Assembly (NCBI RefSeq): GCF_001429165.1
Contig: NZ_LMIR01000002.1
Coordinates: 1 to 64,000, forward strand
Length of the DNA: 64,000 nucleotides
Reading direction: 5' to 3'
Source of the DNA: Agromyces sp. Root81
GTDB lineage: Bacteria > Actinomycetota > Actinomycetes > Actinomycetales > Microbacteriaceae
The notes below the pieces were generated by a model. It had not been told where the DNA came from. It made no database searches and saw nothing but the letters and a program-made list of their open reading frames with translations. Each line of letters opens with the position of its first letter. Position 1 is the first letter of the stretch. The position numbers and the translations under genes were made by a program. Positions 1 to 64,000 of the stretch are shown here, one piece after another.

Positions 1-171
1 GCCTGGTTCGCCGAGAACCAGCCCGTGACCTCCATCGTGACCTCCACCCGGGCCCTGTTCGCCGGCCAGCCCGTCGGCAGCGACATCTGGATCGCCCTCG
101 CCTGGCTCGTCGGCATCCTCGTGGTCGCCTACTTCTGGGCGATCTCGATCTACCGACGCAAGATCAGCTGA
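1..171 (+). CDS. ABC-2 type exporter permease, C-terminal end (partial)
   Basis: The first 56 codons are the 3' end of a gene that begins before the window. The peptide has a conserved-looking stretch with NQPVTSIVTSTRALFAG followed by one strong membrane segment (about residues 30-50) and a short basic tail ending RRKIS. That pattern matches the last loop and helix of daunorubicin-resistance/DrrB-type ABC-2 permeases, which act in the plasma membrane with a separate ATPase. Only the tail is visible, so substrate and partner cannot be read. A GC-rich hairpin follows the stop codon. Confidence 0.7.
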   Translation, partial: AWFAENQPVTSIVTSTRALFAGQPVGSDIWIALAWLVGILVVAYFWAISIYRRKIS

Positions 172-206
172 GCCGAATCGGCACCCGCGCAGCGCGCGGA
201 ACGCGA

Positions 207-245
207 CGAAGCCGCCCGTCCCCTTCATGGGTGCGGGCGGCTTCG
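207..245 (+). terminator. hairpin after the ABC permease gene
   Basis: Twelve-base perfect inverted repeat (CGAAGCCGCCCG at 207-218 and its complement at 234-245) with a 15-nt loop, 35 nt after the permease stop. There is no U-tract, which is common for actinobacterial terminators. Confidence 0.6.
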
Positions 246-276
246 GCGTGCGCTGGAGTTCGTCGTACCACTGAGG

Positions 277-320
277 AAGGCCCGGAATCATGCGAGAACT
301 TCCGCATGATTCCGGGCCTT
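277..320 (-). terminator. tmRNA terminator, 18-bp perfect stem
   Basis: Perfect 18-base inverted repeat (277-294 and 303-320) with an 8-nt loop, starting 28 nt beyond the 3' end of ssrA on the minus strand. No U-run follows on either strand. The position fits termination of the tmRNA precursor; because it is symmetrical it could also stop rightward transcription. Confidence 0.75.
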
Positions 321-347
321 CGAGCCACAGTGTGCGACAACAGCCGT

Positions 348-719
348 TGGTGGAGATGGGGGGAATTGAACCCCCGTCCATCGCTGTGATTCCACGCCTT
401 CTCCGGGCGCAGCCTGTGCAAGCGTTCTGCTCGGCCCCGACCTTTGCCACAGGCGCCTAGGTCGACGGGCCCAGCCTGAATGAAGTCCCGCGTGTCGCTC
501 AGGCGACCACACGCAGCAAGTTCCCTAGATGACGCCAGCTACCGGGGCGGGAACAGACCCGCGGGCTGACGGACTATCGGGCTCGCTTAAGCAGCGAGGG
601 CGAAGTCAGTGCGCTTTGCATTGGCACTTATTGTTTTCCAGAGATCGTTTACGAGATAACCCTGGATCCTCGGCCCGCTTCTCGTGGGTTCGCAGACGAT
701 GTCGAAACCGATCATCCCC
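348..719 (-). ncRNA. ssrA: transfer-messenger RNA (tmRNA)
   Basis: tmRNA rescues stalled ribosomes by adding a degradation tag. The 5' end (minus strand GGGGATGATCGGTTTCGACA) and the 3' end with T-arm GGGGGTTCAATTCCCCC pair as the alanine-type acceptor stem (GGGGATG with CATCTCC), and ACCA is encoded. The tag reading frame lies at 587-625 and gives ANAKRTDFALAA followed by TAA, ending in the usual ALAA degron. Length is 372 nt, normal for one-piece actinobacterial tmRNA. Its protein partner smpB lies 1.7 kb away on the same strand. A perfect hairpin follows the 3' end and TTGACA sits about 70 nt upstream of the 5' end. Confidence 0.97.
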
Positions 720-782
720 ATGAATCGCCGTGACTGATCGCTCAGCCTGGCGGGCCGTTGTCGCACACTGTGGAGTTTTCAA

Positions 783-797
783 TTGACAGAGTGTCAA
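783..797. promoter_or_regulatory. back-to-back TTGACA inverted repeat between ssrA and the SIMPL gene
   Basis: TTGACA-GAG-TGTCAA is a perfect 15-bp inverted repeat in the divergent intergenic region. The minus-strand TTGACA (792-797) is well placed as a -35 box for ssrA. I cannot find a convincing -10 for either strand, so the exact promoters are inference; it could also be an operator. Confidence 0.4.
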
Positions 798-899
798 ACC
801 CCGAGCACCCATCGTTGAAACGGTGAGTACCCGGCCTTACAGTCTAGAACAGGCGCGGCCGCTCCGCCATTCCCGAGCGGATTTCACCTGGAGGTCCAT

Positions 900-1577
900 G
901 TGGCTACCGTCATCGCCGTGCGCGGCACCGCCGAAGAACGCATCGCGCCCGAGCTCGGCGCCGTCTCGCTCACGGTGAGCGCCTCGGGTGCCGAACGCGA
1001 CGCGACCCTTGCGCGCACGACCGAGTCCCGCGACGCGCTCATCGCCGCCGTGCAGGGGCTCGACGACTCCGGTGCACTCGACACCTGGTCCGCCGGACAA
1101 CTGCACATCTCCTCGCATCGCCCCTGGAACAACGAGGGAAAGCAGTTGCCCGTCGTGCACCAGGTGAACGCCGATGTCGAGGTCGTCTTCACCGACCTCA
1201 CCAAGCTCGGGGAGTGGGTCAGCGCGGTCTCTGTGAACGGTCGGGTTTCGGTCGGCGGCATCGACTGGCGACTGACGGATGCCACGCGCAAGCGCACGCA
1301 GGAGGCCGCTCAGCGCGCGGCCGTGGCCGACGCGGTGACGAAGGCCGCCGTCTATGCCGCGGCGCTCGGGCTCGGCGCACCGTCGCCGGTCGAGCTCGCC
1401 GACACCGGCCTGCTCACCGCGCAGCCGGTGCCGCCGGGCGCCCCCGGCGAGCGGATGTTCGCGATGCGGGCGTCGGCCGACATGTCGGGCGGCGGGGGCG
1501 GCCCGGCGCAGTTCACGCCGGCGCTGCTCGTGATCGCGGCATCCGTCGAGGCGCGGTTCACCGCCGAGCCGGCCTGA
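900..1577 (+). CDS. SIMPL (DUF541) domain protein
   Basis: A 225-residue protein starting ATVIAVRGTAEERIAPELGA, the standard N-terminus of the DUF541/SIMPL family, and containing the internal QAAVADAVTKAA-type helix that precedes a LG-rich strand. Family members are cytosolic or periplasmic and linked in a few species to oxidative or envelope stress; the biochemical role is not settled. No signal peptide is visible. The GTG at 900 is chosen because GGAGG lies 5 nt upstream; the overlapping ATG at 898 is out of frame. It stands alone, divergent from ssrA and convergent with the phosphatase gene. Confidence 0.85.
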   Translation: MATVIAVRGTAEERIAPELGAVSLTVSASGAERDATLARTTESRDALIAAVQGLDDSGALDTWSAGQLHISSHRPWNNEGKQLPVVHQVNADVEVVFTDLTKLGEWVSAVSVNGRVSVGGIDWRLTDATRKRTQEAAQRAAVADAVTKAAVYAAALGLGAPSPVELADTGLLTAQPVPPGAPGERMFAMRASADMSGGGGGPAQFTPALLVIAASVEARFTAEPA

Positions 1578-1625
1578 GCCGGCGCCGCGACGGCGCGAAA
1601 CGCGAACGCTCCGACCGCCGACCGA

Positions 1626-2363
1626 TCAGGCGGGCTCGACGAGCAGGGTCTCGAGCTCGGCGAGTGCGCTGAGCTCGAGCCCCGACGCGAGGAGGTACTC
1701 GCGCACCGAACCGTGTTCGCGTTCGACGAGTTCGATGACGTCGTCGAGCGCCTCGCGCGGGCTGCCGCCCAAGAGCGTGCGTAGCGCGGGCGAGTCGGGC
1801 ACCCCGTAGCCAGCCATGCGCGCGATCATGCCCTCGAGCCAATCGCCGGCGAGGTTCGCCTCGGTCAAGGCGTAATCGGCCACGACGGACTCCCGATCGA
1901 CGCCGACCGCGAGCAGCGCGAGGGCGATGACGATGCCCGTGCGATCCTTGCCCGCGGTGCAGTGCACGACGACGGCACGGTCGCCGGCGATCGAGATCTC
2001 GCGCAGGGCGTCGACCACGACGGAGGTGTGCTGGGTCACGATGCGCTCGTAGAGCGCGTCGAGCGAGATGCCCGCCATGCCCTGGGACGCACCCGAGCCT
2101 TCGAAGACCGGCAGCCGCAGCACCTCGACGTCGAGGTCGCCGAGGTCATCGGGCATGGCCGCGACCTCCCTCTCGTCGCGCAGGTCGATGACGATGCCGA
2201 CGCCGAGGTCGCGGAGCCGTTCCTGGCCGGCCTCACCGAGACGGGCGAGGCCGTCGGACCGGTAGAGCACCCCGTCGCGGACGGTGCCGGTCAGTGCCGG
2301 CAGCCCGCCGACATCGCGGAAGTTGTAGGTACCGGGAACCGGAATGCGCGTCGAGGTCTCCAT
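1626..2363 (-). CDS. tyrosine-protein phosphatase (CX5R family)
   Basis: A 245-residue protein with N-terminal NFRDVGG and the catalytic P-loop HCTAGKDRTG at about residues 134-143 (nucleophile Cys135, Arg141). This is the Tyr/Ser phosphatase family that includes mycobacterial PtpB; substrates may be phosphotyrosine proteins or phosphoinositides. No signal peptide, so cytosolic or exported by an unknown route. The ATG at 2363 gives METSTRIPVPGTYNFRD, the family's usual start. It reads away from smpB with a 62-nt gap and may be cotranscribed with it. Confidence 0.9.
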   Translation of the reverse strand: METSTRIPVPGTYNFRDVGGLPALTGTVRDGVLYRSDGLARLGEAGQERLRDLGVGIVIDLRDEREVAAMPDDLGDLDVEVLRLPVFEGSGASQGMAGISLDALYERIVTQHTSVVVDALREISIAGDRAVVVHCTAGKDRTGIVIALALLAVGVDRESVVADYALTEANLAGDWLEGMIARMAGYGVPDSPALRTLLGGSPREALDDVIELVEREHGSVREYLLASGLELSALAELETLLVEPA

Positions 2364-2425
2364 CGTGCCGAGCCTACACGCGCCCGCGGCGCGGGAGCAG
2401 GGCCCGGGATCGTGCGCGGAGCGAG

Positions 2426-2902
2426 CTAGTCGCCGAGGTTCTTCCGGCTCGCCATGGCCCGATCGGCCTCGCGCTTGTCCTGGCGCTCGCGCAGCGCGTG
2501 GCGCTTGTCGTACTCCCGCTTGCCCTTCGCGACCGCGATCTCGACCTTCGCGCGCCCGCCCGAGAAGTAGATCTGCAGAGGCACGAGGGTGTAACCGCCC
2601 TGGCTCGTGCGGTGGCTGATCTTCACGATCTCCTGCTTGTGCAGCAGGAGCTTGCGCTTGCGCCGCGGTGCGTGGTTGTTCCACGTGCCCTCGGTGTACT
2701 CGGGGATGTGCACGGCGTCGAGCCACATCTCGCCGCCCTCGATGAAGGCGTAGCCGTCGACGAGCGACGCGCGACCCTCGCGGAGCGACTTCACCTCGGT
2801 GCCGGTGAGCACGAGGCCCGCCTCGTAGGTGTCCTCGATCGTGTAGTCGTGGCGCGCTTTGCGGTTGGTCGCCACGACCTTCTGACCGGTCTCCCTGGGC
2901 AC
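2426..2902 (-). CDS. smpB: SsrA-binding protein SmpB
   Basis: SmpB binds tmRNA and brings it to stalled ribosomes. The 158-residue product has the family features: [12 protein letters not shown] near the start, [12 protein letters not shown], the FIEGGEMWL strand and the basic C-terminal tail ending [11 protein letters not shown]. An upstream ATG would add 13 residues, but GTG at 2902 preceded by AAGGAG with 6-nt spacing gives the family's normal N-terminus (VPRETGQK). It is the distal gene of ftsE-ftsX-smpB, an order common in actinobacteria, with its RNA partner ssrA 1.7 kb further on. Confidence 0.97.
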
Positions 2903-2997
2903 GAGCGGCTCCTTGCTTCGATAGCGGATGCCCCGGCGCATCCGGAGCAGCCGTTCAGTCTAGCTGCTGGCGGCCGGGCGTGTCGAAACCCGGTCGA

Positions 2998-3909
2998 TCA
3001 GACCTTCAGGTATCTCGTGATCGCGATGCCGGCGGAGACGGCGGCGAGCACGACGCCGACGAGGATCAGCAACGGAACGACGAGGAATGCGTCCGAGAGG
3101 TCGACGAACGTGAACGAGAGGTTGTCGGCGAGGTAGCCCTGCACGAAGAAGGCGACGATCGCCACCACTGCGCCGCCCGCGAGGAGCGAGCCGATGAGGC
3201 CGGCGAACACCCCCTCGAGCACGAACGGCGTCTGGATGAACCGGTTCGAGGCGCCGACGAGTCGCATGATGCCGAGCTCCCGTCGCCTCGAGAACGCGGA
3301 GAGGCGGATCGTCGTCGCAATGAGCAGCGCCGCGGCGACGAGCATGATCGCCGCGACGGCGATCGCGGTGTAACTCGCCGCGTTCAGCACGTCGAAGATC
3401 TGGTCGAGGTAGCGTCGTTGGTCGACCACGCCCTCGACGCCCGCCATGCCGGCGAGACTCTCGACGAGCACGGCCGCCTGCGACGGATCGACGAGGTTCA
3501 CCCAGAAGGTCTCGTTCAGCACCTCGGGGGTCACGTAGTCGGCGGCAGGCGTGCCCTCGAACTGCTCCTGGAAGTTCTCGAAGGCCTGCTCGTGGTCCTC
3601 GAAGTAGAACTCGTCGATGTACTTCTCGAGCGTGTCGGAGGAGAGCTGCTCCTCGATGGCCGCCTTCTGCTCCTCCGTCGCCTCGCCGTCAGTGCAGCCC
3701 GCGGTGGTCGAGACGCCCGTGCAGAGGTAGACGGCGACCTGCGCCCGGTCGTACCAGTAGTTCTTCATCTGCCCGATCTGCAGCTGCAGCAGGGCCGCTG
3801 TGCCGACGAAGGTCAGCGAGATGAACGTGACGAGCACGACGGAGACCACCATCGAGGCGTTGCGGCGAAGGCCGTTCGCCGCCTCGGAGAGCACGAGACC
3901 GATCCTCAT
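2998..3909 (-). CDS. ftsX: cell-division ABC permease FtsX
   Basis: A 303-residue membrane protein with a cytosolic N-terminus, a first transmembrane segment at about 20-42, a large extracellular loop (about 45-170) and three further membrane segments in the C-terminal FtsX domain with the [14 protein letters not shown] motif. With FtsE it forms the complex that activates peptidoglycan hydrolases at the septum. The extracellular loop carries two Cys residues (in [15 protein letters not shown]) close together, likely a disulfide. Its ATG overlaps the ftsE stop as ATGA (3906-3909), implying translational coupling. Confidence 0.97.
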
Positions 3910-4961
3910 TTCGTCGGCCCCACTTCCTGGTCGTCGTCGCCTTCCCGGGGGCCTCCCGGTGCCCGGAGGCCGAGTCGTTCGGCGAGCGTCAGATGCTCGG
4001 CTGCCGCGGCGGCGGCGGTCTTCTTGGGCTTCAGCTTCTCGGGGTCGACCTGGATCGTGCCGGTGGCGGCGGCCGTGATCTCGGCGGCGGCATCGGTCAC
4101 GGCGTCGGTCGCCTCGGGCTCGACGTAGAGCGGCTCGGCGTCGCGCATGACCTCTTGGGTGACCTTCGGCGCTGCCGCCGCGGGCGCCGCGGCGGGTTTG
4201 GCCGTCTTCACGGGCTTGCCGGGTTTGCCCGGCTTGCCCGGCTCCTGCTCGGGCACGTAGTCGACGTCGCGCACCGTCTGGCCGTCGTAGCCTGCGCTGC
4301 GCTCGTCGCGCACGATGTCGCCGGCCGAGAGCTCGATGACCCTTCGGCGCATCTGGTCGACGATGCCGGCCTCGTGGGTCGCCATGATGATCGTGGTGCC
4401 GCTCGCGTTGATGCGTTCGAGCAGCGTCATGATGCCCGCGCTCGTCACAGGGTCGAGGTTGCCGGTCGGCTCGTCGGCGAGGAGGATCTGCGGCTTGTTG
4501 ACGATCGCCCTGGCGATCGCGACGCGCTGCTGCTCACCGCCCGAGAGCTCGTGCGGCATCCGCTTGCCCTTGCCGTCGAGGCCCACGAGCTTCAGCGTCT
4601 CGGGCACGGCCGACTGCACGTAGCCGCGCGACTTGCCGATCACTCGCAGCGTGAACGCGACGTTCTCGTAGACCGACTTGTTCGGCAGCAGCCGGAAGTC
4701 CTGGAAGACGACGCCGAGGTCGCGCCGGAAGTAGGGCACCTTGCGGCTCGAGATCGAGCCGAGGTCCTGGCCGAGCACGTGGATGGCACCCTTCGACGGC
4801 TTCTCCTCTTTGAGGATCAGCCGGAGGAAGCTCGACTTGCCGGAGCCGGAGGCGCCGACGAGGAAGACGAACTCCCCGCGGAGGATCTCGACCCCGATGT
4901 CGTTCAGGGCGGGCCTCGCCTGGCCGGGGTAGGTCTTGGTGACGGAGTCGAAACGGATCAT
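3906..4961 (-). CDS. ftsE: cell-division ATPase FtsE with long C-terminal extension
   Basis: ABC ATPase partner of FtsX. Walker A GASGSGKS at about 36-43, signature LSGGEQQR at about 139-146 and Walker B ILLADEP at about 159-165 are intact. At 351 residues it is about 120 longer than E. coli FtsE: after residue ~228 comes a low-complexity tail rich in Lys, Pro and Ala including [15 protein letters not shown] and a charged C-terminus. The ATG at 4961 has no good ribosome site, but minus-strand TAGGCT (4970-4975) lies 8 nt before it, suggesting its own near-leaderless promoter despite prfB lying upstream. Confidence 0.96.
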
Positions 4962-4989
4962 CGAAACCGAGCCTATGGAAGGCGGGGGC

Positions 4990-5031
4990 AAAAGTGGGCA
5001 GCGACACCGGAATTCCGGGTCGCCGCCCACT
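4990..5031 (-). terminator. rho-independent terminator between prfB and ftsE
   Basis: Long imperfect inverted repeat around CCGGAATTCCGG (arms about 4993-5011 and 5013-5031, two mismatches) followed on the minus strand by TTTT. It would end prfB transcripts, yet it is only 29 nt before the ftsE start, so it may instead act as an attenuator in an ftsE leader. Confidence 0.7.
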
Positions 5032-5195
5032 GGATCGGGACGACCGGCTCCTCGAACGGCTCATCGGATCGGGAGATTCGCCCGAACAGCGGATCGCAGG
5101 AAGGCGACATGTTCCGAATCGAAGCCGAGCCCGACGAGGACCCGTGGGCACTGCTCAGCCGGCCTCGGCCGGAGGCATCCGCTTCGTTCGCGTGT

Positions 5196-6302
5196 CTACT
5201 CGGTCGGGCGCTTGCGCCACTTGATGCCGGCGGCGATGAAGCCGTCGATGTCGCCGTCGAAGACGTGGCTCGGGTTGCCGACCTCGTACTCGGTGCGCAG
5301 ATCCTTGACCATCTGGTACGGCGCGAGCACGTACGAGCGCATCTGGTCGCCCCAGCTCGCGGTGATGTTGCCCGCGAGCTCCTTCTTCTGCGCCGCCTCC
5401 TGCTCCTTCTGGATGAGGAGGAGCCGCGACTGCAGCACGCGCATCGCGGCCGCACGGTTCTGGATCTGCGACTTCTCGTTCTGCATCGAGACAACCGTGC
5501 CGGTCGGGAGGTGCGTGATGCGCACGGCGGAGTCGGTCGTGTTGACCGACTGGCCACCGGGGCCGCTCGAGCGGAAGACGTCGACGCGGATGTCGTTCTC
5601 GGGGATCTCGACCTCCTGCGCCTCCTCCATGAGCGGGATGACCTCGACGGCCGCGAAGCTCGTCTGGCGCTTGCCCGCCGCACCGAAGGGGCTCATGCGC
5701 ACGAGGCGGTGCGTGCCGGCCTCGACGCTCAGGGTGCCGAAGGCGTAGGGCGCGTCGATCTCGAACGTCGCCGACTTGATGCCCGCCTCTTCGGCGTAGC
5801 TCGTGTCCATGACGGTCGCCCGGTAGCCGTGCTTCTCGGCCCAGCGCAGGTACATGCGCATGAGCATCTCGGCGAAGTCGGCGGCGTCGACGCCGCCGGC
5901 GCCGGCGCGGATGGTGATGACCGCCGGGCGGTCGTCCCACTCGCCGTCGAGCAGCGTCTGCACTTCGAGGTCGCCGATCGCCTTCTGCAGCGACTCGAGC
6001 TCGGTGCGCGCCTCGGCCGCACTGTCTTCGTCGCCCATCTCGTTGGCGAGCTCGACGAGCACCTCGAGGTCGTCGAGGCGCGAATCGATCTTCTTGACGC
6101 GAGCGAGCTCGGACTGGCGGTGGCTGAGCGCGCTCGTCACCTTCTGGGCGTTCGTCGTGTCGTCCCAGAGATCAGGGGCGCCGGCCTCCTCCGAGAGCCG
6201 CACGATGTCGGCTTCGAGGGCGTCGACGTCGACGACGGCACGGATGTCGCGGAAAGTGGAGCGCAGCGCGGCGATCTCCTGCGTGAGGTCAAGATCCAAC
6301 AT
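5196..6302 (-). CDS. prfB: peptide chain release factor 2
   Basis: RF2 terminates translation at UGA and UAA. The 368-residue protein has the stop-codon reading tripeptide SPF at 204-206 ([15 protein letters not shown]) and the GGQ catalytic motif at 249-251 ([10 protein letters not shown]). The reading frame is continuous from ATG 6302; the programmed +1 frameshift that controls prfB in many bacteria is absent. It precedes ftsE-ftsX-smpB in the usual actinobacterial order, but a strong terminator separates it from ftsE. It is divergent from the Hcp-like gene, 87 nt away. Confidence 0.97.
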
Positions 6303-6389
6303 GGCTTCCCCAGCCTAGTCGCGCCGAGCGTACAATTCGGTGCAGCGGCGAGACGTCGGGTTCGGCGGCTCCGTCGCAAGGGGGCGAGC

Positions 6390-6899
6390 ATGTCGGGTCA
6401 CGCGTATCTCACGTTCTTCGCCGATGCACCGGGCGAGTCGTCCGCCGTCGGTCATGAGGGCTGGATCGAACTGCTGACGTGGTCGTGGGGGGTCACAGCC
6501 GGCGTGTCGGCCGGGCCCGGCCACGGCGGAAGCACTGGCGGCACCGGCGGCGGCGCGGCTGGTCGGCCCGATCCGTCGGCGCTCCTCTGGTCGCACGCCT
6601 TCGACGCGGCATCCGGCAAGCTCTTCGGGCTCGCGGCGTCGGGTCGCCACATCCAGAAGGCCGAGCTCCAGGTCATGCGCACCGGCCACGAGGCGTGGCT
6701 CAGCGTGAAGATGCAGGACCTCCTGATCACCTCGGCGCACGTGACGGGCTCGGCGGAGGGCGACGTCGCGCAGGCCGTCGGCATGGAGTTCGGATCCGTA
6801 CGATTCGAGTACCGGCGGCAGCGGCCCGACGGAGCGCTCGGCACGCCGGCGACGTTCGACTGGGACATCCGCTCCGGCACCGTCGCCACTGCTCCGTGA
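6390..6899 (+). CDS. Hcp-family (type VI secretion tube-like) protein, orphan
   Basis: A 169-residue protein that fits the Hcp1 family: start AYLTFFADAPGESS, SWG (in TWSWGVTAG), HAFDAASGKLFGLAASG, the KAELQVMRTG strand, and an EYRRQRPDGALG-type end. Hcp forms hexameric rings that stack into T6SS tubes, but no other T6SS gene is present in this window and actinobacteria generally lack the system. A Gly-rich insert (about residues 42-57) lengthens one loop. ATG 6390 follows AAGGGGG with 4-nt spacing. Function here is unknown; MFS gene downstream is 63 nt away. Confidence 0.75.
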   Translation: MSGHAYLTFFADAPGESSAVGHEGWIELLTWSWGVTAGVSAGPGHGGSTGGTGGGAAGRPDPSALLWSHAFDAASGKLFGLAASGRHIQKAELQVMRTGHEAWLSVKMQDLLITSAHVTGSAEGDVAQAVGMEFGSVRFEYRRQRPDGALGTPATFDWDIRSGTVATAP

Positions 6900-6962
6900 G
6901 GCGGCCGCACTGCAGCCAGCGGGTGACCATGACGGGTGCACGGCGGGTGTAGCGTCGAATCG

Positions 6963-8252
6963 ATGACCGACTCCACGCCCCGATTCTCGTGGCGCGCGGT
7001 CATCCTCCCGGTCTACCTGCCGACCCTGGTCTTCTCGCTCGGCGAGGGCGCGATGATCCCGATCGTGCCGCTCGTGGCGAGCGAGCGCGGCGCCTCGCTC
7101 GCCCTCGCGGGCCTCATCGCCGCGATGCTCATGGTCGGCGAACTCGCCGGCGACCTCCCCGCCGGATGGCTCGTGGCACGCATCGGCGAACGCAACGCCA
7201 TGATCGGGGCGGCGATGCTCGCCGTCATCGGCGTGCTCATCGCCATCGTCTCCCCCACGCTGCCCGCGCTCGCCATCGGCGTCTTCCTCCTCGGCCTCGC
7301 GACGGCCGTGTTCGGGCTCGCCCGGCACGCGTTCCTCACGAGCTACGTGCCGGTGCGCGTGCGGGCGCGAGCGCTCTCGACGCTCGGCGGCGTGTTCCGC
7401 GCCGGCTGGGCGGTCGGCCCCTTCGTCGCCGCCGCGATCATCGCGGCGACGGGCTCGAGCGAGACCGTCTTCTGGGTACTCGTCGTGGCCTGCTTCGCAG
7501 TGGTCGGGGTGCTCGTGCTGCTGCCCGACCCCGAGCGGGTGTTCGGTGCGGCGCGGCTCGCGCGCGAGGCATCCGCTTCGACGACGGCGACGGATGCCTC
7601 GGGCACGCCGCTCACCGCCGGCGAGGCCGAGGCGGCGGCGGAGTCGTCACCGAGCGTGTTCCGGGCCATCCGCGAGAATCGCGGCGTGCTCGCCCGCATC
7701 GGCACCGGAGTCGGGCTGCTCGCCGCGGTGCGCGTGAGCCGCACCGTCGTGCTGCCGCTGTGGTCAGTCTCGATCGGCATGCCGGCCGAGCAGGCGGCCC
7801 TCGTGATCGGCATCTCGGGCACGATCGACTTCGCCCTGTTCTACGCGAGCGGCCAGATCATGGACCGCTTCGGGCGGCTCTGGAACGCGATCCCGGGCCT
7901 CCTCGGCATGGCCGCGGGGCACATCGCCCTCGCGTTCACGCACGACCTGCCGTCGAACGCGCTCTGGTTCACGGTCATCGCCGTCTGGCTCGGGCTCGCG
8001 AACGGCGTGACGAGCGGCATCGTCATGACGCTCGGCGCCGACCTCGCGCCGAAGCAGAATCCGGCACCGTTCCTCGGCGCGTTCCGCATGATCGGCGACG
8101 TCGGCGGGGCGGGGGCGCCGCTCATGATCGCGGCCGTGACGTCGATCGCGTCGATCATGGCGGCGAACCTCGTGGTCGGGGCGCTCGGTCTCGTCGGCGC
8201 CGCGATGCTGTGGCGCTGGATCCCGCGCTACGTGCCGCATCGGCGCTGCTGA
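6963..8252 (+). CDS. MFS transporter
   Basis: A 429-residue integral membrane protein with 12 predicted hydrophobic segments in two halves and the loop-2 motif GWLVARIGERNAMIG typical of major facilitator drug or metabolite exporters. A hydrophilic linker (about 195-235) divides the halves. Substrate cannot be inferred. The ATG at 6963 is preceded by TAGCGT (6950-6955) with 7 nt between, so the mRNA is probably leaderless; the in-frame ATG 27 nt upstream lacks support. Confidence 0.88.
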   Translation: MTDSTPRFSWRAVILPVYLPTLVFSLGEGAMIPIVPLVASERGASLALAGLIAAMLMVGELAGDLPAGWLVARIGERNAMIGAAMLAVIGVLIAIVSPTLPALAIGVFLLGLATAVFGLARHAFLTSYVPVRVRARALSTLGGVFRAGWAVGPFVAAAIIAATGSSETVFWVLVVACFAVVGVLVLLPDPERVFGAARLAREASASTTATDASGTPLTAGEAEAAAESSPSVFRAIRENRGVLARIGTGVGLLAAVRVSRTVVLPLWSVSIGMPAEQAALVIGISGTIDFALFYASGQIMDRFGRLWNAIPGLLGMAAGHIALAFTHDLPSNALWFTVIAVWLGLANGVTSGIVMTLGADLAPKQNPAPFLGAFRMIGDVGGAGAPLMIAAVTSIASIMAANLVVGALGLVGAAMLWRWIPRYVPHRRC

Positions 8253-8283
8253 GGGTTGGGCCGGGGTCGTCAGGCGGAGCGCG

Positions 8284-8577
8284 TCAGGCCGAGGTCGTCG
8301 TGAGCGTGGCCACGATGATGATGAGCTGGAAGACGAGCACGAAGCCGCCGACGGCGACCGCACCGATCCACAGCCACCCGGCCACGAGCGTGGGGTCGTT
8401 CTTCACCTCACGCCGCCCGCGCAGCCCGAGCACCACGGCGAGCGCCGACAGCGGCACCGACGCGATCGCGGGGGTCAGTAGGGCCGCGGCGGCGAGTACG
8501 ACCGCGATGATCGCGGTCCACGCGTACCGGCGACCGTCGGCCCGGCCCGGCGCCGATCCGCCGCCGGATCCGGTCAT
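8284..8577 (-). CDS. small two-helix membrane protein (DUF4190-like)
   Basis: A 97-residue protein with a Gly/Ser-rich cytosolic start, a hydrophobic hairpin at about 20-50, the basic loop GLRGRREVKNDP, and a second membrane segment at about 65-92. The arrangement resembles DUF4190 proteins. Its ATG overlaps the stop of the PPOX gene as ATGA (8574-8577), so the two are translated together. Function unknown. Confidence 0.7.
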   Translation of the reverse strand: MTGSGGGSAPGRADGRRYAWTAIIAVVLAAAALLTPAIASVPLSALAVVLGLRGRREVKNDPTLVAGWLWIGAVAVGGFVLVFQLIIIVATLTTTSA

Positions 8578-8972
8578 CGCCCGTTGACCTTCTCGATCTG
8601 CATGACGAGCACGACCCGGTCGGCACTGTCGTCGGGCGCCTGCTCGTCGGGGTTACCGTAGCGCTGCCCGAGGCGCACGTACATCGCACCCTCGGGGTCG
8701 GGCACGACGTCGGCGAGGCGGCCCCGCACCTCGACGTACTTGAACGGGTTCTCGGGGTCGGTCATCGAGAGCGTCATGCGGGGGTTCGCCTGAAGGTTGC
8801 GGAACTTCGCGCGCGTCGTGGTGTGGGTGAAGCGGATCGTCTGCGCCTCGGGGTCGAACTCGAACCACATGGGGTTCATCTGCACCTCGCCGTTCGGGCG
8901 CACGGTGCCGAGGTGCGCGTACACCGGTGCGGAGAGAATGCGGCTGAAGTGGTCTGAGATCTCGACGGTCAT
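8574..8972 (-). CDS. pyridoxamine 5'-phosphate oxidase-like (PPOX) family protein
   Basis: A 132-residue split-barrel protein: APVYAHLGTVRPNGEVQMNPMWFEFD followed by IRFTHTTTRAKFRNLQANPRMTLSM and YVEVRGRLADV. These are hallmarks of the PPOX family, which binds FMN or coenzyme F420; the TTTRAKFRNL segment is typical of actinobacterial F420-dependent members, but cofactor choice is inference. First gene of a two-gene unit with the small membrane protein. Divergent from the padR pseudogene. Confidence 0.85.
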   Translation of the reverse strand: MTVEISDHFSRILSAPVYAHLGTVRPNGEVQMNPMWFEFDPEAQTIRFTHTTTRAKFRNLQANPRMTLSMTDPENPFKYVEVRGRLADVVPDPEGAMYVRLGQRYGNPDEQAPDDSADRVVLVMQIEKVNGR

Positions 8973-9042
8973 GCTCCCAGTCAATCGCACGGTGCCGGTT
9001 CGGCGGTACTCTGCGCGGTGCAAATGCTCAGCGAACCGCTTG

Positions 9043-9070
9043 GTTATTCGATATAACTCTAGTAGTATCG
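9043..9070. promoter_or_regulatory. AT-rich inverted-repeat segment between PPOX and padR genes
   Basis: GTTAT-TCGAT-ATAAC (9043-9057) overlaps CGATA/TATCG half-sites (9050-9054 and 9066-9070) in an island of AT-rich DNA unlike its surroundings, upstream of both divergent genes. It is a candidate operator or promoter, possibly for the PadR-like regulator; assignment is inference. Confidence 0.4.
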
Positions 9071-9140
9071 CAGTCGTGATTCCTCCGTCGCCGACACGCG
9101 GCGGAAGATGCGCACCTCCACGGCGATGTGCGCCAAACCG

Positions 9141-9169
9141 CCGGGGCAGGCAGGCTTCGCCTGCCCCGG
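9141..9169 (+). terminator. 11-bp hairpin upstream of padR
   Basis: CCGGGGCAGGC and its perfect complement separated by 7 nt (AGGCTTC), no U-run. It lies in the 264-nt gap between the PPOX start and the padR pseudogene; it may insulate the two or be a leader structure. Confidence 0.45.
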
Positions 9170-9236
9170 CGTCCACGCTCGATCCTTCCGCCGAAGGCTG
9201 CCGCTCGTCGTATTCCCCGGCGAGTAGCGTGACCGG

Positions 9237-9595
9237 ATGGAGCCGATCCAACGCGTCACGCCGCCGACCCTGGACGTGCTCGGAGTGCTCGTCGAATCGG
9301 CGTCGCCGATGTGGGGCCCGCAGGTCATCAAGGACTCGGGTCGCGACCCCGGGACGGTCTACCCGATCCTCGAGCGTCTCGAACGGCTCGGGTGGTTGAC
9401 CTCCGACTGGCCCGCGGAGCCAGAGCGCACCGCCCCCGCCGCCACGACTACGAGCTGACCGTCGATGGCCGGAAGGCCGCGGTCCAGCTGCTGTCCGGGC
9501 GCCAGCCTCCAGCGGGTGCCGATGAACCATCGAAGCCGACGAAGACCACCTACATCATCGACCCGGCGACCGGGGCGATCATCGGCACCGAGTAG
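9237..9595 (+). pseudogene. PadR-family transcriptional regulator, frameshifted
   Basis: The first frame encodes a PadR winged-helix start (TLDVLGVLVESASPMWGPQVIK, then GTVYPILERLERLGWLTS) but ends at 9458. The family's continuation (PRRHDYELTVDGRKAAVQLL) is found in the -1 frame and runs to 9595. One extra C in the CCCCC run at 9433-9437 would join them, giving the typical GRPRR-type hinge. So either a one-base deletion has inactivated the gene or the run is a sequencing error or slippage site. PadR proteins usually repress exporters and sense small phenolics or drugs. Confidence 0.75.
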
Positions 9596-9655
9596 TCCGC
9601 CGGCGGGGCGATCATCGGCGCGCCGTCATCGCCCTGGTCGACAGCCCAACGGAGT

Positions 9656-10060
9656 TCACCCTCGTGCCGGGAGTGCGCGAAGCGCAATCGCCTGGCTGGT
9701 GGCGAAGAGCGCGATGTCGATGGCGACAGCCAGGACCGCTCCGACGATCAGCACCGCTGTCGCAGTTGCCGAGATGAACCCGACCGCGATGGCGGCGAGC
9801 ACGTTGGCGATCATGACCAGGCCGAGCGCGCGACGCAGGGGCAGGCGGGAGAGCATCCAGAGCACCCCTCCGGCCCACACGACCACCGCAACTCCCGAGG
9901 CGGCGATCACGAGCGGGGGCAGCGCGACCCCGTGGGCTATCTGGCCGGCACCGAGCGCCACCGCCGTTCCCAGCGCGGCGCAGTACGCGGCATCGAGGCG
10001 CAGGCTCCACCGGCCGAACGTGTCACCGTTGATCCGTCGCATCATCGCCCCTTCGGTCAT
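9656..10060 (-). CDS. four-helix membrane protein of unknown function
   Basis: A 134-residue protein with four evenly spaced hydrophobic segments (about 22-45, 48-70, 78-98, 100-125) and a short polar N-terminus; I do not recognise the family. The ATG at 10060 sits in one copy of a 20-bp tandem duplication; MMRRINGD a few codons in is an alternative start. It lies 26 nt downstream of the last Tad pseudopilin gene on the same strand and could be read through from it. Confidence 0.6.
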   Translation of the reverse strand: MTEGAMMRRINGDTFGRWSLRLDAAYCAALGTAVALGAGQIAHGVALPPLVIAASGVAVVVWAGGVLWMLSRLPLRRALGLVMIANVLAAIAVGFISATATAVLIVGAVLAVAIDIALFATSQAIALRALPARG

Positions 10061-10095
10061 CGTGTCTTAGTGGAAGTCATCGTGTCCTAGTGGAA
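10056..10095. repeat. 20-bp tandem duplication between tadG-like gene and the next gene
   Basis: GTCATCGTGTCTTAGTGGAA (10056-10075) is repeated with one mismatch at 10076-10095. The second copy contains the last codons and TAG stop of the upstream pseudopilin gene; the first contains the ATG of the downstream gene. It looks like a recent local duplication that set the spacing between the genes. Confidence 0.85.
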
Positions 10096-10533
10096 CACGG
10101 AACGTGCGGTCGCCGTCACCTCGATCGGCACCGACAACGGCAGCAACTCGGTGTGGATCGGCGCGTACCATACGGCACGCATCGTCACCGTGGCGCTCTG
10201 ACCGTCATCGGATGCCGCGCGCACGATCTCGACGTCGTGCAGCTCATGCACCGCTGATGAGAGGTAGGCGCCCGCAGCCTGCCCCACCTCGGCTGAGTCG
10301 AGTTCGAGCGAGAGACGGTCGCCCTCGACCTGCACGGTGTCGACGCTCCAGGCCTCGGCCGCGGCGAGCGCGGCACCATCGGCGAGCGTGAAGAGGCGCT
10401 TGCGTTCGAGGTAGAGCGACGTCGCCGACACCACGACGAGCACGAGCGTGAGCCCGAGCACGCAGTAGAAGATCGTGAGCAGCAGCGTCGAGCCCTGCTC
10501 GTCGCCGTCGATTCGGGCGCGCACCCGGCGCAT
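10087..10533 (-). CDS. TadG/TadE-like pilus assembly membrane protein
   Basis: A 148-residue protein with a short basic N-terminus, the motif DEQGSTLLLTIFY leading into one membrane helix (about 15-37), then YLERKRLFTLADGAALAAAEAW, the hallmark of Tad helicase/secretion-neighbourhood pseudopilins (TadG-like), and an extracellular beta-rich domain. Such proteins are minor components of Tad/Flp pili. Last gene of the overlapping operon; its ATG shares one base with the upstream stop. Confidence 0.8.
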   Translation of the reverse strand: MRRVRARIDGDEQGSTLLLTIFYCVLGLTLVLVVVSATSLYLERKRLFTLADGAALAAAEAWSVDTVQVEGDRLSLELDSAEVGQAAGAYLSSAVHELHDVEIVRAASDDGQSATVTMRAVWYAPIHTELLPLSVPIEVTATARSVFH

Positions 10534-11000
10534 CACGGCCCGCTCCCGGCCACATCGCGCCCGGCCGCGAACCGCGACACCGTCTGGGTCGCACTCGCTT
10601 CGAGCGGCACACTCGCCGCCTGATGGAGCGCGAGCACGTCGGGCACGAGCGGCAGCGTCACGCTCGCGGAGACGGAGACGGTCACGCGCTCCCCCGGGGC
10701 GAGGCAGTCGCCCGACGGCGAGCACGAAACGGTGACGGATGCCGCGTCGGCATCGACCCCGTAATCGTCGAGCGCGACCTGCACGGCGCGCTCCACCGCG
10801 GCATCCGCTGCCCCCGCATCGACCGCCTGCACGGCGACCCTCGCCGCCTGCCGTGCCGCGCCCTCGACGGCGAGCGCGCCGCCCTGAATCGCCGACATGG
10901 CGAGCACGAGGTAGACGAGCGGCACGAGCAGGATCATGCCGACCGTCAGGAACTCGAGCGAGGCCGAGCCCTCGTCAGTCGACAGTCTCGAGCGCAGCAT
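10533..11000 (-). CDS. TadE-like pseudopilin with Cys pair
   Basis: A 155-residue single-pass protein: DEGSASLEFLTVGMILLVPLVYLV is the TadE-like pilin helix with the conserved Glu, followed by an Ala-rich region and a CSPSGDC loop (likely disulfide) in the extracellular part. Member of the Tad pilus operon, overlapping the upstream gene by 26 nt. Expected role: minor pilin or assembly factor in the membrane. Confidence 0.8.
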   Translation of the reverse strand: MLRSRLSTDEGSASLEFLTVGMILLVPLVYLVLAMSAIQGGALAVEGAARQAARVAVQAVDAGAADAAVERAVQVALDDYGVDADAASVTVSCSPSGDCLAPGERVTVSVSASVTLPLVPDVLALHQAASVPLEASATQTVSRFAAGRDVAGSGP

Positions 11001-11406
11001 GCCCGGTCACCTCCAGCGCGCGGTCGACGCCGAGGAGCCCCACGACGGGGAGCGGCGCCCGCACCGTCACGGAGACCATGGCGATGCCGTCGATGGCGAT
11101 GATGCCGGACTCGATGTCGGCGGCGTAGTCGGCCGACACTGCCGAGCTGATGAGTTCTCGCGTACGCGCGATGCCCGCCCCCTCGCTCGATCCGGCGAGC
11201 GCGGCGTACCGTGCGCCCTCCGCCGCGGCGTCGAGCACGGTGTTGCGCACATGGAGTGCGAGCGCGAGCTGGATCACGGCGAGGGCGAGGACCGTCAGCA
11301 GGATGCTCACGAGCGTGAACTCCGCGACCGCCGAACCCCGTTCCTCACGCGCGAGCGCCGTGAGTCTCGCGACCCACGGGCCGGCGCCGCCGCTCTGCCG
11401 GCTCAG
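10975..11406 (-). CDS. TadE-like pseudopilin, apparent CTG start
   Basis: The 143-codon frame has EERGSAVAEFTLVSILLTVL, a classical TadE helix with catalytic-position Glu, then HVRNTVLDAAAEGARYAALAG. No ATG, GTG or TTG occurs in frame between the flp stop and the membrane helix. The only near-cognate candidate at the right place is CTG at 11406, which overlaps the flp TGA as CTGA, mirroring the ATGA couplings elsewhere in the window. Start therefore inferred, not certain. Role as other TadE proteins: minor pilin of the Tad/Flp pilus. Confidence 0.75.
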   Translation of the reverse strand: MSRQSGGAGPWVARLTALAREERGSAVAEFTLVSILLTVLALAVIQLALALHVRNTVLDAAAEGARYAALAGSSEGAGIARTRELISSAVSADYAADIESGIIAIDGIAMVSVTVRAPLPVVGLLGVDRALEVTGHAALETVD

Positions 11407-11570
11407 ACGCCGAGCACCCGGTTGATCGCCTGGTCGAAGACGCCCGACAGGGCGGGGCCCGCGAGGCCCCAGATGACGATCACCAAACCTGCGGTCATGA
11501 GCGTGATCAGCACCCAGCCGGGAACGTCGCCGCGTTCGTCGTCGAACCGCCGCTTGATCGAGTTGCGCAT
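11403..11570 (-). CDS. Flp-type pilin-like small protein
   Basis: A 55-residue protein: basic N-terminus (MRNSIKRRFDDERGD) then VPGWVLITLMTAGLVIVIWGLAG as a single hydrophobic helix and a short tail. Size, position between tadC and tadE and the helix fit an actinobacterial Flp/Tad major pilin or DUF4244-type protein, though the classic Glu-Tyr pair after the processing Gly is missing. It is too short to stand out by ORF length but is clearly coding. Confidence 0.8.
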   Translation of the reverse strand: MRNSIKRRFDDERGDVPGWVLITLMTAGLVIVIWGLAGPALSGVFDQAINRVLGV

Positions 11571-11624
11571 GTGAATCCCTTTCGTCGGAGCACGGAGCCG
11601 TGCGTTCGGTGTGGTCGCGAGCCA

Positions 11625-12578
11625 TCAGAAGCCCGCCTGCAGCACGAGGTATCCGGGGAACAAGGCGAACGCGATGGTCACCGGGAGGATCAGGAAGATC
11701 AGCGGAACGAGCATCGCGACCTCTTTGCGTCCCGCCTGCTCGATGATCGTGCGCTTGGCCTCCTCGCGGGCGTCTCCGGCCTGAGATCGCAGCACGGAGG
11801 CGAGGGGTGCGCCGCGCTCGAGGGCTCCGAGCACCTGGTCGAGCGCGCGGGTGAGCGCCGGATGATCGAGCTCGTCGCGGAGTCGGGCGAGCGCCTGCCC
11901 GAGCGGAACGCCGGTGCCGACGGATGCCACGGCCGCGGCGAACTCGGTCGGCAGCACGCCCGACCCAGCCCCCAGGCCCGCCACCCGCCGGATCGCGTCG
12001 AGCATGCCCTCCCCGGCGGTGAGGCTCAGGGTCAGGAACTCGAGCACCGTCGGCAACTCGGCCGAAATTCGCGCGAGTCGGCGCCGGGCCGCTCGCTGCA
12101 GCATCCAGTCGCGCATGACCGCGCCGAGCACCGCCGCGAGGAACGGCATGGCGACGCGGACGACCATCGGGAGTGCGCCGAACGACGGGGCGAGGATCGC
12201 CATCGCCGACGCGACGGCGAAGGCCCCGGCACTCCACGCGAGCTGCTCGCCGCGGAAACGCTCGACCGATGCGGTGGACCCCGCCTGCCGGAGGCGCCGT
12301 GCGATCGTGTCCGCTCCGCCCAGCCATTCCGAGACGACCGTGCGAACGGCCCGCCCGATCGGCCTGGCGAACAGGCCGAGCACCGGCGTCGGGTCGGCAG
12401 GCCGGTGCGCGAGCAGGGAGCGCGCTTCAGCCGAGATGTCGGCGACATAGGGCGCCACCCGCTCGAGGAGCCTCGGGCGGCCGATGCGCGGCACGGTCGA
12501 GATGACGAGCCACAGTCCGAGCCCGAGTACCGCACCGAAGACGAGCCCGAGTGCCGGCGTGCTGTTCAATGAAACCAT
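11625..12578 (-). CDS. Tad pilus inner-membrane platform protein TadC-like (GspF domain)
   Basis: A 317-residue protein with an N-terminal membrane segment (about 10-28), two helices at about 130-165, and the type II secretion F domain (about 175-305) with LTLSLTAGEGMLDAIRRVAG, followed by two terminal helices ending PGYLVLQAGF. TadC pairs with TadB to form the membrane platform driven by TadA. Overlaps tadB by 13 nt. An ATG at 12578 is chosen. Confidence 0.88.
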   Translation of the reverse strand: MVSLNSTPALGLVFGAVLGLGLWLVISTVPRIGRPRLLERVAPYVADISAEARSLLAHRPADPTPVLGLFARPIGRAVRTVVSEWLGGADTIARRLRQAGSTASVERFRGEQLAWSAGAFAVASAMAILAPSFGALPMVVRVAMPFLAAVLGAVMRDWMLQRAARRRLARISAELPTVLEFLTLSLTAGEGMLDAIRRVAGLGAGSGVLPTEFAAAVASVGTGVPLGQALARLRDELDHPALTRALDQVLGALERGAPLASVLRSQAGDAREEAKRTIIEQAGRKEVAMLVPLIFLILPVTIAFALFPGYLVLQAGF

Positions 12579-13435
12579 CGGCGCTCCTCGGGAAGGCGGC
12601 CGAGCGCGACCATCGCCTGGTAGGCCACGATCGTCACCACCACGCCGGCGATGATCAGGGCGGCGCCGGCCGCGGAGTCGTACGCGACGATCGCCTCGGG
12701 ACGCGATGCGAGCACCACGAGCAGCAGCCACGGCGCCGCGACGCCGAGACGCGCCGCGGCGCGGATCCACGATTGCCTGGCGACGACCTCGGCGCGAAGG
12801 GCCGCGTCTTCGCGGAGGTAGCCGGAGAGTCCCCGCAGCACCGCCGTCACGTCACTGCCACCGACCTCTCGCGCCATGCGCAGAGTCTCGAGGATGCGGT
12901 CGGCGACAGGGTCCGCGAGCGTGCCCTTCAAGCGATCGAGACACGCGCCGAAGTTGCCCGTGCGCCGGTACTCGTCATCGAACGCCGCGAATGCGGTTCT
13001 CGTCGATGACGGCCCGAGCTCGGCCAGCGCCCCCAGGCTGTCGGGCAGGGACATTCCGGCCCGCACGGACGAGACGAGGTGGTCGACCACATCGGGCCAG
13101 ACGGCGCGATTGGCGGCCCGGCGACGGGTGGCGCGGGCGTGTACGAGGAGCGGCACGAGCGCGGCGCCCAGCACGGTCGCCACGATCGTGAGCACGGGAA
13201 CCATGAAGACCGCCTGCGCGATCGCTCCCGCCACGAGCGCGAGGAACGCGGCGACGATCACGATGACCGCGATCGGCACCCCGGAGAGGCCCGCGAGCGC
13301 GAGCTCGTCGCGCACCCGACCAGTCATTGCGCCGCGGCGGCCGTCAGGTTCGGCCTTCGCAGGCCAGAGGAGCGGCGAGACGGTCAGCAGCACGCCGAGC
13401 CCGAGCAGCGCGCCCAGCACGAGACCGCTGCTCAT
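12566..13435 (-). CDS. Tad pilus inner-membrane platform protein TadB-like (GspF domain)
   Basis: A 289-residue protein with hydrophobic segments at about 5-22 and 52-98, the GspF domain (about 120-250) containing LVSSVRAGMSLPDSLGALAELGP, and two C-terminal membrane helices. First of the two platform subunits. Overlaps tadA by 4 nt and tadC by 13 nt, indicating one translationally coupled operon. Confidence 0.88.
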   Translation of the reverse strand: MSSGLVLGALLGLGVLLTVSPLLWPAKAEPDGRRGAMTGRVRDELALAGLSGVPIAVIVIVAAFLALVAGAIAQAVFMVPVLTIVATVLGAALVPLLVHARATRRRAANRAVWPDVVDHLVSSVRAGMSLPDSLGALAELGPSSTRTAFAAFDDEYRRTGNFGACLDRLKGTLADPVADRILETLRMAREVGGSDVTAVLRGLSGYLREDAALRAEVVARQSWIRAAARLGVAAPWLLLVVLASRPEAIVAYDSAAGAALIIAGVVVTIVAYQAMVALGRLPEERRWFH

Positions 13436-14664
13436 CGTGCCGCCGCCGCGAGCACGATGTCGGGATCGAGTCCGACGGCACGGTACTTCTCGAGTCGCGC
13501 AGGGGCCGTGCCTGTGCCGACCAGCTCACCCGCGCGAGTCACGAAGATCGCTTCCGCATCGACAGCCGATCCGGTCCATCCGCCCGTCGGTGCCGCGATC
13601 TCTGCGACCCGCCGATGCCCGTCGCGATCGATGGCGAGGTGCACCACGAGGTCGATGCAGCTCGCGACCGTCGGCACGACGAAGGCGGAGTCGATGTTGC
13701 GGCCGGCGAGGAGCGGCAGCGTGCAGAGCTTCGCGAGCGCGTCGCGCGCGGAGTTGGCGTGGATGGTGCACATCCCGGGCAGCCCCGAGTTGAGCGCGAT
13801 GAGCAGGTCGAGACTCTCGGCCTCACGCACCTCGCCGACGATGAGGCGGTCGGGGCGCATGCGAAGGGACTCTTTGATGAGGCGGCGCAGCGTGATCTCG
13901 CCGGTGCCCTCGAGGCTCGGCTGACGGCACTGCAGGGCCACGAGGTCGCGCACGTCGACGTCGAGCTCGAAGGTCTCCTCGACCGTGACCACGCGGTCGC
14001 CGGCGCGTCCGCCCGAGATGAGCGCGTTGAGCATCGTGGTCTTGCCCGTGTGGGTCGCGCCCGACACGAGGATGTTCGCGCCGGCGAGCACGCTCATGCG
14101 CAGGAACTCCGACGCGTGCGGGGTGAGCGAACCGAGCTCGATGAGCTGAGAGAGCGACCGGATACGGCGCTGGAACTTGCGGACGTTGACCGACCAGTGA
14201 GAGCGAGCCACGTCGGGAATGGCCACGTGCAGTCGCGACCCGTCGGGCAGCGTGGCGTCGACGAACGGCGACGAGAGGTCGACGCGCCGGCCCGAGTGCT
14301 GCAGCATCCGCTCGACGAGCTCGCGCACCTCGCGGTCCGAGAGCACGACCGTCGTCAGCTCCGCGACCCCGCGTCGCGCGACGAAGACCTTCGTCGGCGC
14401 GTTGATCCAGATCTCCTCGACCTCCGGGTCCTCGAAATACGGCTGCAGCTGCCCGTAGCCGGTGATCGAGGCGACGACCTCGCGCGTCGCGGCGGCCTCG
14501 TCGCCGAGCTGGGCGTGCGCCCCCGAGAGTGCGCGCTCGCTGTAGCGACGCACCTCTTCGTGGGCGTACCTGGCAGCAGCCGACTCGTCGCGCGTGAGAT
14601 CGACGCCGTCACGCAGCACCCGCGTGCGCACGCGGTCGGCGATGGTGCGCACGGGGTCGGTCAT
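13432..14664 (-). CDS. tadA: Tad pilus assembly ATPase TadA/CpaF
   Basis: Secretion ATPase of the VirB11/CpaF family that powers Flp pilus assembly. The 410-residue protein has an N-terminal domain, Walker A GATHTGKT at about 202-209, an Asp box, RPDRLIVGEVREAES (Walker B region) and MCTIHANSARDALAKL (His box). ATG 14664 (MTDPVRT) is preferred; ATGs at 14673 and 14676 would add 3-4 residues and none has a clear ribosome site. First gene of the tad operon; a perfect DnaA-box sequence lies 41 nt upstream. No cpaE or prepilin peptidase is adjacent; cpaE and cpaB genes are 12 kb away. Confidence 0.94.
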   Translation of the reverse strand: MTDPVRTIADRVRTRVLRDGVDLTRDESAAARYAHEEVRRYSERALSGAHAQLGDEAAATREVVASITGYGQLQPYFEDPEVEEIWINAPTKVFVARRGVAELTTVVLSDREVRELVERMLQHSGRRVDLSSPFVDATLPDGSRLHVAIPDVARSHWSVNVRKFQRRIRSLSQLIELGSLTPHASEFLRMSVLAGANILVSGATHTGKTTMLNALISGGRAGDRVVTVEETFELDVDVRDLVALQCRQPSLEGTGEITLRRLIKESLRMRPDRLIVGEVREAESLDLLIALNSGLPGMCTIHANSARDALAKLCTLPLLAGRNIDSAFVVPTVASCIDLVVHLAIDRDGHRRVAEIAAPTGGWTGSAVDAEAIFVTRAGELVGTGTAPARLEKYRAVGLDPDIVLAAAAR

Positions 14665-14704
14665 AGCACCCATCATGCGCGGCAGCGGATGCCTCGCTCC
14701 GAAG

Positions 14705-14713
14705 TTATCCACA
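14705..14713 (+). promoter_or_regulatory. perfect DnaA-box sequence upstream of tadA
   Basis: TTATCCACA in the tadA leader, inside CCGAAGTTATCCACAGG. Nearly the same 15 bases (CCGGAAGTTATCCACA) precede cpaB at 28.8 kb. Whether DnaA or another factor binds is unknown. Confidence 0.5.
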
Positions 14714-15087
14714 GGGCCCGTCTGCTCGCGGCGCTCGACGGGCGCACCTAATCCGTTGCCGGCTACCCGCCCACTGGACTCGACTTATTCGAAATGGAGG
14801 CCGCACCCCGGCAACGCGTTCTGGTGGGCAGTCTTGACGGATGACCACTCGGCCCTCCGGCGGGAAGCTTCATCGCAGGAGCCGCGATCTCCGTGTGAAC
14901 TTCGCGAGATGAGAACGGCTCATCTCACCGCCGGTGGGTTCATACACGGTGCGGGCCTGTTGAGGGCATTTGTCGCGATTCCATCGGCGCGGTCTGCAGC
15001 AGCCGGTTACGTCACGAGATCCCGGCTCACGGCGTCCCTCGTGGCCGTCGGGCCGCGGTGGCTCGCGATGTCGGGCGCATCGCGTTG
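14714..15087. other. intergenic region with vestigial leader and small hairpin
   Basis: About 370 nt without a supportable gene. It holds a leader-like 30-nt sequence ending TTCGAAATGGAGG (14771-14800) that resembles the acyltransferase leader at 16381-16410 but has no start codon after it, and an 8-bp hairpin GAGATGAG-AACGG-CTCATCTC at 14906-14926. I see no RNA gene. Confidence 0.6.
14771..14800 (+). repeat. left copy of a 30-nt leader-like direct repeat
   Basis: Matches 16381-16410 at 25 of 30 positions, with weaker similarity in the 10 nt before. Both end in TCGAAATGGAGG, a ribosome-binding site; only the right copy is followed by a start codon. The copies are 1610 nt apart and flank the lower-GC insert. 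Confidence 0.7.
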
Positions 15088-15828
15088 TTACCGCAGTCCG
15101 TTTTTGCGTTTCGCTTCTTTGTACTGCTGGTTCAGTACATAGTCACGCTTCTCCCTCTGCCTGGCATCTTCGCGCGAAGCAGCAGAAGCCGCACGCTCAC
15201 GTCGTTCGATCTCGCGCTGCTTCGCCAGTTCTGCGGCTTGGCGTGCTTTCGCCTCGGACTTCGCCTTCTTCGCCACACGCTTTCGCTCCACGTTGGCAGC
15301 GACCACTTCACCGACCCCGTCGATGGCCAGCTTGGAACTGAACGAAGTCCCGTTTCCTGCCCACGCCGCTGACAAGTTCTCGACCGCCGACGCCGCGACA
15401 GGGAGCGCTCCTGAGGTACGGAGAATTGACGCAAACGACGAACCTGCTTCGACGACTTTGCGAGCGTACTCGGCACGCGCCCCATCAAACGATGCCTCTT
15501 GGGCGCGACGCCATTCCGTGTGTTGATCGGCGGTGAGTTGAGGCTCATGCCCGACCGACTTCACAAGCAGTTCCCATCTGTCTCCGAGGTGAGCTGCCCA
15601 TGCACGTTGGGTCTTCTCGTTCGAGCTTCCGTACGTCGCCTCGAAGTACTGCCAGAACGCAGCACCGCTCTGTTGATCGAAACTATCGATCAGCTTTCGG
15701 TCGGGCTCGAATCCCAGTGAGCGCTCCCATACGGCTCGACGCGCGGCATACCACTCGGGGAATACATCTTCGCCGTACACGAGATGCGGAGAATCAAGGG
15801 ACACGGGAAACCGCACTGGTTCGACCAT
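15088..15828 (-). CDS. orphan protein with basic coiled-coil tail
   Basis: A 246-residue protein I do not recognise. The N-terminal part (about 1-110) is rich in aromatic residues (FPEWYAARRAVWERS, AAFWQYFEATYG, WELLVKSVGHEP); the C-terminal third (about 175-246) is Lys/Arg/Glu/Ala-rich and probably helical or coiled coil, ending in a strongly basic stretch that could bind nucleic acid. Two 60-nt stretches I counted were 58% and 63% GC, well below the surroundings. ATG 15828 has no strong ribosome site. It lies within the repeat-flanked insert, suggesting acquisition; cytosolic, no signal peptide. Confidence 0.65.
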   Translation of the reverse strand: MVEPVRFPVSLDSPHLVYGEDVFPEWYAARRAVWERSLGFEPDRKLIDSFDQQSGAAFWQYFEATYGSSNEKTQRAWAAHLGDRWELLVKSVGHEPQLTADQHTEWRRAQEASFDGARAEYARKVVEAGSSFASILRTSGALPVAASAVENLSAAWAGNGTSFSSKLAIDGVGEVVAANVERKRVAKKAKSEAKARQAAELAKQREIERRERAASAASREDARQREKRDYVLNQQYKEAKRKNGLR

Positions 15829-16380
15829 CTGCCATCACCCCTCAGTCGAGAATCAGTACCCCCACCATACTTAACGCCGAGAACGTATGGACCGGCGACT
15901 CATTCGCTCCTTGACCGGTGGTGGCGCAAGGCCCCAGCCCGTTGGCGATGGCTCATGGGAAATCAGCTGGACCTGCGACCTCGGCAACGAGTGGTGGTCG
16001 AGCAACGTGGGCTGCGGGAAGGCTGTAGCACGAAGCTCAGCGCGCAGACCGCATGAACAATCAGCATGCATCGTCCGTCTGCCCCCTTCCATTCCATCGC
16101 GGACGTGCACCGAACGGGTCGAGTGGGTGGTCTTCGAGCACGCAATTTCCTGCCAGTCGCAACTCATCCGACTCGTCGTACCAGCGTCGTGGCAACCCCA
16201 TCCGAGAAATCCGGCTGAGATCAACGACATGCTCGCGGCGTTCCAGCAGGAACAGCCCGCGCTCGGCGGACCGGTGCCGCGAACAGTCGAGCGACGCATG
16301 TTTCTGGGATTGTGCGGTTCGACGCACCGCAGCTCACCTCAGCTGGGAGCCGACCATTCCGCTCGGTCCGGCCCACCTGC
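15829..16380. other. gene-poor stretch of the lower-GC insert
   Basis: About 550 nt without a convincing gene. The longest plus frame (15887-16387, 166 codons) has patches that look protein-like (DGSWEISWTCDLGNEWW, VEWVVFEHAISCQSQLIRL) but lacks a ribosome site, and its end overlaps the acyltransferase leader. It may be a decayed gene. No terminator or RNA seen. Confidence 0.5.
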
Positions 16381-16410
16381 TCACTAGACTCGGCTCACTC
16401 GAAATGGAGG
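16381..16410 (+). repeat. right copy of the 30-nt leader-like repeat, functional ribosome site
   Basis: Partner of 14771-14800. Here GGAGG (16406-16410) lies 4 nt before the ATG of the acyltransferase gene, so this copy is the working leader. Confidence 0.7.
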
Positions 16411-16414
16411 ACCG

Positions 16415-17692
16415 ATGAGCATTTCACTCGACTCGGACGTCGCCCGCGCGGCAATTGCGAAGCGCGATCTCGTCGTCGATCTCGCCCGTGTGGCGTGCGT
16501 GCTGCTCGTGGTCGTCATCCACCTGCTCATGATCGGCGTCGGCATCGGACCCGACGGGGCGATCATCGCCTCGCGCCCGCTCGAGGCGCAGCCCTGGTTC
16601 GCAGCCGCGACCTGGGCGGGGCAGATCATGCCGCTGTTCTTCGCCCTCGGCGGCTTCACGGCCCTGACGGCGTGGCGCAGCCTCGAGCGACGCGGCGGCG
16701 ACCAGGTCGATTTCGTGCGCGGCCGCGTGCTGCGGCTGGCCCGCCCCGCACTTCCGCTGTTCGTCTTCTTCTCGATCGCGCTCGGCGCCGCGACGATGCT
16801 CGGCGTCGACCCCACCCTCCTCGAGATCGTGGCAACGGGCGCCGGCAGCCCGCTCTGGTTCATCGCCGCGTTCGTGCTCGCACAGGTGTTCGCCCCGACG
16901 ATGGTGCGGCTGCATGCAATCGCTCCCGCGCGAACCATGCTCGTGCTCTTCACTTGTGCCGTGCTGGTCGATGCCGTCCGCGTCGCCACCGGCATCGTCG
17001 AGATCGGCCTCCTGAACCTCGTCTTCGTCTGGTTCTTCGTGCAGCAGCTCGGCTTCTGGTTCGCCGACGGCTGGTTCCGTGACCGACGACGTTGGCAGCT
17101 GATCGTCCTCGTCGTGGTCCCCTACCCGCTGATCGGCGGACTCGTGGCGGCGGGCTGGTACTCCCCCGACATGCTCGTGAACCTCAACCCGCCGACGGTG
17201 CCGCTCGCACTGCTCGGCATCGCCCAGGTGAGCCTGCTCGCGCTGCTGCACCGTCCGCTCACCGCGCTCATGCGGCGATCGTGGATGCAGGCGGCCGTGC
17301 TCCTCGTCGGCAGCCGCGCCATGACGATCTACCTCTGGCACCTGCCGGTGATCATCGCCGTGTCGGGCCTCGCCCTGCTGGTGCCGGTGCTCTCTCCGAT
17401 CCCGGGCAGTGCCGCGTGGTGGGCGACCAGGCCGATCGTGCTCGTCGTCGTGCTCGCGATCGTGATGCTCATCGCCATGCCGCTCTCACGGTTCGAGACG
17501 GCATCGACGGCACTGCACGACGGCTTCCGCCGCCCGAGCGCCCTCGCCACCTGGACCGCCGCCGCGCTCACCTTCCTGCCTGCGGCCGCCGTCATGCAGT
17601 ACTTCCTCGACCTGCCGATCGCCTTGTTCGGCGCTGCCTCGCTCACCATCGCACAGTTGCTGCTCCGAGGGCGGCGCGCCCGAAACGCCTAG
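16415..17692 (+). CDS. acyltransferase family membrane protein
   Basis: A 425-residue protein with about ten membrane segments. It starts RDLVVDLARVACVLLVVVIH, the acyltransferase-3 signature with Arg-Asp and the catalytic-type His, and has PLFFALGGFTAL and a late IYLWHLPVI motif. Such proteins transfer acyl groups (often O-acetyl) to exported sugars or lipids at the plasma membrane. Strong GGAGG site 4 nt upstream of ATG. Followed immediately by a tRNA gene; substrate unknown. Confidence 0.88.
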   Translation: MSISLDSDVARAAIAKRDLVVDLARVACVLLVVVIHLLMIGVGIGPDGAIIASRPLEAQPWFAAATWAGQIMPLFFALGGFTALTAWRSLERRGGDQVDFVRGRVLRLARPALPLFVFFSIALGAATMLGVDPTLLEIVATGAGSPLWFIAAFVLAQVFAPTMVRLHAIAPARTMLVLFTCAVLVDAVRVATGIVEIGLLNLVFVWFFVQQLGFWFADGWFRDRRRWQLIVLVVVPYPLIGGLVAAGWYSPDMLVNLNPPTVPLALLGIAQVSLLALLHRPLTALMRRSWMQAAVLLVGSRAMTIYLWHLPVIIAVSGLALLVPVLSPIPGSAAWWATRPIVLVVVLAIVMLIAMPLSRFETASTALHDGFRRPSALATWTAAALTFLPAAAVMQYFLDLPIALFGAASLTIAQLLLRGRRARNA

Positions 17693-17707
17693 ACTGGTCG
17701 GGCACTC

Positions 17708-17789
17708 GCGGGAGTGGTGAAATCGGCAGACACGCAGGATTTAGGTTCCTGTGCCTTCGGGCGTGTGGGTTCAAGTCCCACCTTCCGCA
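17708..17789 (+). tRNA. tRNA-Leu (anticodon TAG)
   Basis: Acceptor GCGGGAG pairs with CTTCCGC; D-loop, anticodon stem CAGGA/TCCTG with loop TTTAGGT giving anticodon TAG (reads CUA/CUN), a class II variable arm and T-arm GTGGGTTCAAGTCCCAC are all present. Discriminator A at 17789; CCA is not encoded. It begins 15 nt after the acyltransferase stop. Confidence 0.95.
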
Positions 17790-17880
17790 CGCGGCTACGT
17801 GACGCAACGGCGCGAAATCCTGTCCAAGCGACAGCGGTCGCGCTAGCGTCGAATCACAGACGCCTCAGGAGGAACGCATC

Positions 17881-18030
17881 ATGACCGATTTCGTCGACCC
17901 GCTCGAAGAGCCCCTGAGCCTCGACCGCGACCCCAACCGCCCCGACTCCCTGCCGACCGAGATCGACGAGGAGTGGGTCGAGTACGACGCCGACGGCAAC
18001 GAGATCAAGAAGGACGACACCTCGGCCTGA
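17881..18030 (+). CDS. small acidic protein, 49 residues
   Basis: MTDFVDPLEEPLSLDRDPNR is the start of a short, very acidic, Pro-rich peptide with no membrane segment, ending KKDDTSA. A strong AGGAGG lies 8 nt before the ATG, which supports real translation despite the size. Stands alone between tRNA-Leu and the convergent oxidoreductase. Function unknown; probably disordered. Confidence 0.7.
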   Translation: MTDFVDPLEEPLSLDRDPNRPDSLPTEIDEEWVEYDADGNEIKKDDTSA

Positions 18031-18057
18031 GCGGTCGACCGGCGGCACCGGCGCCGG

Positions 18058-18924
18058 TCACACCGACGGCGGCCCCGCCGTGATGCGCGCACGCGCCGAC
18101 GCCTCGATGCGTTCGGCGGGCACCGACCAGTCGGACTCGAGCCACCACGTCGCCCCCGCATCGGCCCAAGGCCGCACGATGGCGGCGTCGGCCGCGGCAT
18201 CCGTCCCGCTCGTCGTGCCTTCCTGGATCACGTCGAACGGTCGGTCGACGACCCCCAGCTCGGCGCGCTCGGCGAGGATCCAGGCCAGCGCCTCGGCCGC
18301 GATCTCAGGCGTGAAGAGCCGGGTCTGCTCCTCGGCGCTCGACGGTGACGCGCCCGGCGGCGCGTAGTTGGGGATCCATCCGTCGTACCGTGCGACCCGG
18401 CGCATCGACTTCATGCGCGGCCAGAGCCCCACGACCCATGTGGGAATGCGCGGCTCCTGCACGATCGCCGGCGGCAGCATCGAGTCGGTGCGCTTCGCCC
18501 GGTAGTGCTGCCCCTCGAATTCGAACGGCTCGGCCTTCCACATCTGCTGCATGAGCTCGAGCGACTCGTCGAGCAGCTCGGCGCGCTCCCTGCGCCCGGG
18601 GTCGTCTTCGAACGTCCAGAATCGCGGCTCGGCCTCCGAGACACCGAGCCCCGCCGAGAGGATGACGCGGCCGCCCGAGAGCCGATCGACCGTCATGGTC
18701 TGCCCGGCGAGCTCCCACGGCCGCCGCCGCGGCACCGGCGTGAGCATCGTGCCCAGCTTGATGCGGTCGGTGACCATCGCGGCCGCCCCGAGCGTCGCCC
18801 AGGGGTCGGTCGCCCAGATGCCCTCCCAGACGAAGAAGCCGTCCCACCCGGATGCCTCGGCGAGCCCAGCGAGCTCGACCGCGAGGTTCGGATCACTGCC
18901 CGTGTAGATGAATCCGTATCGCAT
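18058..18924 (-). CDS. LLM-class (luciferase-like) flavin or F420-dependent oxidoreductase
   Basis: A 288-residue TIM-barrel protein: MRYGFIYTGSDPNLAVELAGLAE, GWDGFFVWE, DRIKLGTMLTPVPRRRPWELA, LSGGRVILSAGLG, then TWVVGLWPRMKSMRRVARYDGW. This is the bacterial luciferase-like family; members use FMNH2 or F420. Substrate unknown. The ATG at 18924 has TAGATT (18932-18937) 7 nt upstream and no ribosome site, suggesting a leaderless mRNA. Divergent from the heme oxygenase gene. Confidence 0.9.
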   Translation of the reverse strand: MRYGFIYTGSDPNLAVELAGLAEASGWDGFFVWEGIWATDPWATLGAAAMVTDRIKLGTMLTPVPRRRPWELAGQTMTVDRLSGGRVILSAGLGVSEAEPRFWTFEDDPGRRERAELLDESLELMQQMWKAEPFEFEGQHYRAKRTDSMLPPAIVQEPRIPTWVVGLWPRMKSMRRVARYDGWIPNYAPPGASPSSAEEQTRLFTPEIAAEALAWILAERAELGVVDRPFDVIQEGTTSGTDAAADAAIVRPWADAGATWWLESDWSVPAERIEASARARITAGPPSV

Positions 18925-19012
18925 TCGGTCGAATCTACGGCCACCCGCCGACATCCGTTCGCGTCCTCGTGCGACGAACCCCGAGCGCCGTTCAGCTTCT
19001 CCCCCTAGGATG

Positions 19013-19031
19013 TAAGGCAAACCTAACCTCA
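19013..19031 (+). promoter_or_regulatory. DtxR/IdeR-type iron box before heme oxygenase
   Basis: TAAGGCAAA-C-CTAACCTCA matches the iron-box consensus TTAGGTTAGSCTAACCTAA well in its right half and partly in the left, 16 nt before the heme oxygenase start. It suggests repression by an iron-loaded DtxR-family regulator, fitting a gene that releases iron from heme. Confidence 0.65.
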
Positions 19032-19046
19032 CCGAAGGGTCGCCCC

Positions 19047-19700
19047 ATGACGATCGCCCCCACCGCCCCGGCTCGCACCGACGCCGAGCCCCTCGACGTC
19101 GCCGCCCTCGTGCGCGCGGCCTCCGCCGACGACCACAAGGCCGCCGAATCGCGCGGCTACATCGTGCAGCTCATGGGCGGCGAACTCTCGCTCGAGGAGT
19201 ACACGCGCTACCTCGCGCAGTTCGGCTGGGTGTACGAGGCCCTCGAAGAGCGCGGCAGTCGCGAGGGCGACCCGGCCGTGTTCGACCCCGAGCTCGCCCG
19301 CATGGCCGCGATCGAGGCCGACCTCGTCGCGCTCGGCGCCGCCGACTGGCGCACCGCGCACCCGCCGCTGCCGGCGACCGCCCAGTACGCCGCCCACCTG
19401 CGGTCGGTCTCCGACGACGACGTCCGCTACCTGGCGCACCACTACACGCGCTACCTCGGCGACCTCTCGGGCGGTCAGGCCATCGCCCGGCTCGTGGCAC
19501 GCCACTACGGCGCGACCCCCGAGCAGCTGAGCTTCTACCGGTTCGAGATCGCCGAAGACGGGGTCGTGCGCTACAAGCGCGGCTACCGCGAGGCGATGAA
19601 CGACCTCGCGCTCGCGCCCGAGCAGGTCGACGCGCTCATCGCCGAGGTCCGCACCTCGTTCCGCATGAACAGTGCGATCTTCGAGGCGCTCTCCGCCTGA
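19047..19700 (+). CDS. biliverdin-producing heme oxygenase
   Basis: A 217-residue all-helical cytosolic enzyme that cleaves heme to biliverdin, CO and iron. The proximal histidine is His30 in SADDHKAAE, near the usual position, and the distal helix motif YLGDLSGGQAIARL is intact. No membrane anchor, as in other bacterial members (HmuO-like). An iron box in the promoter region suggests use for iron acquisition. ATG 19047 follows GAAGGG. No heme uptake genes are adjacent. Confidence 0.93.
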   Translation: MTIAPTAPARTDAEPLDVAALVRAASADDHKAAESRGYIVQLMGGELSLEEYTRYLAQFGWVYEALEERGSREGDPAVFDPELARMAAIEADLVALGAADWRTAHPPLPATAQYAAHLRSVSDDDVRYLAHHYTRYLGDLSGGQAIARLVARHYGATPEQLSFYRFEIAEDGVVRYKRGYREAMNDLALAPEQVDALIAEVRTSFRMNSAIFEALSA

Positions 19701-19729
19701 ACGCGTCCGACCGGTGCGCCCGCCGCCTC

Positions 19730-19767
19730 ATGACGCCGGCTCACTCCACGGAGTGAGCCGGCGTCAT
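19730..19767 (+). terminator. perfect 18-nt inverted repeat after heme oxygenase
   Basis: ATGACGCCGGCTCACTCC (19730-19747) and its complement (19750-19767), effectively a 16-bp stem with a 6-nt loop, 30 nt after the stop. Stable terminator without a U-run. Confidence 0.8.
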
Positions 19768-19871
19768 ACTCCAGGCGGATGCCGCGCGCACTCCCCGTCG
19801 GTAGACTGCATCCACACCACGCCGCCTGCCGACCGGCATTCGCCGTGCCCGACGACCACAGGAGATCCCCA

Positions 19872-20615
19872 GTGATCCACACCTCACTCATCCCGTGGCT
19901 CGACCCTGAGACGATCATCTCCGGAGCTGGGCCGTGGGCACTCGTCGTCGTCTGCGCCATCGTGTTCGCCGAAACGGGCCTGCTCGTCGGATTCCTGCTC
20001 CCCGGCGACACGCTGCTCGTGATCTCGGGCCTGCTCACCCACACCTCGCTCGTCTTCGGCGTCGACATCTGGTGGGTGTGCCTCGCGATCGGCGTCGCAG
20101 CATTCATCGGCGGTGAGGTCGGCTACCTGATCGGCCACAAGTTCGGACCACGCGTCTTCGAACGCAAGGAATCCGGCCTGTTCAGCGTCAAGAACGTCGA
20201 GCGCACGAACGCCTTCTTCGAGCGCTTCGGTGCGCTCGCGATCATCCTCGCCCGCTTCGTTCCGATCGTGCGCACGTTCGCCCCCGTCGCCGCGGGCGTC
20301 GGGCACATGAACTACAAGAAGTACACGCTCTACAACCTCGTCGGCGCGCTCATCTGGGGCGCGGGCCTCACCTACTTCGGCTACCTCATCGGCTACATCC
20401 CGCCGATCGCGGACTTCGTGCAGGAGTACATCGACGTCATCCTCCTCGGCGCCGTCGTCCTCACGCTCATCCCGACGCTCTGGCACTACTTCGCCTCTGC
20501 ACGCAAGGCGAAGCAGGCCGAGGCCGCCGGCGCCGACGTCATCACCGACGAGGAAGAGGCGGCTCACCTCGTGCTCGACCCCGAGGTCTTCGAGCGCGGC
20601 CCCGAGGAGCGCTAG
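19872..20615 (+). CDS. DedA family membrane protein
   Basis: A 247-residue protein with the DedA/SNARE-associated features: FAETGLLVGFLLPGDTLL, GYLIGHKFGPRVFERKESG, RFVPIVRTFAPVAAG, and NLVGALIWGAGLTYFGYLIG, with five or six membrane segments. DedA proteins act in membrane lipid (undecaprenyl phosphate or phosphatidylethanolamine) recycling and homeostasis. GTG 19872 is chosen because AGGAG lies 7 nt upstream. The C-terminal tail is acidic and cytosolic. Convergent with the glycosyltransferase gene. Confidence 0.9.
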   Translation: MIHTSLIPWLDPETIISGAGPWALVVVCAIVFAETGLLVGFLLPGDTLLVISGLLTHTSLVFGVDIWWVCLAIGVAAFIGGEVGYLIGHKFGPRVFERKESGLFSVKNVERTNAFFERFGALAIILARFVPIVRTFAPVAAGVGHMNYKKYTLYNLVGALIWGAGLTYFGYLIGYIPPIADFVQEYIDVILLGAVVLTLIPTLWHYFASARKAKQAEAAGADVITDEEEAAHLVLDPEVFERGPEER

Positions 20616-20630
20616 GTATCCAGCTCGATC

Positions 20631-20656
20631 GCTCGCTCGATCGCACGATCGCGAGC
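20631..20656. terminator. bulged hairpin between convergent dedA and glycosyltransferase genes
   Basis: GCTCGC-CGATCG and CGATCG-CGAGC arms with a short loop and a one-base bulge, located between two converging stop codons. Probable shared terminator. Confidence 0.45.
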
Positions 20657-20679
20657 TACCCGACCCCGGGGCGCCGCTG

Positions 20680-22173
20680 TCAGCGCTGGTACATGACGAT
20701 CGTCGACCGGTTCGTTTCGAACTCGCTCACTGCGGCGAATCCGTGCGCCCCCAGAATGAACGGCGCCCCGCGGAGCTCCCCCGTCGCGGGCGATCCCGCC
20801 GTGACGAGCCACAGCCGGTCGATCCCGTCGAGCCGCGACCCGATCTGGTTGAAACCGACCGTGATGTCGGAGAAGCCCCCCGTCGTCTTGAACGAGCGGA
20901 CGAACGCGACGTCCGTCGTGTTCGCGAACGCGGCCGGATAGCCTGAGAGCGCCAGCCGCGGCTGCGTATTGCCGACGTTGGAGTCCTCCAGGAACACCCC
21001 GTCGCCCAGCTCGGCGTGTCGCTGGATGTAGTCGGCGATCTGGGCGAGATCGCTTCCATCGTTCTTGGCCAGGGGCGTGCGCTGGGCGAGATAGCCCGGC
21101 GCGCACGCAAGCGCAAGCGCAGCCACCAGCAGCCATGCCACCGGCTTCCAGGGGGTGATCGTGAAGGCGAGCGCGAGCAGCACGGCGACCGCCGGCACTG
21201 CGAAGGACAGGTAGCGGGGTGTGAACACCGAGCCGACCGCGGCATCCGCCATCAACAGCATGAGCAAGGGGATGAAGAACCAGGCCAGTGCGAGGCCGAG
21301 CAGGCGGCGCCGAGCGGGCGAGAGGCGACGAGCGAAGCACAGGGCCAGCACGAGGGCGACCACACTCGCGCCGGCCGCAACGTCCCGGGACAGTTGGAAG
21401 GCGGGCTCCGTGAGAATCCCCCACAGATCTCGGCCGGGCTGGTAGGCGATCCAGGAGATCTGCTTCTTCTGACGGAGACCCTCCTGGATCAGCGGGAGCG
21501 TGGACAGAACGGCGAGCACGGCAGCCGCCAGCCAGGAGAGGACGACTCGGCGCTGGCGATGGCGGCGCCAGAGGTAGAACCCGTGGACCAGGATCAGGAG
21601 CAGGGAATACAGGAAGACCGCGGCCCCGACGATGAGCATGGCAGCGTAGGCCAACCACCAGCGACGGCGCCCGCCGCGTAGCGCAACCAGCAAGACGACC
21701 GTGGTCCACACGGCGACCGCTGCACTCACGGCATAGGAGCGTGCCTCCGCCCCGATGAAGGTGACGTGCGGCAGCATCGCGAAGACCGCACCGGAGATGA
21801 CCGCGACGTGCATGCTCGTGAACATCGATACCAGCACGACCAGGCCGGCGGCCGCCGCGCCGATGGCCAGTGCGGAGAGGGAGCGGGTGGCCAGCTCTGA
21901 CTCGCCGAAGAGACCGATCCACACCTTCATCAGCGAGTAGTAGCTGAGGTGGACGACATCGACGTACTCGGTGAAGGTGAACAGCTCCCTCCAGCTGAGC
22001 CGGGCAGCCATCACTGTGGCGACCTCATCGAACCAGTACGAGGGAACCCACGATCCGGCGAGAGAGACGGTGAACGCGACGAAGCCGACAACGCTCGCCC
22101 CGCGGTACCGCCGAACCGGGAAAGGAGTCCTCCGGCGCTGCAACTTCTCCGGTGCGATCGACGCTGTGTCCAC
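20680..22173 (-). CDS. GT-C fold membrane glycosyltransferase
   Basis: A 497-residue protein with about ten membrane helices. The first extracellular loop carries WFDEVATVMAARLSW, the catalytic acidic motif of ArnT/PMT-like GT-C enzymes, followed by LSYYSLMKVWIGLFGESELATRSLSAL; a soluble C-terminal domain follows residue ~385. Such enzymes transfer sugars from polyprenyl carriers outside the membrane. GTG 22173 is chosen because GGGAGG lies 5 nt upstream; the frame stays open further upstream only through a transposase scrap and is not coding there. Substrate unknown. Confidence 0.82.
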   Translation of the reverse strand: MDTASIAPEKLQRRRTPFPVRRYRGASVVGFVAFTVSLAGSWVPSYWFDEVATVMAARLSWRELFTFTEYVDVVHLSYYSLMKVWIGLFGESELATRSLSALAIGAAAAGLVVLVSMFTSMHVAVISGAVFAMLPHVTFIGAEARSYAVSAAVAVWTTVVLLVALRGGRRRWWLAYAAMLIVGAAVFLYSLLLILVHGFYLWRRHRQRRVVLSWLAAAVLAVLSTLPLIQEGLRQKKQISWIAYQPGRDLWGILTEPAFQLSRDVAAGASVVALVLALCFARRLSPARRRLLGLALAWFFIPLLMLLMADAAVGSVFTPRYLSFAVPAVAVLLALAFTITPWKPVAWLLVAALALACAPGYLAQRTPLAKNDGSDLAQIADYIQRHAELGDGVFLEDSNVGNTQPRLALSGYPAAFANTTDVAFVRSFKTTGGFSDITVGFNQIGSRLDGIDRLWLVTAGSPATGELRGAPFILGAHGFAAVSEFETNRSTIVMYQR

Positions 22174-22215
22174 GAGGCCCTCCCTCAGATCTCCTGCGAG
22201 GGTACCGGCAACTCG

Positions 22216-22287
22216 TTTGGCGAAGTTCTTGCAGATCGTGTTCCAGTTCCCGAAGTGCTCGGGGATGTCGCGCCACGGCACCCCAGG
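22216..22287 (-). mobile_element. remnant of an IS5-like transposase
   Basis: The minus-strand reading gives GVPWRDIPEHFGNWNT and ICKNFAK, the conserved early block of IS5/IS427-group transposases. Only about 24 codons are left, with no terminal repeats visible. It is wedged between the CDF exporter stop (22293) and the glycosyltransferase leader. Confidence 0.75.
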
Positions 22288-22292
22288 CGCCG

Positions 22293-23213
22293 TCAGGGAT
22301 GCTGCGGCTGCTCCCGTTCGGCCCGGCCGGCCGGCTCGAGCTGGAAGGTCGAGTGCTCGACGTCGAAGTGCTCGCTGAGACATCCGCCGAGTTCGTCGAG
22401 CAGTTCGCCCGTGCGGCCCGTGGCGAAGACCTCGGGCTCGACCTCGACGTGCGCGCTGAAGACGTGCGAGCCCGAGGTGATCGCCCACACGTGCACGTCG
22501 TGCACCGCGACCACGCCGTTCGTTCGCAGGATGTGCGCACGGATCTCGGCGACGTCGGTGTCGGCCGGCGCCGACTCGAAGAGCACCCGCGCCACGTCGC
22601 GGAGCAGCGACAGCGCTCGCGGCACGATCAGGGCCGCGATCGCCAGCGATGCGATGGGGTCGGCTGCGTCCCAGCCGGTGAAGACGATGACGAGTGCGGC
22701 GACGATGACGAGGGCCGAGCCGATGAGGTCGCCGAGAACTTCGAGGTAGGCGCCACGGAGGTTGATCGAGTCCTTCGCGCCGCCCCGCAGCACGAGCATC
22801 GCCGCGACGTTCGCGACGAGACCGATGGCCGCGACCACGAGCATCGGCACGCCCTGCACCTCGTGGGCTTCGCCCTCGGCGCCGGTCATGAGACGGCCCA
22901 CGGCGCTGATTGCGACCGAGACCGCGACGACCACGAGGATGACGCCGTTCACGAGTGCGCCGAACACCTCGGCCCGCCGGTATCCGTAGGTCTGGCGGTC
23001 GGTCGCGGGCCGAGCCGCGACGAACGCGGCCACGAGGGCGACGACGAGCCCGATGAGGTCGCTCGTCATGTGCCCGGCGTCGGCGAGGAGTGCGAGCGAA
23101 CCGCTGAAGACGGCGCCGATCACCTGCACGACGAGGAAGGCGCCGATGATCGCGATGGCGATCCAGAGGCGGGTGCGGTTCGCGGTCGCTGCGTGGTCGT
23201 GATCGTGTGCCAT
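22293..23213 (-). CDS. cation diffusion facilitator (zinc/cobalt-type exporter)
   Basis: A 306-residue CDF protein with a His-rich start (AHDHDHAA), six membrane segments, the metal-site helix SLALLADAGHMTSDL, and a later NLRGAYLEVLGDLIGS with the second site. The cytosolic C-terminal domain (about 210-300) has HDVHVWAITSG. HxxxD pattern fits Zn/Cd/Co specificity like CzcD; metal is inferred. It ends beside the transposase remnant. Confidence 0.92.
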   Translation of the reverse strand: MAHDHDHAATANRTRLWIAIAIIGAFLVVQVIGAVFSGSLALLADAGHMTSDLIGLVVALVAAFVAARPATDRQTYGYRRAEVFGALVNGVILVVVAVSVAISAVGRLMTGAEGEAHEVQGVPMLVVAAIGLVANVAAMLVLRGGAKDSINLRGAYLEVLGDLIGSALVIVAALVIVFTGWDAADPIASLAIAALIVPRALSLLRDVARVLFESAPADTDVAEIRAHILRTNGVVAVHDVHVWAITSGSHVFSAHVEVEPEVFATGRTGELLDELGGCLSEHFDVEHSTFQLEPAGRAEREQPQHP

Positions 23214-23313
23214 GTCACGTCCAGCGTATGCCGGGAACGGGCGATCGGCCCTAGATAGGAATGAGTCGCGTTCTCAGCCCTGCCACGTGGCCGCCGCCCC
23301 TCCGCCCGTCCGC

Positions 23314-24249
23314 TCAGCCGAGCCCCGTGCGGAACCCCTCCCGCCAGCTCGGCCAGGTGGGAGTCCACCCGAGTTCGCGCTTCGCCTTCGCATTCGATGC
23401 GCCTCGCGCCTTCGTCATCATCGAGACGCCGTGTTCGCCGATGAGCGGCTTCGCGACCCATGCCGGCACGTGCATCGGCGGCTTCGCGCCGATGGCCTCG
23501 GCGAGCGCCGGCAACCACTCCGAGACCGGCGCCGGCTCGTCGTCGACGATGTTGTACACGCCGGCAGCACCGCGGAGCACGGCCGCGGCGGTCGCCGACG
23601 CCGCGTCGTCGGTGTGGCAGAACGAGGTGACCCCCGTGCCGCTTCCCACCAGTGGGAGCCTGCCGGCCTCGAGCATCGTCACCATCTCGCCGCCTCGTCC
23701 GAGCGCCTGCCCGGGGCCGTACAGCGCCCCGTAGCGCAGGGCGAGTCCGCCGACACCGGTCGTCGCCTCCTCGACGTACCGGATCGCGGCGAGCGACTCC
23801 TTCGAGGCATCCGTCGGAGTGGGGTCGAGCGGGTCCTCCTCGGTCTTCACCGCACCGCCGGTGCGTTCGTACGGCCAGCCCGCGTAGCTCTGCGCGATGA
23901 ATCGCACGTCGCCCACCTCAGCAGCCGCAGCCAGCAGATGATCGGTGCCCCGCGTGCGCAGCTCGTTCGTCGTGGCGAAGGTGCGATCGAAGTGCTTGAG
24001 GTCCGAAACGCCGCCCCCGAGCGCGGTCAGTTCGTGCACGATCACCTCGGGCCGGGCCGCGAGCACCGCGGCCCGAACGGATGCCGCGTCGAGCCCGTCC
24101 ATCACGAGGCCATGAGCTCCGGCCGCATCGATCGCCGCCACCCGCTCCCGCTTGGTCGTCGTGCCGAACACCTCGTGACCGTCGGCCAGAAGCTGCGGCA
24201 CGAGCTTCGTTCCGATGGCGCCCGTGGCGCCTGCGATGAGTACACGCAT
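23314..24249 (-). CDS. NAD-dependent epimerase/dehydratase family protein, likely ECF41 target
   Basis: A 311-residue extended SDR protein: Rossmann motif MRVLIAGATGAIGTKLVP, FIAQSYAGWPYE, and the active-site-type LRYGALYGPG. Substrate unknown. ATG 24249 follows AAGGAG with 6-nt spacing. The divergent neighbour is an ECF41 sigma factor, and epimerases are one of the three gene classes typically paired with that group. A TGTCACA-N16-CGTC promoter lies just upstream. Confidence 0.88.
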   Translation of the reverse strand: MRVLIAGATGAIGTKLVPQLLADGHEVFGTTTKRERVAAIDAAGAHGLVMDGLDAASVRAAVLAARPEVIVHELTALGGGVSDLKHFDRTFATTNELRTRGTDHLLAAAAEVGDVRFIAQSYAGWPYERTGGAVKTEEDPLDPTPTDASKESLAAIRYVEEATTGVGGLALRYGALYGPGQALGRGGEMVTMLEAGRLPLVGSGTGVTSFCHTDDAASATAAAVLRGAAGVYNIVDDEPAPVSEWLPALAEAIGAKPPMHVPAWVAKPLIGEHGVSMMTKARGASNAKAKRELGWTPTWPSWREGFRTGLG

Positions 24250-24277
24250 CTCGGTCTCCTTCTCTCTCACCACCTCC

Positions 24278-24304
24278 GACGAGGCTGCCCCCGCATCTGT
24301 GACA
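24278..24304 (-). promoter_or_regulatory. ECF41-type promoter for the epimerase gene
   Basis: On the minus strand TGTCACA (24298-24304), 16 nt spacer, CGTC (24278-24281). This equals the consensus described for ECF41 sigma factors and lies 29 nt before the epimerase ATG. Confidence 0.75.
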
Positions 24305-24334
24305 CCGCAACCTCACGTGTGCCATCCTCGAACA

Positions 24335-25252
24335 ATGGCGATCACCGGCGAGACGCAGGACGCACTTCGACCGCTCATGTTCTCCATCGCGTACCGCATG
24401 CTCGGGAGCGTCGTCGAGGCGGAGGACGTCGTGCAGGACGCCTACCTGCGCCTGCAGGAACGCCAGGTGGCCGGCGAGGAGATCCGCAATCCCGACGCCT
24501 TCGCCGTCACGGTCACGACGAGGCTCGCCATCGACGTGCTGCGCTCGGCGCGACACAACCGCGAGGTCTACGTCGGCCCATGGATGCCGGAGCCCCTGCC
24601 CGATGACGACTCGGATCCCGCACATCGCATCGAACGCGACGAGACGCTCTCGGTCGCCTTCCTCGCCGTGCTCGAACGGCTCGGTCCCGTGGAGCGGGCC
24701 GTGTTCCTCCTTCGGGAGGTGTTCGCCTACGACTACGGGGCGATCAGCGAGGTCGTCGATCGCGACGAGGCGGCCTGCCGTCAGATCATGCACCGGGCAA
24801 AGGCCCGCATCGCCGAGCGGCGGCCACGGTTCGACGGCATCGACGAACGCGACTCGGCACTCGCCGACGCGTTCTTCGCCGCGCTCGAGGCGGGCGACGT
24901 CGACGGTCTCGTCGACCGCCTGGCCGACGACGTTGTGTTCTACGGCGACGGCGGCGGCAAGGCGCCCGCCATCCAGCACCCCATGCACGGCGCGGTCGCC
25001 GTGGCGCGCTTCCTCGCCGGACTCGTCCGGCGAGGAAGCCGGGTCGGCGTGCGATTCGACCAACGTTCGGTGAACGGCGCGCCCGCGCTGTGGGTGCGAG
25101 CCCCTGACGGCGCACTGCTGAGCGTGCTCATGGTGGAGTTCGCCGACGGCTCGGCACAGGTCATCGCGAACCAGCTGAACCCCGAGAAGCTCGTGCACCT
25201 CGGACCGGTCGGCGATACGTTCGCCCTCTTCGGCGGCAGGGCCGAGGCCTGA
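24335..25252 (+). CDS. ECF41-group (SigJ-like) sigma factor with C-terminal SnoaL-like domain
   Basis: A 305-residue protein: sigma region 2 (FSIAYRMLGSVVEAEDVVQDAYLR), region 4 (LGPVERAVFLLREVFAYDYGAIS), and a C-terminal SnoaL-like domain from about 170. Two ECF41 signatures are visible: the linker WMPEP at 83-87 (consensus WLPEP) and DGGGK at 205-209 (consensus DGGGR). In this group the C-terminal domain regulates the sigma factor, replacing an anti-sigma protein; none is present here. Divergent from the epimerase gene with an 85-nt shared region. Confidence 0.92.
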   Translation: MAITGETQDALRPLMFSIAYRMLGSVVEAEDVVQDAYLRLQERQVAGEEIRNPDAFAVTVTTRLAIDVLRSARHNREVYVGPWMPEPLPDDDSDPAHRIERDETLSVAFLAVLERLGPVERAVFLLREVFAYDYGAISEVVDRDEAACRQIMHRAKARIAERRPRFDGIDERDSALADAFFAALEAGDVDGLVDRLADDVVFYGDGGGKAPAIQHPMHGAVAVARFLAGLVRRGSRVGVRFDQRSVNGAPALWVRAPDGALLSVLMVEFADGSAQVIANQLNPEKLVHLGPVGDTFALFGGRAEA

Positions 25253-25332
25253 GGAGGCGCACCCTCCGGTCCGCCCGCAGGAACTGACGGGGCGCGGCGG
25301 CCCGAGGCATCCGCTCGATCAGGCCGCTGCGA

Positions 25333-26826
25333 TCAGGCCGGCGCGATCCAGCGGAGCGGCACCTCGATCGTGACCTCGGTGCCGCGGCCCACTACGGTAT
25401 GCCAGTCGATCGTGCCGCTGAGCTCGCCCTGGATCAGGGTGCGTACGATCTGCGTGCCGAGCCCCTCGCCGACCTTGCCCTCCGGCAGGCCCGAACCGGT
25501 GTCGCGCACGGTCACGGTGAGCGTGGTCTGCGAGCGGTCGGCCGTGATCTCGACGTCGCCCTCCTGGCCCGCGAGGCCGTGCTCGACGGCATTCGTGACG
25601 AGTTCGGTCAGCGCGAGCGCGAGCGGGGTCGCGTACTCGCTCGGCAGCACGCCGAACGAGCCGGACCGCTTCGGGTGCGCCGTCGTGTTGTGCGCCGAGG
25701 CGACCTCGGCGACGAGCAGCAGGGCCCGGTCGAACACGGCGTCGAAGTCGACGTTCTGGGTCAGCCCCTCCGAAAGGGTGTCGTGCACCACCGCGATCGC
25801 CCCGACGCGGCGCATGGCCTGCGTGAGCGCCTCGCGCGCCTCGTCGGAGTGCGTGCGCCGCGCCTGGATGCGCAGGAGCGAGGCCACTGTCTGCAGGTTG
25901 TTCTTCACCCGGTGGTGGATCTCGCGGATCGTCGCGTCCTTGGTGATGAGCTCCTGCTCCTGGTGGCGGAGCTCGGTGACGTCGCGGCTCAGCACGATGG
26001 CGCCGATGCGCTCACCGCGGTGGCGGATCGGGATCGCCCGGAGCGAGACCGTGACTCCGCGCGACTCGACGTCGGTGCGCCAGGGCGCGCGGCCGGTCAC
26101 GACGAGCGGGAGCGATTCGTCGACCACGAGCTTGCCGGCGAGGAGCCGCGTCGTCACCTCCGCGAGCGACTCGCCCTCGAGCTCGTCGTCGAAGCCCATG
26201 CGGTTGAACGCGGAGAGGGCGTTCGGGCTCGCGAACGTCGTGATGCCGTCGACGTCGAGGCGGATGAGTCCGTCGGAGGCGCGCGGGGCGCCGCGGCGCG
26301 GCCCGGTCGGGGCACCGAGGTCGGGGAAGTCACCCGACGCGATCATCTGGAAGAGCTCTTCGGCGCACTCGTTGAACGTGAGCTCCTGACGGCTCGGCGT
26401 GCGCGTCGCGCCGAGGCTCGTGTGCCGGGTGATCACGGCCACGGGCTCTGGGGCGACGTTGGTGCCGGTCGTGGTGAGGCGGCGCATGACGGGCACCGCT
26501 CGTACCCGGGTCGGCATCTCCTCGTACCAGTCGGGGGCGGATGAATCGACGATCCGCGCGGTCGAGTAGGCCTGTCCGACGAGCTCGCGCCACTGCGGCT
26601 TGATCGCCTGGCCGACGAAGTCGCGGTAGAAGAGGGTCGCGGCGCTCGACGGTCGGGAGTGGGCCACGGCGACGAAGTCGTCGTCGCCTGAGGGGACCCA
26701 CAACACGATGTCGGCGAAGGCGAGATCGGCGAGCAGCTGCAGGTCGCCGACGAGCATGTGCAGCCAGTCGACGTCGGCCTGACTGCTGCGGCCCTGGGCG
26801 AGGACGAGATCACTGAGGGTCGACAC
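25333..26826 (-). CDS. pdtaS: PdtaS-like sensor histidine kinase
   Basis: A 497-residue cytosolic kinase with an N-terminal GAF-like domain (about 1-150), a PAS domain (about 180-285), and a HisKA_2 module REIHHRVKNNLQTVASLLRI with the phosphorylated His at about 303/304, then an HATPase domain (about 390-490) with NAVEHG and GSGLPEGKVGEGLG. Length, start (MSTLSDLVL) and layout match mycobacterial PdtaS, which signals to the ANTAR antiterminator PdtaR; no ANTAR gene is in this window. The GTG at 26826 has TACGCT (26833-26838) 6 nt upstream, suggesting a leaderless mRNA. Confidence 0.9.
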   Translation of the reverse strand: MSTLSDLVLAQGRSSQADVDWLHMLVGDLQLLADLAFADIVLWVPSGDDDFVAVAHSRPSSAATLFYRDFVGQAIKPQWRELVGQAYSTARIVDSSAPDWYEEMPTRVRAVPVMRRLTTTGTNVAPEPVAVITRHTSLGATRTPSRQELTFNECAEELFQMIASGDFPDLGAPTGPRRGAPRASDGLIRLDVDGITTFASPNALSAFNRMGFDDELEGESLAEVTTRLLAGKLVVDESLPLVVTGRAPWRTDVESRGVTVSLRAIPIRHRGERIGAIVLSRDVTELRHQEQELITKDATIREIHHRVKNNLQTVASLLRIQARRTHSDEAREALTQAMRRVGAIAVVHDTLSEGLTQNVDFDAVFDRALLLVAEVASAHNTTAHPKRSGSFGVLPSEYATPLALALTELVTNAVEHGLAGQEGDVEITADRSQTTLTVTVRDTGSGLPEGKVGEGLGTQIVRTLIQGELSGTIDWHTVVGRGTEVTIEVPLRWIAPA

Positions 26827-26878
26827 AGCTCAAGCGTACTGCCCGGTGCGCGCCTCGGGTCGCAGCCCGATGCGCTCC

Positions 26879-28126
26879 TCAGCCGGTCGAAGCCCGGCGC
26901 AGCACCGGTATCGCGAACCCGCGCCGCCGTACGGGCTCGGGTGCCGGCACGAACGCGTCGAGCGCGAAATCGCGGATCGCCGTGCGCAACGGCGATCGCG
27001 GTGCCGCATCGCGCAGTGTGCGGGCGGTGAGGATCGCGGCATCCGTCGCTTTGGCGTCGTGGGGCAGCAGTGCGGCATCGCCGAGCCCGCCGAAGCGGCG
27101 CAGCGTCTGACGCACCTGCCCGTGCGCGTCGATGCCGAGCGCACTCGTGCGGACCCGGTTGACGACGACGTCGACCCGTTCGGGTTCGACGAGCTCAACG
27201 AGCTCGCCATGGCCGCGCAGCAGTCGCGACAGCCCGACGGGATCGGCGAGGCCGACGGCCACGACACGGTCGGCCGCGGCGAGCGCAGCGAAGGTGGCGG
27301 CGTTGCGTCGCGGGGCGAACTGGTCGCTCGTCAGCTCCTCGTCATGCTCGAGGCTGAACCCGGTGTCGATGACGACGTACTCGACCCAGTCGCGCAGCGC
27401 CCCGATCGCAGCCGTCACGCGGTCGCGCGAGAGTTCGGGCCAGCGGCTCGGCCCGACGAGCCCGGTGAACACGTTGAATGCCGCTCGCGGCGCGGTGTAC
27501 CGCTGCGCGATGCGCTCGAGTTCCGCACGGTCGAGTGCGTCCCCGCCGGCGAGACGGCACGCCGAGGCGAAGCCGGGCGCCTCGTCGAGCAGGCCGAGCG
27601 CCGGTGCGATCGCGCCCCCGTACGGATCGGCGTCGACGAGCGCGACGGTGTGTCCGGCCGCGGCGATCTCGGCGGCGAGGTTGATGGCGAGCGTGCTGCG
27701 GCCGGGCGCTCCGCCCGGGCCCCAGACCGCGATGACGGATGCCGCGCGCTCGTCCCTCGCTCGTCGGTCGCCCACTCGCGACGGGACGGGAACGCCGCCG
27801 CTGACGAGCGCTTCGATCTCCGTCCATGGGGCGTTCGCATCGACGACCTCGTGCAGGCCGAGTTGCGAGGCGTGCGCCCGCTCGGCATCGCCGCCGGCGA
27901 GCGCCACCAGGCGGATGCCGCGATCGTCGCACGCGCTGAGCAGCTCGGCGCTGAGCGTGCCGCGGCCGGCCCCCACGAGCACGACATCGGGACCGAGCAC
28001 GTCGAGGTTTCCGAGGAGGTCCCGCCAGCCGACGAGCCGGGCGACGATCGTGTGCCCGTGCTCGACGATGTCGGCGAGGATCCGGTCCTCCGTCGAGCCG
28101 TCGAGGGCGAGGGCGAGTCGAGCCAC
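26879..28126 (-). CDS. CpaE-like pilus-associated MinD-family ATPase
   Basis: A 415-residue protein with an N-terminal receiver-like domain (about 1-110) and a deviant MinD/ParA-type P-loop GGAPGRSTLAIN at about 138-149 where both usual lysines are replaced, followed by VALVDADPYGG. This pattern is typical of actinobacterial CpaE/Ssd proteins of Tad pilus loci. GTG 28126 begins 1 nt after the cpaB stop and follows GGGGAG. The tad operon itself is 12 kb away. Confidence 0.8.
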   Translation of the reverse strand: MARLALALDGSTEDRILADIVEHGHTIVARLVGWRDLLGNLDVLGPDVVLVGAGRGTLSAELLSACDDRGIRLVALAGGDAERAHASQLGLHEVVDANAPWTEIEALVSGGVPVPSRVGDRRARDERAASVIAVWGPGGAPGRSTLAINLAAEIAAAGHTVALVDADPYGGAIAPALGLLDEAPGFASACRLAGGDALDRAELERIAQRYTAPRAAFNVFTGLVGPSRWPELSRDRVTAAIGALRDWVEYVVIDTGFSLEHDEELTSDQFAPRRNAATFAALAAADRVVAVGLADPVGLSRLLRGHGELVELVEPERVDVVVNRVRTSALGIDAHGQVRQTLRRFGGLGDAALLPHDAKATDAAILTARTLRDAAPRSPLRTAIRDFALDAFVPAPEPVRRRGFAIPVLRRASTG

Positions 28127-28127
28127 C

Positions 28128-28757
28128 TCACTCCCCCGTCGACCGAGCGGGCACGAGGTCGATCGCGTCACCGGTCGCGAGCGCCCCCAGGAGTGCCGCG
28201 ACCTTCTCGCGCGGGATCAGGATCTCGACCGAGACACCGGCGGTCGAGACCATCCCCTCGCTCTCGATGACGCCGGCGATCTCGGCGCCCGGCACGAGCA
28301 CGGTCGGCGGCTCGAATCCGCCGCGTTCGACCTGCTTCGCGGTCCAGACGTCGACGCGGGCGCCGGCGGCGATGCCGGCGGGCAGCGGCCCCCTGCTCGG
28401 CACGACGACGGTCGCGAGGCCCGTGCGGTCGACCTCGTCGACCGCGGCCGTCGGCACGAGCTCGCCTGCCTCGATCGTGCGGGCCACGACGAGCCCATCC
28501 GAGGGCAACCCGCCCGCCGCGAGGTAGTGCTGTCCGCTCCCGCCGAGCCGGACGGACTCTGTGGCGAGGTCGTCCGCCTGGATGCGCGTGCCGGGGGTGA
28601 GCGTTTCGCGGGCGACGTAGACCTCGACACCGTCGTCGAGTCCCGACACGAGAGTCCAGACGCCGACGGTCGACCCTGCGATGAGCACGATGCCGATGAT
28701 CAGGCGCGGATCGAGCCGGATTGCGCCCCGCTCGCCCCGCTCGCGACGTGTCGTCAT
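28128..28757 (-). CDS. SAF-domain protein, CpaB/RcpC-like
   Basis: A 209-residue membrane-anchored protein with a basic start, one membrane helix (about 19-40), then a SAF domain with VEVYVARETLTPGTRIQADDL and a further domain with LPAGIAAGARVDVW. CpaB/RcpC proteins are periplasmic or extracellular parts of Flp pilus machines. Co-oriented and almost touching the CpaE-like gene. A perfect DnaA-box sequence lies 75 nt before its ATG. Confidence 0.8.
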   Translation of the reverse strand: MTTRRERGERGAIRLDPRLIIGIVLIAGSTVGVWTLVSGLDDGVEVYVARETLTPGTRIQADDLATESVRLGGSGQHYLAAGGLPSDGLVVARTIEAGELVPTAAVDEVDRTGLATVVVPSRGPLPAGIAAGARVDVWTAKQVERGGFEPPTVLVPGAEIAGVIESEGMVSTAGVSVEILIPREKVAALLGALATGDAIDLVPARSTGE

Positions 28758-28831
28758 GTGCGTTCCCTTCGGAGTGGCGCCGGGTCGCGCCGGGGTCTAT
28801 CGTCACCCGAACCCGGGACACGGTCCGGAAG

Positions 28832-28840
28832 TTATCCACA
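28832..28840 (+). promoter_or_regulatory. perfect DnaA-box sequence between cpaB and the HTH gene
   Basis: TTATCCACA within CCGGAAGTTATCCACA, closely matching the sequence upstream of tadA. Located in the 122-nt divergent region. Confidence 0.5.
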
Positions 28841-28879
28841 ATCACCCCTGCCGACCCGCAACCGGTCGATAATCAACAC

Positions 28880-29173
28880 ATGACCTCTCCAGGTTCGGGC
28901 GATGAGATCGGCCGGTTCCTCACGCTCGCAGACGCGGCCGAGATCCTCGCCGTCGATGTCCCGGCCGTCGACGAACTGGTCCGTTCCGGCGAGCTGCCGG
29001 CGATCCGGGTCGGTTCCACCGGGCCGTGGCGCATCGAGCGCGTGCAGCTCGAGGTCTGGATCGAGCTGCAGTACGAGGAGACCCGCAAGTTCTCGGCCTG
29101 GAACCAGGGCGAGTTCGCGAACGTCGTCGAGCTCTCCGGCGCGCACGGCGCGCGCCTTCGCCCGGTCGACTGA
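28880..29173 (+). CDS. BldC/excisionase-like HTH DNA-binding protein
   Basis: A 97-residue protein whose first 70 residues form a MerR/excisionase-type winged helix: FLTLADAAEILAVDVPAVDELVRSGELPAIRV, then WRIERVQLEVWIELQYEE. BldC-like proteins are developmental or housekeeping regulators in actinobacteria. Divergent from cpaB, so it may control the pilus genes (inference). GATAAT (28868-28873) lies 6 nt before the ATG and no ribosome site is present, so probably leaderless. Confidence 0.82.
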   Translation: MTSPGSGDEIGRFLTLADAAEILAVDVPAVDELVRSGELPAIRVGSTGPWRIERVQLEVWIELQYEETRKFSAWNQGEFANVVELSGAHGARLRPVD

Positions 29174-29185
29174 CCGCGACTCCGC

Positions 29186-29788
29186 TCAGCCGACGTCCAC
29201 GACCAGGACGCGGGCGAGCGGCACGATGCGGTAGCCGTGCACGGCGTTCTCACGCCTCGGGCGATCGGCGTCGTGCAGTGCGAGGTCGATGTGGTCGCGC
29301 GCGACCCGGTCGATCGTGCCGTGCGATTCGCCGTCGAGGGTGCTGAGGCGCACCGGCGTGCGGCGTCGGCAGAGGTCGCGCAGCACGAACGGCAGGCCGA
29401 GACGTTCGGCGATGCGAGCGGATGCCTCGGGCACCGACGCGAGGCTCGGCTCCAACTGCGCTCGGGTGGGGAGCAGGGCGGCGATCGCCGCGATGGGAAC
29501 GACGCACTGCGCGGCACCGCCTCGTGTCCCCTCCGCCGACCGGCCGCTCACCCAGTCGCGGCCGAACACCTGTGGTCGGAGGTCGATCGTGCGCCCGCCA
29601 TGGAGTTCGATGCGGATGAACCCGGCCGGGTCGTCGGCGTCGGACCGGGCGATCGACGCGAGCCGATCGCGCAGTGTCAGGCGGCCGAGGCGCAGGCGTT
29701 CCTCTTCGACGGCGAGCGCGCGCTCCTCGTCGCGCTGGTCCTGGTCGATCTGCGACTCGAGGTCGTCGAACAGCAGGTCCCAGCGCAT
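29186..29788 (-). CDS. conserved actinobacterial hypothetical protein
   Basis: A 200-residue cytosolic protein starting MRWDLLFDDLESQIDQDQRD with a helical Glu/Arg-rich N-terminus, then beta-rich repeats IRIELHGGRTIDLRP and VRLSTLDGESHGTIDRVARDHIDLAL, the latter resembling an Sm-like or DUF-type barrel. Probably found with the neighbouring genes in related genomes, but no function is known to me. ATG 29788 is preceded by TAGCGT (29795-29800) with 6 nt between, so likely leaderless. Confidence 0.7.
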   Translation of the reverse strand: MRWDLLFDDLESQIDQDQRDEERALAVEEERLRLGRLTLRDRLASIARSDADDPAGFIRIELHGGRTIDLRPQVFGRDWVSGRSAEGTRGGAAQCVVPIAAIAALLPTRAQLEPSLASVPEASARIAERLGLPFVLRDLCRRRTPVRLSTLDGESHGTIDRVARDHIDLALHDADRPRRENAVHGYRIVPLARVLVVDVG

Positions 29789-29826
29789 GCAGCGACGCTA
29801 CATGGCGAACCACCTGATCCGAAACG

Positions 29827-29835
29827 TTATCCACA
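29827..29835 (+). promoter_or_regulatory. perfect DnaA-box sequence
   Basis: TTATCCACA in the divergent region between the hypothetical gene and the Rv3235-like gene. Third such site in the window, same orientation as the other two. Confidence 0.45.
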
Positions 29836-29972
29836 GGGTTGCGAAACCTCTTGACATCGAAACGGAGGCTCACCTACGGTTCACACAGGAATCACCCGAC
29901 GTCCCCCACTCGGGGGTGATCCTGTCGCTCGGCCGAAAGACCAGGCGAGCCCTCCTCCCCCATGGAGTACAG

Positions 29973-30422
29973 ATGACCGCACGCGACGCGATCGGCACCC
30001 GAACTGCCGTGACCCGCACCTCGACGGCGCGCCTCCTCGACGACGACGAGTACTTCGCCCGCCAGCCCGCCCGCCGCACCGAGCTGCCCGACCCCGAGCC
30101 GCTGCTGCGCAGCCTGACCCACTGCGTCATCGAGGCGCTGGCCGGCGCTCGCGACCTCGAGCAGCTCGCGAGGTGGGTCGACGACGACGTCTACCGCAAC
30201 CTCTCGAAGCGGGTCGTCCTCGCCGCTCGGGCTCGCCGGGCCAAAGGGCAGTCACCGCAGCGCCCGGCCTTCTCAGTGGGCCGAGTGCACCTGTGCGAAC
30301 CGGCCGACGGCATCGTCGAGGCCGTGGTCATGGTGCACCAGCGCGCGAGATCTCGAGCGGTCGCGATCCGCATCGAGGGCTTCGACCAGCGCTGGCGCGC
30401 GAGCGCCATCGGCGTCCTCTGA
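29973..30422 (+). CDS. Rv3235 family protein
   Basis: A 149-residue cytosolic protein with DPEPLLRSLTHCVIEALAGARDLEQLARWVDDDVYRNLSKRV, then a strand-rich end FSVGRVHLCEPADGIVEAVV and GFDQRWRASAI. This layout fits the actinobacterial Rv3235 family, which lies next to secA in many genomes; function unknown. GGAG 5 nt before ATG 29973 fixes the start. Confidence 0.8.
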   Translation: MTARDAIGTRTAVTRTSTARLLDDDEYFARQPARRTELPDPEPLLRSLTHCVIEALAGARDLEQLARWVDDDVYRNLSKRVVLAARARRAKGQSPQRPAFSVGRVHLCEPADGIVEAVVMVHQRARSRAVAIRIEGFDQRWRASAIGVL

Positions 30423-30470
30423 GCACGCTGACGCTCTCGCCCGCGCAACACGACGTCCAGCAGACGCGAA

Positions 30471-30501
30471 ACCCCGGTCGGTGCACTGCACCGACCGGGG
30501 T
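30471..30501. terminator. perfect bidirectional terminator between Rv3235-like gene and secA
   Basis: ACCCCGGTCGGTGCA and its complement separated by one base form a very stable hairpin between two converging genes. Confidence 0.85.
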
Positions 30502-30515
30502 ATCGTCGTCGTCCG

Positions 30516-33302
<2,787 letters not shown>

Positions 33303-33491
33303 GAATGTTCTCCTGTTGTCGTTGGGCGCAAGGCCGCGGATCGAACCCGGGCACGCCCGCTGCCGCCATGCAGACGGCCATCATAGCCATGCTAGCGGGG
33401 AACGAGCCGCACCCTCCCGACCTCGTCGAGCGGTCGGCCGGAGCCGAACCGCCCGACGGGGTCGGTGAGCACTTGACTCAGGTGGCCGTGG

Positions 33492-34199
33492 TCACGCGCT
33501 GGCGCGCTGCAACTCGACCGGCGAGGTCGATGTCGACCGCTCCTCGGCCTGCTCGTCGAGCCCGATGAGGCCGTAGTCCCAGCCCTTCCGCCGGTAGACC
33601 ACGCTCGGCCGGCCCGACTCGGCATCGACGAAGAGGTAGAAGTCGTGCCCGACGAGCTCCATGAAGTAGAGCGCGTCGTCGACCGTCATCGGTGCCGCCG
33701 TGAACATCTTGCGCCGGATGACGACCGGCGTGTAGACCTCGTCTTCGTCGACATGCGGTTCGTTCTCGTCGACGACCGGGATGCTGCCGGTTCGTACCTG
33801 CGCGAGTACCTCGGATGCCGCGGCGTGCACTCCGACATCGGAGAATCCGACATCGGTGGCCTCGCGCAGCGAGGTCGGCCGTCGTGATCCCCCGCGATGC
33901 ACCTTGCGGCGGTCCTTCGCCCGCCGGATGCGCTCGAGCAATCGCCCGAGTGCGACGTCGAACGCCGCGTACTTGTCGGAGCCGTCTGCCTCGGCACGGA
34001 CCACTGGTCCCTTGCCGACGAGGGTGAGCTCGACGCGGTCGGGCCCGGGGTTGCCGTTCTTCTCGTTGTGCCGACTGAGCTTCACGTCGAGTGAGATCGC
34101 GCGCTCTGCCAGATGCGACACCTTCTCGGACTTCTCCGCCACATAGGCGCGGAAACGGTCCGTGATCCCCAGGTTTCGTCCGACGATGTTCAGTTCCAT
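33492..34199 (-). CDS. hpf: long ribosome hibernation promoting factor
   Basis: A 235-residue protein with the N-terminal S30AE domain (MELNIVGRNLGITDRFRAYV, about 1-105), a linker, and the C-terminal dimerisation domain with VVIRRKMFTAAPMTVDDALYFMELVGHDFYLF. Long HPF dimerises idle 70S ribosomes into 100S particles in stationary phase. A GGAGG site lies 6 nt upstream of ATG. Between comF and secA on the same strand. Confidence 0.95.
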   Translation of the reverse strand: MELNIVGRNLGITDRFRAYVAEKSEKVSHLAERAISLDVKLSRHNEKNGNPGPDRVELTLVGKGPVVRAEADGSDKYAAFDVALGRLLERIRRAKDRRKVHRGGSRRPTSLREATDVGFSDVGVHAAASEVLAQVRTGSIPVVDENEPHVDEDEVYTPVVIRRKMFTAAPMTVDDALYFMELVGHDFYLFVDAESGRPSVVYRRKGWDYGLIGLDEQAEERSTSTSPVELQRASA

Positions 34200-34222
34200 G
34201 ACGACCTCCGTTCACCGGCGTG

Positions 34223-35074
34223 TCACCCGGTTCTGAAGGGTGGATCGACCACGCCTGTCCTGCCACCGTAGCCCCCTTGTGCAGCAAAGTCACGGAGTGA
34301 ATGCCGAGAGGTCCCTGCATGTCGCGGGAACCTGCGCGGCGTCTCGGCGAGCACCGCGATCGCCACCGTCTCGCCGCCTGCCGCAGCAAGGGCTCGCACC
34401 GCTTCGGCGAGGGTCGAGCCGGTCGTCACGATGTCGTCGACGAGCAGGAAGCGACGGCCGCCGAGTGGGGAGCGCGCGGCCGCGGTGCCGTTCACGAGGC
34501 GCGGGAACGAGCGCATGCGCGCGCGGACGACGAGTCCGCCAGCGGCGTTGCGCCGCCGCGCCTCGGCATCGAGTCCGGCCTGGTCCTCTCGCTCCCTCGC
34601 GAGCTCGAGCACCGGCACGGAGCGGATGCCGCAGCGCCCGAGCAGTACCTCGACGGGCACGTATCCCCGCGCACGACGGGCCGCGGGAGTCGATGGGATC
34701 GTGCACACCTCGACCGACGTACCGTCTGGCACTCCGGCGAGCGCGGCGAGGAGCGAGGCGCGCAGGGCGGAGGCGAGGGCCGACGCGGCATCCGTTCGCC
34801 CGCCGTCCTTGAAGGCGCCGAGCACCGACGCGGCGACGCCCGAGTACTCGAGGCCCGCCCAGAGGTGCAGGCCGGCCCGTTCGAGGCGGCGGGGCTCGGG
34901 AACGAGGGCGAGGCGGCAGGCGGGGCACACGGCGTGATCGGCAATCCCGCAGCCGGAGCACGAGACTGGGAGGAGCACCGCGATCGCGTCGCGCAGCGCC
35001 GCGCGCGCCAGCGTCCGAAGCGGGCCGAGCGCAGGGCGAACGCCATCGGGAGGCAGATCGGCGTCACCGGCCAT
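34223..35074 (-). CDS. ComF family phosphoribosyltransferase-like protein
   Basis: A 283-residue protein with an N-terminal zinc-finger pattern CSGCGIADHAVCPAC (Cys39, 42, 50, 53) and a C-terminal PRTase fold with FLLVDDIVTTGSTLAEAVRAL. ComF proteins act in natural transformation in some bacteria; in actinobacteria the role is unclear. C-terminal ~40 residues after the PRTase motif are basic and Gly-rich. Lies between lpqB and hpf as in mycobacteria. Confidence 0.9.
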   Translation of the reverse strand: MAGDADLPPDGVRPALGPLRTLARAALRDAIAVLLPVSCSGCGIADHAVCPACRLALVPEPRRLERAGLHLWAGLEYSGVAASVLGAFKDGGRTDAASALASALRASLLAALAGVPDGTSVEVCTIPSTPAARRARGYVPVEVLLGRCGIRSVPVLELAREREDQAGLDAEARRRNAAGGLVVRARMRSFPRLVNGTAAARSPLGGRRFLLVDDIVTTGSTLAEAVRALAAAGGETVAIAVLAETPRRFPRHAGTSRHSLRDFAAQGGYGGRTGVVDPPFRTG

Positions 35075-35167
35075 GCGACCACTCTGACGGACGACGACCC
35101 TCCGGAACTCGACATACGGCTGAGCGACGGCATGCTGCCCGTCAACCCCTTGGGGAGGGCGAGTCGC

Positions 35168-36853
35168 TCAGTCGGGCTGCTGCGACGCCATGAGCAGGAT
35201 GCCGCTTGCGCGCGCCTGCCAGCCGACTCCGCTCGGCACCTCCAGAAGACCCGCCGAGGTCAGCAGCCGGATGTCGCGCACGCTGTTGCCGCCATCGATC
35301 GCGGTGGCGTCATCGGGCCCCAGTCGGGGATCGTCGGCGAACCCGCCGAGCTCCTGCGTGATCACTCGCGTGCCGCCGCCGGGCAGTGCCGTAAGCGAGG
35401 CCACGGTGCCGGCATCGAGCCAGGTGACGTCGCGCGGCGAGCCGACGATGTCCGCCAGCCCGAGCGTGACCGTGCTGAGTGCGACCGGTATGCCGGCGGC
35501 ATCCCTCTGGATGGAGGCGGCGACGAAGTGGGTCGCGTTCCCGTCGCCGAGGAGCGCGACGAGCCGAGTCGAGTCGCGGGAGATCTCGAGCGCGGCGATC
35601 GACGACCCGCTCCACGGCACCGGAAGTTGCACCGCGTCGGCTGATCCGTCTGCCGGTCGGACCACGAGTTGATCGGGGAAGGCGCCGGGCACCGTCCAAA
35701 CGACGCCGTGACCGTCGAGTGCCGGCACGATCAGCCCGTCGCGCGGATCGAACGGCACCGCCTCCTCACCCGCTCGAACGATCGACACTCCGGCACCGGT
35801 GAGCACCGCAGCCGACTCGCCGCCCGACCCGAGCGCGGCGCCGATGGGAGCGAGCGCCTCCACCTGCGGCGAGAGATCGGGGATCTGCTCGATGCCCTCT
35901 CCTGAGGTTGCGAGGTAGCCGAAGGTCGTGCCGTCGAAGACGACGGGACGCGGATCGACCGGTGGGTTCTTCAGCGGCGCAGGCGAGAGTTCGGGAACGT
36001 TCTGCTCGACGCCGTTGAGCGACAGGGCGACGTCGTCGACGTTGCGCACGCCGTCGAGGCTCTCGTCCAGCTGCTCCTGCATGCGCTGCACGTTCACGAT
36101 GTCGTCGTCGGTGGCGCCCGAGAGATCGACGCTCGCCACCCGGCCGGACACCGGAACGGACGCCGAAGCGAGCCGAGTGCCCTCGGGGAACGCCGAGCGG
36201 ACGCCTGCCGCAAGCCAATCGGAGGGGCCGACGAGCAGGGCGCGCACGATGCTCGTCTGTGCGGAATCCCGGCCGGCGAACCAGCGGAGGTCCGGCACGA
36301 GGTAGTCGAAGTCGCCCGAGTAGAAGAAGAGCGGATAACTGCGGAAGACCTGCGAGAACGTGGTCTGGTCGGTGAGCAGCCCGGGCGGCGCCAGCGAGAT
36401 GCGCCACTGACCCTCGACCTGCTCGAAGTCGTACCGGAGTTCGATCGGGGTCGACTCCGAGATGTCGTACTGCCCGGTCGGCGAGAGCTGGGCAGCGGGC
36501 GTCGCGTCGACGACGATGGACGTCTCCCCGACCTCGGTGAACCCGCGATCGGCGAGCACGTCGATGGTCGCGCCGTCGCTGGCGCTCCACTCGTCGGCGA
36601 ACGTCGGAGTGAGGAACTGGCGTGCCACCTGGTAGCCGTTGCGCGGACTCGCAGCCGCATCGATGAAGCCCTCGAGGATCTGCAGCTGACTCGCATCCTG
36701 CACCGGGCCGGGAACGATCGTGTCGAGCTCGAGCGACTCCTCTGCGGGCGCCGGCGCTTCGGCGTTGACCCCACCGGAACTCGGAATGGACACGCAGCCG
36801 GCGAACAGCACCGCGACCGCGAGGACGGAGGTCCCGAGCACTCGTCTACGCAT
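35168..36853 (-). CDS. lpqB: lipoprotein LpqB, MtrAB accessory
   Basis: A 561-residue lipoprotein: signal peptide with lipobox FAGC (lipid-anchored Cys20), an N-terminal GerMN-type domain (roughly residues 100-290) and a beta-propeller-like C-terminal LpqB domain. In mycobacteria LpqB interacts with MtrB and affects MtrA phosphorylation and envelope properties. Its ATG overlaps the end of mtrB by 8 nt, so mtrA-mtrB-lpqB form one operon. Confidence 0.96.
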   Translation of the reverse strand: MRRRVLGTSVLAVAVLFAGCVSIPSSGGVNAEAPAPAEESLELDTIVPGPVQDASQLQILEGFIDAAASPRNGYQVARQFLTPTFADEWSASDGATIDVLADRGFTEVGETSIVVDATPAAQLSPTGQYDISESTPIELRYDFEQVEGQWRISLAPPGLLTDQTTFSQVFRSYPLFFYSGDFDYLVPDLRWFAGRDSAQTSIVRALLVGPSDWLAAGVRSAFPEGTRLASASVPVSGRVASVDLSGATDDDIVNVQRMQEQLDESLDGVRNVDDVALSLNGVEQNVPELSPAPLKNPPVDPRPVVFDGTTFGYLATSGEGIEQIPDLSPQVEALAPIGAALGSGGESAAVLTGAGVSIVRAGEEAVPFDPRDGLIVPALDGHGVVWTVPGAFPDQLVVRPADGSADAVQLPVPWSGSSIAALEISRDSTRLVALLGDGNATHFVAASIQRDAAGIPVALSTVTLGLADIVGSPRDVTWLDAGTVASLTALPGGGTRVITQELGGFADDPRLGPDDATAIDGGNSVRDIRLLTSAGLLEVPSGVGWQARASGILLMASQQPD

Positions 36854-38597
36854 CGTTCGCCTCCCAGCCGCCGGTGCCGGCCCGTTTCGATGCCGCAGCG
36901 CGCCCCGCGGCATCCGTCTCGACGGTCGTCTCGGTCGCGACCGCGCGCACGACGCCGGTCGCCGGCGGGCCCGTGGCATCGATGTCGTCGGGCTCGAGCG
37001 GCAGCGGCGAGACGAGCGGCTCGTCGCCCTCGACACCCGCGCGTGGCAGCGTGAGCCGGAACACGGTGCCCGAGCCGCGTCGCGACCAGACCTCGAGGGT
37101 GCCGCCATGGGCGACGGCGTCTTCGAGCGCGATGGCGAGCCCGAGGCCGGTGCCGCCGATCGTCCGGGTGCGGCTCGGATCGGCCCGCCAGAACCGGTCG
37201 AACACGCGTGCCGACTCGTCGGCGGTCATGCCGAGTCCGTAGTCCCGCACCGACAGCGCGATGGCCGATGCATTGCTGTCGACGGCGACGACGATCGGGC
37301 GCCCCTCGCCGTGCTCGATCGCGTTGCCGAGCAGGTTCCTCACGATCCGTCGGATGCGGCGCGGGTCGACCTTCGCGTCGAGATGGCCTCCCGGCGCCTC
37401 GAGCCGGAGTTCGCTGCCGCGACTGCGGGCCAGCTCGTGCATCGACTCGATCGCATCACCGGCGAGATGCACGAGATTCGTCGGCTCGGTCGCGAGCTCG
37501 ACCGAGCCAGCGTCGTAGCGGCTGATCTCGAGCAGGTCGGAGAGGAGGGTCTCGAACCGCTCGGTCTGGGTGTGCAGCAGTTCCACGGTGCGCGAGGTCG
37601 GGCCGGGGAAGTCGTCGCGCTGGCCGTAGAGCACGTCGCCGGCGAGCCGGATGGTCGTCAGCGGGGTGCGGAGCTCGTGCGAGACGTCCGAGACGAAGCG
37701 CTGCTGCATCACCGAGAGCTCCGCGAGCTCGCGGATGCGCGCCTGGAGGCTGTCGGCCATGCCGTTGAACGAGGCGGCGAGGGTGGCCAACTCGTCTTCG
37801 CCCTTCTCGGGCATGCGCACGCCGAGGTCGCCGGCCGCGAGCCGACGGCTCGTCATCGCCGCCGAGCGGATGGGCTCGATCACCCAGCGGACCACCAGCA
37901 GCGTGATGCCGCTCAGCAGCACGAGCAGGGCCACCGCGCCGATCGTGCCGACGAGTTGCATGAACGAGAGGGTCGCCTGCGCAGCGGCGAAGTTGTAGCC
38001 GATGTAGAGCTCGTAGTCGCCGACCGCGGGCACGGCGATGGTGCTGCCGACGACCACACCGGGATCGTCGGCGCCGGATCTGCCCTCGAGCGCGACCGAC
38101 TGCCAGTACTGACCGGCTTCGCCGGAACGCACCTGCTCGTGCAGTTCGGGCGTGATGACGCCCGAGAGGCTCGGCGCGATGCGCGTCGGCGGTGCGCTCT
38201 CGCTCGTGACGTCGTCGGGCTGGAAGTACGCGATCGACGCGCTGCCCGACACGCTGCGCACGGTGCGCTCGATGTCGGCCATCACCTCCTGCATCGACGC
38301 GCGGTCGGACGCGACCGATCCCTCGAGGATGAGCTGCGCGGCCCTCGTCGCGTCGTTCGCGTCCTCGAGCGCACCCTCGAGCTGCGTCTTGAAGAGGTTG
38401 GAGGCGATGCTGAAGGAGATGTACAGCCCGATGATGAAGATCGCGAGCGAGGAGAGCGCGAAGGTGATGATCACCGTGCGGAACTGCAGCGAGCGCCGCC
38501 ACAGTTCGACCGCATGGCGCGGCAGTGCGGCGAGGCCATTCACGATGTCTCGCCACGAACCGGCACTGAACAGTGCCGGGGCCTCCGCCTGCGACAT
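36846..38597 (-). CDS. mtrB: MtrB sensor histidine kinase
   Basis: A 583-residue membrane kinase: first helix at about 41-62, extracellular sensor loop (about 65-205), second helix at about 212-238, HAMP domain, HisKA with FVSDVSHELRTPLTT (phospho-His307), and HATPase with NLLGNAIEHGEG and GGTGLGLAIALED. MtrB controls MtrA in cell wall and division regulation. The C-terminal ~60 residues are an acidic, low-complexity tail. Starts 8 nt after mtrA stop. Confidence 0.97.
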   Translation of the reverse strand: MSQAEAPALFSAGSWRDIVNGLAALPRHAVELWRRSLQFRTVIITFALSSLAIFIIGLYISFSIASNLFKTQLEGALEDANDATRAAQLILEGSVASDRASMQEVMADIERTVRSVSGSASIAYFQPDDVTSESAPPTRIAPSLSGVITPELHEQVRSGEAGQYWQSVALEGRSGADDPGVVVGSTIAVPAVGDYELYIGYNFAAAQATLSFMQLVGTIGAVALLVLLSGITLLVVRWVIEPIRSAAMTSRRLAAGDLGVRMPEKGEDELATLAASFNGMADSLQARIRELAELSVMQQRFVSDVSHELRTPLTTIRLAGDVLYGQRDDFPGPTSRTVELLHTQTERFETLLSDLLEISRYDAGSVELATEPTNLVHLAGDAIESMHELARSRGSELRLEAPGGHLDAKVDPRRIRRIVRNLLGNAIEHGEGRPIVVAVDSNASAIALSVRDYGLGMTADESARVFDRFWRADPSRTRTIGGTGLGLAIALEDAVAHGGTLEVWSRRGSGTVFRLTLPRAGVEGDEPLVSPLPLEPDDIDATGPPATGVVRAVATETTVETDAAGRAAASKRAGTGGWEANDA

Positions 38598-38605
38598 CCG
38601 CCCGC

Positions 38606-39286
38606 CTAGGTGGTCGCGCCGGCTCGGTAGCCGACGCCGCGCACCGTCATCACGATGCGGGGATTGTCGGGGTCGTGCTCGACCTTCGCCCTGAGGCGCT
38701 GCACGTGCACGTTCACGAGCCGGGTGTCGGCCTTGTAGTGGTAGCCCCAGACCTGCTCGAGCAGCATCTCGCGGGTGAAGACCTGCTGCGGCTTCGAGGC
38801 GAGCGTCAGCAGCAGGTCGAACTCGAGCGGGGTGAGGTTGATACGTGTGTCGCCTCGGCGCACCTCGTGGCCGGCCGCGTCGATCGTGAGGTCGCCGATG
38901 CCGAGCGTCGAGGCCGCCTGATCGGGCGCGGGGCGAAGGCGCGTGCGGATGCGCGCGACGAGCTCCTTCGGGTTGAAGGGCTTGACCATGTAGTCGTCGG
39001 CACCCGATTCGAGGCCCTTGACGACGTCTGTGGTGTCGGTCTTCGCGGTGAGCATGATGATCGGCGTGCCGGACTCCGCCCGGATGCGCCCGCACACCTC
39101 GATGCCGTCGATGCCCGGGAGCATGAGGTCGAGCAGCACGAGGTCGGGCTTCGACTCGCGGAAGGCGGCGAGCGCTCCCGTGCCGTCGGCGCAGAAGAAG
39201 GGCTCGAAGCCCTCGGTGCGCAGCACGATGCCGATCATCTCGGCGAGGGCCGTGTCGTCATCGACGACGAGTACGCGTGGATTCAT
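38606..39286 (-). CDS. mtrA: MtrA response regulator
   Basis: A 226-residue OmpR-type regulator: receiver with phospho-Asp53 in PDLVLLDLMLPG, switch Lys in MVKPF, and a winged-helix DNA-binding domain (about 130-226) with VWGYHYKADTRLVNVHVQRLRAKVE. MtrA controls cell-wall hydrolases and division genes in actinobacteria. First gene of mtrA-mtrB-lpqB; divergent from the membrane gene at 39446 with a 159-nt gap. Confidence 0.98.
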   Translation of the reverse strand: MNPRVLVVDDDTALAEMIGIVLRTEGFEPFFCADGTGALAAFRESKPDLVLLDLMLPGIDGIEVCGRIRAESGTPIIMLTAKTDTTDVVKGLESGADDYMVKPFNPKELVARIRTRLRPAPDQAASTLGIGDLTIDAAGHEVRRGDTRINLTPLEFDLLLTLASKPQQVFTREMLLEQVWGYHYKADTRLVNVHVQRLRAKVEHDPDNPRIVMTVRGVGYRAGATT

Positions 39287-39445
39287 CCGTTCATTCCTGT
39301 CAGCACCGCCGGGTCACGGCCGAAACCAGTGCGTCAAGCGTAGTCGGTCGAGGCGGGAAGGCCACCAGAATGCCCTGTGGAGGGACATCGGCGGGTCGGC
39401 GAAGTGTGCGAGCATGGTTGGAATCCGCCGGAAGGAGTCACACAG

Positions 39446-40720
39446 GTGTCAGACCACGACTGGCAGGCGCCCGGCGGTGCTCCCGCTCAGCCGCCCGCTC
39501 CAGATGCCGCGGCCACGCCTCGATCAGAGCCGCCGGCCTTCCCACCCCCGGCCTACGCGCCGCCGGCCTTCCCGCCCCCGGTGTACGCGCCGCCGCCCGT
39601 CGCGCCGCCGAGCTACGGCGTGGCACCGCCGGTCGGCGCACCGCTCGGCTGGACGCCGCCCCCGAAGCCCGGCCTGCTGCCGCTGCGACCCCTCGGTTTC
39701 GGCACCCTGCTGTGGGCGCCGTTCCGTGTCCTGCGCCGGAACCCGGCCGCCACCTTCGGCACCGGGCTGGTCGTGCAGCTCGTCTCGGTCATCGCGACGC
39801 TCGCCGTCATGGTGCCGTTCATGGTCTTCGTCTTCTCCCGCATCGACAGCGCATCCTCCGCGGATGCCGACGCCGTCGCCTCGGGGGCCGTCGGCGGATT
39901 CGTGCTCCTCATGCTCGTGCCCCTCGCGCTCTCGCTCGTGGCGAGCGCATTCCTCCAGGGCGTCATGGTCGTCGAGGTCGCCAGCGGCACGCTCGGCGAA
40001 CGACTCGGGTTCGGCGCCCTCTGGAAGCGTGCGGCCAAGCGCATCTGGCCCCTCCTCGGGTGGACCGCGATGATCACGGGCGCCCTCCTCGTCGTCGTGC
40101 TCGCGTTCGTGCTGGTCATCGTGCTCGCCGCACTCGCCGGCACGACCGCGCTCATCGTCGCGATCCTCGTCACGATCCTGGCCGGGCTCGGCATCGCGGC
40201 ATTGACGGCTTGGCTGGGCACGAAGCTCGCCCTCGTGCCGAGCGTGATCGTGCTCGAAGGCGTCGGCGTCGGTGCCGCGATGCGGCGCTCGTGGCGACTC
40301 ACGGGCGGCTTCTTCTGGCGCACGTTCGGCACGCTCGTGCTCGTCGGCGTCCTCCTCAATCTGGCCTCGCAGGTGGTCGTGCAGCCGGTCTCGCTGATCG
40401 GCACGGTGCTCGCGGCGATCATCGACCCGACGGGCTCGGGAGCGGCCGTCGCCGTCACCGTCGTGACGATGGTCATCACGCTGATCCTCTCCCTCCTGAT
40501 CGGCGCGATCACCGCCGTGGTGCAGGCCGCGCTCGTCGCCGTCATCTACATCGACCTGCGCATGCGCACGGAGGCCCTCGATCTCGACCTCGTGCGCCAC
40601 GTCGAGCAGCGCGACGCGGGTCTGCCCGTGACCGACCCCTACCGCGCTCCGGCCCCGGCGCCCACTGCTCCGCCTGCTCCTCCCGCGCCGGTGCCGCCTG
40701 CCGCACCCGGCCCCGCGTGA
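39446..40720 (+). CDS. Pro-rich multi-helix membrane protein (glycerophosphoryl diester phosphodiesterase membrane-domain-like)
   Basis: A 424-residue protein: Pro/Ala-rich disordered cytosolic start with repeated AYAPPAFPPP-type segments (about 1-75), then about six to eight membrane helices with AMRRSWRLTGGFFWRTFGTLVLVGVL, the motif shared with GDPD membrane-domain proteins, and another Pro-rich tail. Function unknown. GTG 39446 follows GGAAGGAG. The next gene overlaps its stop by 4 nt (GTGA), so it heads the MoxR operon. Confidence 0.8.
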   Translation: MSDHDWQAPGGAPAQPPAPDAAATPRSEPPAFPPPAYAPPAFPPPVYAPPPVAPPSYGVAPPVGAPLGWTPPPKPGLLPLRPLGFGTLLWAPFRVLRRNPAATFGTGLVVQLVSVIATLAVMVPFMVFVFSRIDSASSADADAVASGAVGGFVLLMLVPLALSLVASAFLQGVMVVEVASGTLGERLGFGALWKRAAKRIWPLLGWTAMITGALLVVVLAFVLVIVLAALAGTTALIVAILVTILAGLGIAALTAWLGTKLALVPSVIVLEGVGVGAAMRRSWRLTGGFFWRTFGTLVLVGVLLNLASQVVVQPVSLIGTVLAAIIDPTGSGAAVAVTVVTMVITLILSLLIGAITAVVQAALVAVIYIDLRMRTEALDLDLVRHVEQRDAGLPVTDPYRAPAPAPTAPPAPPAPVPPAAPGPA

Positions 40721-41403
40721 CCGTGACCCTGCTTCGCGGCACCCCGCTCGACCCCGACGCGCCCGAGGCGCGCCGGTGGCTCGAAGCCGAGTTGGGCGGG
40801 CCGGAGTACGTGGCCGCGAGGCCGAGTCCATTCGACCTCGCCATGCAGGCGATCCGCGACTGGATCGTCGGCCTCTTCGAGGGGGCGACGGGTCTGCCGA
40901 CACCCGTGCTCACCCTGCTCCTCGTGCTGCTCGCGCTCGCCGTGGTCGTCGTCGGACTCCTCGTGTTCGGCGTGCCGCGGCTGCGTCGTCGCCGGCGCAG
41001 CGAGGTGCCGCTCTTCGACGACCACGATCGACGCGATCTCGAGACGCTCCGCCGGGCGGCCGCTGCGGCGGCCTCGGCCGGCGACTGGCCGCTCGCGATC
41101 GAGGAGCGGTTCCGCGCCATCGTGCGCGGACTCGTCGAGCGCGAGATCGTCACGGTGCACCCCGGCACCACGGCGCGGGCGTTCGCGGATGCCGCGGCGG
41201 CGGCGTTCCCCGAACTCGACGCCGACCTCCGCGCTGCCGCTGCCGACTTCGACGCCGTTCGATACCTCGGCGGACGCGGTTCGCCCGATGACTACGAGCG
41301 GGTGACGGCACTCGAACGGCGCATCGCCGAGGCGCGACCGACGGGTCGGGGCGACCATGGGGCATCCGCTGCCGATCTCGACCCCGTCGGGGTCGCTCGA
41401 TGA
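40717..41403 (+). CDS. DUF4129 domain protein
   Basis: A 228-residue protein with one membrane helix (about 68-92) followed by a cytosolic basic stretch and the DUF4129 domain: AIEERFRAIVRGLVEREIVTVHPGTTARAFADAA, ending YERVTALERRIAEA. Resembles the transglutaminase-associated or DUF4129 proteins of MoxR operons. Start GTG 40717 overlaps the preceding stop as GTGA; GTG 40723 is possible. Confidence 0.85.
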   Translation: MTVTLLRGTPLDPDAPEARRWLEAELGGPEYVAARPSPFDLAMQAIRDWIVGLFEGATGLPTPVLTLLLVLLALAVVVVGLLVFGVPRLRRRRRSEVPLFDDHDRRDLETLRRAAAAAASAGDWPLAIEERFRAIVRGLVEREIVTVHPGTTARAFADAAAAAFPELDADLRAAAADFDAVRYLGGRGSPDDYERVTALERRIAEARPTGRGDHGASAADLDPVGVAR

Positions 41404-42673
41404 CGGCGAGTCTCGAGGCCGGCGCACCCGTGGTGACGCCGACCGTGCGTGCGTTCATCCGCCACCGCCGCACCTGGATCGTGATCGCCGCGGTGCTCGT
41501 GATCGGCGCGCTGCTCGTGCTCGCGATCCAGGGCGGTGCCCGCCAGCCCGGCGCACCGCTCGCGCCCGACAACCCCGGCCCCGCGGGGGCGAAGGCGCTC
41601 GTCGAGGTCCTCCGCGACCATGGCGTGACGGTGACCGAGGCGCGAGCGCTCGACGCCGCACTCGACGCCGCGGACGGCACGGCGACGGTGCTCCTCTACG
41701 ACGAGTACGGCCTCCTCGACGACGACCGGCTGACCGAGCTCGCTGAGGCGGCCGAACGGCTCGTCGTCGTCGAACCCGGATTCACCGCGCTCGAGACGCT
41801 CGCACCCGGCATCCGCTTCGCCGGGGCCGCCAGCGGGCCCCTCGACGAGGTCGCCTGCGATCTCGGCCCGGCCGAGTCGGCGGGCTCCCTGTCCGACGGA
41901 CAGCGCCTCGTCACCGTCGACGAAGGCGCGGCCGACGCCGGCTGGGAGGGCTGCTTCCGCGACGGCGAGTTCGGCTTCGCCGTCGCGAACGGTCCGAGCT
42001 CGGCCGGCGGCGATCTCACGATCGTCGGCGCGACCACGGTCTTCGCCAACGAGACGATCACCGGCGCCGGCAACGCGGCGCTCGCGATCGGCCTCACCGG
42101 AGTCACCGACGAACTCGTCTGGTACCTGCCGGGTCCCGCCGACGTCGATGCCGCCGATGCACCGACCCTCGGCGAGCTGACCCCGGGGTGGGTGAGCCCC
42201 GTGATGGTGCTCGCGATCGTCGTGGTCATCGTCGCCGGCGTCTGGCAGGGGCGTCGTTTCGGTCCGCTCGTCGTCGAGCGGCTACCCGTGCACGTGCCCG
42301 CCGGTGAGACGAGCGAGGGGCGCGCACGCATGTACGCCCGCACCGCCTCCCGCACCCACGCCCTCGACCAGCTGCGCATGGGCACGATCCGGCGCATCGC
42401 GCGGGTGCTCCGCCTCCCCCGGTCGGCCGACGTCGACCAGGTGACGGATGCCGCGGCGCGCGCGACCGGCCGTGACGGCGCATCCGTGCACCGCCTGCTC
42501 GTCGGCGCCCTCCCCGCGAACGACCGCGAACTCGTCGATCTCGCGAACGACCTCGCCCGACTCGAGGCGGAGGTGCATCGCACGCTCGACCCCCGGGCCG
42601 CGGCACCGCGCGCTTCCGGCAGCGCTCACGCCGCCGAGCATCCCGATCGTGACGACCCCACAGGAAGGCGACC

Positions 42674-42677
<4 letters not shown>
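41400..42677 (+). CDS. DUF4350 domain membrane protein
   Basis: A 425-residue protein with a membrane helix at about 26-45, an extracellular DUF4350 domain (GPAGAKALVEVLRDHGVTVTEAR, TVLLYDEYGLLDDDRL, LVVVEPG), a second helix at about 265-282, and a cytosolic C-terminal region (about 300-400). Middle gene of the MoxR operon, overlapping both neighbours by 4 nt. Molecular role unknown. Confidence 0.85.
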
Positions 42678-43759
<1,082 letters not shown>

Positions 43760-43778
43760 CGATGACTCGGATCTCGAA

Positions 43779-45116
43779 ATGTCACTGACCGGTCGGTTCG
43801 CGCTCCTCGTCGCGCTCGGCGTCGTGCCCGTCGTCATCGCGGGCACCGCCGGCGCGCCCGCGGCCTGGCTCGCCCTCGTCGGCTGGCTCGCCCTCGTGAT
43901 CGGCGCGGGCGTGCTCGACCTGTCGCTGGCGGCGTCGCCGCGACGCGTGGCGCTGCGCCGCGAGCTGCCCGACCGGGTGCGACTCGGCGAACCGATCACG
44001 GCCGTGCTCAGCGTCGAGAACCTCGGGCAGCGGATGCTCCGGGCCACCGTGCGCGACGGCTGGGAGCCGTCGGCCGGGGTCGCCGGCCGCAATCGCAGGC
44101 GGCTGCGGGTCCCGCCGTCGGAGCGACGTCGCGTCACCATGCAGCTGACCCCGTTGCGGCGCGGCGACCGGCGCACCGATCAGGTCACGATCCGCTCCGC
44201 CGGGCCGCTCGGGCTCTGGTCGCGACAGGCGACCCTCGTGTCGCCCGGCCGGGTCCGAGTGCTGCCGCCGTTCCACTCGCGCGTGCACCTGCCGTCGCGG
44301 CTCACGCGGCTGCGCGAGCTCGACGGGCGCACTCCCCTCCTCATCCGCGGACAGGGGACGGAGTTCGACTCGATCCGCGAGTACGTGCGCGGCGACGACG
44401 TGCGCTCGATCGACTGGCGGGCCACCGCACGGCACACCGACCCCGAGGTGCCCGGCGGCACGCGGCTCATGGTTCGCACCTGGCGGCCCGAGCGCGACCG
44501 GCGCATCGTGATCGTCGCCGACACCTCCCGCACAGCGGCGGCCCGCATCGCCGACGAGCCGCGCCTCGACACGGCCTTCGAGGCTTCGCTCCTCCTCGCC
44601 GCGCTCGCCTCGCATGCGGGCGACCGGGTCGACTTCCTTGCATGGGACCGGCGCCTCCGCGGGCGCGTGCACGGCGCGAGCGGCCCTGAGCTGCTCGCCC
44701 GGATGGTCGACACGATGGCCGGCATCGACGCCGAGCTCATCGAGGCGGACTGGGCGGCCGTACCCGCGCAGGTGCGGCGCATCACGAGTCGGCACGCGCT
44801 CGTCGTGCTGCTCACCGCGGCGGATTCGCCCGGAACGGCGCGCGGACTCCTGTCGGTGCTTCCGCAGCTCACGTCGCGGCACACCGTGGTCGTGGCCTCC
44901 GTCGCCGACCCCGCCCTCATCGATGCAGGGCGGGCCCGCGACGACCTCGTCCAGGTCTACGCCGCCGCAGCAGCCGAGCGGGGCCTGCTCGATGGTGAAC
45001 GCGTCGGCGCAGCGGTTCGGCGCCTCGGGGCGCTCACCGTGACCGCCGCCCCGCTCGAGCTGCCACCGGCGCTCGCCGACCTCTATCTCGAGCTGAAGGC
45101 CTCCGGCCGGCTCTGA
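43779..45116 (+). CDS. DUF58 domain protein
   Basis: A 445-residue protein with two N-terminal membrane helices (about 5-45), a beta-rich middle, and the DUF58 core RGQGTEFDSIREYVRGDDVRSIDWRATAR followed by a von Willebrand A-like fold (RRIVIVADTSRTAA, with DxS metal-site pattern). Usual partner of MoxR ATPases. Starts 19 nt after moxR; last gene of the five-gene operon. Confidence 0.93.
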   Translation: MSLTGRFALLVALGVVPVVIAGTAGAPAAWLALVGWLALVIGAGVLDLSLAASPRRVALRRELPDRVRLGEPITAVLSVENLGQRMLRATVRDGWEPSAGVAGRNRRRLRVPPSERRRVTMQLTPLRRGDRRTDQVTIRSAGPLGLWSRQATLVSPGRVRVLPPFHSRVHLPSRLTRLRELDGRTPLLIRGQGTEFDSIREYVRGDDVRSIDWRATARHTDPEVPGGTRLMVRTWRPERDRRIVIVADTSRTAAARIADEPRLDTAFEASLLLAALASHAGDRVDFLAWDRRLRGRVHGASGPELLARMVDTMAGIDAELIEADWAAVPAQVRRITSRHALVVLLTAADSPGTARGLLSVLPQLTSRHTVVVASVADPALIDAGRARDDLVQVYAAAAAERGLLDGERVGAAVRRLGALTVTAAPLELPPALADLYLELKASGRL

Positions 45117-45269
45117 GCCCGCACGAGTCACCGCGAGACGCGCGCACTCAGCGGATTCACAACATTCGCGCGCGGTTCACGCGTGGCGGCCGCTGCGATC
45201 GATATGGTCGGCTCAGGCACCAGGGGGTTGGTGCCGTTGTCGTGCTTTCTCCCCTACGAAAGGATCCAC

Positions 45270-46025
45270 GTGTCCGACACGTCACCTGCGATCGAGGCTC
45301 CCTCGACCGCGCAGAAGCTCACCGCCGAGTTCATCGGCACCTTCATCCTCGTCTTCGGCGTCATCGGCACCGTCGTGTTCGCAGCAGGATTCGCCGGAGG
45401 CGACGGCGGACTGAACGTCGGGTTCCTCGGCGTCTCCCTCGCCCTCGGCCTCTCGGTCGTCGTGGGCGCGTACGCGTTCGGCCCCATCTCGGGCGGGCAC
45501 TTCAACCCGGCCGTGAGCATCGGCCTCGCGGTCGCCGGCAAGTTCTCCTGGAAGGCGGTCGGCCCGTACATCGCGGTGCAGATCCTCGGCGGCATCCTCG
45601 CGACCACCGTGCTCCTCGGCATCCTCTCCGCCGGCCCGAAGTTCGACATCATCATCTTCACGGGCGCATCGACCGGCTACGACGTGCTCTCCCCCGGCCA
45701 CTTCGGCCTCGGCTCGGTCTTCCTCATCGAGACGGTCGCGACGGCGGTCTTCCTCTTCGTGATCCTCGGCGTCACGAGCGCCCGGGCCGCGGTCGGGTTC
45801 GCCCCGCTCGCCATCGGCCTCACGCTGACCCTGCTCGCGCTCATCGCGATCCCCGTGTCGAACGCCTCGTTCAACCCGGCACGCTCGATCGCCACCGCCC
45901 TCTACGGCGGCGGCATCGCATGGAGCCAGCTGTGGGTCTCGATCGTCGCCCCGATCCTCGGTGCGGTGATCGCCGGCCTCATCTACAAGTTGGTCTTCGA
46001 CCGCTCGAAGCAGCTCACCGCGTAA
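45270..46025 (+). CDS. aquaporin (AqpZ/MIP family)
   Basis: A 251-residue channel with six membrane segments and both NPA motifs: SGGHFNPAVS (79-81) and NASFNPARS (202-204). The Arg after the second NPA and the His in the first half fit a water channel of the AqpZ type rather than GlpF. GTG 45270 follows GAAAGGA. Own 150-nt leader after the MoxR operon and a strong terminator after it. Confidence 0.93.
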   Translation: MSDTSPAIEAPSTAQKLTAEFIGTFILVFGVIGTVVFAAGFAGGDGGLNVGFLGVSLALGLSVVVGAYAFGPISGGHFNPAVSIGLAVAGKFSWKAVGPYIAVQILGGILATTVLLGILSAGPKFDIIIFTGASTGYDVLSPGHFGLGSVFLIETVATAVFLFVILGVTSARAAVGFAPLAIGLTLTLLALIAIPVSNASFNPARSIATALYGGGIAWSQLWVSIVAPILGAVIAGLIYKLVFDRSKQLTA

Positions 46026-46032
46026 CCTCGCA

Positions 46033-46078
46033 GACGACGATGGCGGATGCTCCCTCGGGGGCATCCGCCATCGTCGTC
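46033..46078. terminator. perfect 18-bp terminator after aquaporin
   Basis: GACGACGATGGCGGATGC (46033-46050) and its complement (46061-46078) with a 10-nt loop, 7 nt after the aquaporin stop. Confidence 0.9.
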
Positions 46079-46082
46079 TCGG

Positions 46083-46142
46083 GCCGGGAGCCGACGGGCG
46101 TCGCCGGGAGCCGACGGGCGTCGCCGGGAGCCGGCGGGCGTC
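46083..46142. repeat. three tandem 20-bp repeats
   Basis: GCCGGGAGCCGACGGGCGTC three times in a row (46083-46102, 46103-46122, 46123-46142; the last copy has one change), between the aquaporin terminator and the stop of the SpoIIM-like gene. Confidence 0.9.
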
Positions 46143-46145
46143 GAC

Positions 46146-47141
46146 TCAGCCGGCGACGATGCGCTGCGAGCCCGCGTCGAACTCGACGAGATCGCCGGTC
46201 TCGCCGGCGCGACTCGCGCGACCGCCGAGCACGAGCATGTACGCGAGGAATCCGCCGAGCGCCACGACGCCGATGCCGATCTTCACGGGCCACGGCCACG
46301 GCGCCGGGGTGACGAACCCCTCGATGATCCCGGAGACGAAGAGGAAGAACACGAGGCCGATCGCCACGCTGAAGAGCGCCCGGGCGTCTTCGGCGAGTGC
46401 TACGCCCCGCGGTCTCGGCCCGGGGGCGACCCACGACCAGAAGATGCGGAGCCCTGCCGCGGCGGCGACGAAGACGCACGTGAGCTCGAGCAGTCCGTGG
46501 GGCGCGATGTAGAGGAAGAACGTGTCGGCCTCGTCGTAGGCGAACATGACCGCCGCGTTGACACCGAGGTTCTGCGCGTTCTGCAGGATCACCCACGGCA
46601 CCCACACCCCGAGGATCCCGAAGGCCACGCACTGCGCCGCGATCCAGGCGTTGTTCGTCCAGACCGCGCCAGCGAAGGACGCAGCGGGATTCTCCGAGTA
46701 GTACGCGACGAATCCCTCCTCGGCGATCTGCCGCAACTCCTCCTCGCTGCCGAGCGCAGCGAGCACGCGCGGGTCGGCGCTGATCCACCACGCGTAGAGC
46801 GCCGCCACGACGACCGTGAAGATCGCCACGGCGAGGGTCAGCCACCGCAGCCGGTAGAACGCAGCCGGCAGGCTCACGACCGCGAATCGGGTGAACTGCC
46901 GCAGCGGGTTCTCAGGGGCACCGGTGAACGCCAGCCGAGCCCGGGCGAGCGTGACCGAGAGCCGGTCGCCGAGCGCCGAGGAACCCGCGGTCGCCTGCAC
47001 GAGCGAGAGGTCGGATGCCGCACTCTGATACCGCTCGATGAGTTCGTCGGCCTCTGCGCCGTCGAGCCGTCGGCGGCGTGCGAGCGCGTCGAGTCGCTGC
47101 CAGTCGTCATGACGAGCGGAGGCGAGCGCATCGAGATCCAT
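46146..47141 (-). CDS. stage II sporulation protein M (SpoIIM)-like membrane protein
   Basis: A 331-residue protein: soluble helical N-terminus (about 1-95), then five or six membrane helices with NNAWIAAQCVAFGILGVWVPWVILQNAQNLGVNAAV and APHGLLELTCVFVAAAAGLRI, the SpoIIM/DUF95 signature. No sporulation is implied; the family is widespread in actinobacteria beside RDD and MoxR genes. ATG 47141 lies 17 nt from the divergent RDD start; TAGTAT (47150-47155) is 8 nt upstream, suggesting a leaderless mRNA. Confidence 0.9.
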   Translation of the reverse strand: MDLDALASARHDDWQRLDALARRRRLDGAEADELIERYQSAASDLSLVQATAGSSALGDRLSVTLARARLAFTGAPENPLRQFTRFAVVSLPAAFYRLRWLTLAVAIFTVVVAALYAWWISADPRVLAALGSEEELRQIAEEGFVAYYSENPAASFAGAVWTNNAWIAAQCVAFGILGVWVPWVILQNAQNLGVNAAVMFAYDEADTFFLYIAPHGLLELTCVFVAAAAGLRIFWSWVAPGPRPRGVALAEDARALFSVAIGLVFFLFVSGIIEGFVTPAPWPWPVKIGIGVVALGGFLAYMLVLGGRASRAGETGDLVEFDAGSQRIVAG

Positions 47142-47158
47142 CTGCTTGAATACTACCC

Positions 47159-48001
47159 ATGGCAGATGCCCCCGCCGTCGCTCAGAGCGTCGCCCGATTC
47201 GACGACGAGGGCGTCGTGACCGGCGAAGCCGTCGCGCTCGACGTCCGGCCCGCGAGCGCCGTCATCCGCGCCGGCGGCGCGGTCATCGACGTGCTCCTCT
47301 CCGTGCTGCTCTTCCTCGGCCTGCTGTTCGCGGTCTCAGGGCTCGGCATCGATCAGAAGGGGTTCCAGGCCGTCCTGATCGCGGGCATCGTCACGTGCAT
47401 CGTGATCGTGCCGACGACGGTCGAGACCGCATCTCGCGGCCGCTCGCTCGGCAAGCTCGCGATGGGGCTCCGCGTCGTCCGCGACGACGGCGGCGCGATC
47501 GGGTTCCGGCACGCGTTCATCCGTGCGCTCACGGGAGTCATCGAGATCTACCTGACGTTCGGCGGCCTCGCCGTGCTCGTCGGGTTCCTGAACCCGTCGT
47601 CGAAGCGCCTCGGCGATCTCCTCGCCGGCACGCACGGACAGGTCGAGCGGGTGCCGAAGCTGCCGTCGACGGCTTTCGCCGTGCCGGCCGAGCTCACCTC
47701 ATGGGCGGCGATCGCCGATGTCGGGCGACTTCCCGACCCGATCGCACGCCGAGTCGCGACGTTCTTCGTCAACGCCGAGCACCTCTCCCCCGAGAGCCGC
47801 GCGCGCGCCGCGGCGTCGCTCGCCGTCGAGGTGACGCCGTTCGTCTCGCCCCTGCCCGATGCGCCGGCCGAGCGCTTCCTCGCCGGGGTCGCGGCACTCC
47901 GACGCGAACGGGACGCCGTCGCGCTCGCGCTCGTCGACGCCCGCATGGCGTCGCTCTCCCCCGAGCTCACGTCGACGCCCCCCGGGTTCCCGGAGCGCTG
48001 A
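47159..48001 (+). CDS. RDD family membrane protein
   Basis: A 280-residue protein with the RDD domain in the first 170 residues: RPASAVIRAGGAVIDVLLS, GRSLGKLAMGLRVVRDDGGAIGFRHAFIRAL, and three membrane helices; the C-terminal ~110 residues are soluble. RDD proteins are thought to be transport-related; role unknown. Starts 17 nt from the divergent SpoIIM-like gene, without a ribosome site. Confidence 0.9.
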   Translation: MADAPAVAQSVARFDDEGVVTGEAVALDVRPASAVIRAGGAVIDVLLSVLLFLGLLFAVSGLGIDQKGFQAVLIAGIVTCIVIVPTTVETASRGRSLGKLAMGLRVVRDDGGAIGFRHAFIRALTGVIEIYLTFGGLAVLVGFLNPSSKRLGDLLAGTHGQVERVPKLPSTAFAVPAELTSWAAIADVGRLPDPIARRVATFFVNAEHLSPESRARAAASLAVEVTPFVSPLPDAPAERFLAGVAALRRERDAVALALVDARMASLSPELTSTPPGFPER

Positions 48002-48011
48002 CCCGGCCCGA

Positions 48012-48040
48012 CGGATGCCGCGAGCCGCGGCATCCGTCAC
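48012..48040. terminator. 13-bp terminator between RDD gene and ahcY
   Basis: GACGGATGCCGCG, loop AGC, and perfect complement, between two converging stop codons at 48001 and 48045. Confidence 0.85.
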
Positions 48041-48044
48041 CGGA

Positions 48045-49526
48045 TCAGTAGCGGTAGTGGTCGACCTTGTACGGCCCCTCGACGGGCACGCCGATGTAGG
48101 CCGCCTGCTCCGGCGAGAGCTCGGTGAGCACGACGCCGAGGGCGTCGAGGTGCAGGCGGGCGACCTTCTCATCGAGGTGCTTCGGCAGCACGTAGACGCC
48201 GACCGGGTACTGCTCGGGGCGGGTCCACAGCTCGATCTGGGCGAGCACCTGGTTCGTGAACGAGTTCGACATCACGAACGACGGATGCCCCGTGGCGTTG
48301 CCGAGGTTCATGAGCCGCCCCTCGGAGAGCACGAGGATCGAACGCCCCGTCGGCAGCCGCCACTCGTGCACCTGCGGCTTGATCTCGACGCGCTCGGCGC
48401 CGTCGAGCGACTCGAGCGCGGCCATGTCGATCTCGTTGTCGAAGTGGCCGACGTTCGCGACGATCGCCAGGTGCTTCATGCCCAGCATGTGCTCGACGCG
48501 CACGACGTCCTTGTTGCCGGTGCACGTGACGAAGATGTCGACCTCGCCGACGACGTCGTCGAGACGCGCGACCTGGAAGCCGTCCATCGACGCCTGGAGC
48601 GCGCAGATCGGATCGACCTCCGAGACGATGACTCGGGCGCCCTGGCCGCGGAGCGCCTCTGCCGCGCCCTTGCCGACGTCGCCGTAGCCGACGACGAAGG
48701 CGACCTTGCCGCCCATGAGCACGTCGGTGGCGCGGTTCAGGCCGTCGGGCAGCGAGTGGCGGATGCCGTACTTGTTGTCGAACTTCGACTTCGTGACCGA
48801 GTCGTTGACGTTGATCGCCGGGAAGAGCAGCTCCCCCTCGGCGTGCAGCTCGTAGAGGCGGTGCACGCCGGTGGTGGTCTCCTCGGTGACGCCCTTCAGC
48901 TCCGCGGCGATGCGGGTCCAGCGATCGGACGAGAGCTCGAGGCTGCGGCGCAGGGTGTCGAGCACGACGCGGTACTCGTGGCTCGCGTCATCGGCTGCCT
49001 CGGGCACGATGCCGGCCGCCTCGAACTCGCGGCCGCGGTGCACGAGGAGGGTCGCGTCGCCGCCGTCGTCGAGGATCATGTTGGGGCCGATCCAGTCGGC
49101 GCCGGATGCCGCGGCCTCCGCCGACCAGTCGAAGATGCGGTCGGTGCACCACCAGTACTCTTCGAGCGACTCGCCCTTCCAGGCGTAGACCGGCACGCCG
49201 GCGGGCGCATCGACAGTGCCCTCTGGGCCGACGACGATCGCGGCGGCCGCTTCGTCCTGCGTGGAGAAGATGTTGCAGCTGGCCCAGCGCACCTGTGCGC
49301 CGAGCGCGACGAGGGTCTCGATGAGCACGGCGGTCTGCACCGTCATGTGCAGGCTGCCGGCGATGCGGGCGCCGGCGAGCGGCTTCGACGCACCGAACTC
49401 GGCGCGGAGGGCCATGAGGCCCGGCATCTCGTTCTCGGCGAGCCGCAGCTGGTGGCGGCCGGCATCGGCGAGCGACAGGTCGGCGACCTTGTACGGGAGG
49501 GCGGTGATCGCGGGCAGCGTGGTCAT
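48045..49526 (-). CDS. ahcY: adenosylhomocysteinase
   Basis: A 493-residue NAD-dependent enzyme that splits S-adenosylhomocysteine to adenosine and homocysteine. It has [31 protein letters not shown]-type active-site region ([13 protein letters not shown]), the NAD motif [12 protein letters not shown], and the C-terminal KVDHYRY that closes the neighbouring subunit. ATG 49526 gives [16 protein letters not shown]; upstream extension is not supported. Only 64 nt separate it from manB, too little for a riboswitch. Confidence 0.98.
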
Positions 49527-49590
49527 GTGCCCATTCTGCCAGTTCGACCCCCGGCACCGTTCGCGGTGCCGTCGGGCCACCGCGAACGCG

Positions 49591-51024
49591 TCAGGAGCGA
49601 ATGAGCGCCAGCACCTCGTCGCGGATGGCCGCCATCGTCGGGGCATCCTGGCCTTCGGCGTTCAGACGCAGCAGCGGCTCGGTGTTCGAGGGCCGAACGT
49701 TGAACCACCAGAACGCCTCGTCGCCGCTCGTCATGCCCGTCACGGTGAGACCGTCGAACTCGTCGAACTCGGCCCGGTCGGTGAACGCCTCGACGATGCG
49801 CGTGTACGCGGCGGGCACGTCGTCGACGACCGAGTTGATCTCGCCCGAGAGCGAGTACGGGGTGAACCGGGTCGACATCTCGGAGAGCGGCGCCTCCTGC
49901 GCGCCGAACTCGGCGAGCACGTGCATGGCGGCGAGCATGCCGTTGTCCGCGCCCCAGAAGTCGCGGAAGTAGTAGTGCGCCGAGTGCTCGCCGCCGAACA
50001 CGGCGCCGGTCGCCTTCATCTGGTCCTTGATGAGCGAGTGCCCGACGCGGGTGCGCACCGGGGTCGCCCCGGCCTGCTCGATCACCTCGGGCACGAAGCG
50101 CGAGGTGATGAGGTTGTGGATGACCGAGACATCCGCTTCGCCCGCTGCGCGCACTCGCGCGATCTCGCGGAGCGCGACGATCGCGGCCACGGCGGAGGGG
50201 TTCACGGCCCCGCCCTGCTCGTCGACGACGAAGCAGCGGTCAGCGTCGCCGTCGAATGCGAGACCGAGGTCGGCACCGTGCTCGACGACCGCGCGCTGCA
50301 GGTCGACGAGGTTCGCGGGCTCGAGCGGGTTCGCCTCGTGGTTCGGGAACGTGCCGTCGAGTTCGAAGTAGAGCGGCACGATCTCGAGGGGCAGGGCCGA
50401 CAGGCCTGCTGCGGTGCCGAGCACGGCCGGCACGGTGAGGCCGCCCATGCCGTTGCCGGCATCGACGACGATCTTGAGCGGGCGGACGTCGCTGAGGTCG
50501 ACGAGCGAGCGCAGGTAGGCCGCGTAGTCGGCGAGCACGTCGACCGTGGTGACGGCACCCGGCACGGGGACCGGCGCGATGCCGTGCTCGAGGTAGTCGG
50601 CCGCACGATCGCGGATCGCGGCGAGACCGGTGTCGAGCGAGATGCCCTGGGCGCCCGCACGCGAGAACTTGATTCCGTTGTAGGCGGCGGGGTTGTGACT
50701 CGCGGTGAACATCGCCGCGGGCGCGTTCATCGAGCCGGAGGCGAAGTAACTCTCGTCGGTCGAGCACAGGCCGATCGAGACGACATCGGCGCCGCGGGCG
50801 ATCGCACCGCGCGCGAACGCCTCGGCGAAGCCCGGCGAGGAGTCCCGCATGTCGTGCCCGACGACGACCTTGCCGCCGCCGGCGCCGACCTCGTCGACGA
50901 ACGCCGCGGCGAGGGCCTCGACCGTCTCGGCAGTGAGCCCGTCACCCACGATTCCGCGGACGTCGTAGGCCTTCACGATCGCGTCGAGGCGCGCTCGTGC
51001 CTCGGAGGGTGCAGCGGAATTCAT
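49591..51024 (-). CDS. manB: phosphomannomutase/phosphoglucomutase
   Basis: A 477-residue enzyme converting mannose-6-P to mannose-1-P. Active Ser109 lies in [13 protein letters not shown], the metal loop is [10 protein letters not shown], and the C-terminal phosphate-binding loop is [12 protein letters not shown]. It feeds GDP-mannose synthesis with manA 9 kb away. Its ATG overlaps the DUF3499 stop (ATGA, 51021-51024), matching the mycobacterial order manB-Rv3258c. Confidence 0.96.
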
Positions 51025-51236
51025 GCCTTGAAACCTACCTCACCGATGCTGACGTGCCGTACGACCTGCCACCCGACGGGCGCCGACGTGCGCTCGGCGT
51101 GCCGGGCGCAGAGGTCGTAGCCGTGGGGCTCGCGGGTGGCCGCGAGCGGGCCGAGCACGGCCATCGAATCGGCATAGTCGAACGTCAGCGTGGCGACCGC
51201 TTCGGCGGCGCAGGCAGTGCGCGAACAACGTCTCAT
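51021..51236 (-). CDS. DUF3499 family protein
   Basis: A 71-residue protein with the family's conserved start MRRCSRTACAAEAVATLTFDYADS and LCARHAERTSAPVGWQVVR; two CxxxxC/CxxH pairs likely bind zinc. Conserved upstream of manB in actinobacteria (Rv3258c in M. tuberculosis). Function unknown. Divergent from the metallopeptidase gene. Confidence 0.9.
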   Translation of the reverse strand: MRRCSRTACAAEAVATLTFDYADSMAVLGPLAATREPHGYDLCARHAERTSAPVGWQVVRHVSIGEVGFKA

Positions 51237-51281
51237 GGCTCCACCAGAGTAGCGAGCATCACGGCCATTACGATGGAGGGT

Positions 51282-51725
51282 ATGCCCCGATCCCGTCGTG
51301 TCGCCTCCGAGCCGCGCTCGCCCCGGCGACTCGCCAGGGACCGTCACGGCCGCGGACTCCGCTCCGCCGTCACCGGACCGCACCTGCCGATGCTGCACAA
51401 CCGGCTCGACGACTTCGACATCACCGTCGGCACGACCGCGGCCTACCTCCGCGGCCTCTGGCCCGAACTCGACGGCGTCGTCTTCGAGGTGTCACAGGGC
51501 CCGGCGGAGGCCATCCACGACGACCACGTCGACCGTTGGAAGGTCTTCCACGACGAACGGCGCATCGTCTTCTACCGGCTGCCGATCGTGCGGTTCCTGC
51601 GCCTGCAGGAGGGCGAGGAGCGCGAGGAGAAGCTCCTCATCGAGAGCTGCGTCTTCCGGGCGATCGCCGACCTGCTCGGCAAGGACCCGTGGGAGCTCGC
51701 ACCGGGTCGCTACCGGCACCTCTGA
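51282..51725 (+). CDS. metallopeptidase family protein
   Basis: A 147-residue protein with a basic start, FDITVGTTAAYLRGLWPELDGVVFEV and VDRWKVFHDERRIVFYRLPIVRFL, ending FRAIADLLGKDPWELAPGRYRHL. It matches the actinobacterial Rv3259-like metallopeptidase family, although the HExxH zinc motif is not evident here, so activity is doubtful. TACGAT (51269-51274) is 7 nt before ATG 51282, suggesting a leaderless mRNA; ATG 51273 is possible. Confidence 0.8.
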   Translation: MPRSRRVASEPRSPRRLARDRHGRGLRSAVTGPHLPMLHNRLDDFDITVGTTAAYLRGLWPELDGVVFEVSQGPAEAIHDDHVDRWKVFHDERRIVFYRLPIVRFLRLQEGEEREEKLLIESCVFRAIADLLGKDPWELAPGRYRHL

Positions 51726-51770
51726 GCCGACAGAGCCCGACGGCTCGACGAGCGTCGCGCCTGGCCGTGA

Positions 51771-53246
51771 CTACCGCGGGAAGACTCGGATCGGCGAGTC
51801 GAGCGGCCCAGGAGGCTGCGCCCCGAACGCCGCGAGCTCGCCCTCGCCGCTGAACGATACCGAGGCATGCACGCCGGCGACGCCGGCGAGCGAGACGATC
51901 GCACCCTCGTCGACCTCCACGGATGCCGCGGAGCCCGCGTCGATTGTCACCGCCCGGGTCTGCCCGTCGATCGTGAACTGCACCTCCGCGGCGTCCTCAC
52001 CCTCGTTGGCGAGGTGGAGCATCGGCGATGGACCGTCGGGCACCGCGATCACGGCGGCTTCGAGCAACGGTGCCGTCGACGCGAACCAGGCGAAGTCCCC
52101 GGATGACGCGGCATCCGCATCGCCCGGCTGCGTCGCGCCGGCCGCAGCGGCCGTCGTCGCGCGTGCGGCGGCCACGATGGGTCCGTCGGCGTCGAGCCGC
52201 ACGGTGTACACGCCGGCGTCGAGCACCCCGAGCGGCACGTCGGTCGCGCGACCCGGCTGCAGCGTCGTCTCGATGGTGGATCCGCTCGCACCCGCCTCTG
52301 GCACGACCCCGATCGACACGTCGACCGGTTCATCGCCGGTCGCGAGCAACCGCACGGCGGGGAAGTCGTCGCCCTCGGCGTGATCGTCGGTGGGATCGAC
52401 GCCGCCCGACTCGGCGACGACGAAGCCCGGGATGACCTGGCTGTTCGCGGGCATCGCCGCCACGCCGGTGAACTCGACCCCGGCCGGGGCGAGCCCGTCG
52501 ACGGCGGACTGCTCGAGTGCGGCCGCGATCGTGCCGCCGGTGCTCGTCACGTGCACGACCGGCGAGGCCACGTTCGGTGCGAGCCCGGCGAGCGAGACGA
52601 CCCGTTGGCTGCCGGCGGGCACGATGATGCCGAGCGCCGAACCGGCCTCGATCGCCCCGGCCTCGCCGATCACGCGCACGTCGACGGTGGCGGCGACGTC
52701 GGTGGGGTTCGCGAGCGAGACGAGGCTCGTGCGCCCGAGCGTCGTCGAACCGGCGACGAGCCACGACTCGGCGGCGGCCTCGGCGCACGAGGCGGCGGCG
52801 AACCCCGTGATCGTCTCCGTGTCGGCCGACTGCGACTGGGCTCCGGCGAGCAGGCCCGCGCCGACCGATCCGGGTTCGACCGCGAGCACCACGGGCGTGC
52901 CGTCGCGGTCGGCACGCGGGTTGCCCGGTGTCGCGAGCGGCGTCTCGGTGATCTCCACGTCGTCGGGGTCGGCACCGAAGACCACGTCGGCCGAACCGAT
53001 CGACGATGCCGTCGTCGCGGCGGCCGCGTCGTCGGCGAGGGTGAGCAGCGGGCCGGGGCAGACTCGCTGCTGCCGGCTCTCAGCGGGTTGCACGACGAGC
53101 GACGGGGGCGTCACCCGCTGCTCGGGCCACGGCACGAGGGCCGCGGCGCCGAGGGCCGCGGCTGCGAGTGCCGCCGCCACGAGGAATCCGGCGGCACGAC
53201 CGCCGACGCGGGCGATGGTTCGGGCGACGTTGCGATCAGCGGGCAT
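51771..53246 (-). CDS. DUF5719 family exported protein
   Basis: A 491-residue protein with one N-terminal membrane helix or signal anchor (about 18-40) and a long extracellular Ala/Gly/Val-rich beta domain: AVRVICP-type start replaced by QQRVCPGPLLTLADD, repeated LVSLANPTDVAATVDVRVIG segments. DUF5719 proteins accompany the large GT2 gene and whiB in many actinobacteria; function unknown, probably envelope-associated. Overlaps the GT2 gene by 11 nt. Confidence 0.85.
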   Translation of the reverse strand: MPADRNVARTIARVGGRAAGFLVAAALAAAALGAAALVPWPEQRVTPPSLVVQPAESRQQRVCPGPLLTLADDAAAATTASSIGSADVVFGADPDDVEITETPLATPGNPRADRDGTPVVLAVEPGSVGAGLLAGAQSQSADTETITGFAAASCAEAAAESWLVAGSTTLGRTSLVSLANPTDVAATVDVRVIGEAGAIEAGSALGIIVPAGSQRVVSLAGLAPNVASPVVHVTSTGGTIAAALEQSAVDGLAPAGVEFTGVAAMPANSQVIPGFVVAESGGVDPTDDHAEGDDFPAVRLLATGDEPVDVSIGVVPEAGASGSTIETTLQPGRATDVPLGVLDAGVYTVRLDADGPIVAAARATTAAAAGATQPGDADAASSGDFAWFASTAPLLEAAVIAVPDGPSPMLHLANEGEDAAEVQFTIDGQTRAVTIDAGSAASVEVDEGAIVSLAGVAGVHASVSFSGEGELAAFGAQPPGPLDSPIRVFPR

Positions 53247-56200
53247 CGTCGTCTCCCTTCGTCTCGGTCGGCCGGTCGGATGGCTCCGCCGGCTGGTCGT
53301 CGGGCGGTGGCGGATTCACGTCGGGGCGCACGTCGTCGGCGCCATCGGTCGCAGCGGCGCCCGCAGCCTCGACGGCCTCGGCGGATGCGTCGGTCGTCGC
53401 GGTCTCCGTCACGGGCCCCACGTCCGACACCGTGGTGGTCCCGGTCTCGTCGGTCTCGGCCTCCTCGGCCGCTCCTTCCGCTCCGGCCGCTCCGGCGGCT
53501 CCCGCGTCATCCGCGTCATCGGAGTCGACCGGGTCGACCGCTCGCGGCTTCCGCCCCCACCGCTGCTTCCGAGGCCGCTGCTGCACCGGGCGACGATCGG
53601 CCTCACGGCCTGCGCCCGTCGGGATGGAGAGCAGGAGCGTGGCCCCGAGCACGATGACCTGCACTGCCGTGATCAGCCCGGTGAGCGCGCCTCCGGCGTT
53701 CGGCGGGATCTGCGCTGCAGGGGCATCGGGTTCGGCGGCGCTGAACCTCCACAGCGTTCCGAAGTCGGTCTCGCCGACGGCGATCAGGGCCGCATTGCCG
53801 TCGAGCGCCGTTCGCGCCCGCGTGCTCGTCGCCTCGGACTCCCGGTCGTCGCCGGCCGGAGGGGCGAGCAGCACGAACGAGACGCCGAATTCGCGGATCG
53901 CGGCATCCGGGTCGAATCCGCTGCGCGAGGCGAGGTTGCCGGCGATCTCCGCCAGCTCCTCCTCCGAGGCGCTCATCTCCTCGAGCGTCTGCTCGAGCGT
54001 CGACTGCTCGTCGAGCGTCGTGCCCGTGCCTCGTTCGAGCGTGGCCCTGATGCTGCCGTCCGCCTCGGGCTGGATGCGGAGCGTCGTCACCCGCGGGTCC
54101 GTGTCGGCCTCCGCACCGACGAAGGCGGGCAGCGTGCGCTCCGCGGCCGGGGCGATCGCGGTCGACACGGTGGCGATGCCGAGTCCGGTCGGCAGCACGG
54201 CGGCGACCACACCGGCGGCGACGAGCCAGGCGAGCACGGCAGCGCCACGGCGGACTGCGTTCAACGCGATGACGGCCGCGAGCGTGAAACCGAGCCATTC
54301 GAGGCTCAACCCGCCGCCCGTCCAGACCTGCACGGCGTCGGGTCCGGCGACCGCGACGGCGATGTGCGCGGTCGCCACGGCCGTGGCGAACCCGAGCAGC
54401 GCGACGCCGAGGCTGAGCACCGCACCGCGGATGCCGGGAGCGAGCACGGCGGCGAGCGCGGCGACGATGAGCGGCACGACCAGCAGCGTCACGAGCAGCT
54501 TCGGATCGATCGCCGAGCCCTCGCCGAGGACGGAGGCCCAGCCGCCCCACGCCTCGCCCGGGAACCCGAGCGCGAGCTGCCACGCCGAGGGAGCCGCACT
54601 GTCGAGCGGGAGACCCGGGTCCGCGAGCAGCGCGAGCGGGGTGTCGCGGCCGATCTGGGCGAGCACGAGGGGTGCGAAGAGCACGAGGGCCGGAATCGGC
54701 AGCCCTGCGAGGCGCACCGCCGCCCGACCGCTCACGGCGAGTCCGACGAGCCACGCGACGAGCAGCGCGGGCGCGAGGCTCGGTGCCGCGGCGATCACGC
54801 CGGCGAAGAGGAGCGACGCCGTCGCGGCGGCGGCCCACGACGTGGCAGCTCCGAAGACGGCGAACGCGAGCCATCCGAGCAGCATGTGGGCGATCACGGC
54901 ACCCGGTCGCCCGTCGGCGAGGGCGACGAGGAGCGGCGGCGCGAGTCCCCAGACGAGCGCGGCGACGGCGCGGACCGAGCCGCGCTCGGTCAGCCGGGAT
55001 GCCGCGAACCAGGCACCGAGCGTCGCGACCGGCACCGCGACGATCCAGAGCAGCACGAGCACGAACGACGGCGCCCAGAATGCGAGGGATCCGAGCACGG
55101 CGAGCACGCCGGCGAAGGGGTCGGCCGCGCCGACGAATCCGGGTCCGATGTCGCGCCAGCCGTAGGCGGCGTTGCGCCACAGTTCATCGAGCCCGCTCGA
55201 CAGCGGGAGGAGCCCGCCACCGCTCAGGCCCTGCGCCCCGAACAGCCAGGAGAACAGTCCGACGGAGGCCACGATCGATGCGAGGAGCACCCAGCCGCCG
55301 CCGGTGCCGAGGAACTGGAGTTCCTCCTTGCGACCGCGTGCACGGGCGCGCCGCGCCTCAGCGGCGTGCTGGCGCCGGCGGCGCACCTCGTCGGGCGGCA
55401 TCCGGAGCGGCGCGATCGCCGACCAGCCGGTCGTGCGCGCCGACTTCAGCCGTCGCCGCGCACGGGCCACCCGCATGCCCGAGAACATCGTGCCGAGCGC
55501 CGCAGAGAACTCCCCCGTGATCGCACCCGGCGACTTCACGAGCAGCAGCCGGATCGAGCGGAGGATCGCGAGCGGCAGGTAGGTGAGCCAGTGCACCGGC
55601 ACGGCGACCGCGGGCGCGTAGACCAACCGGCGGTGCAGGGCGGCGGCACGCGCCGCACGGGTGCGACGCCGACTCGCTCGGGCTCGCGGGTCGGCGGGCG
55701 GGCCGACGACGCCGTCGCCCGCGAAGCGCACGTGCGCCTCGGGCACCACCGACACCCGGTGACCGGCGAGGCGGGCGCGGATCGAGAAGTCGAGCGCGTC
55801 GTCGACGGTCGGCAGCGCCGGGTCGAACCCCTCGAGCGAGCGCCAGACCGTGTGCCGCACGAGGATCGCGGCCGGGTCGAGGCCGAGCACGTCGCTCAGC
55901 CCGTCGTGCTGGCCCTGGTCGAGTTCGTCGGACACGAGCGACACGCTGCGTCCGAACCGCGTGATCGTGCGGCCGAAGGTCGCGATGCGGTCGGGGGCGT
56001 CCCACTCGCGCAGCTTGGGCCCGGCGATCGCGACGGACTTCGCCGTCTCGAGGGTCGCCACGAGGCGCTCGAGCGCGTCCGGCGCTGGCGCCGTGTCCTC
56101 TGCGAGGAGCCAGAGCGCGTCGGCGTCCGAGGCCGGCGCGTCGAGGACCCGCTCGCCTGCGCGCACCGCTTCGCCGAACGACAGCCGCTGCGAGAGCTCG

Positions 56201-56376
56201 ACGATGTGCGTCGGCGAGGCCGTTGCGGCGAGTTCCCGCGCCTCGGCGTCGGCCTCCGTGAGCACGATGACGAGCGCATCCGGGGAACGGCGCTGCGCTC
56301 GAAGTGCTTCGAGGGAGCGTCTGAGGTGGTCGCCACCGTGATGTGCGACGAGGACGGCGGTGACTCTGGGGAACAT
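53236..56376 (-). CDS. large family 2 glycosyltransferase with membrane domains
   Basis: A 1046-residue protein: N-terminal GT2 domain (about 1-240; VTAVLVAHHGGDHLRRSLEAL, then WLLAEDTAPAPDALERL in place of DxD and ILVRHTVWRSLEGFDPAL), then a membrane segment pair, about 12 further helices (about 350-720), an extracellular stretch, one more helix near 920 and an acidic disordered tail. It resembles actinobacterial Rv3256c-neighbourhood GT2 proteins of cell-wall glycan synthesis. ATG 56376 gives MFPRVTAVLVAHH. Product unknown. Confidence 0.85.
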   Translation of the reverse strand: MFPRVTAVLVAHHGGDHLRRSLEALRAQRRSPDALVIVLTEADAEARELAATASPTHIVELSQRLSFGEAVRAGERVLDAPASDADALWLLAEDTAPAPDALERLVATLETAKSVAIAGPKLREWDAPDRIATFGRTITRFGRSVSLVSDELDQGQHDGLSDVLGLDPAAILVRHTVWRSLEGFDPALPTVDDALDFSIRARLAGHRVSVVPEAHVRFAGDGVVGPPADPRARASRRRTRAARAAALHRRLVYAPAVAVPVHWLTYLPLAILRSIRLLLVKSPGAITGEFSAALGTMFSGMRVARARRRLKSARTTGWSAIAPLRMPPDEVRRRRQHAAEARRARARGRKEELQFLGTGGGWVLLASIVASVGLFSWLFGAQGLSGGGLLPLSSGLDELWRNAAYGWRDIGPGFVGAADPFAGVLAVLGSLAFWAPSFVLVLLWIVAVPVATLGAWFAASRLTERGSVRAVAALVWGLAPPLLVALADGRPGAVIAHMLLGWLAFAVFGAATSWAAAATASLLFAGVIAAAPSLAPALLVAWLVGLAVSGRAAVRLAGLPIPALVLFAPLVLAQIGRDTPLALLADPGLPLDSAAPSAWQLALGFPGEAWGGWASVLGEGSAIDPKLLVTLLVVPLIVAALAAVLAPGIRGAVLSLGVALLGFATAVATAHIAVAVAGPDAVQVWTGGGLSLEWLGFTLAAVIALNAVRRGAAVLAWLVAAGVVAAVLPTGLGIATVSTAIAPAAERTLPAFVGAEADTDPRVTTLRIQPEADGSIRATLERGTGTTLDEQSTLEQTLEEMSASEEELAEIAGNLASRSGFDPDAAIREFGVSFVLLAPPAGDDRESEATSTRARTALDGNAALIAVGETDFGTLWRFSAAEPDAPAAQIPPNAGGALTGLITAVQVIVLGATLLLSIPTGAGREADRRPVQQRPRKQRWGRKPRAVDPVDSDDADDAGAAGAAGAEGAAEEAETDETGTTTVSDVGPVTETATTDASAEAVEAAGAAATDGADDVRPDVNPPPPDDQPAEPSDRPTETKGDDDAR

Positions 56377-56541
56377 CGGGGTCAGCCTAAGCCGCGCACC
56401 CCGCGGCATCCGTCACCGCACCGGGCGTGCCTCGAAAACAGATGACCGGAGTCGTGCGCCGCGCCGGGGCCGGTCGTGAGAGCCGTGCGACCCGCGGGAG
56501 CGCTGCGGTCCGCGCGCCGGATGACGCGCGGACCGAGCAGC

Positions 56542-56862
56542 TCAGACCGCTCGCTTACGAAGCTTGCGACGCTCCCGCTCGGAAAGCCCGCCCCAGATGC
56601 CGAAGCGCTCGTCGTTGCCGAGCGCGTACTCGAGGCACTGATTGCGTACCTCGCATCCGGTGCAGATCTTCTTCGCGTCCCTCGTCGATCCGCCCTTTTC
56701 AGGGAAGAACGCCTCAGGATCGGTTTGCGCGCACAGCGCGTCGCTCTGCCATGCCAACGGATTGTCATCGTCTGTGACCGAACGAACCCCCGGAACGCCC
56801 AGCCTGACCGGATCGATGAACCAATCGTCAGGTACTCCAGAACGATATTCAGGATTGCCCAT
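56542..56862 (-). CDS. whiB: WhiB2/WhmD-type iron-sulfur regulator
   Basis: A 106-residue Wbl protein with four cluster Cys (44, 67, 70, 76: ALCAQ, KKICTGCEVRNQC) and the G[I/V]WGG turn (ERFGIWGGLSERERRKLRKR). The [4Fe-4S] protein acts with the main sigma factor; WhiB2/WhmD controls septation. ATG 56862 (MGNPEYRSG) is preferred since GGGAG lies 5 nt upstream; a longer TTG start at 56913 overlaps the palindrome. Position between the GT2 gene and galE matches the conserved manB-whiB2 region. Confidence 0.94.
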   Translation of the reverse strand: MGNPEYRSGVPDDWFIDPVRLGVPGVRSVTDDDNPLAWQSDALCAQTDPEAFFPEKGGSTRDAKKICTGCEVRNQCLEYALGNDERFGIWGGLSERERRKLRKRAV

Positions 56863-56911
56863 ATCGTCTCCCACCCAGTTGTACCGACCACCCAGAGGGT
56901 GTGTCACGACC

Positions 56912-56929
56912 AATTACACCGGTGTAATT
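56912..56929. promoter_or_regulatory. 18-bp perfect palindrome upstream of whiB
   Basis: AATTACACCGGTGTAATT is a perfect palindrome in otherwise GC-rich DNA, 50 nt before the whiB ATG; minus-strand GACAC, the core known for WhiA, occurs about 10 nt inside. A strong operator candidate; the binding protein is unknown. Confidence 0.7.
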
Positions 56930-57015
56930 CCCGTGAGTCAAGTCGCAGATGGTAAACCCTCAATCCGCTGTCGAGGCTTGAAGCCGGTCTCGACACGCCG
57001 GGTGTTGAGCAGACG

Positions 57016-57984
57016 TTATGAATCGGATGCCGCTCGGCGGGCCTGCCAGGCGCTCTCGACCATCTCGGCGAGCGTGTGGCGCATGCGCCAATCGAGGTCG
57101 CGGGCGGCGCGTTCTCCCGACGCCACGATGCGCGCGGGGTCGCCCCCGCGGCGCGGTCCGACCTCGGGCGCGAACTCGATACCGGTCACCTCGGCGACCG
57201 CTCGCATGATCTCGCCGACCGAGACGCCGTCACCCGATCCGAGGTTGTAGACGGACTCGACCGGCTCTCCCGCGTCGAGTCGTCGCGCGGCGACGACGTG
57301 GGCCTCGGCGAGGTCGGCCACGTGGATGTAGTCACGGACGCAGGTGCCGTCGGGCGTCGGGTAGTCGGCGCCGTTGATGCGCGGCGTACGACCGTCGAGG
57401 AGCGCGTCGAAGACGAGCGGGAAGAGGTTGTGCGGGCTCACGTCGAAGACCTCGGGCGTGCCCGAGCCGACGACGTTGAAGTAGCGCAGGCTCGTGTGCC
57501 GGAGACCAGCGGCCTTCGCCTGGTCGGCGAGCAGCCACTCCCCGATGAGCTTGGATTCACCGTACGGCGACTCCGGATGCTTCGGGGTGGCCTCGGTGAC
57601 GAGGTCGACGTCGGGCGTGCCGTACACGGCGGCGCTCGACGAGAAGACCATGCGGTCGACGCCCTTCGACTCCATCGCGGCGAGCAGGGTCGCGGTTCCG
57701 GTGACGTTCTGCCGGTAGGTGTGCAGCGGCTGCTGCACCGAGACGCCGGCGTACTTGAACCCGGCGAGGTGCACGACGCCCTGGACGTCGTGCTCTTCGA
57801 TGGCGCGCTCGATCACCGAGCCGTCGAGGATGCTGCCGTTCACGAAGGGGGTTCCGGCGGGGACGAACTCGTGGCGACCCGACGACAGGTCGTCGAGGAC
57901 GACCGCCCCGATGCCCTGCGACTCGAATGCGCGCACGACGTGCGCTCCGATGTAACCCGCTCCCCCGGTGACCAGCCAGCTCAT
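57016..57984 (-). CDS. galE: UDP-glucose 4-epimerase
   Basis: A 322-residue SDR epimerase: TGGAGYIGAHVVRAFE (NAD site), VVHLAGFKYAGVSVQQPL, SSSAAVYG, YGESKLIGEWLL (Tyr-x3-Lys) and DGTCVRDYIHVADLAEAH, the standard GalE markers. Interconverts UDP-glucose and UDP-galactose for envelope glycans. ATG 57984 follows GGAAGG. Not in an operon with whiB (154-nt gap). Confidence 0.95.
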   Translation of the reverse strand: MSWLVTGGAGYIGAHVVRAFESQGIGAVVLDDLSSGRHEFVPAGTPFVNGSILDGSVIERAIEEHDVQGVVHLAGFKYAGVSVQQPLHTYRQNVTGTATLLAAMESKGVDRMVFSSSAAVYGTPDVDLVTEATPKHPESPYGESKLIGEWLLADQAKAAGLRHTSLRYFNVVGSGTPEVFDVSPHNLFPLVFDALLDGRTPRINGADYPTPDGTCVRDYIHVADLAEAHVVAARRLDAGEPVESVYNLGSGDGVSVGEIMRAVAEVTGIEFAPEVGPRRGGDPARIVASGERAARDLDWRMRHTLAEMVESAWQARRAASDS

Positions 57985-58044
57985 GTTCCCGCCTTCCGGC
58001 GCGGTGTCTCCGCGCCGGAGTCGATCGTATCCGGGCTCAGCCTC

Positions 58045-58113
58045 GACTTCGCCCGGAGGCGCTCATAGGCTGCGCCGGGAGGCGCTCATGGGCTGCGCCG
58101 GGAGGCGCTCAGA
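58045..58113. repeat. three tandem 23-bp repeats after the small membrane gene
   Basis: GGCTGCGCCGGGAGGCGCTCATG at 58068-58090 and 58091-58113 (last bases differ), with a more diverged copy at 58045-58067. The last copy reaches the stop codon of the small gene at 58109. Confidence 0.85.
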
Positions 58114-58258
58114 CGGTCCGGGTGGGCCGGTTCTCGGCGTGACGGTTGCGGTCGCTGATCTCAGGTCGACCGTAGCCATCGGTGTCGAGGCGGAGCACGG
58201 TGGCGAGCACGCCCCAGACGGCGAGTCCCGCGAGGACGAGGAAGATGATCGTGGTCAT
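58109..58258 (-). CDS. small membrane protein, 49 residues
   Basis: MTTIIFLVLAGLAVWGVLAT begins a peptide with one membrane helix and a soluble basic tail (RLDTDGYGRPEISDRNRHAE). It is short but well formed, with codon use like its neighbours. Function unknown. Divergent from the AraC-like regulator. Confidence 0.75.
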   Translation of the reverse strand: MTTIIFLVLAGLAVWGVLATVLRLDTDGYGRPEISDRNRHAENRPTRTV

Positions 58259-58341
58259 GGCAGTAAATCTATGACTTGTGAGATACTGCCGAAAGTGGCA
58301 GAGTGGACATCAAACGTTCGATTCCTGCCAACGGAGGCCGA

Positions 58342-59298
58342 GTGCTCCAGACCATCGCCTGCATCGCCATGCCCCAGATGGCGCCCTTCGAATTCGGCGT
58401 GCTCTGCGAGGTGTTCGGCATCGACCGCAGCGACACCGGCGGCCCGACGTTCGACTTCCACGTCGTCGCCGCGGAGCCCGGCGCCATCCCCACCAAGCTC
58501 GGATTCGACATCGTCGTGCACGAGGGGCTCGATTTCGCCCGTACCGCCGATCTGGTCGCCGTGCCGGCCGCGCTCATCGACGAGCCCGTCGACGACCGGG
58601 TCTCCGAGGTGTTGCGCGACGCGGTCGAGCGCGGCGCCTGGGTGCTCTCGGTGTGCTCGGGCGCCTTCACGCTCGGCCGGGCCGGTGTGCTCGACGGCCG
58701 CCGCGCCACGACGCACTGGATGTACACGGAGCGGCTCGCCGAGATGTTCCCGCACGCCGTCGTCGACGCCGACGTGCTCTTCGTGCAGGACGGCAAGGTC
58801 GTCACCGGCGCGGGCACCGCAGCCGGCATCGACGCGGCGCTGCACATCGTGCGCACCGAGCTCGGGGCGAGCGCCGCGAACATGATCGCGCGTCGCATGG
58901 TCGTGCCGCCGCAGCGCGACGGCGGTCAGTCGCAGTTCATCCAGACGCCGATCGCCGAGTGCCGCAGCGACTCCTTCGCGAAGATCACCGAGTGGATGGT
59001 CGAGCACCTCGACGAAGACCTCACCGTCGACCTGCTGGCCCGCAAGGCGCTCATGTCTCCGCGCACCTTCGCCCGCCGGTTCCGGGCCGAGACCGGCACG
59101 ACGCCGAACGCCTGGCTCAACCGTCAGCGGCTGCTTCGAGCTCAGCAGTTGCTCGAGGAGACCTCGTTCACGCTCGAGGAGATCGCACGCGACACCGGGT
59201 TCGGCGCGGCCGCGGTCATGCGGCACCACTTCGTGAAGGTGCTGCAGACGACGCCGACGGCGTACCGCCGACTCTTCGGCATGCGGGTCGCCTCCTAG
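58342..59298 (+). CDS. GlxA/FtrA-like AraC-family regulator with DJ-1/PfpI domain
   Basis: A 318-residue protein: N-terminal GATase1-like DJ-1/PfpI domain (about 1-190) with VLSVCSGAFTLGRAGVLDGRRATTHW, and a C-terminal AraC DNA-binding domain (about 215-318) with two helix-turn-helices (LARKALMSPRTFARRFRAETG, IARDTGFGAAAVMRHHF). Ligand unknown. GTG 58342 is preferred because GGAGG lies 4 nt upstream; a GTG at 58303 would add 13 residues. Convergent with manA, stops overlapping by 4 nt. Confidence 0.9.
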   Translation: MLQTIACIAMPQMAPFEFGVLCEVFGIDRSDTGGPTFDFHVVAAEPGAIPTKLGFDIVVHEGLDFARTADLVAVPAALIDEPVDDRVSEVLRDAVERGAWVLSVCSGAFTLGRAGVLDGRRATTHWMYTERLAEMFPHAVVDADVLFVQDGKVVTGAGTAAGIDAALHIVRTELGASAANMIARRMVVPPQRDGGQSQFIQTPIAECRSDSFAKITEWMVEHLDEDLTVDLLARKALMSPRTFARRFRAETGTTPNAWLNRQRLLRAQQLLEETSFTLEEIARDTGFGAAAVMRHHFVKVLQTTPTAYRRLFGMRVAS

Positions 59299-60551
59299 CC
59301 CGCAGAGGTCGTGCCGGCTCCTGTCGTCGCGATCCAGGCGATGCCCGGACCGGCGATCGACAGCTCGCCCTCGTCGGGCGTCACGTAGACCGATTCGCCG
59401 CGACCGATCGAGACGGATGCCCCGGTGCCGCCGCGGACCGTGACGCCGTCGCCCTCGACGACGACGATCGCCGGACCGTCGATGGCGACGCGTGCGACGT
59501 CCGTCACGGGCTCGACCCGGTACAGCTCGAAGTCCGGCACGTCGGGCCGGAACGCCACGACCCCGGGCGAGACTTCGAGCGGAGTCAGGTACGGCGCGGC
59601 GATCGGCGTGAAGTCGAGCACGTCGACGAGCTCGGTGACGTCGATGTGCTTCGGCGTCAGGCCGCCCCGCAGCACGTTGTCGCTGGCCGCCATGAGCTCG
59701 ATGCCGAGGCCGTCGAGGTACGCGTGGATGTTGCCGGCGGCGAGGTACAGCGCTTCGCCGCGCACGAGGCGCACCCGGTTCAGCAGCAGCGAGATGACGA
59801 CGCCCGGGTCGCCCGGGTAGGCCTCGGCGAGCGCGCCGACCGTCTCGAACGACGGCGCGTAGGGCGAGGCGAGCGCGGTCTCGGATGCCGCGAGCGCCGT
59901 GACCCTGCCGATCACCCACGACGCCTCGCCGGTGTCGCCCCCGCGGCCGTCGCGCAGCAGCCACTCGACGGTGTCGCGCAGCGCATGCTCGCCCGACAGC
60001 CGGGATTCGAGGAGGTCGAGCGCGCCGGGGTCGGGCTCGGGCGCCGCGGCATCCGCTGCCCGAAGCACCTCGAGCACGCCGCGCACCTCGCTGAGCGGGC
60101 GGAACCCCGAGAGCGCGTCGAAGGTGTCGCTCACCGCGACGATGAGTTCGGGCTTGTGGAACTCGTCCTTGTAGTTGCGGTCGTAGGCCGTGAGCGGCAC
60201 GCCGTCGGCCTCCTCGCGGGCGAAGCCGGCGCGCGCCTGCGCGGGCGTCGGGTGGGCCTGCAGCGACAGCGGTGCTGCCGCCGCCAGCACCTTCAAGAGG
60301 AAGGGGAGCCGCGCGCCGTCGCTTGCGAGACGCGCACCGAGCGCCTGCTCCGGGGCGGCCTCGATCCAGGCGGCGAGGTCGGCGTGGCCGACGGATGCCG
60401 CGTCGAGCACCTGCGCCGGCGAACCCGCGTGCGCCCCGAGCCAGAGCTCGGCCTCCGGCCCTCCGGAGGCCTCGGATCCGCGGAACTCCGCGATCGCAGT
60501 GGTCGAGCCCCACGCATAGTCGCGCGGAGTGTTGCCGATCGCCGTGAACAT
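59295..60551 (-). CDS. manA: mannose-6-phosphate isomerase, class I
   Basis: A 418-residue zinc enzyme linking fructose-6-P and mannose-6-P: GSTTAIAEFRG start, ELWLGAHAGSPAQV, zinc ligands in SLQAHPTPAQA and YDRNYKDEFHKPELIVA, and LYLAAGNIHAYLDGLGIELMAASDNVLRGGLTPKHID. Works with manB for GDP-mannose. Lies near whiB and manB as in mycobacteria. Confidence 0.96.
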   Translation of the reverse strand: MFTAIGNTPRDYAWGSTTAIAEFRGSEASGGPEAELWLGAHAGSPAQVLDAASVGHADLAAWIEAAPEQALGARLASDGARLPFLLKVLAAAAPLSLQAHPTPAQARAGFAREEADGVPLTAYDRNYKDEFHKPELIVAVSDTFDALSGFRPLSEVRGVLEVLRAADAAAPEPDPGALDLLESRLSGEHALRDTVEWLLRDGRGGDTGEASWVIGRVTALAASETALASPYAPSFETVGALAEAYPGDPGVVISLLLNRVRLVRGEALYLAAGNIHAYLDGLGIELMAASDNVLRGGLTPKHIDVTELVDVLDFTPIAAPYLTPLEVSPGVVAFRPDVPDFELYRVEPVTDVARVAIDGPAIVVVEGDGVTVRGGTGASVSIGRGESVYVTPDEGELSIAGPGIAWIATTGAGTTSAG

Positions 60552-60755
60552 GCTCGAGGGTTCCTCTCGGTCGTGTGCGTCAAAACTACCAAGGCCTCGG
60601 GGGCGGTTCCGCGGTCGCATCCGCCGGCTGATCGGCATCCATCATCTGTTCGCGCTGTGGGCCCATGGCCGGATGCCCCGCCCGACGAGTGGATCGAGCT
60701 CGCCACGGGCCGGCCTTACGGCTCAGCGCGAGACATCGCTTCCGTGACCGTCGAT

Positions 60756-62051
60756 TCAGCGCACCGACTTCGCGAGGGTAGTGACTTCGGCATCCAGGAA
60801 CCCGTGAGGATCGCCCGATTCGATCGCCAGTTTCACCACTCCGAGCGCGTGCGAGTAGGCCGCGCCGATGGTGTCGAATGCCGCGTCGTCGTGCGCGGCC
60901 GAAACGTTGTGTGTTGCGATCATGAGCACTCCGCTCCGGCTCATCTCCTGCATGAACAGCACCTTCAGCAGATCGAGCTGTTCGCCGAGCTCTGGATTCC
61001 ACACGAGGAACGTCCACGTCGGATGGCCCGACAGGGAGACGACGTCGTTCATCTCGAGCGCGTCGATGGCGGCCTGGGCCCGATCGCGCACCGTCTCGCC
61101 GTTGCGGTACAGCGTTTCGATGGCATCGGTGTTCGCGATGCGATCGAGCACGACGTTCGCTGCGGTGAGCGAGAGGAGTTCTCCACTGAACGTGCCGGAG
61201 AAGAACACGCGCTCGAGCAGCATCATGAGGTCACGCCGGCCGGCGACGGCCGAGACCGGATAGCCGTTCGCCAACCCCTTGCCGAACGTCGAGAGGTCGG
61301 GAGTGACGCCGAAGTACTCTTGCGCGCCGCCCTTGGCGAAGCGGAATCCCGTGATCATCTCGTCGAACACGAGGATCGCGCCGTATCGGTCGGCGAGCGC
61401 GCGCAGCCCCTCGAGATAACCGGGTTTCGGGAACACGACATTCATCGGCTCGAGCACGATGGCGGCGGTCGGGGTCGCACGGAGCACCTGCTCGACTGCG
61501 TCGAGGTCATTGAACGGAACCGCGTGCACGAGCTCCTTCACCGCACCCGGAACACCCAGGTTGCGCGAATCCATCGAGGCGATCGTCCAGTCGTGCCAAC
61601 CGTGGTAGCCGCAGGTGATCACATGGTCGCGCCCGGTGAAGCCTCGGGCGACGCGCACGGCCGCGCTCGTCGCATCCGAACCGTTCTTGCCGAAGCGCAC
61701 CATCTCTGCGCTCGGCACCATGTCCACGAGCTTCTCGGCGACGACGGCCTCGATCGGATGCGTGAGCGAAATCGTCACGCCGCGGCTGAGCTGTTCGATC
61801 ACAGCCGCGGTGATCTCGGGGTCACCGTAGCCGAGCGTCACCGATGCGAGCGCGTTGACGAGGTCGACGTACTCATGGCCGTCGACGTCCCAGATGCGGC
61901 AGCCTTCAGCACGGTCTCCGTAGATCGGAGCAATGCCGGGCGGGAATGTGCCGCGGGACTTGCTGTAGGTCTGCGCCCCCAGGGGAATCGTCTTCTCTGC
62001 GCGCACGAGCTGCTCGATCGAACGTGCATAACGTGAGGTGTCGGATACCAC
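60756..62051 (-). CDS. class III PLP aminotransferase (glutamate-1-semialdehyde aminomutase-like), surface-glycan locus
   Basis: A 431-residue class III aminotransferase: VDGHEYVDLVNALASVTLGYGDPEI, RFGKNGSDATSAAVRVAR, CGYHGWHDW, FDEMITGFRF and the PLP lysine Lys258 in LSTFGKGLANGYP. Similar to HemL in fold, but its place beside a CMP-sugar synthetase and a capsule-type protein points to a role in amino-sugar synthesis for a surface polysaccharide rather than heme (inference). GTG 62051 follows GGGAG with 6-nt spacing. Divergent from the capsule-like gene. Confidence 0.85.
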   Translation of the reverse strand: MVSDTSRYARSIEQLVRAEKTIPLGAQTYSKSRGTFPPGIAPIYGDRAEGCRIWDVDGHEYVDLVNALASVTLGYGDPEITAAVIEQLSRGVTISLTHPIEAVVAEKLVDMVPSAEMVRFGKNGSDATSAAVRVARGFTGRDHVITCGYHGWHDWTIASMDSRNLGVPGAVKELVHAVPFNDLDAVEQVLRATPTAAIVLEPMNVVFPKPGYLEGLRALADRYGAILVFDEMITGFRFAKGGAQEYFGVTPDLSTFGKGLANGYPVSAVAGRRDLMMLLERVFFSGTFSGELLSLTAANVVLDRIANTDAIETLYRNGETVRDRAQAAIDALEMNDVVSLSGHPTWTFLVWNPELGEQLDLLKVLFMQEMSRSGVLMIATHNVSAAHDDAAFDTIGAAYSHALGVVKLAIESGDPHGFLDAEVTTLAKSVR

Positions 62052-62248
62052 TGATGCTCCCTTGGTGTTCGGCCGGTCCCGTTCGCGCCAGCGGCGGCCT
62101 CCGTGGTCTGGTTCTTCCGCGTCGTCGTGGTGCGCACACAGCCGACGTTCACAGCGGCGTCGAGCTGTGTCGCGTGGAATCCATAGTATCTTTGCGGCGG
62201 TATCGGGACGACATCACGACCTTCCCGAGCCGCAGAAATGGAGCTGAC

Positions 62249-63715
62249 ATGACCACGGCTGTAGTGCTGATCACGACCTACGACCCGTCGTGGCTGTCGA
62301 TCTTCGACCAGGTCACCCGCGACGAGTTGGCGGCAGGTCATCGTGTCATCGCGCTGGACGCGACTGCGCTCCTCACCGCCCCGGTCGACAGCTACGACCG
62401 CGCTGTCCTCCGCGGCCTGAGGATCGAGCATCCGGGCCACGATCTGCCGGAGCGCATGCGGGAGCTCGGTGCCGAGTACCGGCACATCGACGTCGCCGAC
62501 ACCGACACGTCGCTCCTGGGGGACGATCTCGAATCCGAACTCGACATCGCCGTCCAGTCCGCGTTGATCACGTTCTACCGCACAGACCGGCCCGACCTGT
62601 CGCGCCGACGGATCGCACGGGTCGCCGATGGCCTCCGACGCGAGGGGCGCGCGATCTACCGACTGATCGGCCGGCTGCACGCAGAGGAACCGGACCTCGC
62701 CATCGGCTACGTCGCCAACGGACGCTTCCCGAACCAGAAGCTTGCGACACTCGCCTACCGCAATGCCGGCCTGATCACGAAGCACCTGGAGAAGGGCGAG
62801 GGCCCGAAGCGCGCGTACGTGCAGGACTACGCCCCGCAGGACCGGCTCGGCTCCCAGGGGAGCGTCGATTCGGTACTCGCGCGCCTCGCCGACGCGGAGG
62901 TCGAGCAGATCGCGGACTCGTGGCTCGCCAAGCGTGCTCCGGCTCATGACTCTCGCAACGAGTTCTCCGCCCTCTGGAGCGACCAGATCCCGTCGAGGAT
63001 CGGCGTTTGGCGCACGGAAGGCGAGAAGATCGTCGGCTTCTTCACCTCGTCTCAGGACGAGTTCCAATTCCTCGGTCCCGAGTGGCACCTCCACGATTGG
63101 GCCGACCAGTTCCAGGCGTTCGACGCGATGCTGACGCGATTCGAAGCCGACGGCTACCGTGCGTTCCTCCGTGTGCACCCCAACCTGGCCACGAAGGAAC
63201 ACGGATGCTTCTCACGCGAGCGCGAGGGAATCCGACGGCTCGCCGAGCTTCATCCGGAACTCGTGGTCATCTGGCATGACGATGACGCGAACACGTACGA
63301 ACTCCTCGGAGCATGCGACGCCGTGGTGGTCTGGGATTCCACGGTCGGCCTCGAAGCGAGTGCCCGCGGCATCCCGGTGTGGGCCACCGCGACGACTCGC
63401 TACGGCCTCATCGCCGACGTGCGGGAAGTCCTCTCGGCCGACTCGCTCGCCGTCGCCGGAACCGCTCCATGGCCCGTCGATCCGCGCGGCTCCAAGCGAT
63501 TCATCGCCTACCTCGTCGAGCGAGACGAGGACATCACGACCGCACCCGCCGACTGGATGTCCTGGAATGCCGGCAGCCCACCGCTCGGCGTCCGGCTCGC
63601 CGCAGTCACGGTGAGCGGAGCGATCCCATCACGGGTCGAAGCGGTCCGGTCACTGGTCGATGTCTACCGGCACCGCGGGCGACAGGCGAACCTGCGGGCC
63701 ATCCGTCGGCGCTGA
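62249..63715 (+). CDS. capsule polysaccharide synthesis-like protein
   Basis: A 488-residue cytosolic protein without membrane segments. The C-terminal half has GYRAFLRVHPN, LAELHPELVVIWHDDDANTYELLGACDAVVVWDSTVGLEASARGIPVW, the donor-binding pattern of capsule-synthesis (PF05159/Kdo-transferase-like) and epimerase-type GT-B folds. It probably transfers or processes a sugar of the nearby locus. GGAG 6 nt before ATG 62249. Confidence 0.75.
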   Translation: MTTAVVLITTYDPSWLSIFDQVTRDELAAGHRVIALDATALLTAPVDSYDRAVLRGLRIEHPGHDLPERMRELGAEYRHIDVADTDTSLLGDDLESELDIAVQSALITFYRTDRPDLSRRRIARVADGLRREGRAIYRLIGRLHAEEPDLAIGYVANGRFPNQKLATLAYRNAGLITKHLEKGEGPKRAYVQDYAPQDRLGSQGSVDSVLARLADAEVEQIADSWLAKRAPAHDSRNEFSALWSDQIPSRIGVWRTEGEKIVGFFTSSQDEFQFLGPEWHLHDWADQFQAFDAMLTRFEADGYRAFLRVHPNLATKEHGCFSREREGIRRLAELHPELVVIWHDDDANTYELLGACDAVVVWDSTVGLEASARGIPVWATATTRYGLIADVREVLSADSLAVAGTAPWPVDPRGSKRFIAYLVERDEDITTAPADWMSWNAGSPPLGVRLAAVTVSGAIPSRVEAVRSLVDVYRHRGRQANLRAIRRR

Positions 63716-63718
63716 CGA

Positions 63719-64000
63719 TCAGATTCGAGAGCCGTCGTTTCGCGCGAGGTCGTCAGACGTCCGTGCGAGCTCGGGGCGGCGTTCGAGGAGCGAGAGGATC
63801 TCGGACTGACCGAACGGCCGACGGGAGTCGTAGAGGGCCGCGTAGACCGCAGCAGCGAACTCGAGGTCGTCGGGGACGTCGACGGTCCAGCGCAGCTCCG
63901 AGCGGTCGGGGACCTGAGCGACGTTCAGGAGCGAGAATCGATCGGGTCGTGAGTACATTCCGAGGGTCACATGCTCCCGCTCCCGCGTCGACAAGTCGAG
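63719..64000 (-). CDS. CMP-sugar (acylneuraminate/SpsF-like) cytidylyltransferase, C-terminal part
   Basis: The last 93 residues of a protein that starts beyond the window. EREHVTLGMYSRPDRFSLLNV and LRWTVDVPDDLEFAAAVYAAL are the usual C-terminus of NeuA/SpsF-type cytidylyltransferases, which activate nonulosonic or related acids with CTP. Convergent with the capsule-like gene by 3 nt. Only the C-terminal end is visible; the catalytic N-terminus is outside. Confidence 0.8.
   Translation of the reverse strand, partial: LDLSTREREHVTLGMYSRPDRFSLLNVAQVPDRSELRWTVDVPDDLEFAAAVYAALYDSRRPFGQSEILSLLERRPELARTSDDLARNDGSRI

Follow-up and report, generated by a model that had tools for sequence, protein, structure and literature searches.

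The window, the whole stretch of DNA analysed (64,000 bases, positions 1-64000 of contig C2, which has 1,992,400 bases), ends inside a locus that can be read past 64 kb. Three genes stand at its edge: a HemL-like class III aminotransferase, a capsule-type protein (CapGT1) and a CMP-sugar synthetase. The sequence-only reading had named all three, and all three are there, each with a Pfam match (Table 1). Codon-position G+C favours all three as real genes, the aminotransferase most clearly; the start of CapGT1, an ATG behind GGAG, was chosen by hand. The expectation that the locus continues also proved right: the DNA beyond 64 kb, read for sugar-synthesis genes, holds two nonulosonate pathways and a flippase-like protein. 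Pseudaminic-type and then legionaminic-type genes run across 64-81 kb, the pseudaminic-type half of the locus occupying 60.8-72 kb and the second, legionaminic-type pathway 72.8-81.4 kb.

Table 1. Genes of the locus on contig C2, inside and beyond the window.
Feature	Coordinates	Strand	Basis or remark
HemL-like protein, a class III aminotransferase proposed to act on a nonulosonate	60756..62051	-	PF00202; TIGR00713 under cut-off; Pse-linked clade
CapGT1, capsule-type protein, proposed nonulosonate transferase	62249..63715	+	PF05159; syntenic homologues
SpsF-type CMP-sugar synthetase	63719..64453	-	PF02348 103.2 bits; in window only 63719..64000, the 3' part
AKR (aldo-keto reductase)	64450-65328	-	beyond window
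PseG	65325-66374	-	beyond window
PseB	66445-67425	+	beyond window
PseC	67428-68558	+	beyond window
PseI	68611-69654	+	beyond window
PseH-like	69659-70159	-	beyond window
CapGT2, second capsule-type protein	70156-71958	-	beyond window
Legionaminic-type genes	72776-80567	+	beyond window
SDR	80571-81389	+	beyond window
Two Wzy_C proteins, flippase-like protein, GlfT2-like transferase	81477-87465	+	beyond window

At the locus, PseB, PseG and PseI are established by family membership, as is a PLP enzyme of class III. PseB (478.7 bits, cut-off 407.75), PseG (159.6, cut-off 153.55) and PseI (455.1, cut-off 340.25) score over their NCBIfam cut-offs, PseC falls just under (409.5 against 423.5), and the PseH-like protein reaches 49.9 against 93.1. 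Together these five are strongly supported, on profile evidence, as the predicted builders of a pseudaminic-acid backbone. The locus shares PseB, PseG and PseI with the textbook PseB-C-H-G-I-F pathway to Pse5Ac7Ac and has a near-cut-off PseC and a PseH-like protein, but it has a SpsF-type enzyme for PseF, and the AKR and the HemL-like protein in addition. Against the PseF profile TIGR03584 the CMP-sugar synthetase scores 25.3 bits (cut-off 205.7), and by profile it is not PseF. Within the legionaminic set, LegC, NeuC and NeuD are over cut-off, with LegB (474.8 against 475) and NeuB (391 against 399.65) just under. CapGT1 matches PF05159 at 23.7 bits, just over the cut-off of 20, and has syntenic homologues at 48-54%. 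Its predicted model (pLDDT 59.4) is too poor to use, and the structure matches are weak, led by UDP-GlcNAc 2-epimerases and glycosyltransferases, with the KpsC N-domain at rank 49. Such genes had been called unusual in actinobacteria, which is only partly so: 6 of 150 genomes of the bacterial family have PseI over cut-off, but teichulosonic acids, wall polymers built from nonulosonates, are on record for Streptomyces and Kribbella in the parts of two papers drawn on here (PMC7831098, PMC6113628).

The HemL-like protein matches PF00202 at 169.2 bits. Among solved structures, GSA aminomutases come nearest to it, which speaks for a second glutamate-1-semialdehyde aminomutase serving heme. We give that reading next to no chance and have rejected it. 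When the genome was searched with TIGR00713 (hemL, cut-off 527.3), the protein scored 251.1 bits, whereas the true hemL, a separate gene at C2:1656417-1657691, scored 543.7. In the tree, the HemL-like proteins linked to pseudaminic (Pse) genes form a clade apart from HemL. Their PLP residues are retained, the PLP lysine K258 being kept in 18 of 18 Pse-linked rows, while the GSAM substrate residues are changed alike throughout, with L68 and F283 in all 18 rows. In the Arabidopsis enzyme, the substrate and gating residues are Trp68, Glu148, the Ser164 loop and Tyr302, according to the portion of the report used here (PMC4909244); the mapping from GSAM onto the HemL-like protein is our own, and the alignment to 5i92 has gaps beside Glu148 and within the loop. 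Among 12 genomes with Pse-linked HemL-like proteins, five have a hemL over cut-off, one has a hemL at 527.0 of 527.3, and six (by title four alphaproteobacterial, one Micavibrio and one Omnitrophota) have none over it, an absence that counts weakly because many of the 12 are MAGs. The earlier suggestion that the protein may act on a sugar is supported by clade, residues and linkage.

AKR, SpsF-type and HemL-like genes turn up together in Pse clusters from three groups, Actinomycetota, Gammaproteobacteria and Bacteroidia; their order is identical in the three relatives and in all four loci of a Bacteroidota class. Across the 150 genomes of the window's bacterial family, a HemL-like match of at least 64% was found in 4 of the 6 with PseI over cut-off and in 0 of the 144 others (Fisher p 7e-7, uncorrected for relatedness). 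In one gammaproteobacterial family, the AKR is present in 7/7 clusters with a HemL-like gene against 1/33 without (p 4e-7), and the SpsF-type gene in 7/7 against 2/33 (p 2e-6); these 40 Pse clusters were picked by us from that single family, and one of the seven, L193, matches at only 30%. The genes are also fused: L046 has a single ORF joining SpsF and the HemL-like protein, and an AKR-SpsF fusion is described for Vibrio sp. B9-25K2 in the section of that paper on its cluster (PMC7371886). Two clusters, L163 and L164, carry between PseB and PseI the textbook set plus the AKR and HemL-like genes, with SpsF replacing PseF. The AKR residues D45, Y50, K71 and H106, which we take to be the AKR tetrad, are invariant wherever covered (15 to 18 of 18 rows). 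The AKR and the HemL-like gene do not always go together, which counts against the pairing. When the AKR of the locus served as query, 14 Pse-linked HemL loci gave an AKR in 5; a Gfo/Idh-type protein stands beside HemL in 3, and 6 have no oxidoreductase beside HemL, one of these ending at a contig end. Conversely, the AKR occurs with no HemL-like gene in G041 and L192, and none is named for the published Vibrio cluster. L034 has the AKR and HemL-like genes, yet no SpsF match. From these associations we consider it very probable that both the AKR and the HemL-like protein take part in the Pse pathway.

We suggest that the locus would both make and assemble a glycopolymer of the cell surface that contains two nonulosonic acids. 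PseB, PseC, the PseH-like protein, PseG and PseI would supply the pseudaminic-acid backbone, a free hydroxyl of which, most likely that at C8, the AKR would oxidise to a ketone. The HemL-like PLP enzyme would aminate this ketone to an amino-pseudaminic (5,7,8-triamino) acid, the SpsF-type enzyme would activate the product with CMP, and a capsule-type transferase would add it to the glycan. Judged from the genes, this pathway as a whole comes a little short of an even chance. That the net result of the AKR and HemL-like protein is an added amine looks to us evenly balanced, and C8 as the carbon modified, though the likeliest choice, falls somewhat short of that; whether amination comes before activation with CMP, and what the capsule-type proteins do, is likewise inferred. 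AKRs usually reduce and seldom oxidise, which counts against the AKR as oxidase here. Two clusters, G041 and L192, have the AKR without a HemL-like gene, and in both an SDR adjoins it (the two SDRs are 41% identical); this fits a keto intermediate that may be either aminated or re-reduced.

The same clusters bear on a reading in which the AKR and HemL-like protein form an isomerising pair, shifting a nitrogen as an aminomutase or epimerising, so that the product would be an isomer of Pse5Ac7Ac and no triamino sugar. GSA aminomutase does isomerise its own substrate, in the part of the account consulted (PMC4909244), and the product of Vibrio sp. B9-25K2, which has the AKR-SpsF fusion, is a di-N-acetyl Pse of differing MS/MS behaviour that the authors, in the section used, ascribe to an epimer or to N-acetyls at other carbons (PMC7371886). 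That section names no HemL-like gene in the cluster, however, and the SDR beside the AKR in both L192 and G041 would explain epimers. PseH, moreover, should by then have acetylated the C7 nitrogen, which would leave no free amine to shift, and we regard an isomerising pair as fairly unlikely. A HemL-like protein that instead makes an amino-acyl or similar acid, which an acyltransferase then attaches to a Pse nitrogen on an otherwise ordinary backbone, is in our view unlikely. Many Pse variants differ in their N-acyl groups, and L032 and L036 have an extra GNAT between AKR and SpsF, plus formyltransferases, all of which speaks for an acyl donor. Against it, the PseB-PseI interval of L163 and L164, to which the search for other kinds of acyltransferase was confined, has the AKR and HemL-like genes but no acyltransferase other than PseH, and the fusion of the HemL-like protein to a CMP-sugar synthetase in L046 points to the sugar itself. 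The number of acyltransferases was also considered as an indicator of a third amine and abandoned, since PseH alone in L163 and L164 says nothing for or against a free amine. We think it very unlikely that the HemL-like protein works on a different sugar of the locus, for example a 3-amino-3,6-dideoxyhexose. The locus and two relatives do contain cupin and DegT genes, which we take to resemble QdtA and QdtB, but amination of such a hexose has its own DegT enzyme, and HemL-like genes occur in Pse clusters, such as L032, L033 and L036, in which the Qdt-like queries matched at no separate position.

Known systems offer partial parallels to the proposed amino-pseudaminic pathway. Kdo8N (8-amino-3,8-dideoxy-octulosonic acid) of Shewanella differs from the proposed product in being an eight-carbon sugar, and its oxidase-aminotransferase pair, KdnB and KdnA, belongs to other enzyme families than the AKR and HemL-like protein. 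It is like the proposed product in being an ulosonic acid with a C8 amine, as given in the pages used of a review (PMC3210612). These pages also report, in favour of the proposed chemistry, an 8-amino sugar of the same type from Flexibacter maritimus, known from chemistry, although they give the N-acyl positions two ways and leave the C8 configuration unassigned (PMC3210612). The part consulted of the genome paper on this species, Tenacibaculum (Flexibacter) maritimum (3,435,971 bases), contains no description of LPS genes (PMC5561996). Among the papers listed by our literature searches none showed an enzyme for a triamino nonulosonate, and we found no gene described for the amination step. 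The O-antigen cluster Lp6_762-775 of Legionella pneumophila serogroup 6/12 has, in one run and as in the locus, annotated GNAT, PseG, GSA aminomutase, cytidylyltransferase, AKR, DegT, CapD, capsule protein and NeuB genes, a likeness of annotation; the AKR is annotated aryl-alcohol dehydrogenase-like, and aldo/keto reductase in serogroup 12 (PMC3694923). It differs from the locus in an extra acetyltransferase, HisF and HisH, and the portion of the paper used gives the aminomutase-like gene no role (PMC3694923). The Vibrio sp. B9-25K2 cluster shares PseB, PseC, PseG, a PseH domain and an AKR fused to a SpsF-like domain with the locus, but no HemL-like gene is named there and a dehydrogenase follows instead, and the product, in the section used, is a PseAc2 unlike that of Moritella (PMC7371886).

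In Bacteroidota, Ignavibacteriota, Chloroflexota and others, genes for a split transketolase and NeuB accompany a sister family of the Pse-linked HemL-like proteins, which possibly marks another ulosonate pathway. Searched against plasmids (E 1e-40), the HemL-like protein matched 184 records, all below 60% identity; of four plasmid regions opened, that of Methylomagnum has the split-transketolase cassette, and the other three (two haloarchaea, Qingshengfaniella) have no annotated NeuB-family gene. The AKR gave no plasmid match at E 1e-30. A literature search on the transketolase cassette found no paper combining four of its five terms. We advance as a somewhat unlikely extension that one class III aminotransferase family is dedicated to ulosonic acids, leading with an AKR to 8-amino-pseudaminic acid and, in the sister family with a split transketolase, SDR, HAD phosphatase, NeuB and SpsF, to an undescribed CMP-amino-ulosonate pathway without a UDP-sugar.

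If the amino-pseudaminic pathway is true, a misleading heme-gene annotation in a sugar cluster would, in several phyla, come to predict a sialic-acid-like sugar that bears an amino modification. It would also explain the use of a SpsF-type CMP-sugar synthetase in such clusters, and would provide candidate genes for a sugar so far known only from chemistry.

The three genes that the sequence-only reading took as the edge of a surface-glycan locus (a HemL-like class III aminotransferase, a capsule-type protein and a CMP-sugar synthetase) are real, and a pseudaminic acid (Pse) gene set lies next to them on contig C2, whose bases 1-64,000 make up the window and which we examined up to 112 kb. C2 is one of five contigs in the 4,158,469-base genome. 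Four-base overlaps join the synthetase to an aldo-keto reductase (AKR) and the AKR to PseG in an operon-like arrangement. The locus genes are akin to those of a Rhodoglobus locus (L031), in which two fused tandem copies make up the CapGT1 homologue, within a single reading frame of 1002 residues. This actinobacterium also has a legionaminic-type pathway, of the PtmE/PtmF/PtmA kind, directly adjoining the pseudaminic set. On its 3' side are a pair of Wzy_C proteins and one GlfT2-like transferase, with UDP-galactopyranose mutase further on. QdtA- and QdtB-like cupin and DegT genes, which two relatives likewise keep close to their Pse modules, suggest that the glycan also contains a 3-amino-3,6-dideoxyhexose. 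Large secreted-looking proteins near Pse clusters of three genomes have a similar N-terminal region, judged by eye on translations.

Features of the Agromyces locus and of related loci (contig C2 unless another locus is named)
Feature	Position	Strand
HemL-like	60756-62051	-
Capsule-type CapGT1	62249-63715	+
SpsF-type CMP-sugar synthetase	63719-64453	-
AKR	64450-65328	-
PseG	65325-66374	-
PseB, PseC, PseI	66445-69654	+
PseH-like GNAT	69659-70159	-
Capsule-type CapGT2	70156-71958	-
Acetyltransferase, between Pse set and second set	72017-72700	
Legionaminic-type second set: LegB, LegC, NeuC, NeuB, NeuD, PtmE-like, PtmF-like, CMP-sugar synthetase, SDR	72776-81389	
Cupin and DegT genes	91681-93270	
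Secreted-looking protein	100957-103248	
Secreted-looking protein	L031:11353-14658	
Secreted-looking protein	G041 stretch 10836-13544	
CapGT1 tandem fusion	L031:14660-17668	
hemL	C2:1656417-1657691	
AKR + SDR	L192:6325-10539	
AKR + SDR	G041 (L112, ~12612-14250)	
Transketolase cassette	L051:7337-13576	
Transketolase cassette	L066:7247-13702	

The HemL-like protein is not hemL. A separate true hemL is present elsewhere on C2 (543.7 bits, cut-off 527.3); the HemL-like protein scores 251.1 bits in the same test. In a tree of 62 rows, whose transketolase-linked third type had been thinned beforehand to every third row (21), the 13 HemL proteins group in a clade of their own (100/100), as do 16 of 18 rows labelled Pse-linked (100/97) and the third type (100/98); the remaining two Pse-linked rows, L040 and L041, lie nearer the third type. 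All 18 Pse-linked rows conserve the PLP residues K258, D230, Y149, T287 and G124. By our own mapping of columns to Arabidopsis numbers, Arg32, a functional residue of glutamate-1-semialdehyde (GSA) aminomutase, is replaced by K in 18/18. Nor, by the same mapping, are the substrate residues kept that the source lists for this enzyme, Trp68, Glu148 and Tyr302 among them (PMC4909244): the Trp68 column is L and the Tyr302 column F in all 18, and the alignment to 5i92 has gaps beside Glu148 and in the gating loop. The predicted model of the HemL-like protein (pLDDT 79.7) best matches GSA aminomutases; PctV and FumI are among the matches that follow.

Within the window's own family, PseI exceeded the cut-off in 6 of 150 genomes, and HemL-like matches at 64% or above occurred in four of these six and in 0/144 others. 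Matches of about 40% were seen in three other genomes, and the two contexts examined were both without Pse neighbours. The AKR-SpsF-HemL order is kept in all three relatives; in two, the module shares a contig with PseG, PseB-C-I, PseH, both capsule-type proteins and the Qdt-like genes, and in the third it occupies a 3.2-kb contig, which ends there. As for the two PseI genomes in which no HemL-like match was found, AKR and SpsF are both present in G041; in G066, PseI lies on a contig of just 4.1 kb.

The best 80 of at least 586 loci from a scan of genome contigs with the HemL-like protein include 14 that are Pse-linked by our count. Among these 14 of the best 80, PseB is present in 11, a NeuB-family gene in 12 and AKR (query, the window AKR) in five; a Gfo/Idh-type protein adjoins HemL in three, and six, one of them cut, have no oxidoreductase adjoining HemL. 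By title, these 14 come from Actinomycetota, Gamma- and Alphaproteobacteria, Leptospirales, Micavibrio, Brocadiaceae and Omnitrophota; in L034 (Spirochaetota) no SpsF match was found, so the trio is not complete. In Bacteroidia, the class to which locus L055, titled Flavobacteriales, probably belongs, the same AKR-SpsF-HemL order was found in 3 of 395 genomes (E 1e-104) and once more in a family of 46; PseB matched in three of these four loci and a PseI-like gene in all four.

The family of a Colwellia locus, with PseI over the cut-off in 160/246 genomes, served as a control. We took 19.9-kb stretches around PseI, 40 in all, from 39 of these 160 genomes, hand-picked for long contigs; seven carry a HemL-like gene (six at 56-71%, L193 at 30%). 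AKR accompanies 7/7 of these versus 1/33 HemL-negative stretches (p 4e-7, ignoring relatedness), and SpsF-type synthetase 7/7 versus 2/33 (p 2e-6, likewise). In 30 of the 33 HemL-negative stretches the synthetase's best match was to the LegF-like query, and one had none. L163 and L164 read PseB-PseC-AKR-SpsF-HemL-PseG-PseH-PseI with short gaps only.

In the sole HemL-negative cluster with AKR, L192, an SDR oxidoreductase directly follows AKR and is 41% identical to the SDR adjoining AKR in the actinobacterial G041; AKR with SDR and without a HemL-like gene occurs in Pse clusters of two phyla. A further 18 of the 40 stretches have SDR-type matches but neither AKR nor a HemL-like gene, and such matches are in 0/7 HemL-positive stretches; therefore, SDR alone proves nothing. 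In Vibrio B9-25K2, an AKR fused to an SpsF-like domain is followed by a dehydrogenase, and the product is a PseAc2 with a differing MS/MS pattern (PMC7371886). AKR and SDR are possibly an epimerising pair; from these three cases, we infer that AKR with SDR would epimerise and AKR with the HemL-like protein would aminate.

How might such an amination proceed? PseH would acetylate the C7 nitrogen ahead of PseI. Ring-form Pse with this nitrogen acetylated has free hydroxyls at C4 and C8, and the simplest outcome of an oxidoreductase with a transaminase would be the exchange of one of them for an amine. We prefer C8, because an 8-amino sugar of such a type is reported: the O-antigen of Flexibacter maritimus contains a 5,7-N-acylated 8-amino-3,5,7,8,9-pentadeoxy-manno-nonulosonic acid (PMC3210612). 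The same review, in its passage on this sugar, gives two placements of its two acyl groups and leaves C8 open. The change probably takes place near CMP activation, because SpsF is fused to HemL in L046, the AKR-SpsF fusion is published and SpsF replaces PseF.

The sister family of HemL-like proteins has other partners. Of the 62 other-type loci among the best 80 of at least 586 (L044-L110), 41 have 6 kb on both sides; these carry SDR (39/41), NeuB (39/41), SpsF (38/41), the C half (37/41) and N half (36/41) of a split transketolase and a HAD phosphatase (30/41), with all six together in 28/41, and the transketolase halves were found in 0/13 Pse-linked loci tested. Pfam confirmed both halves, NeuB and HAD in example loci, and a Methylomagnum plasmid has the same set by annotation. 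The cassette, SpsF - transketolase N half - C half - HemL-like - SDR - HAD - NeuB, is conserved among L044-L110 and in L021, in Bacteroidota, Ignavibacteriota, Chloroflexota and others. It looks like an undescribed CMP-ulosonate pathway. HemL-like proteins of cassette grade occur in 28/222 genomes of one family.

A published table shows a similar set of genes in Legionella pneumophila serogroups 6 and 12, including an aminomutase-like gene to which it gives no role (PMC3694923), and nonulosonate polymers are already described from actinobacterial walls (PMC7831098, PMC6113628). What is new is therefore the variant of the Pse pathway, which this actinobacterium carries next to another nonulosonate pathway.
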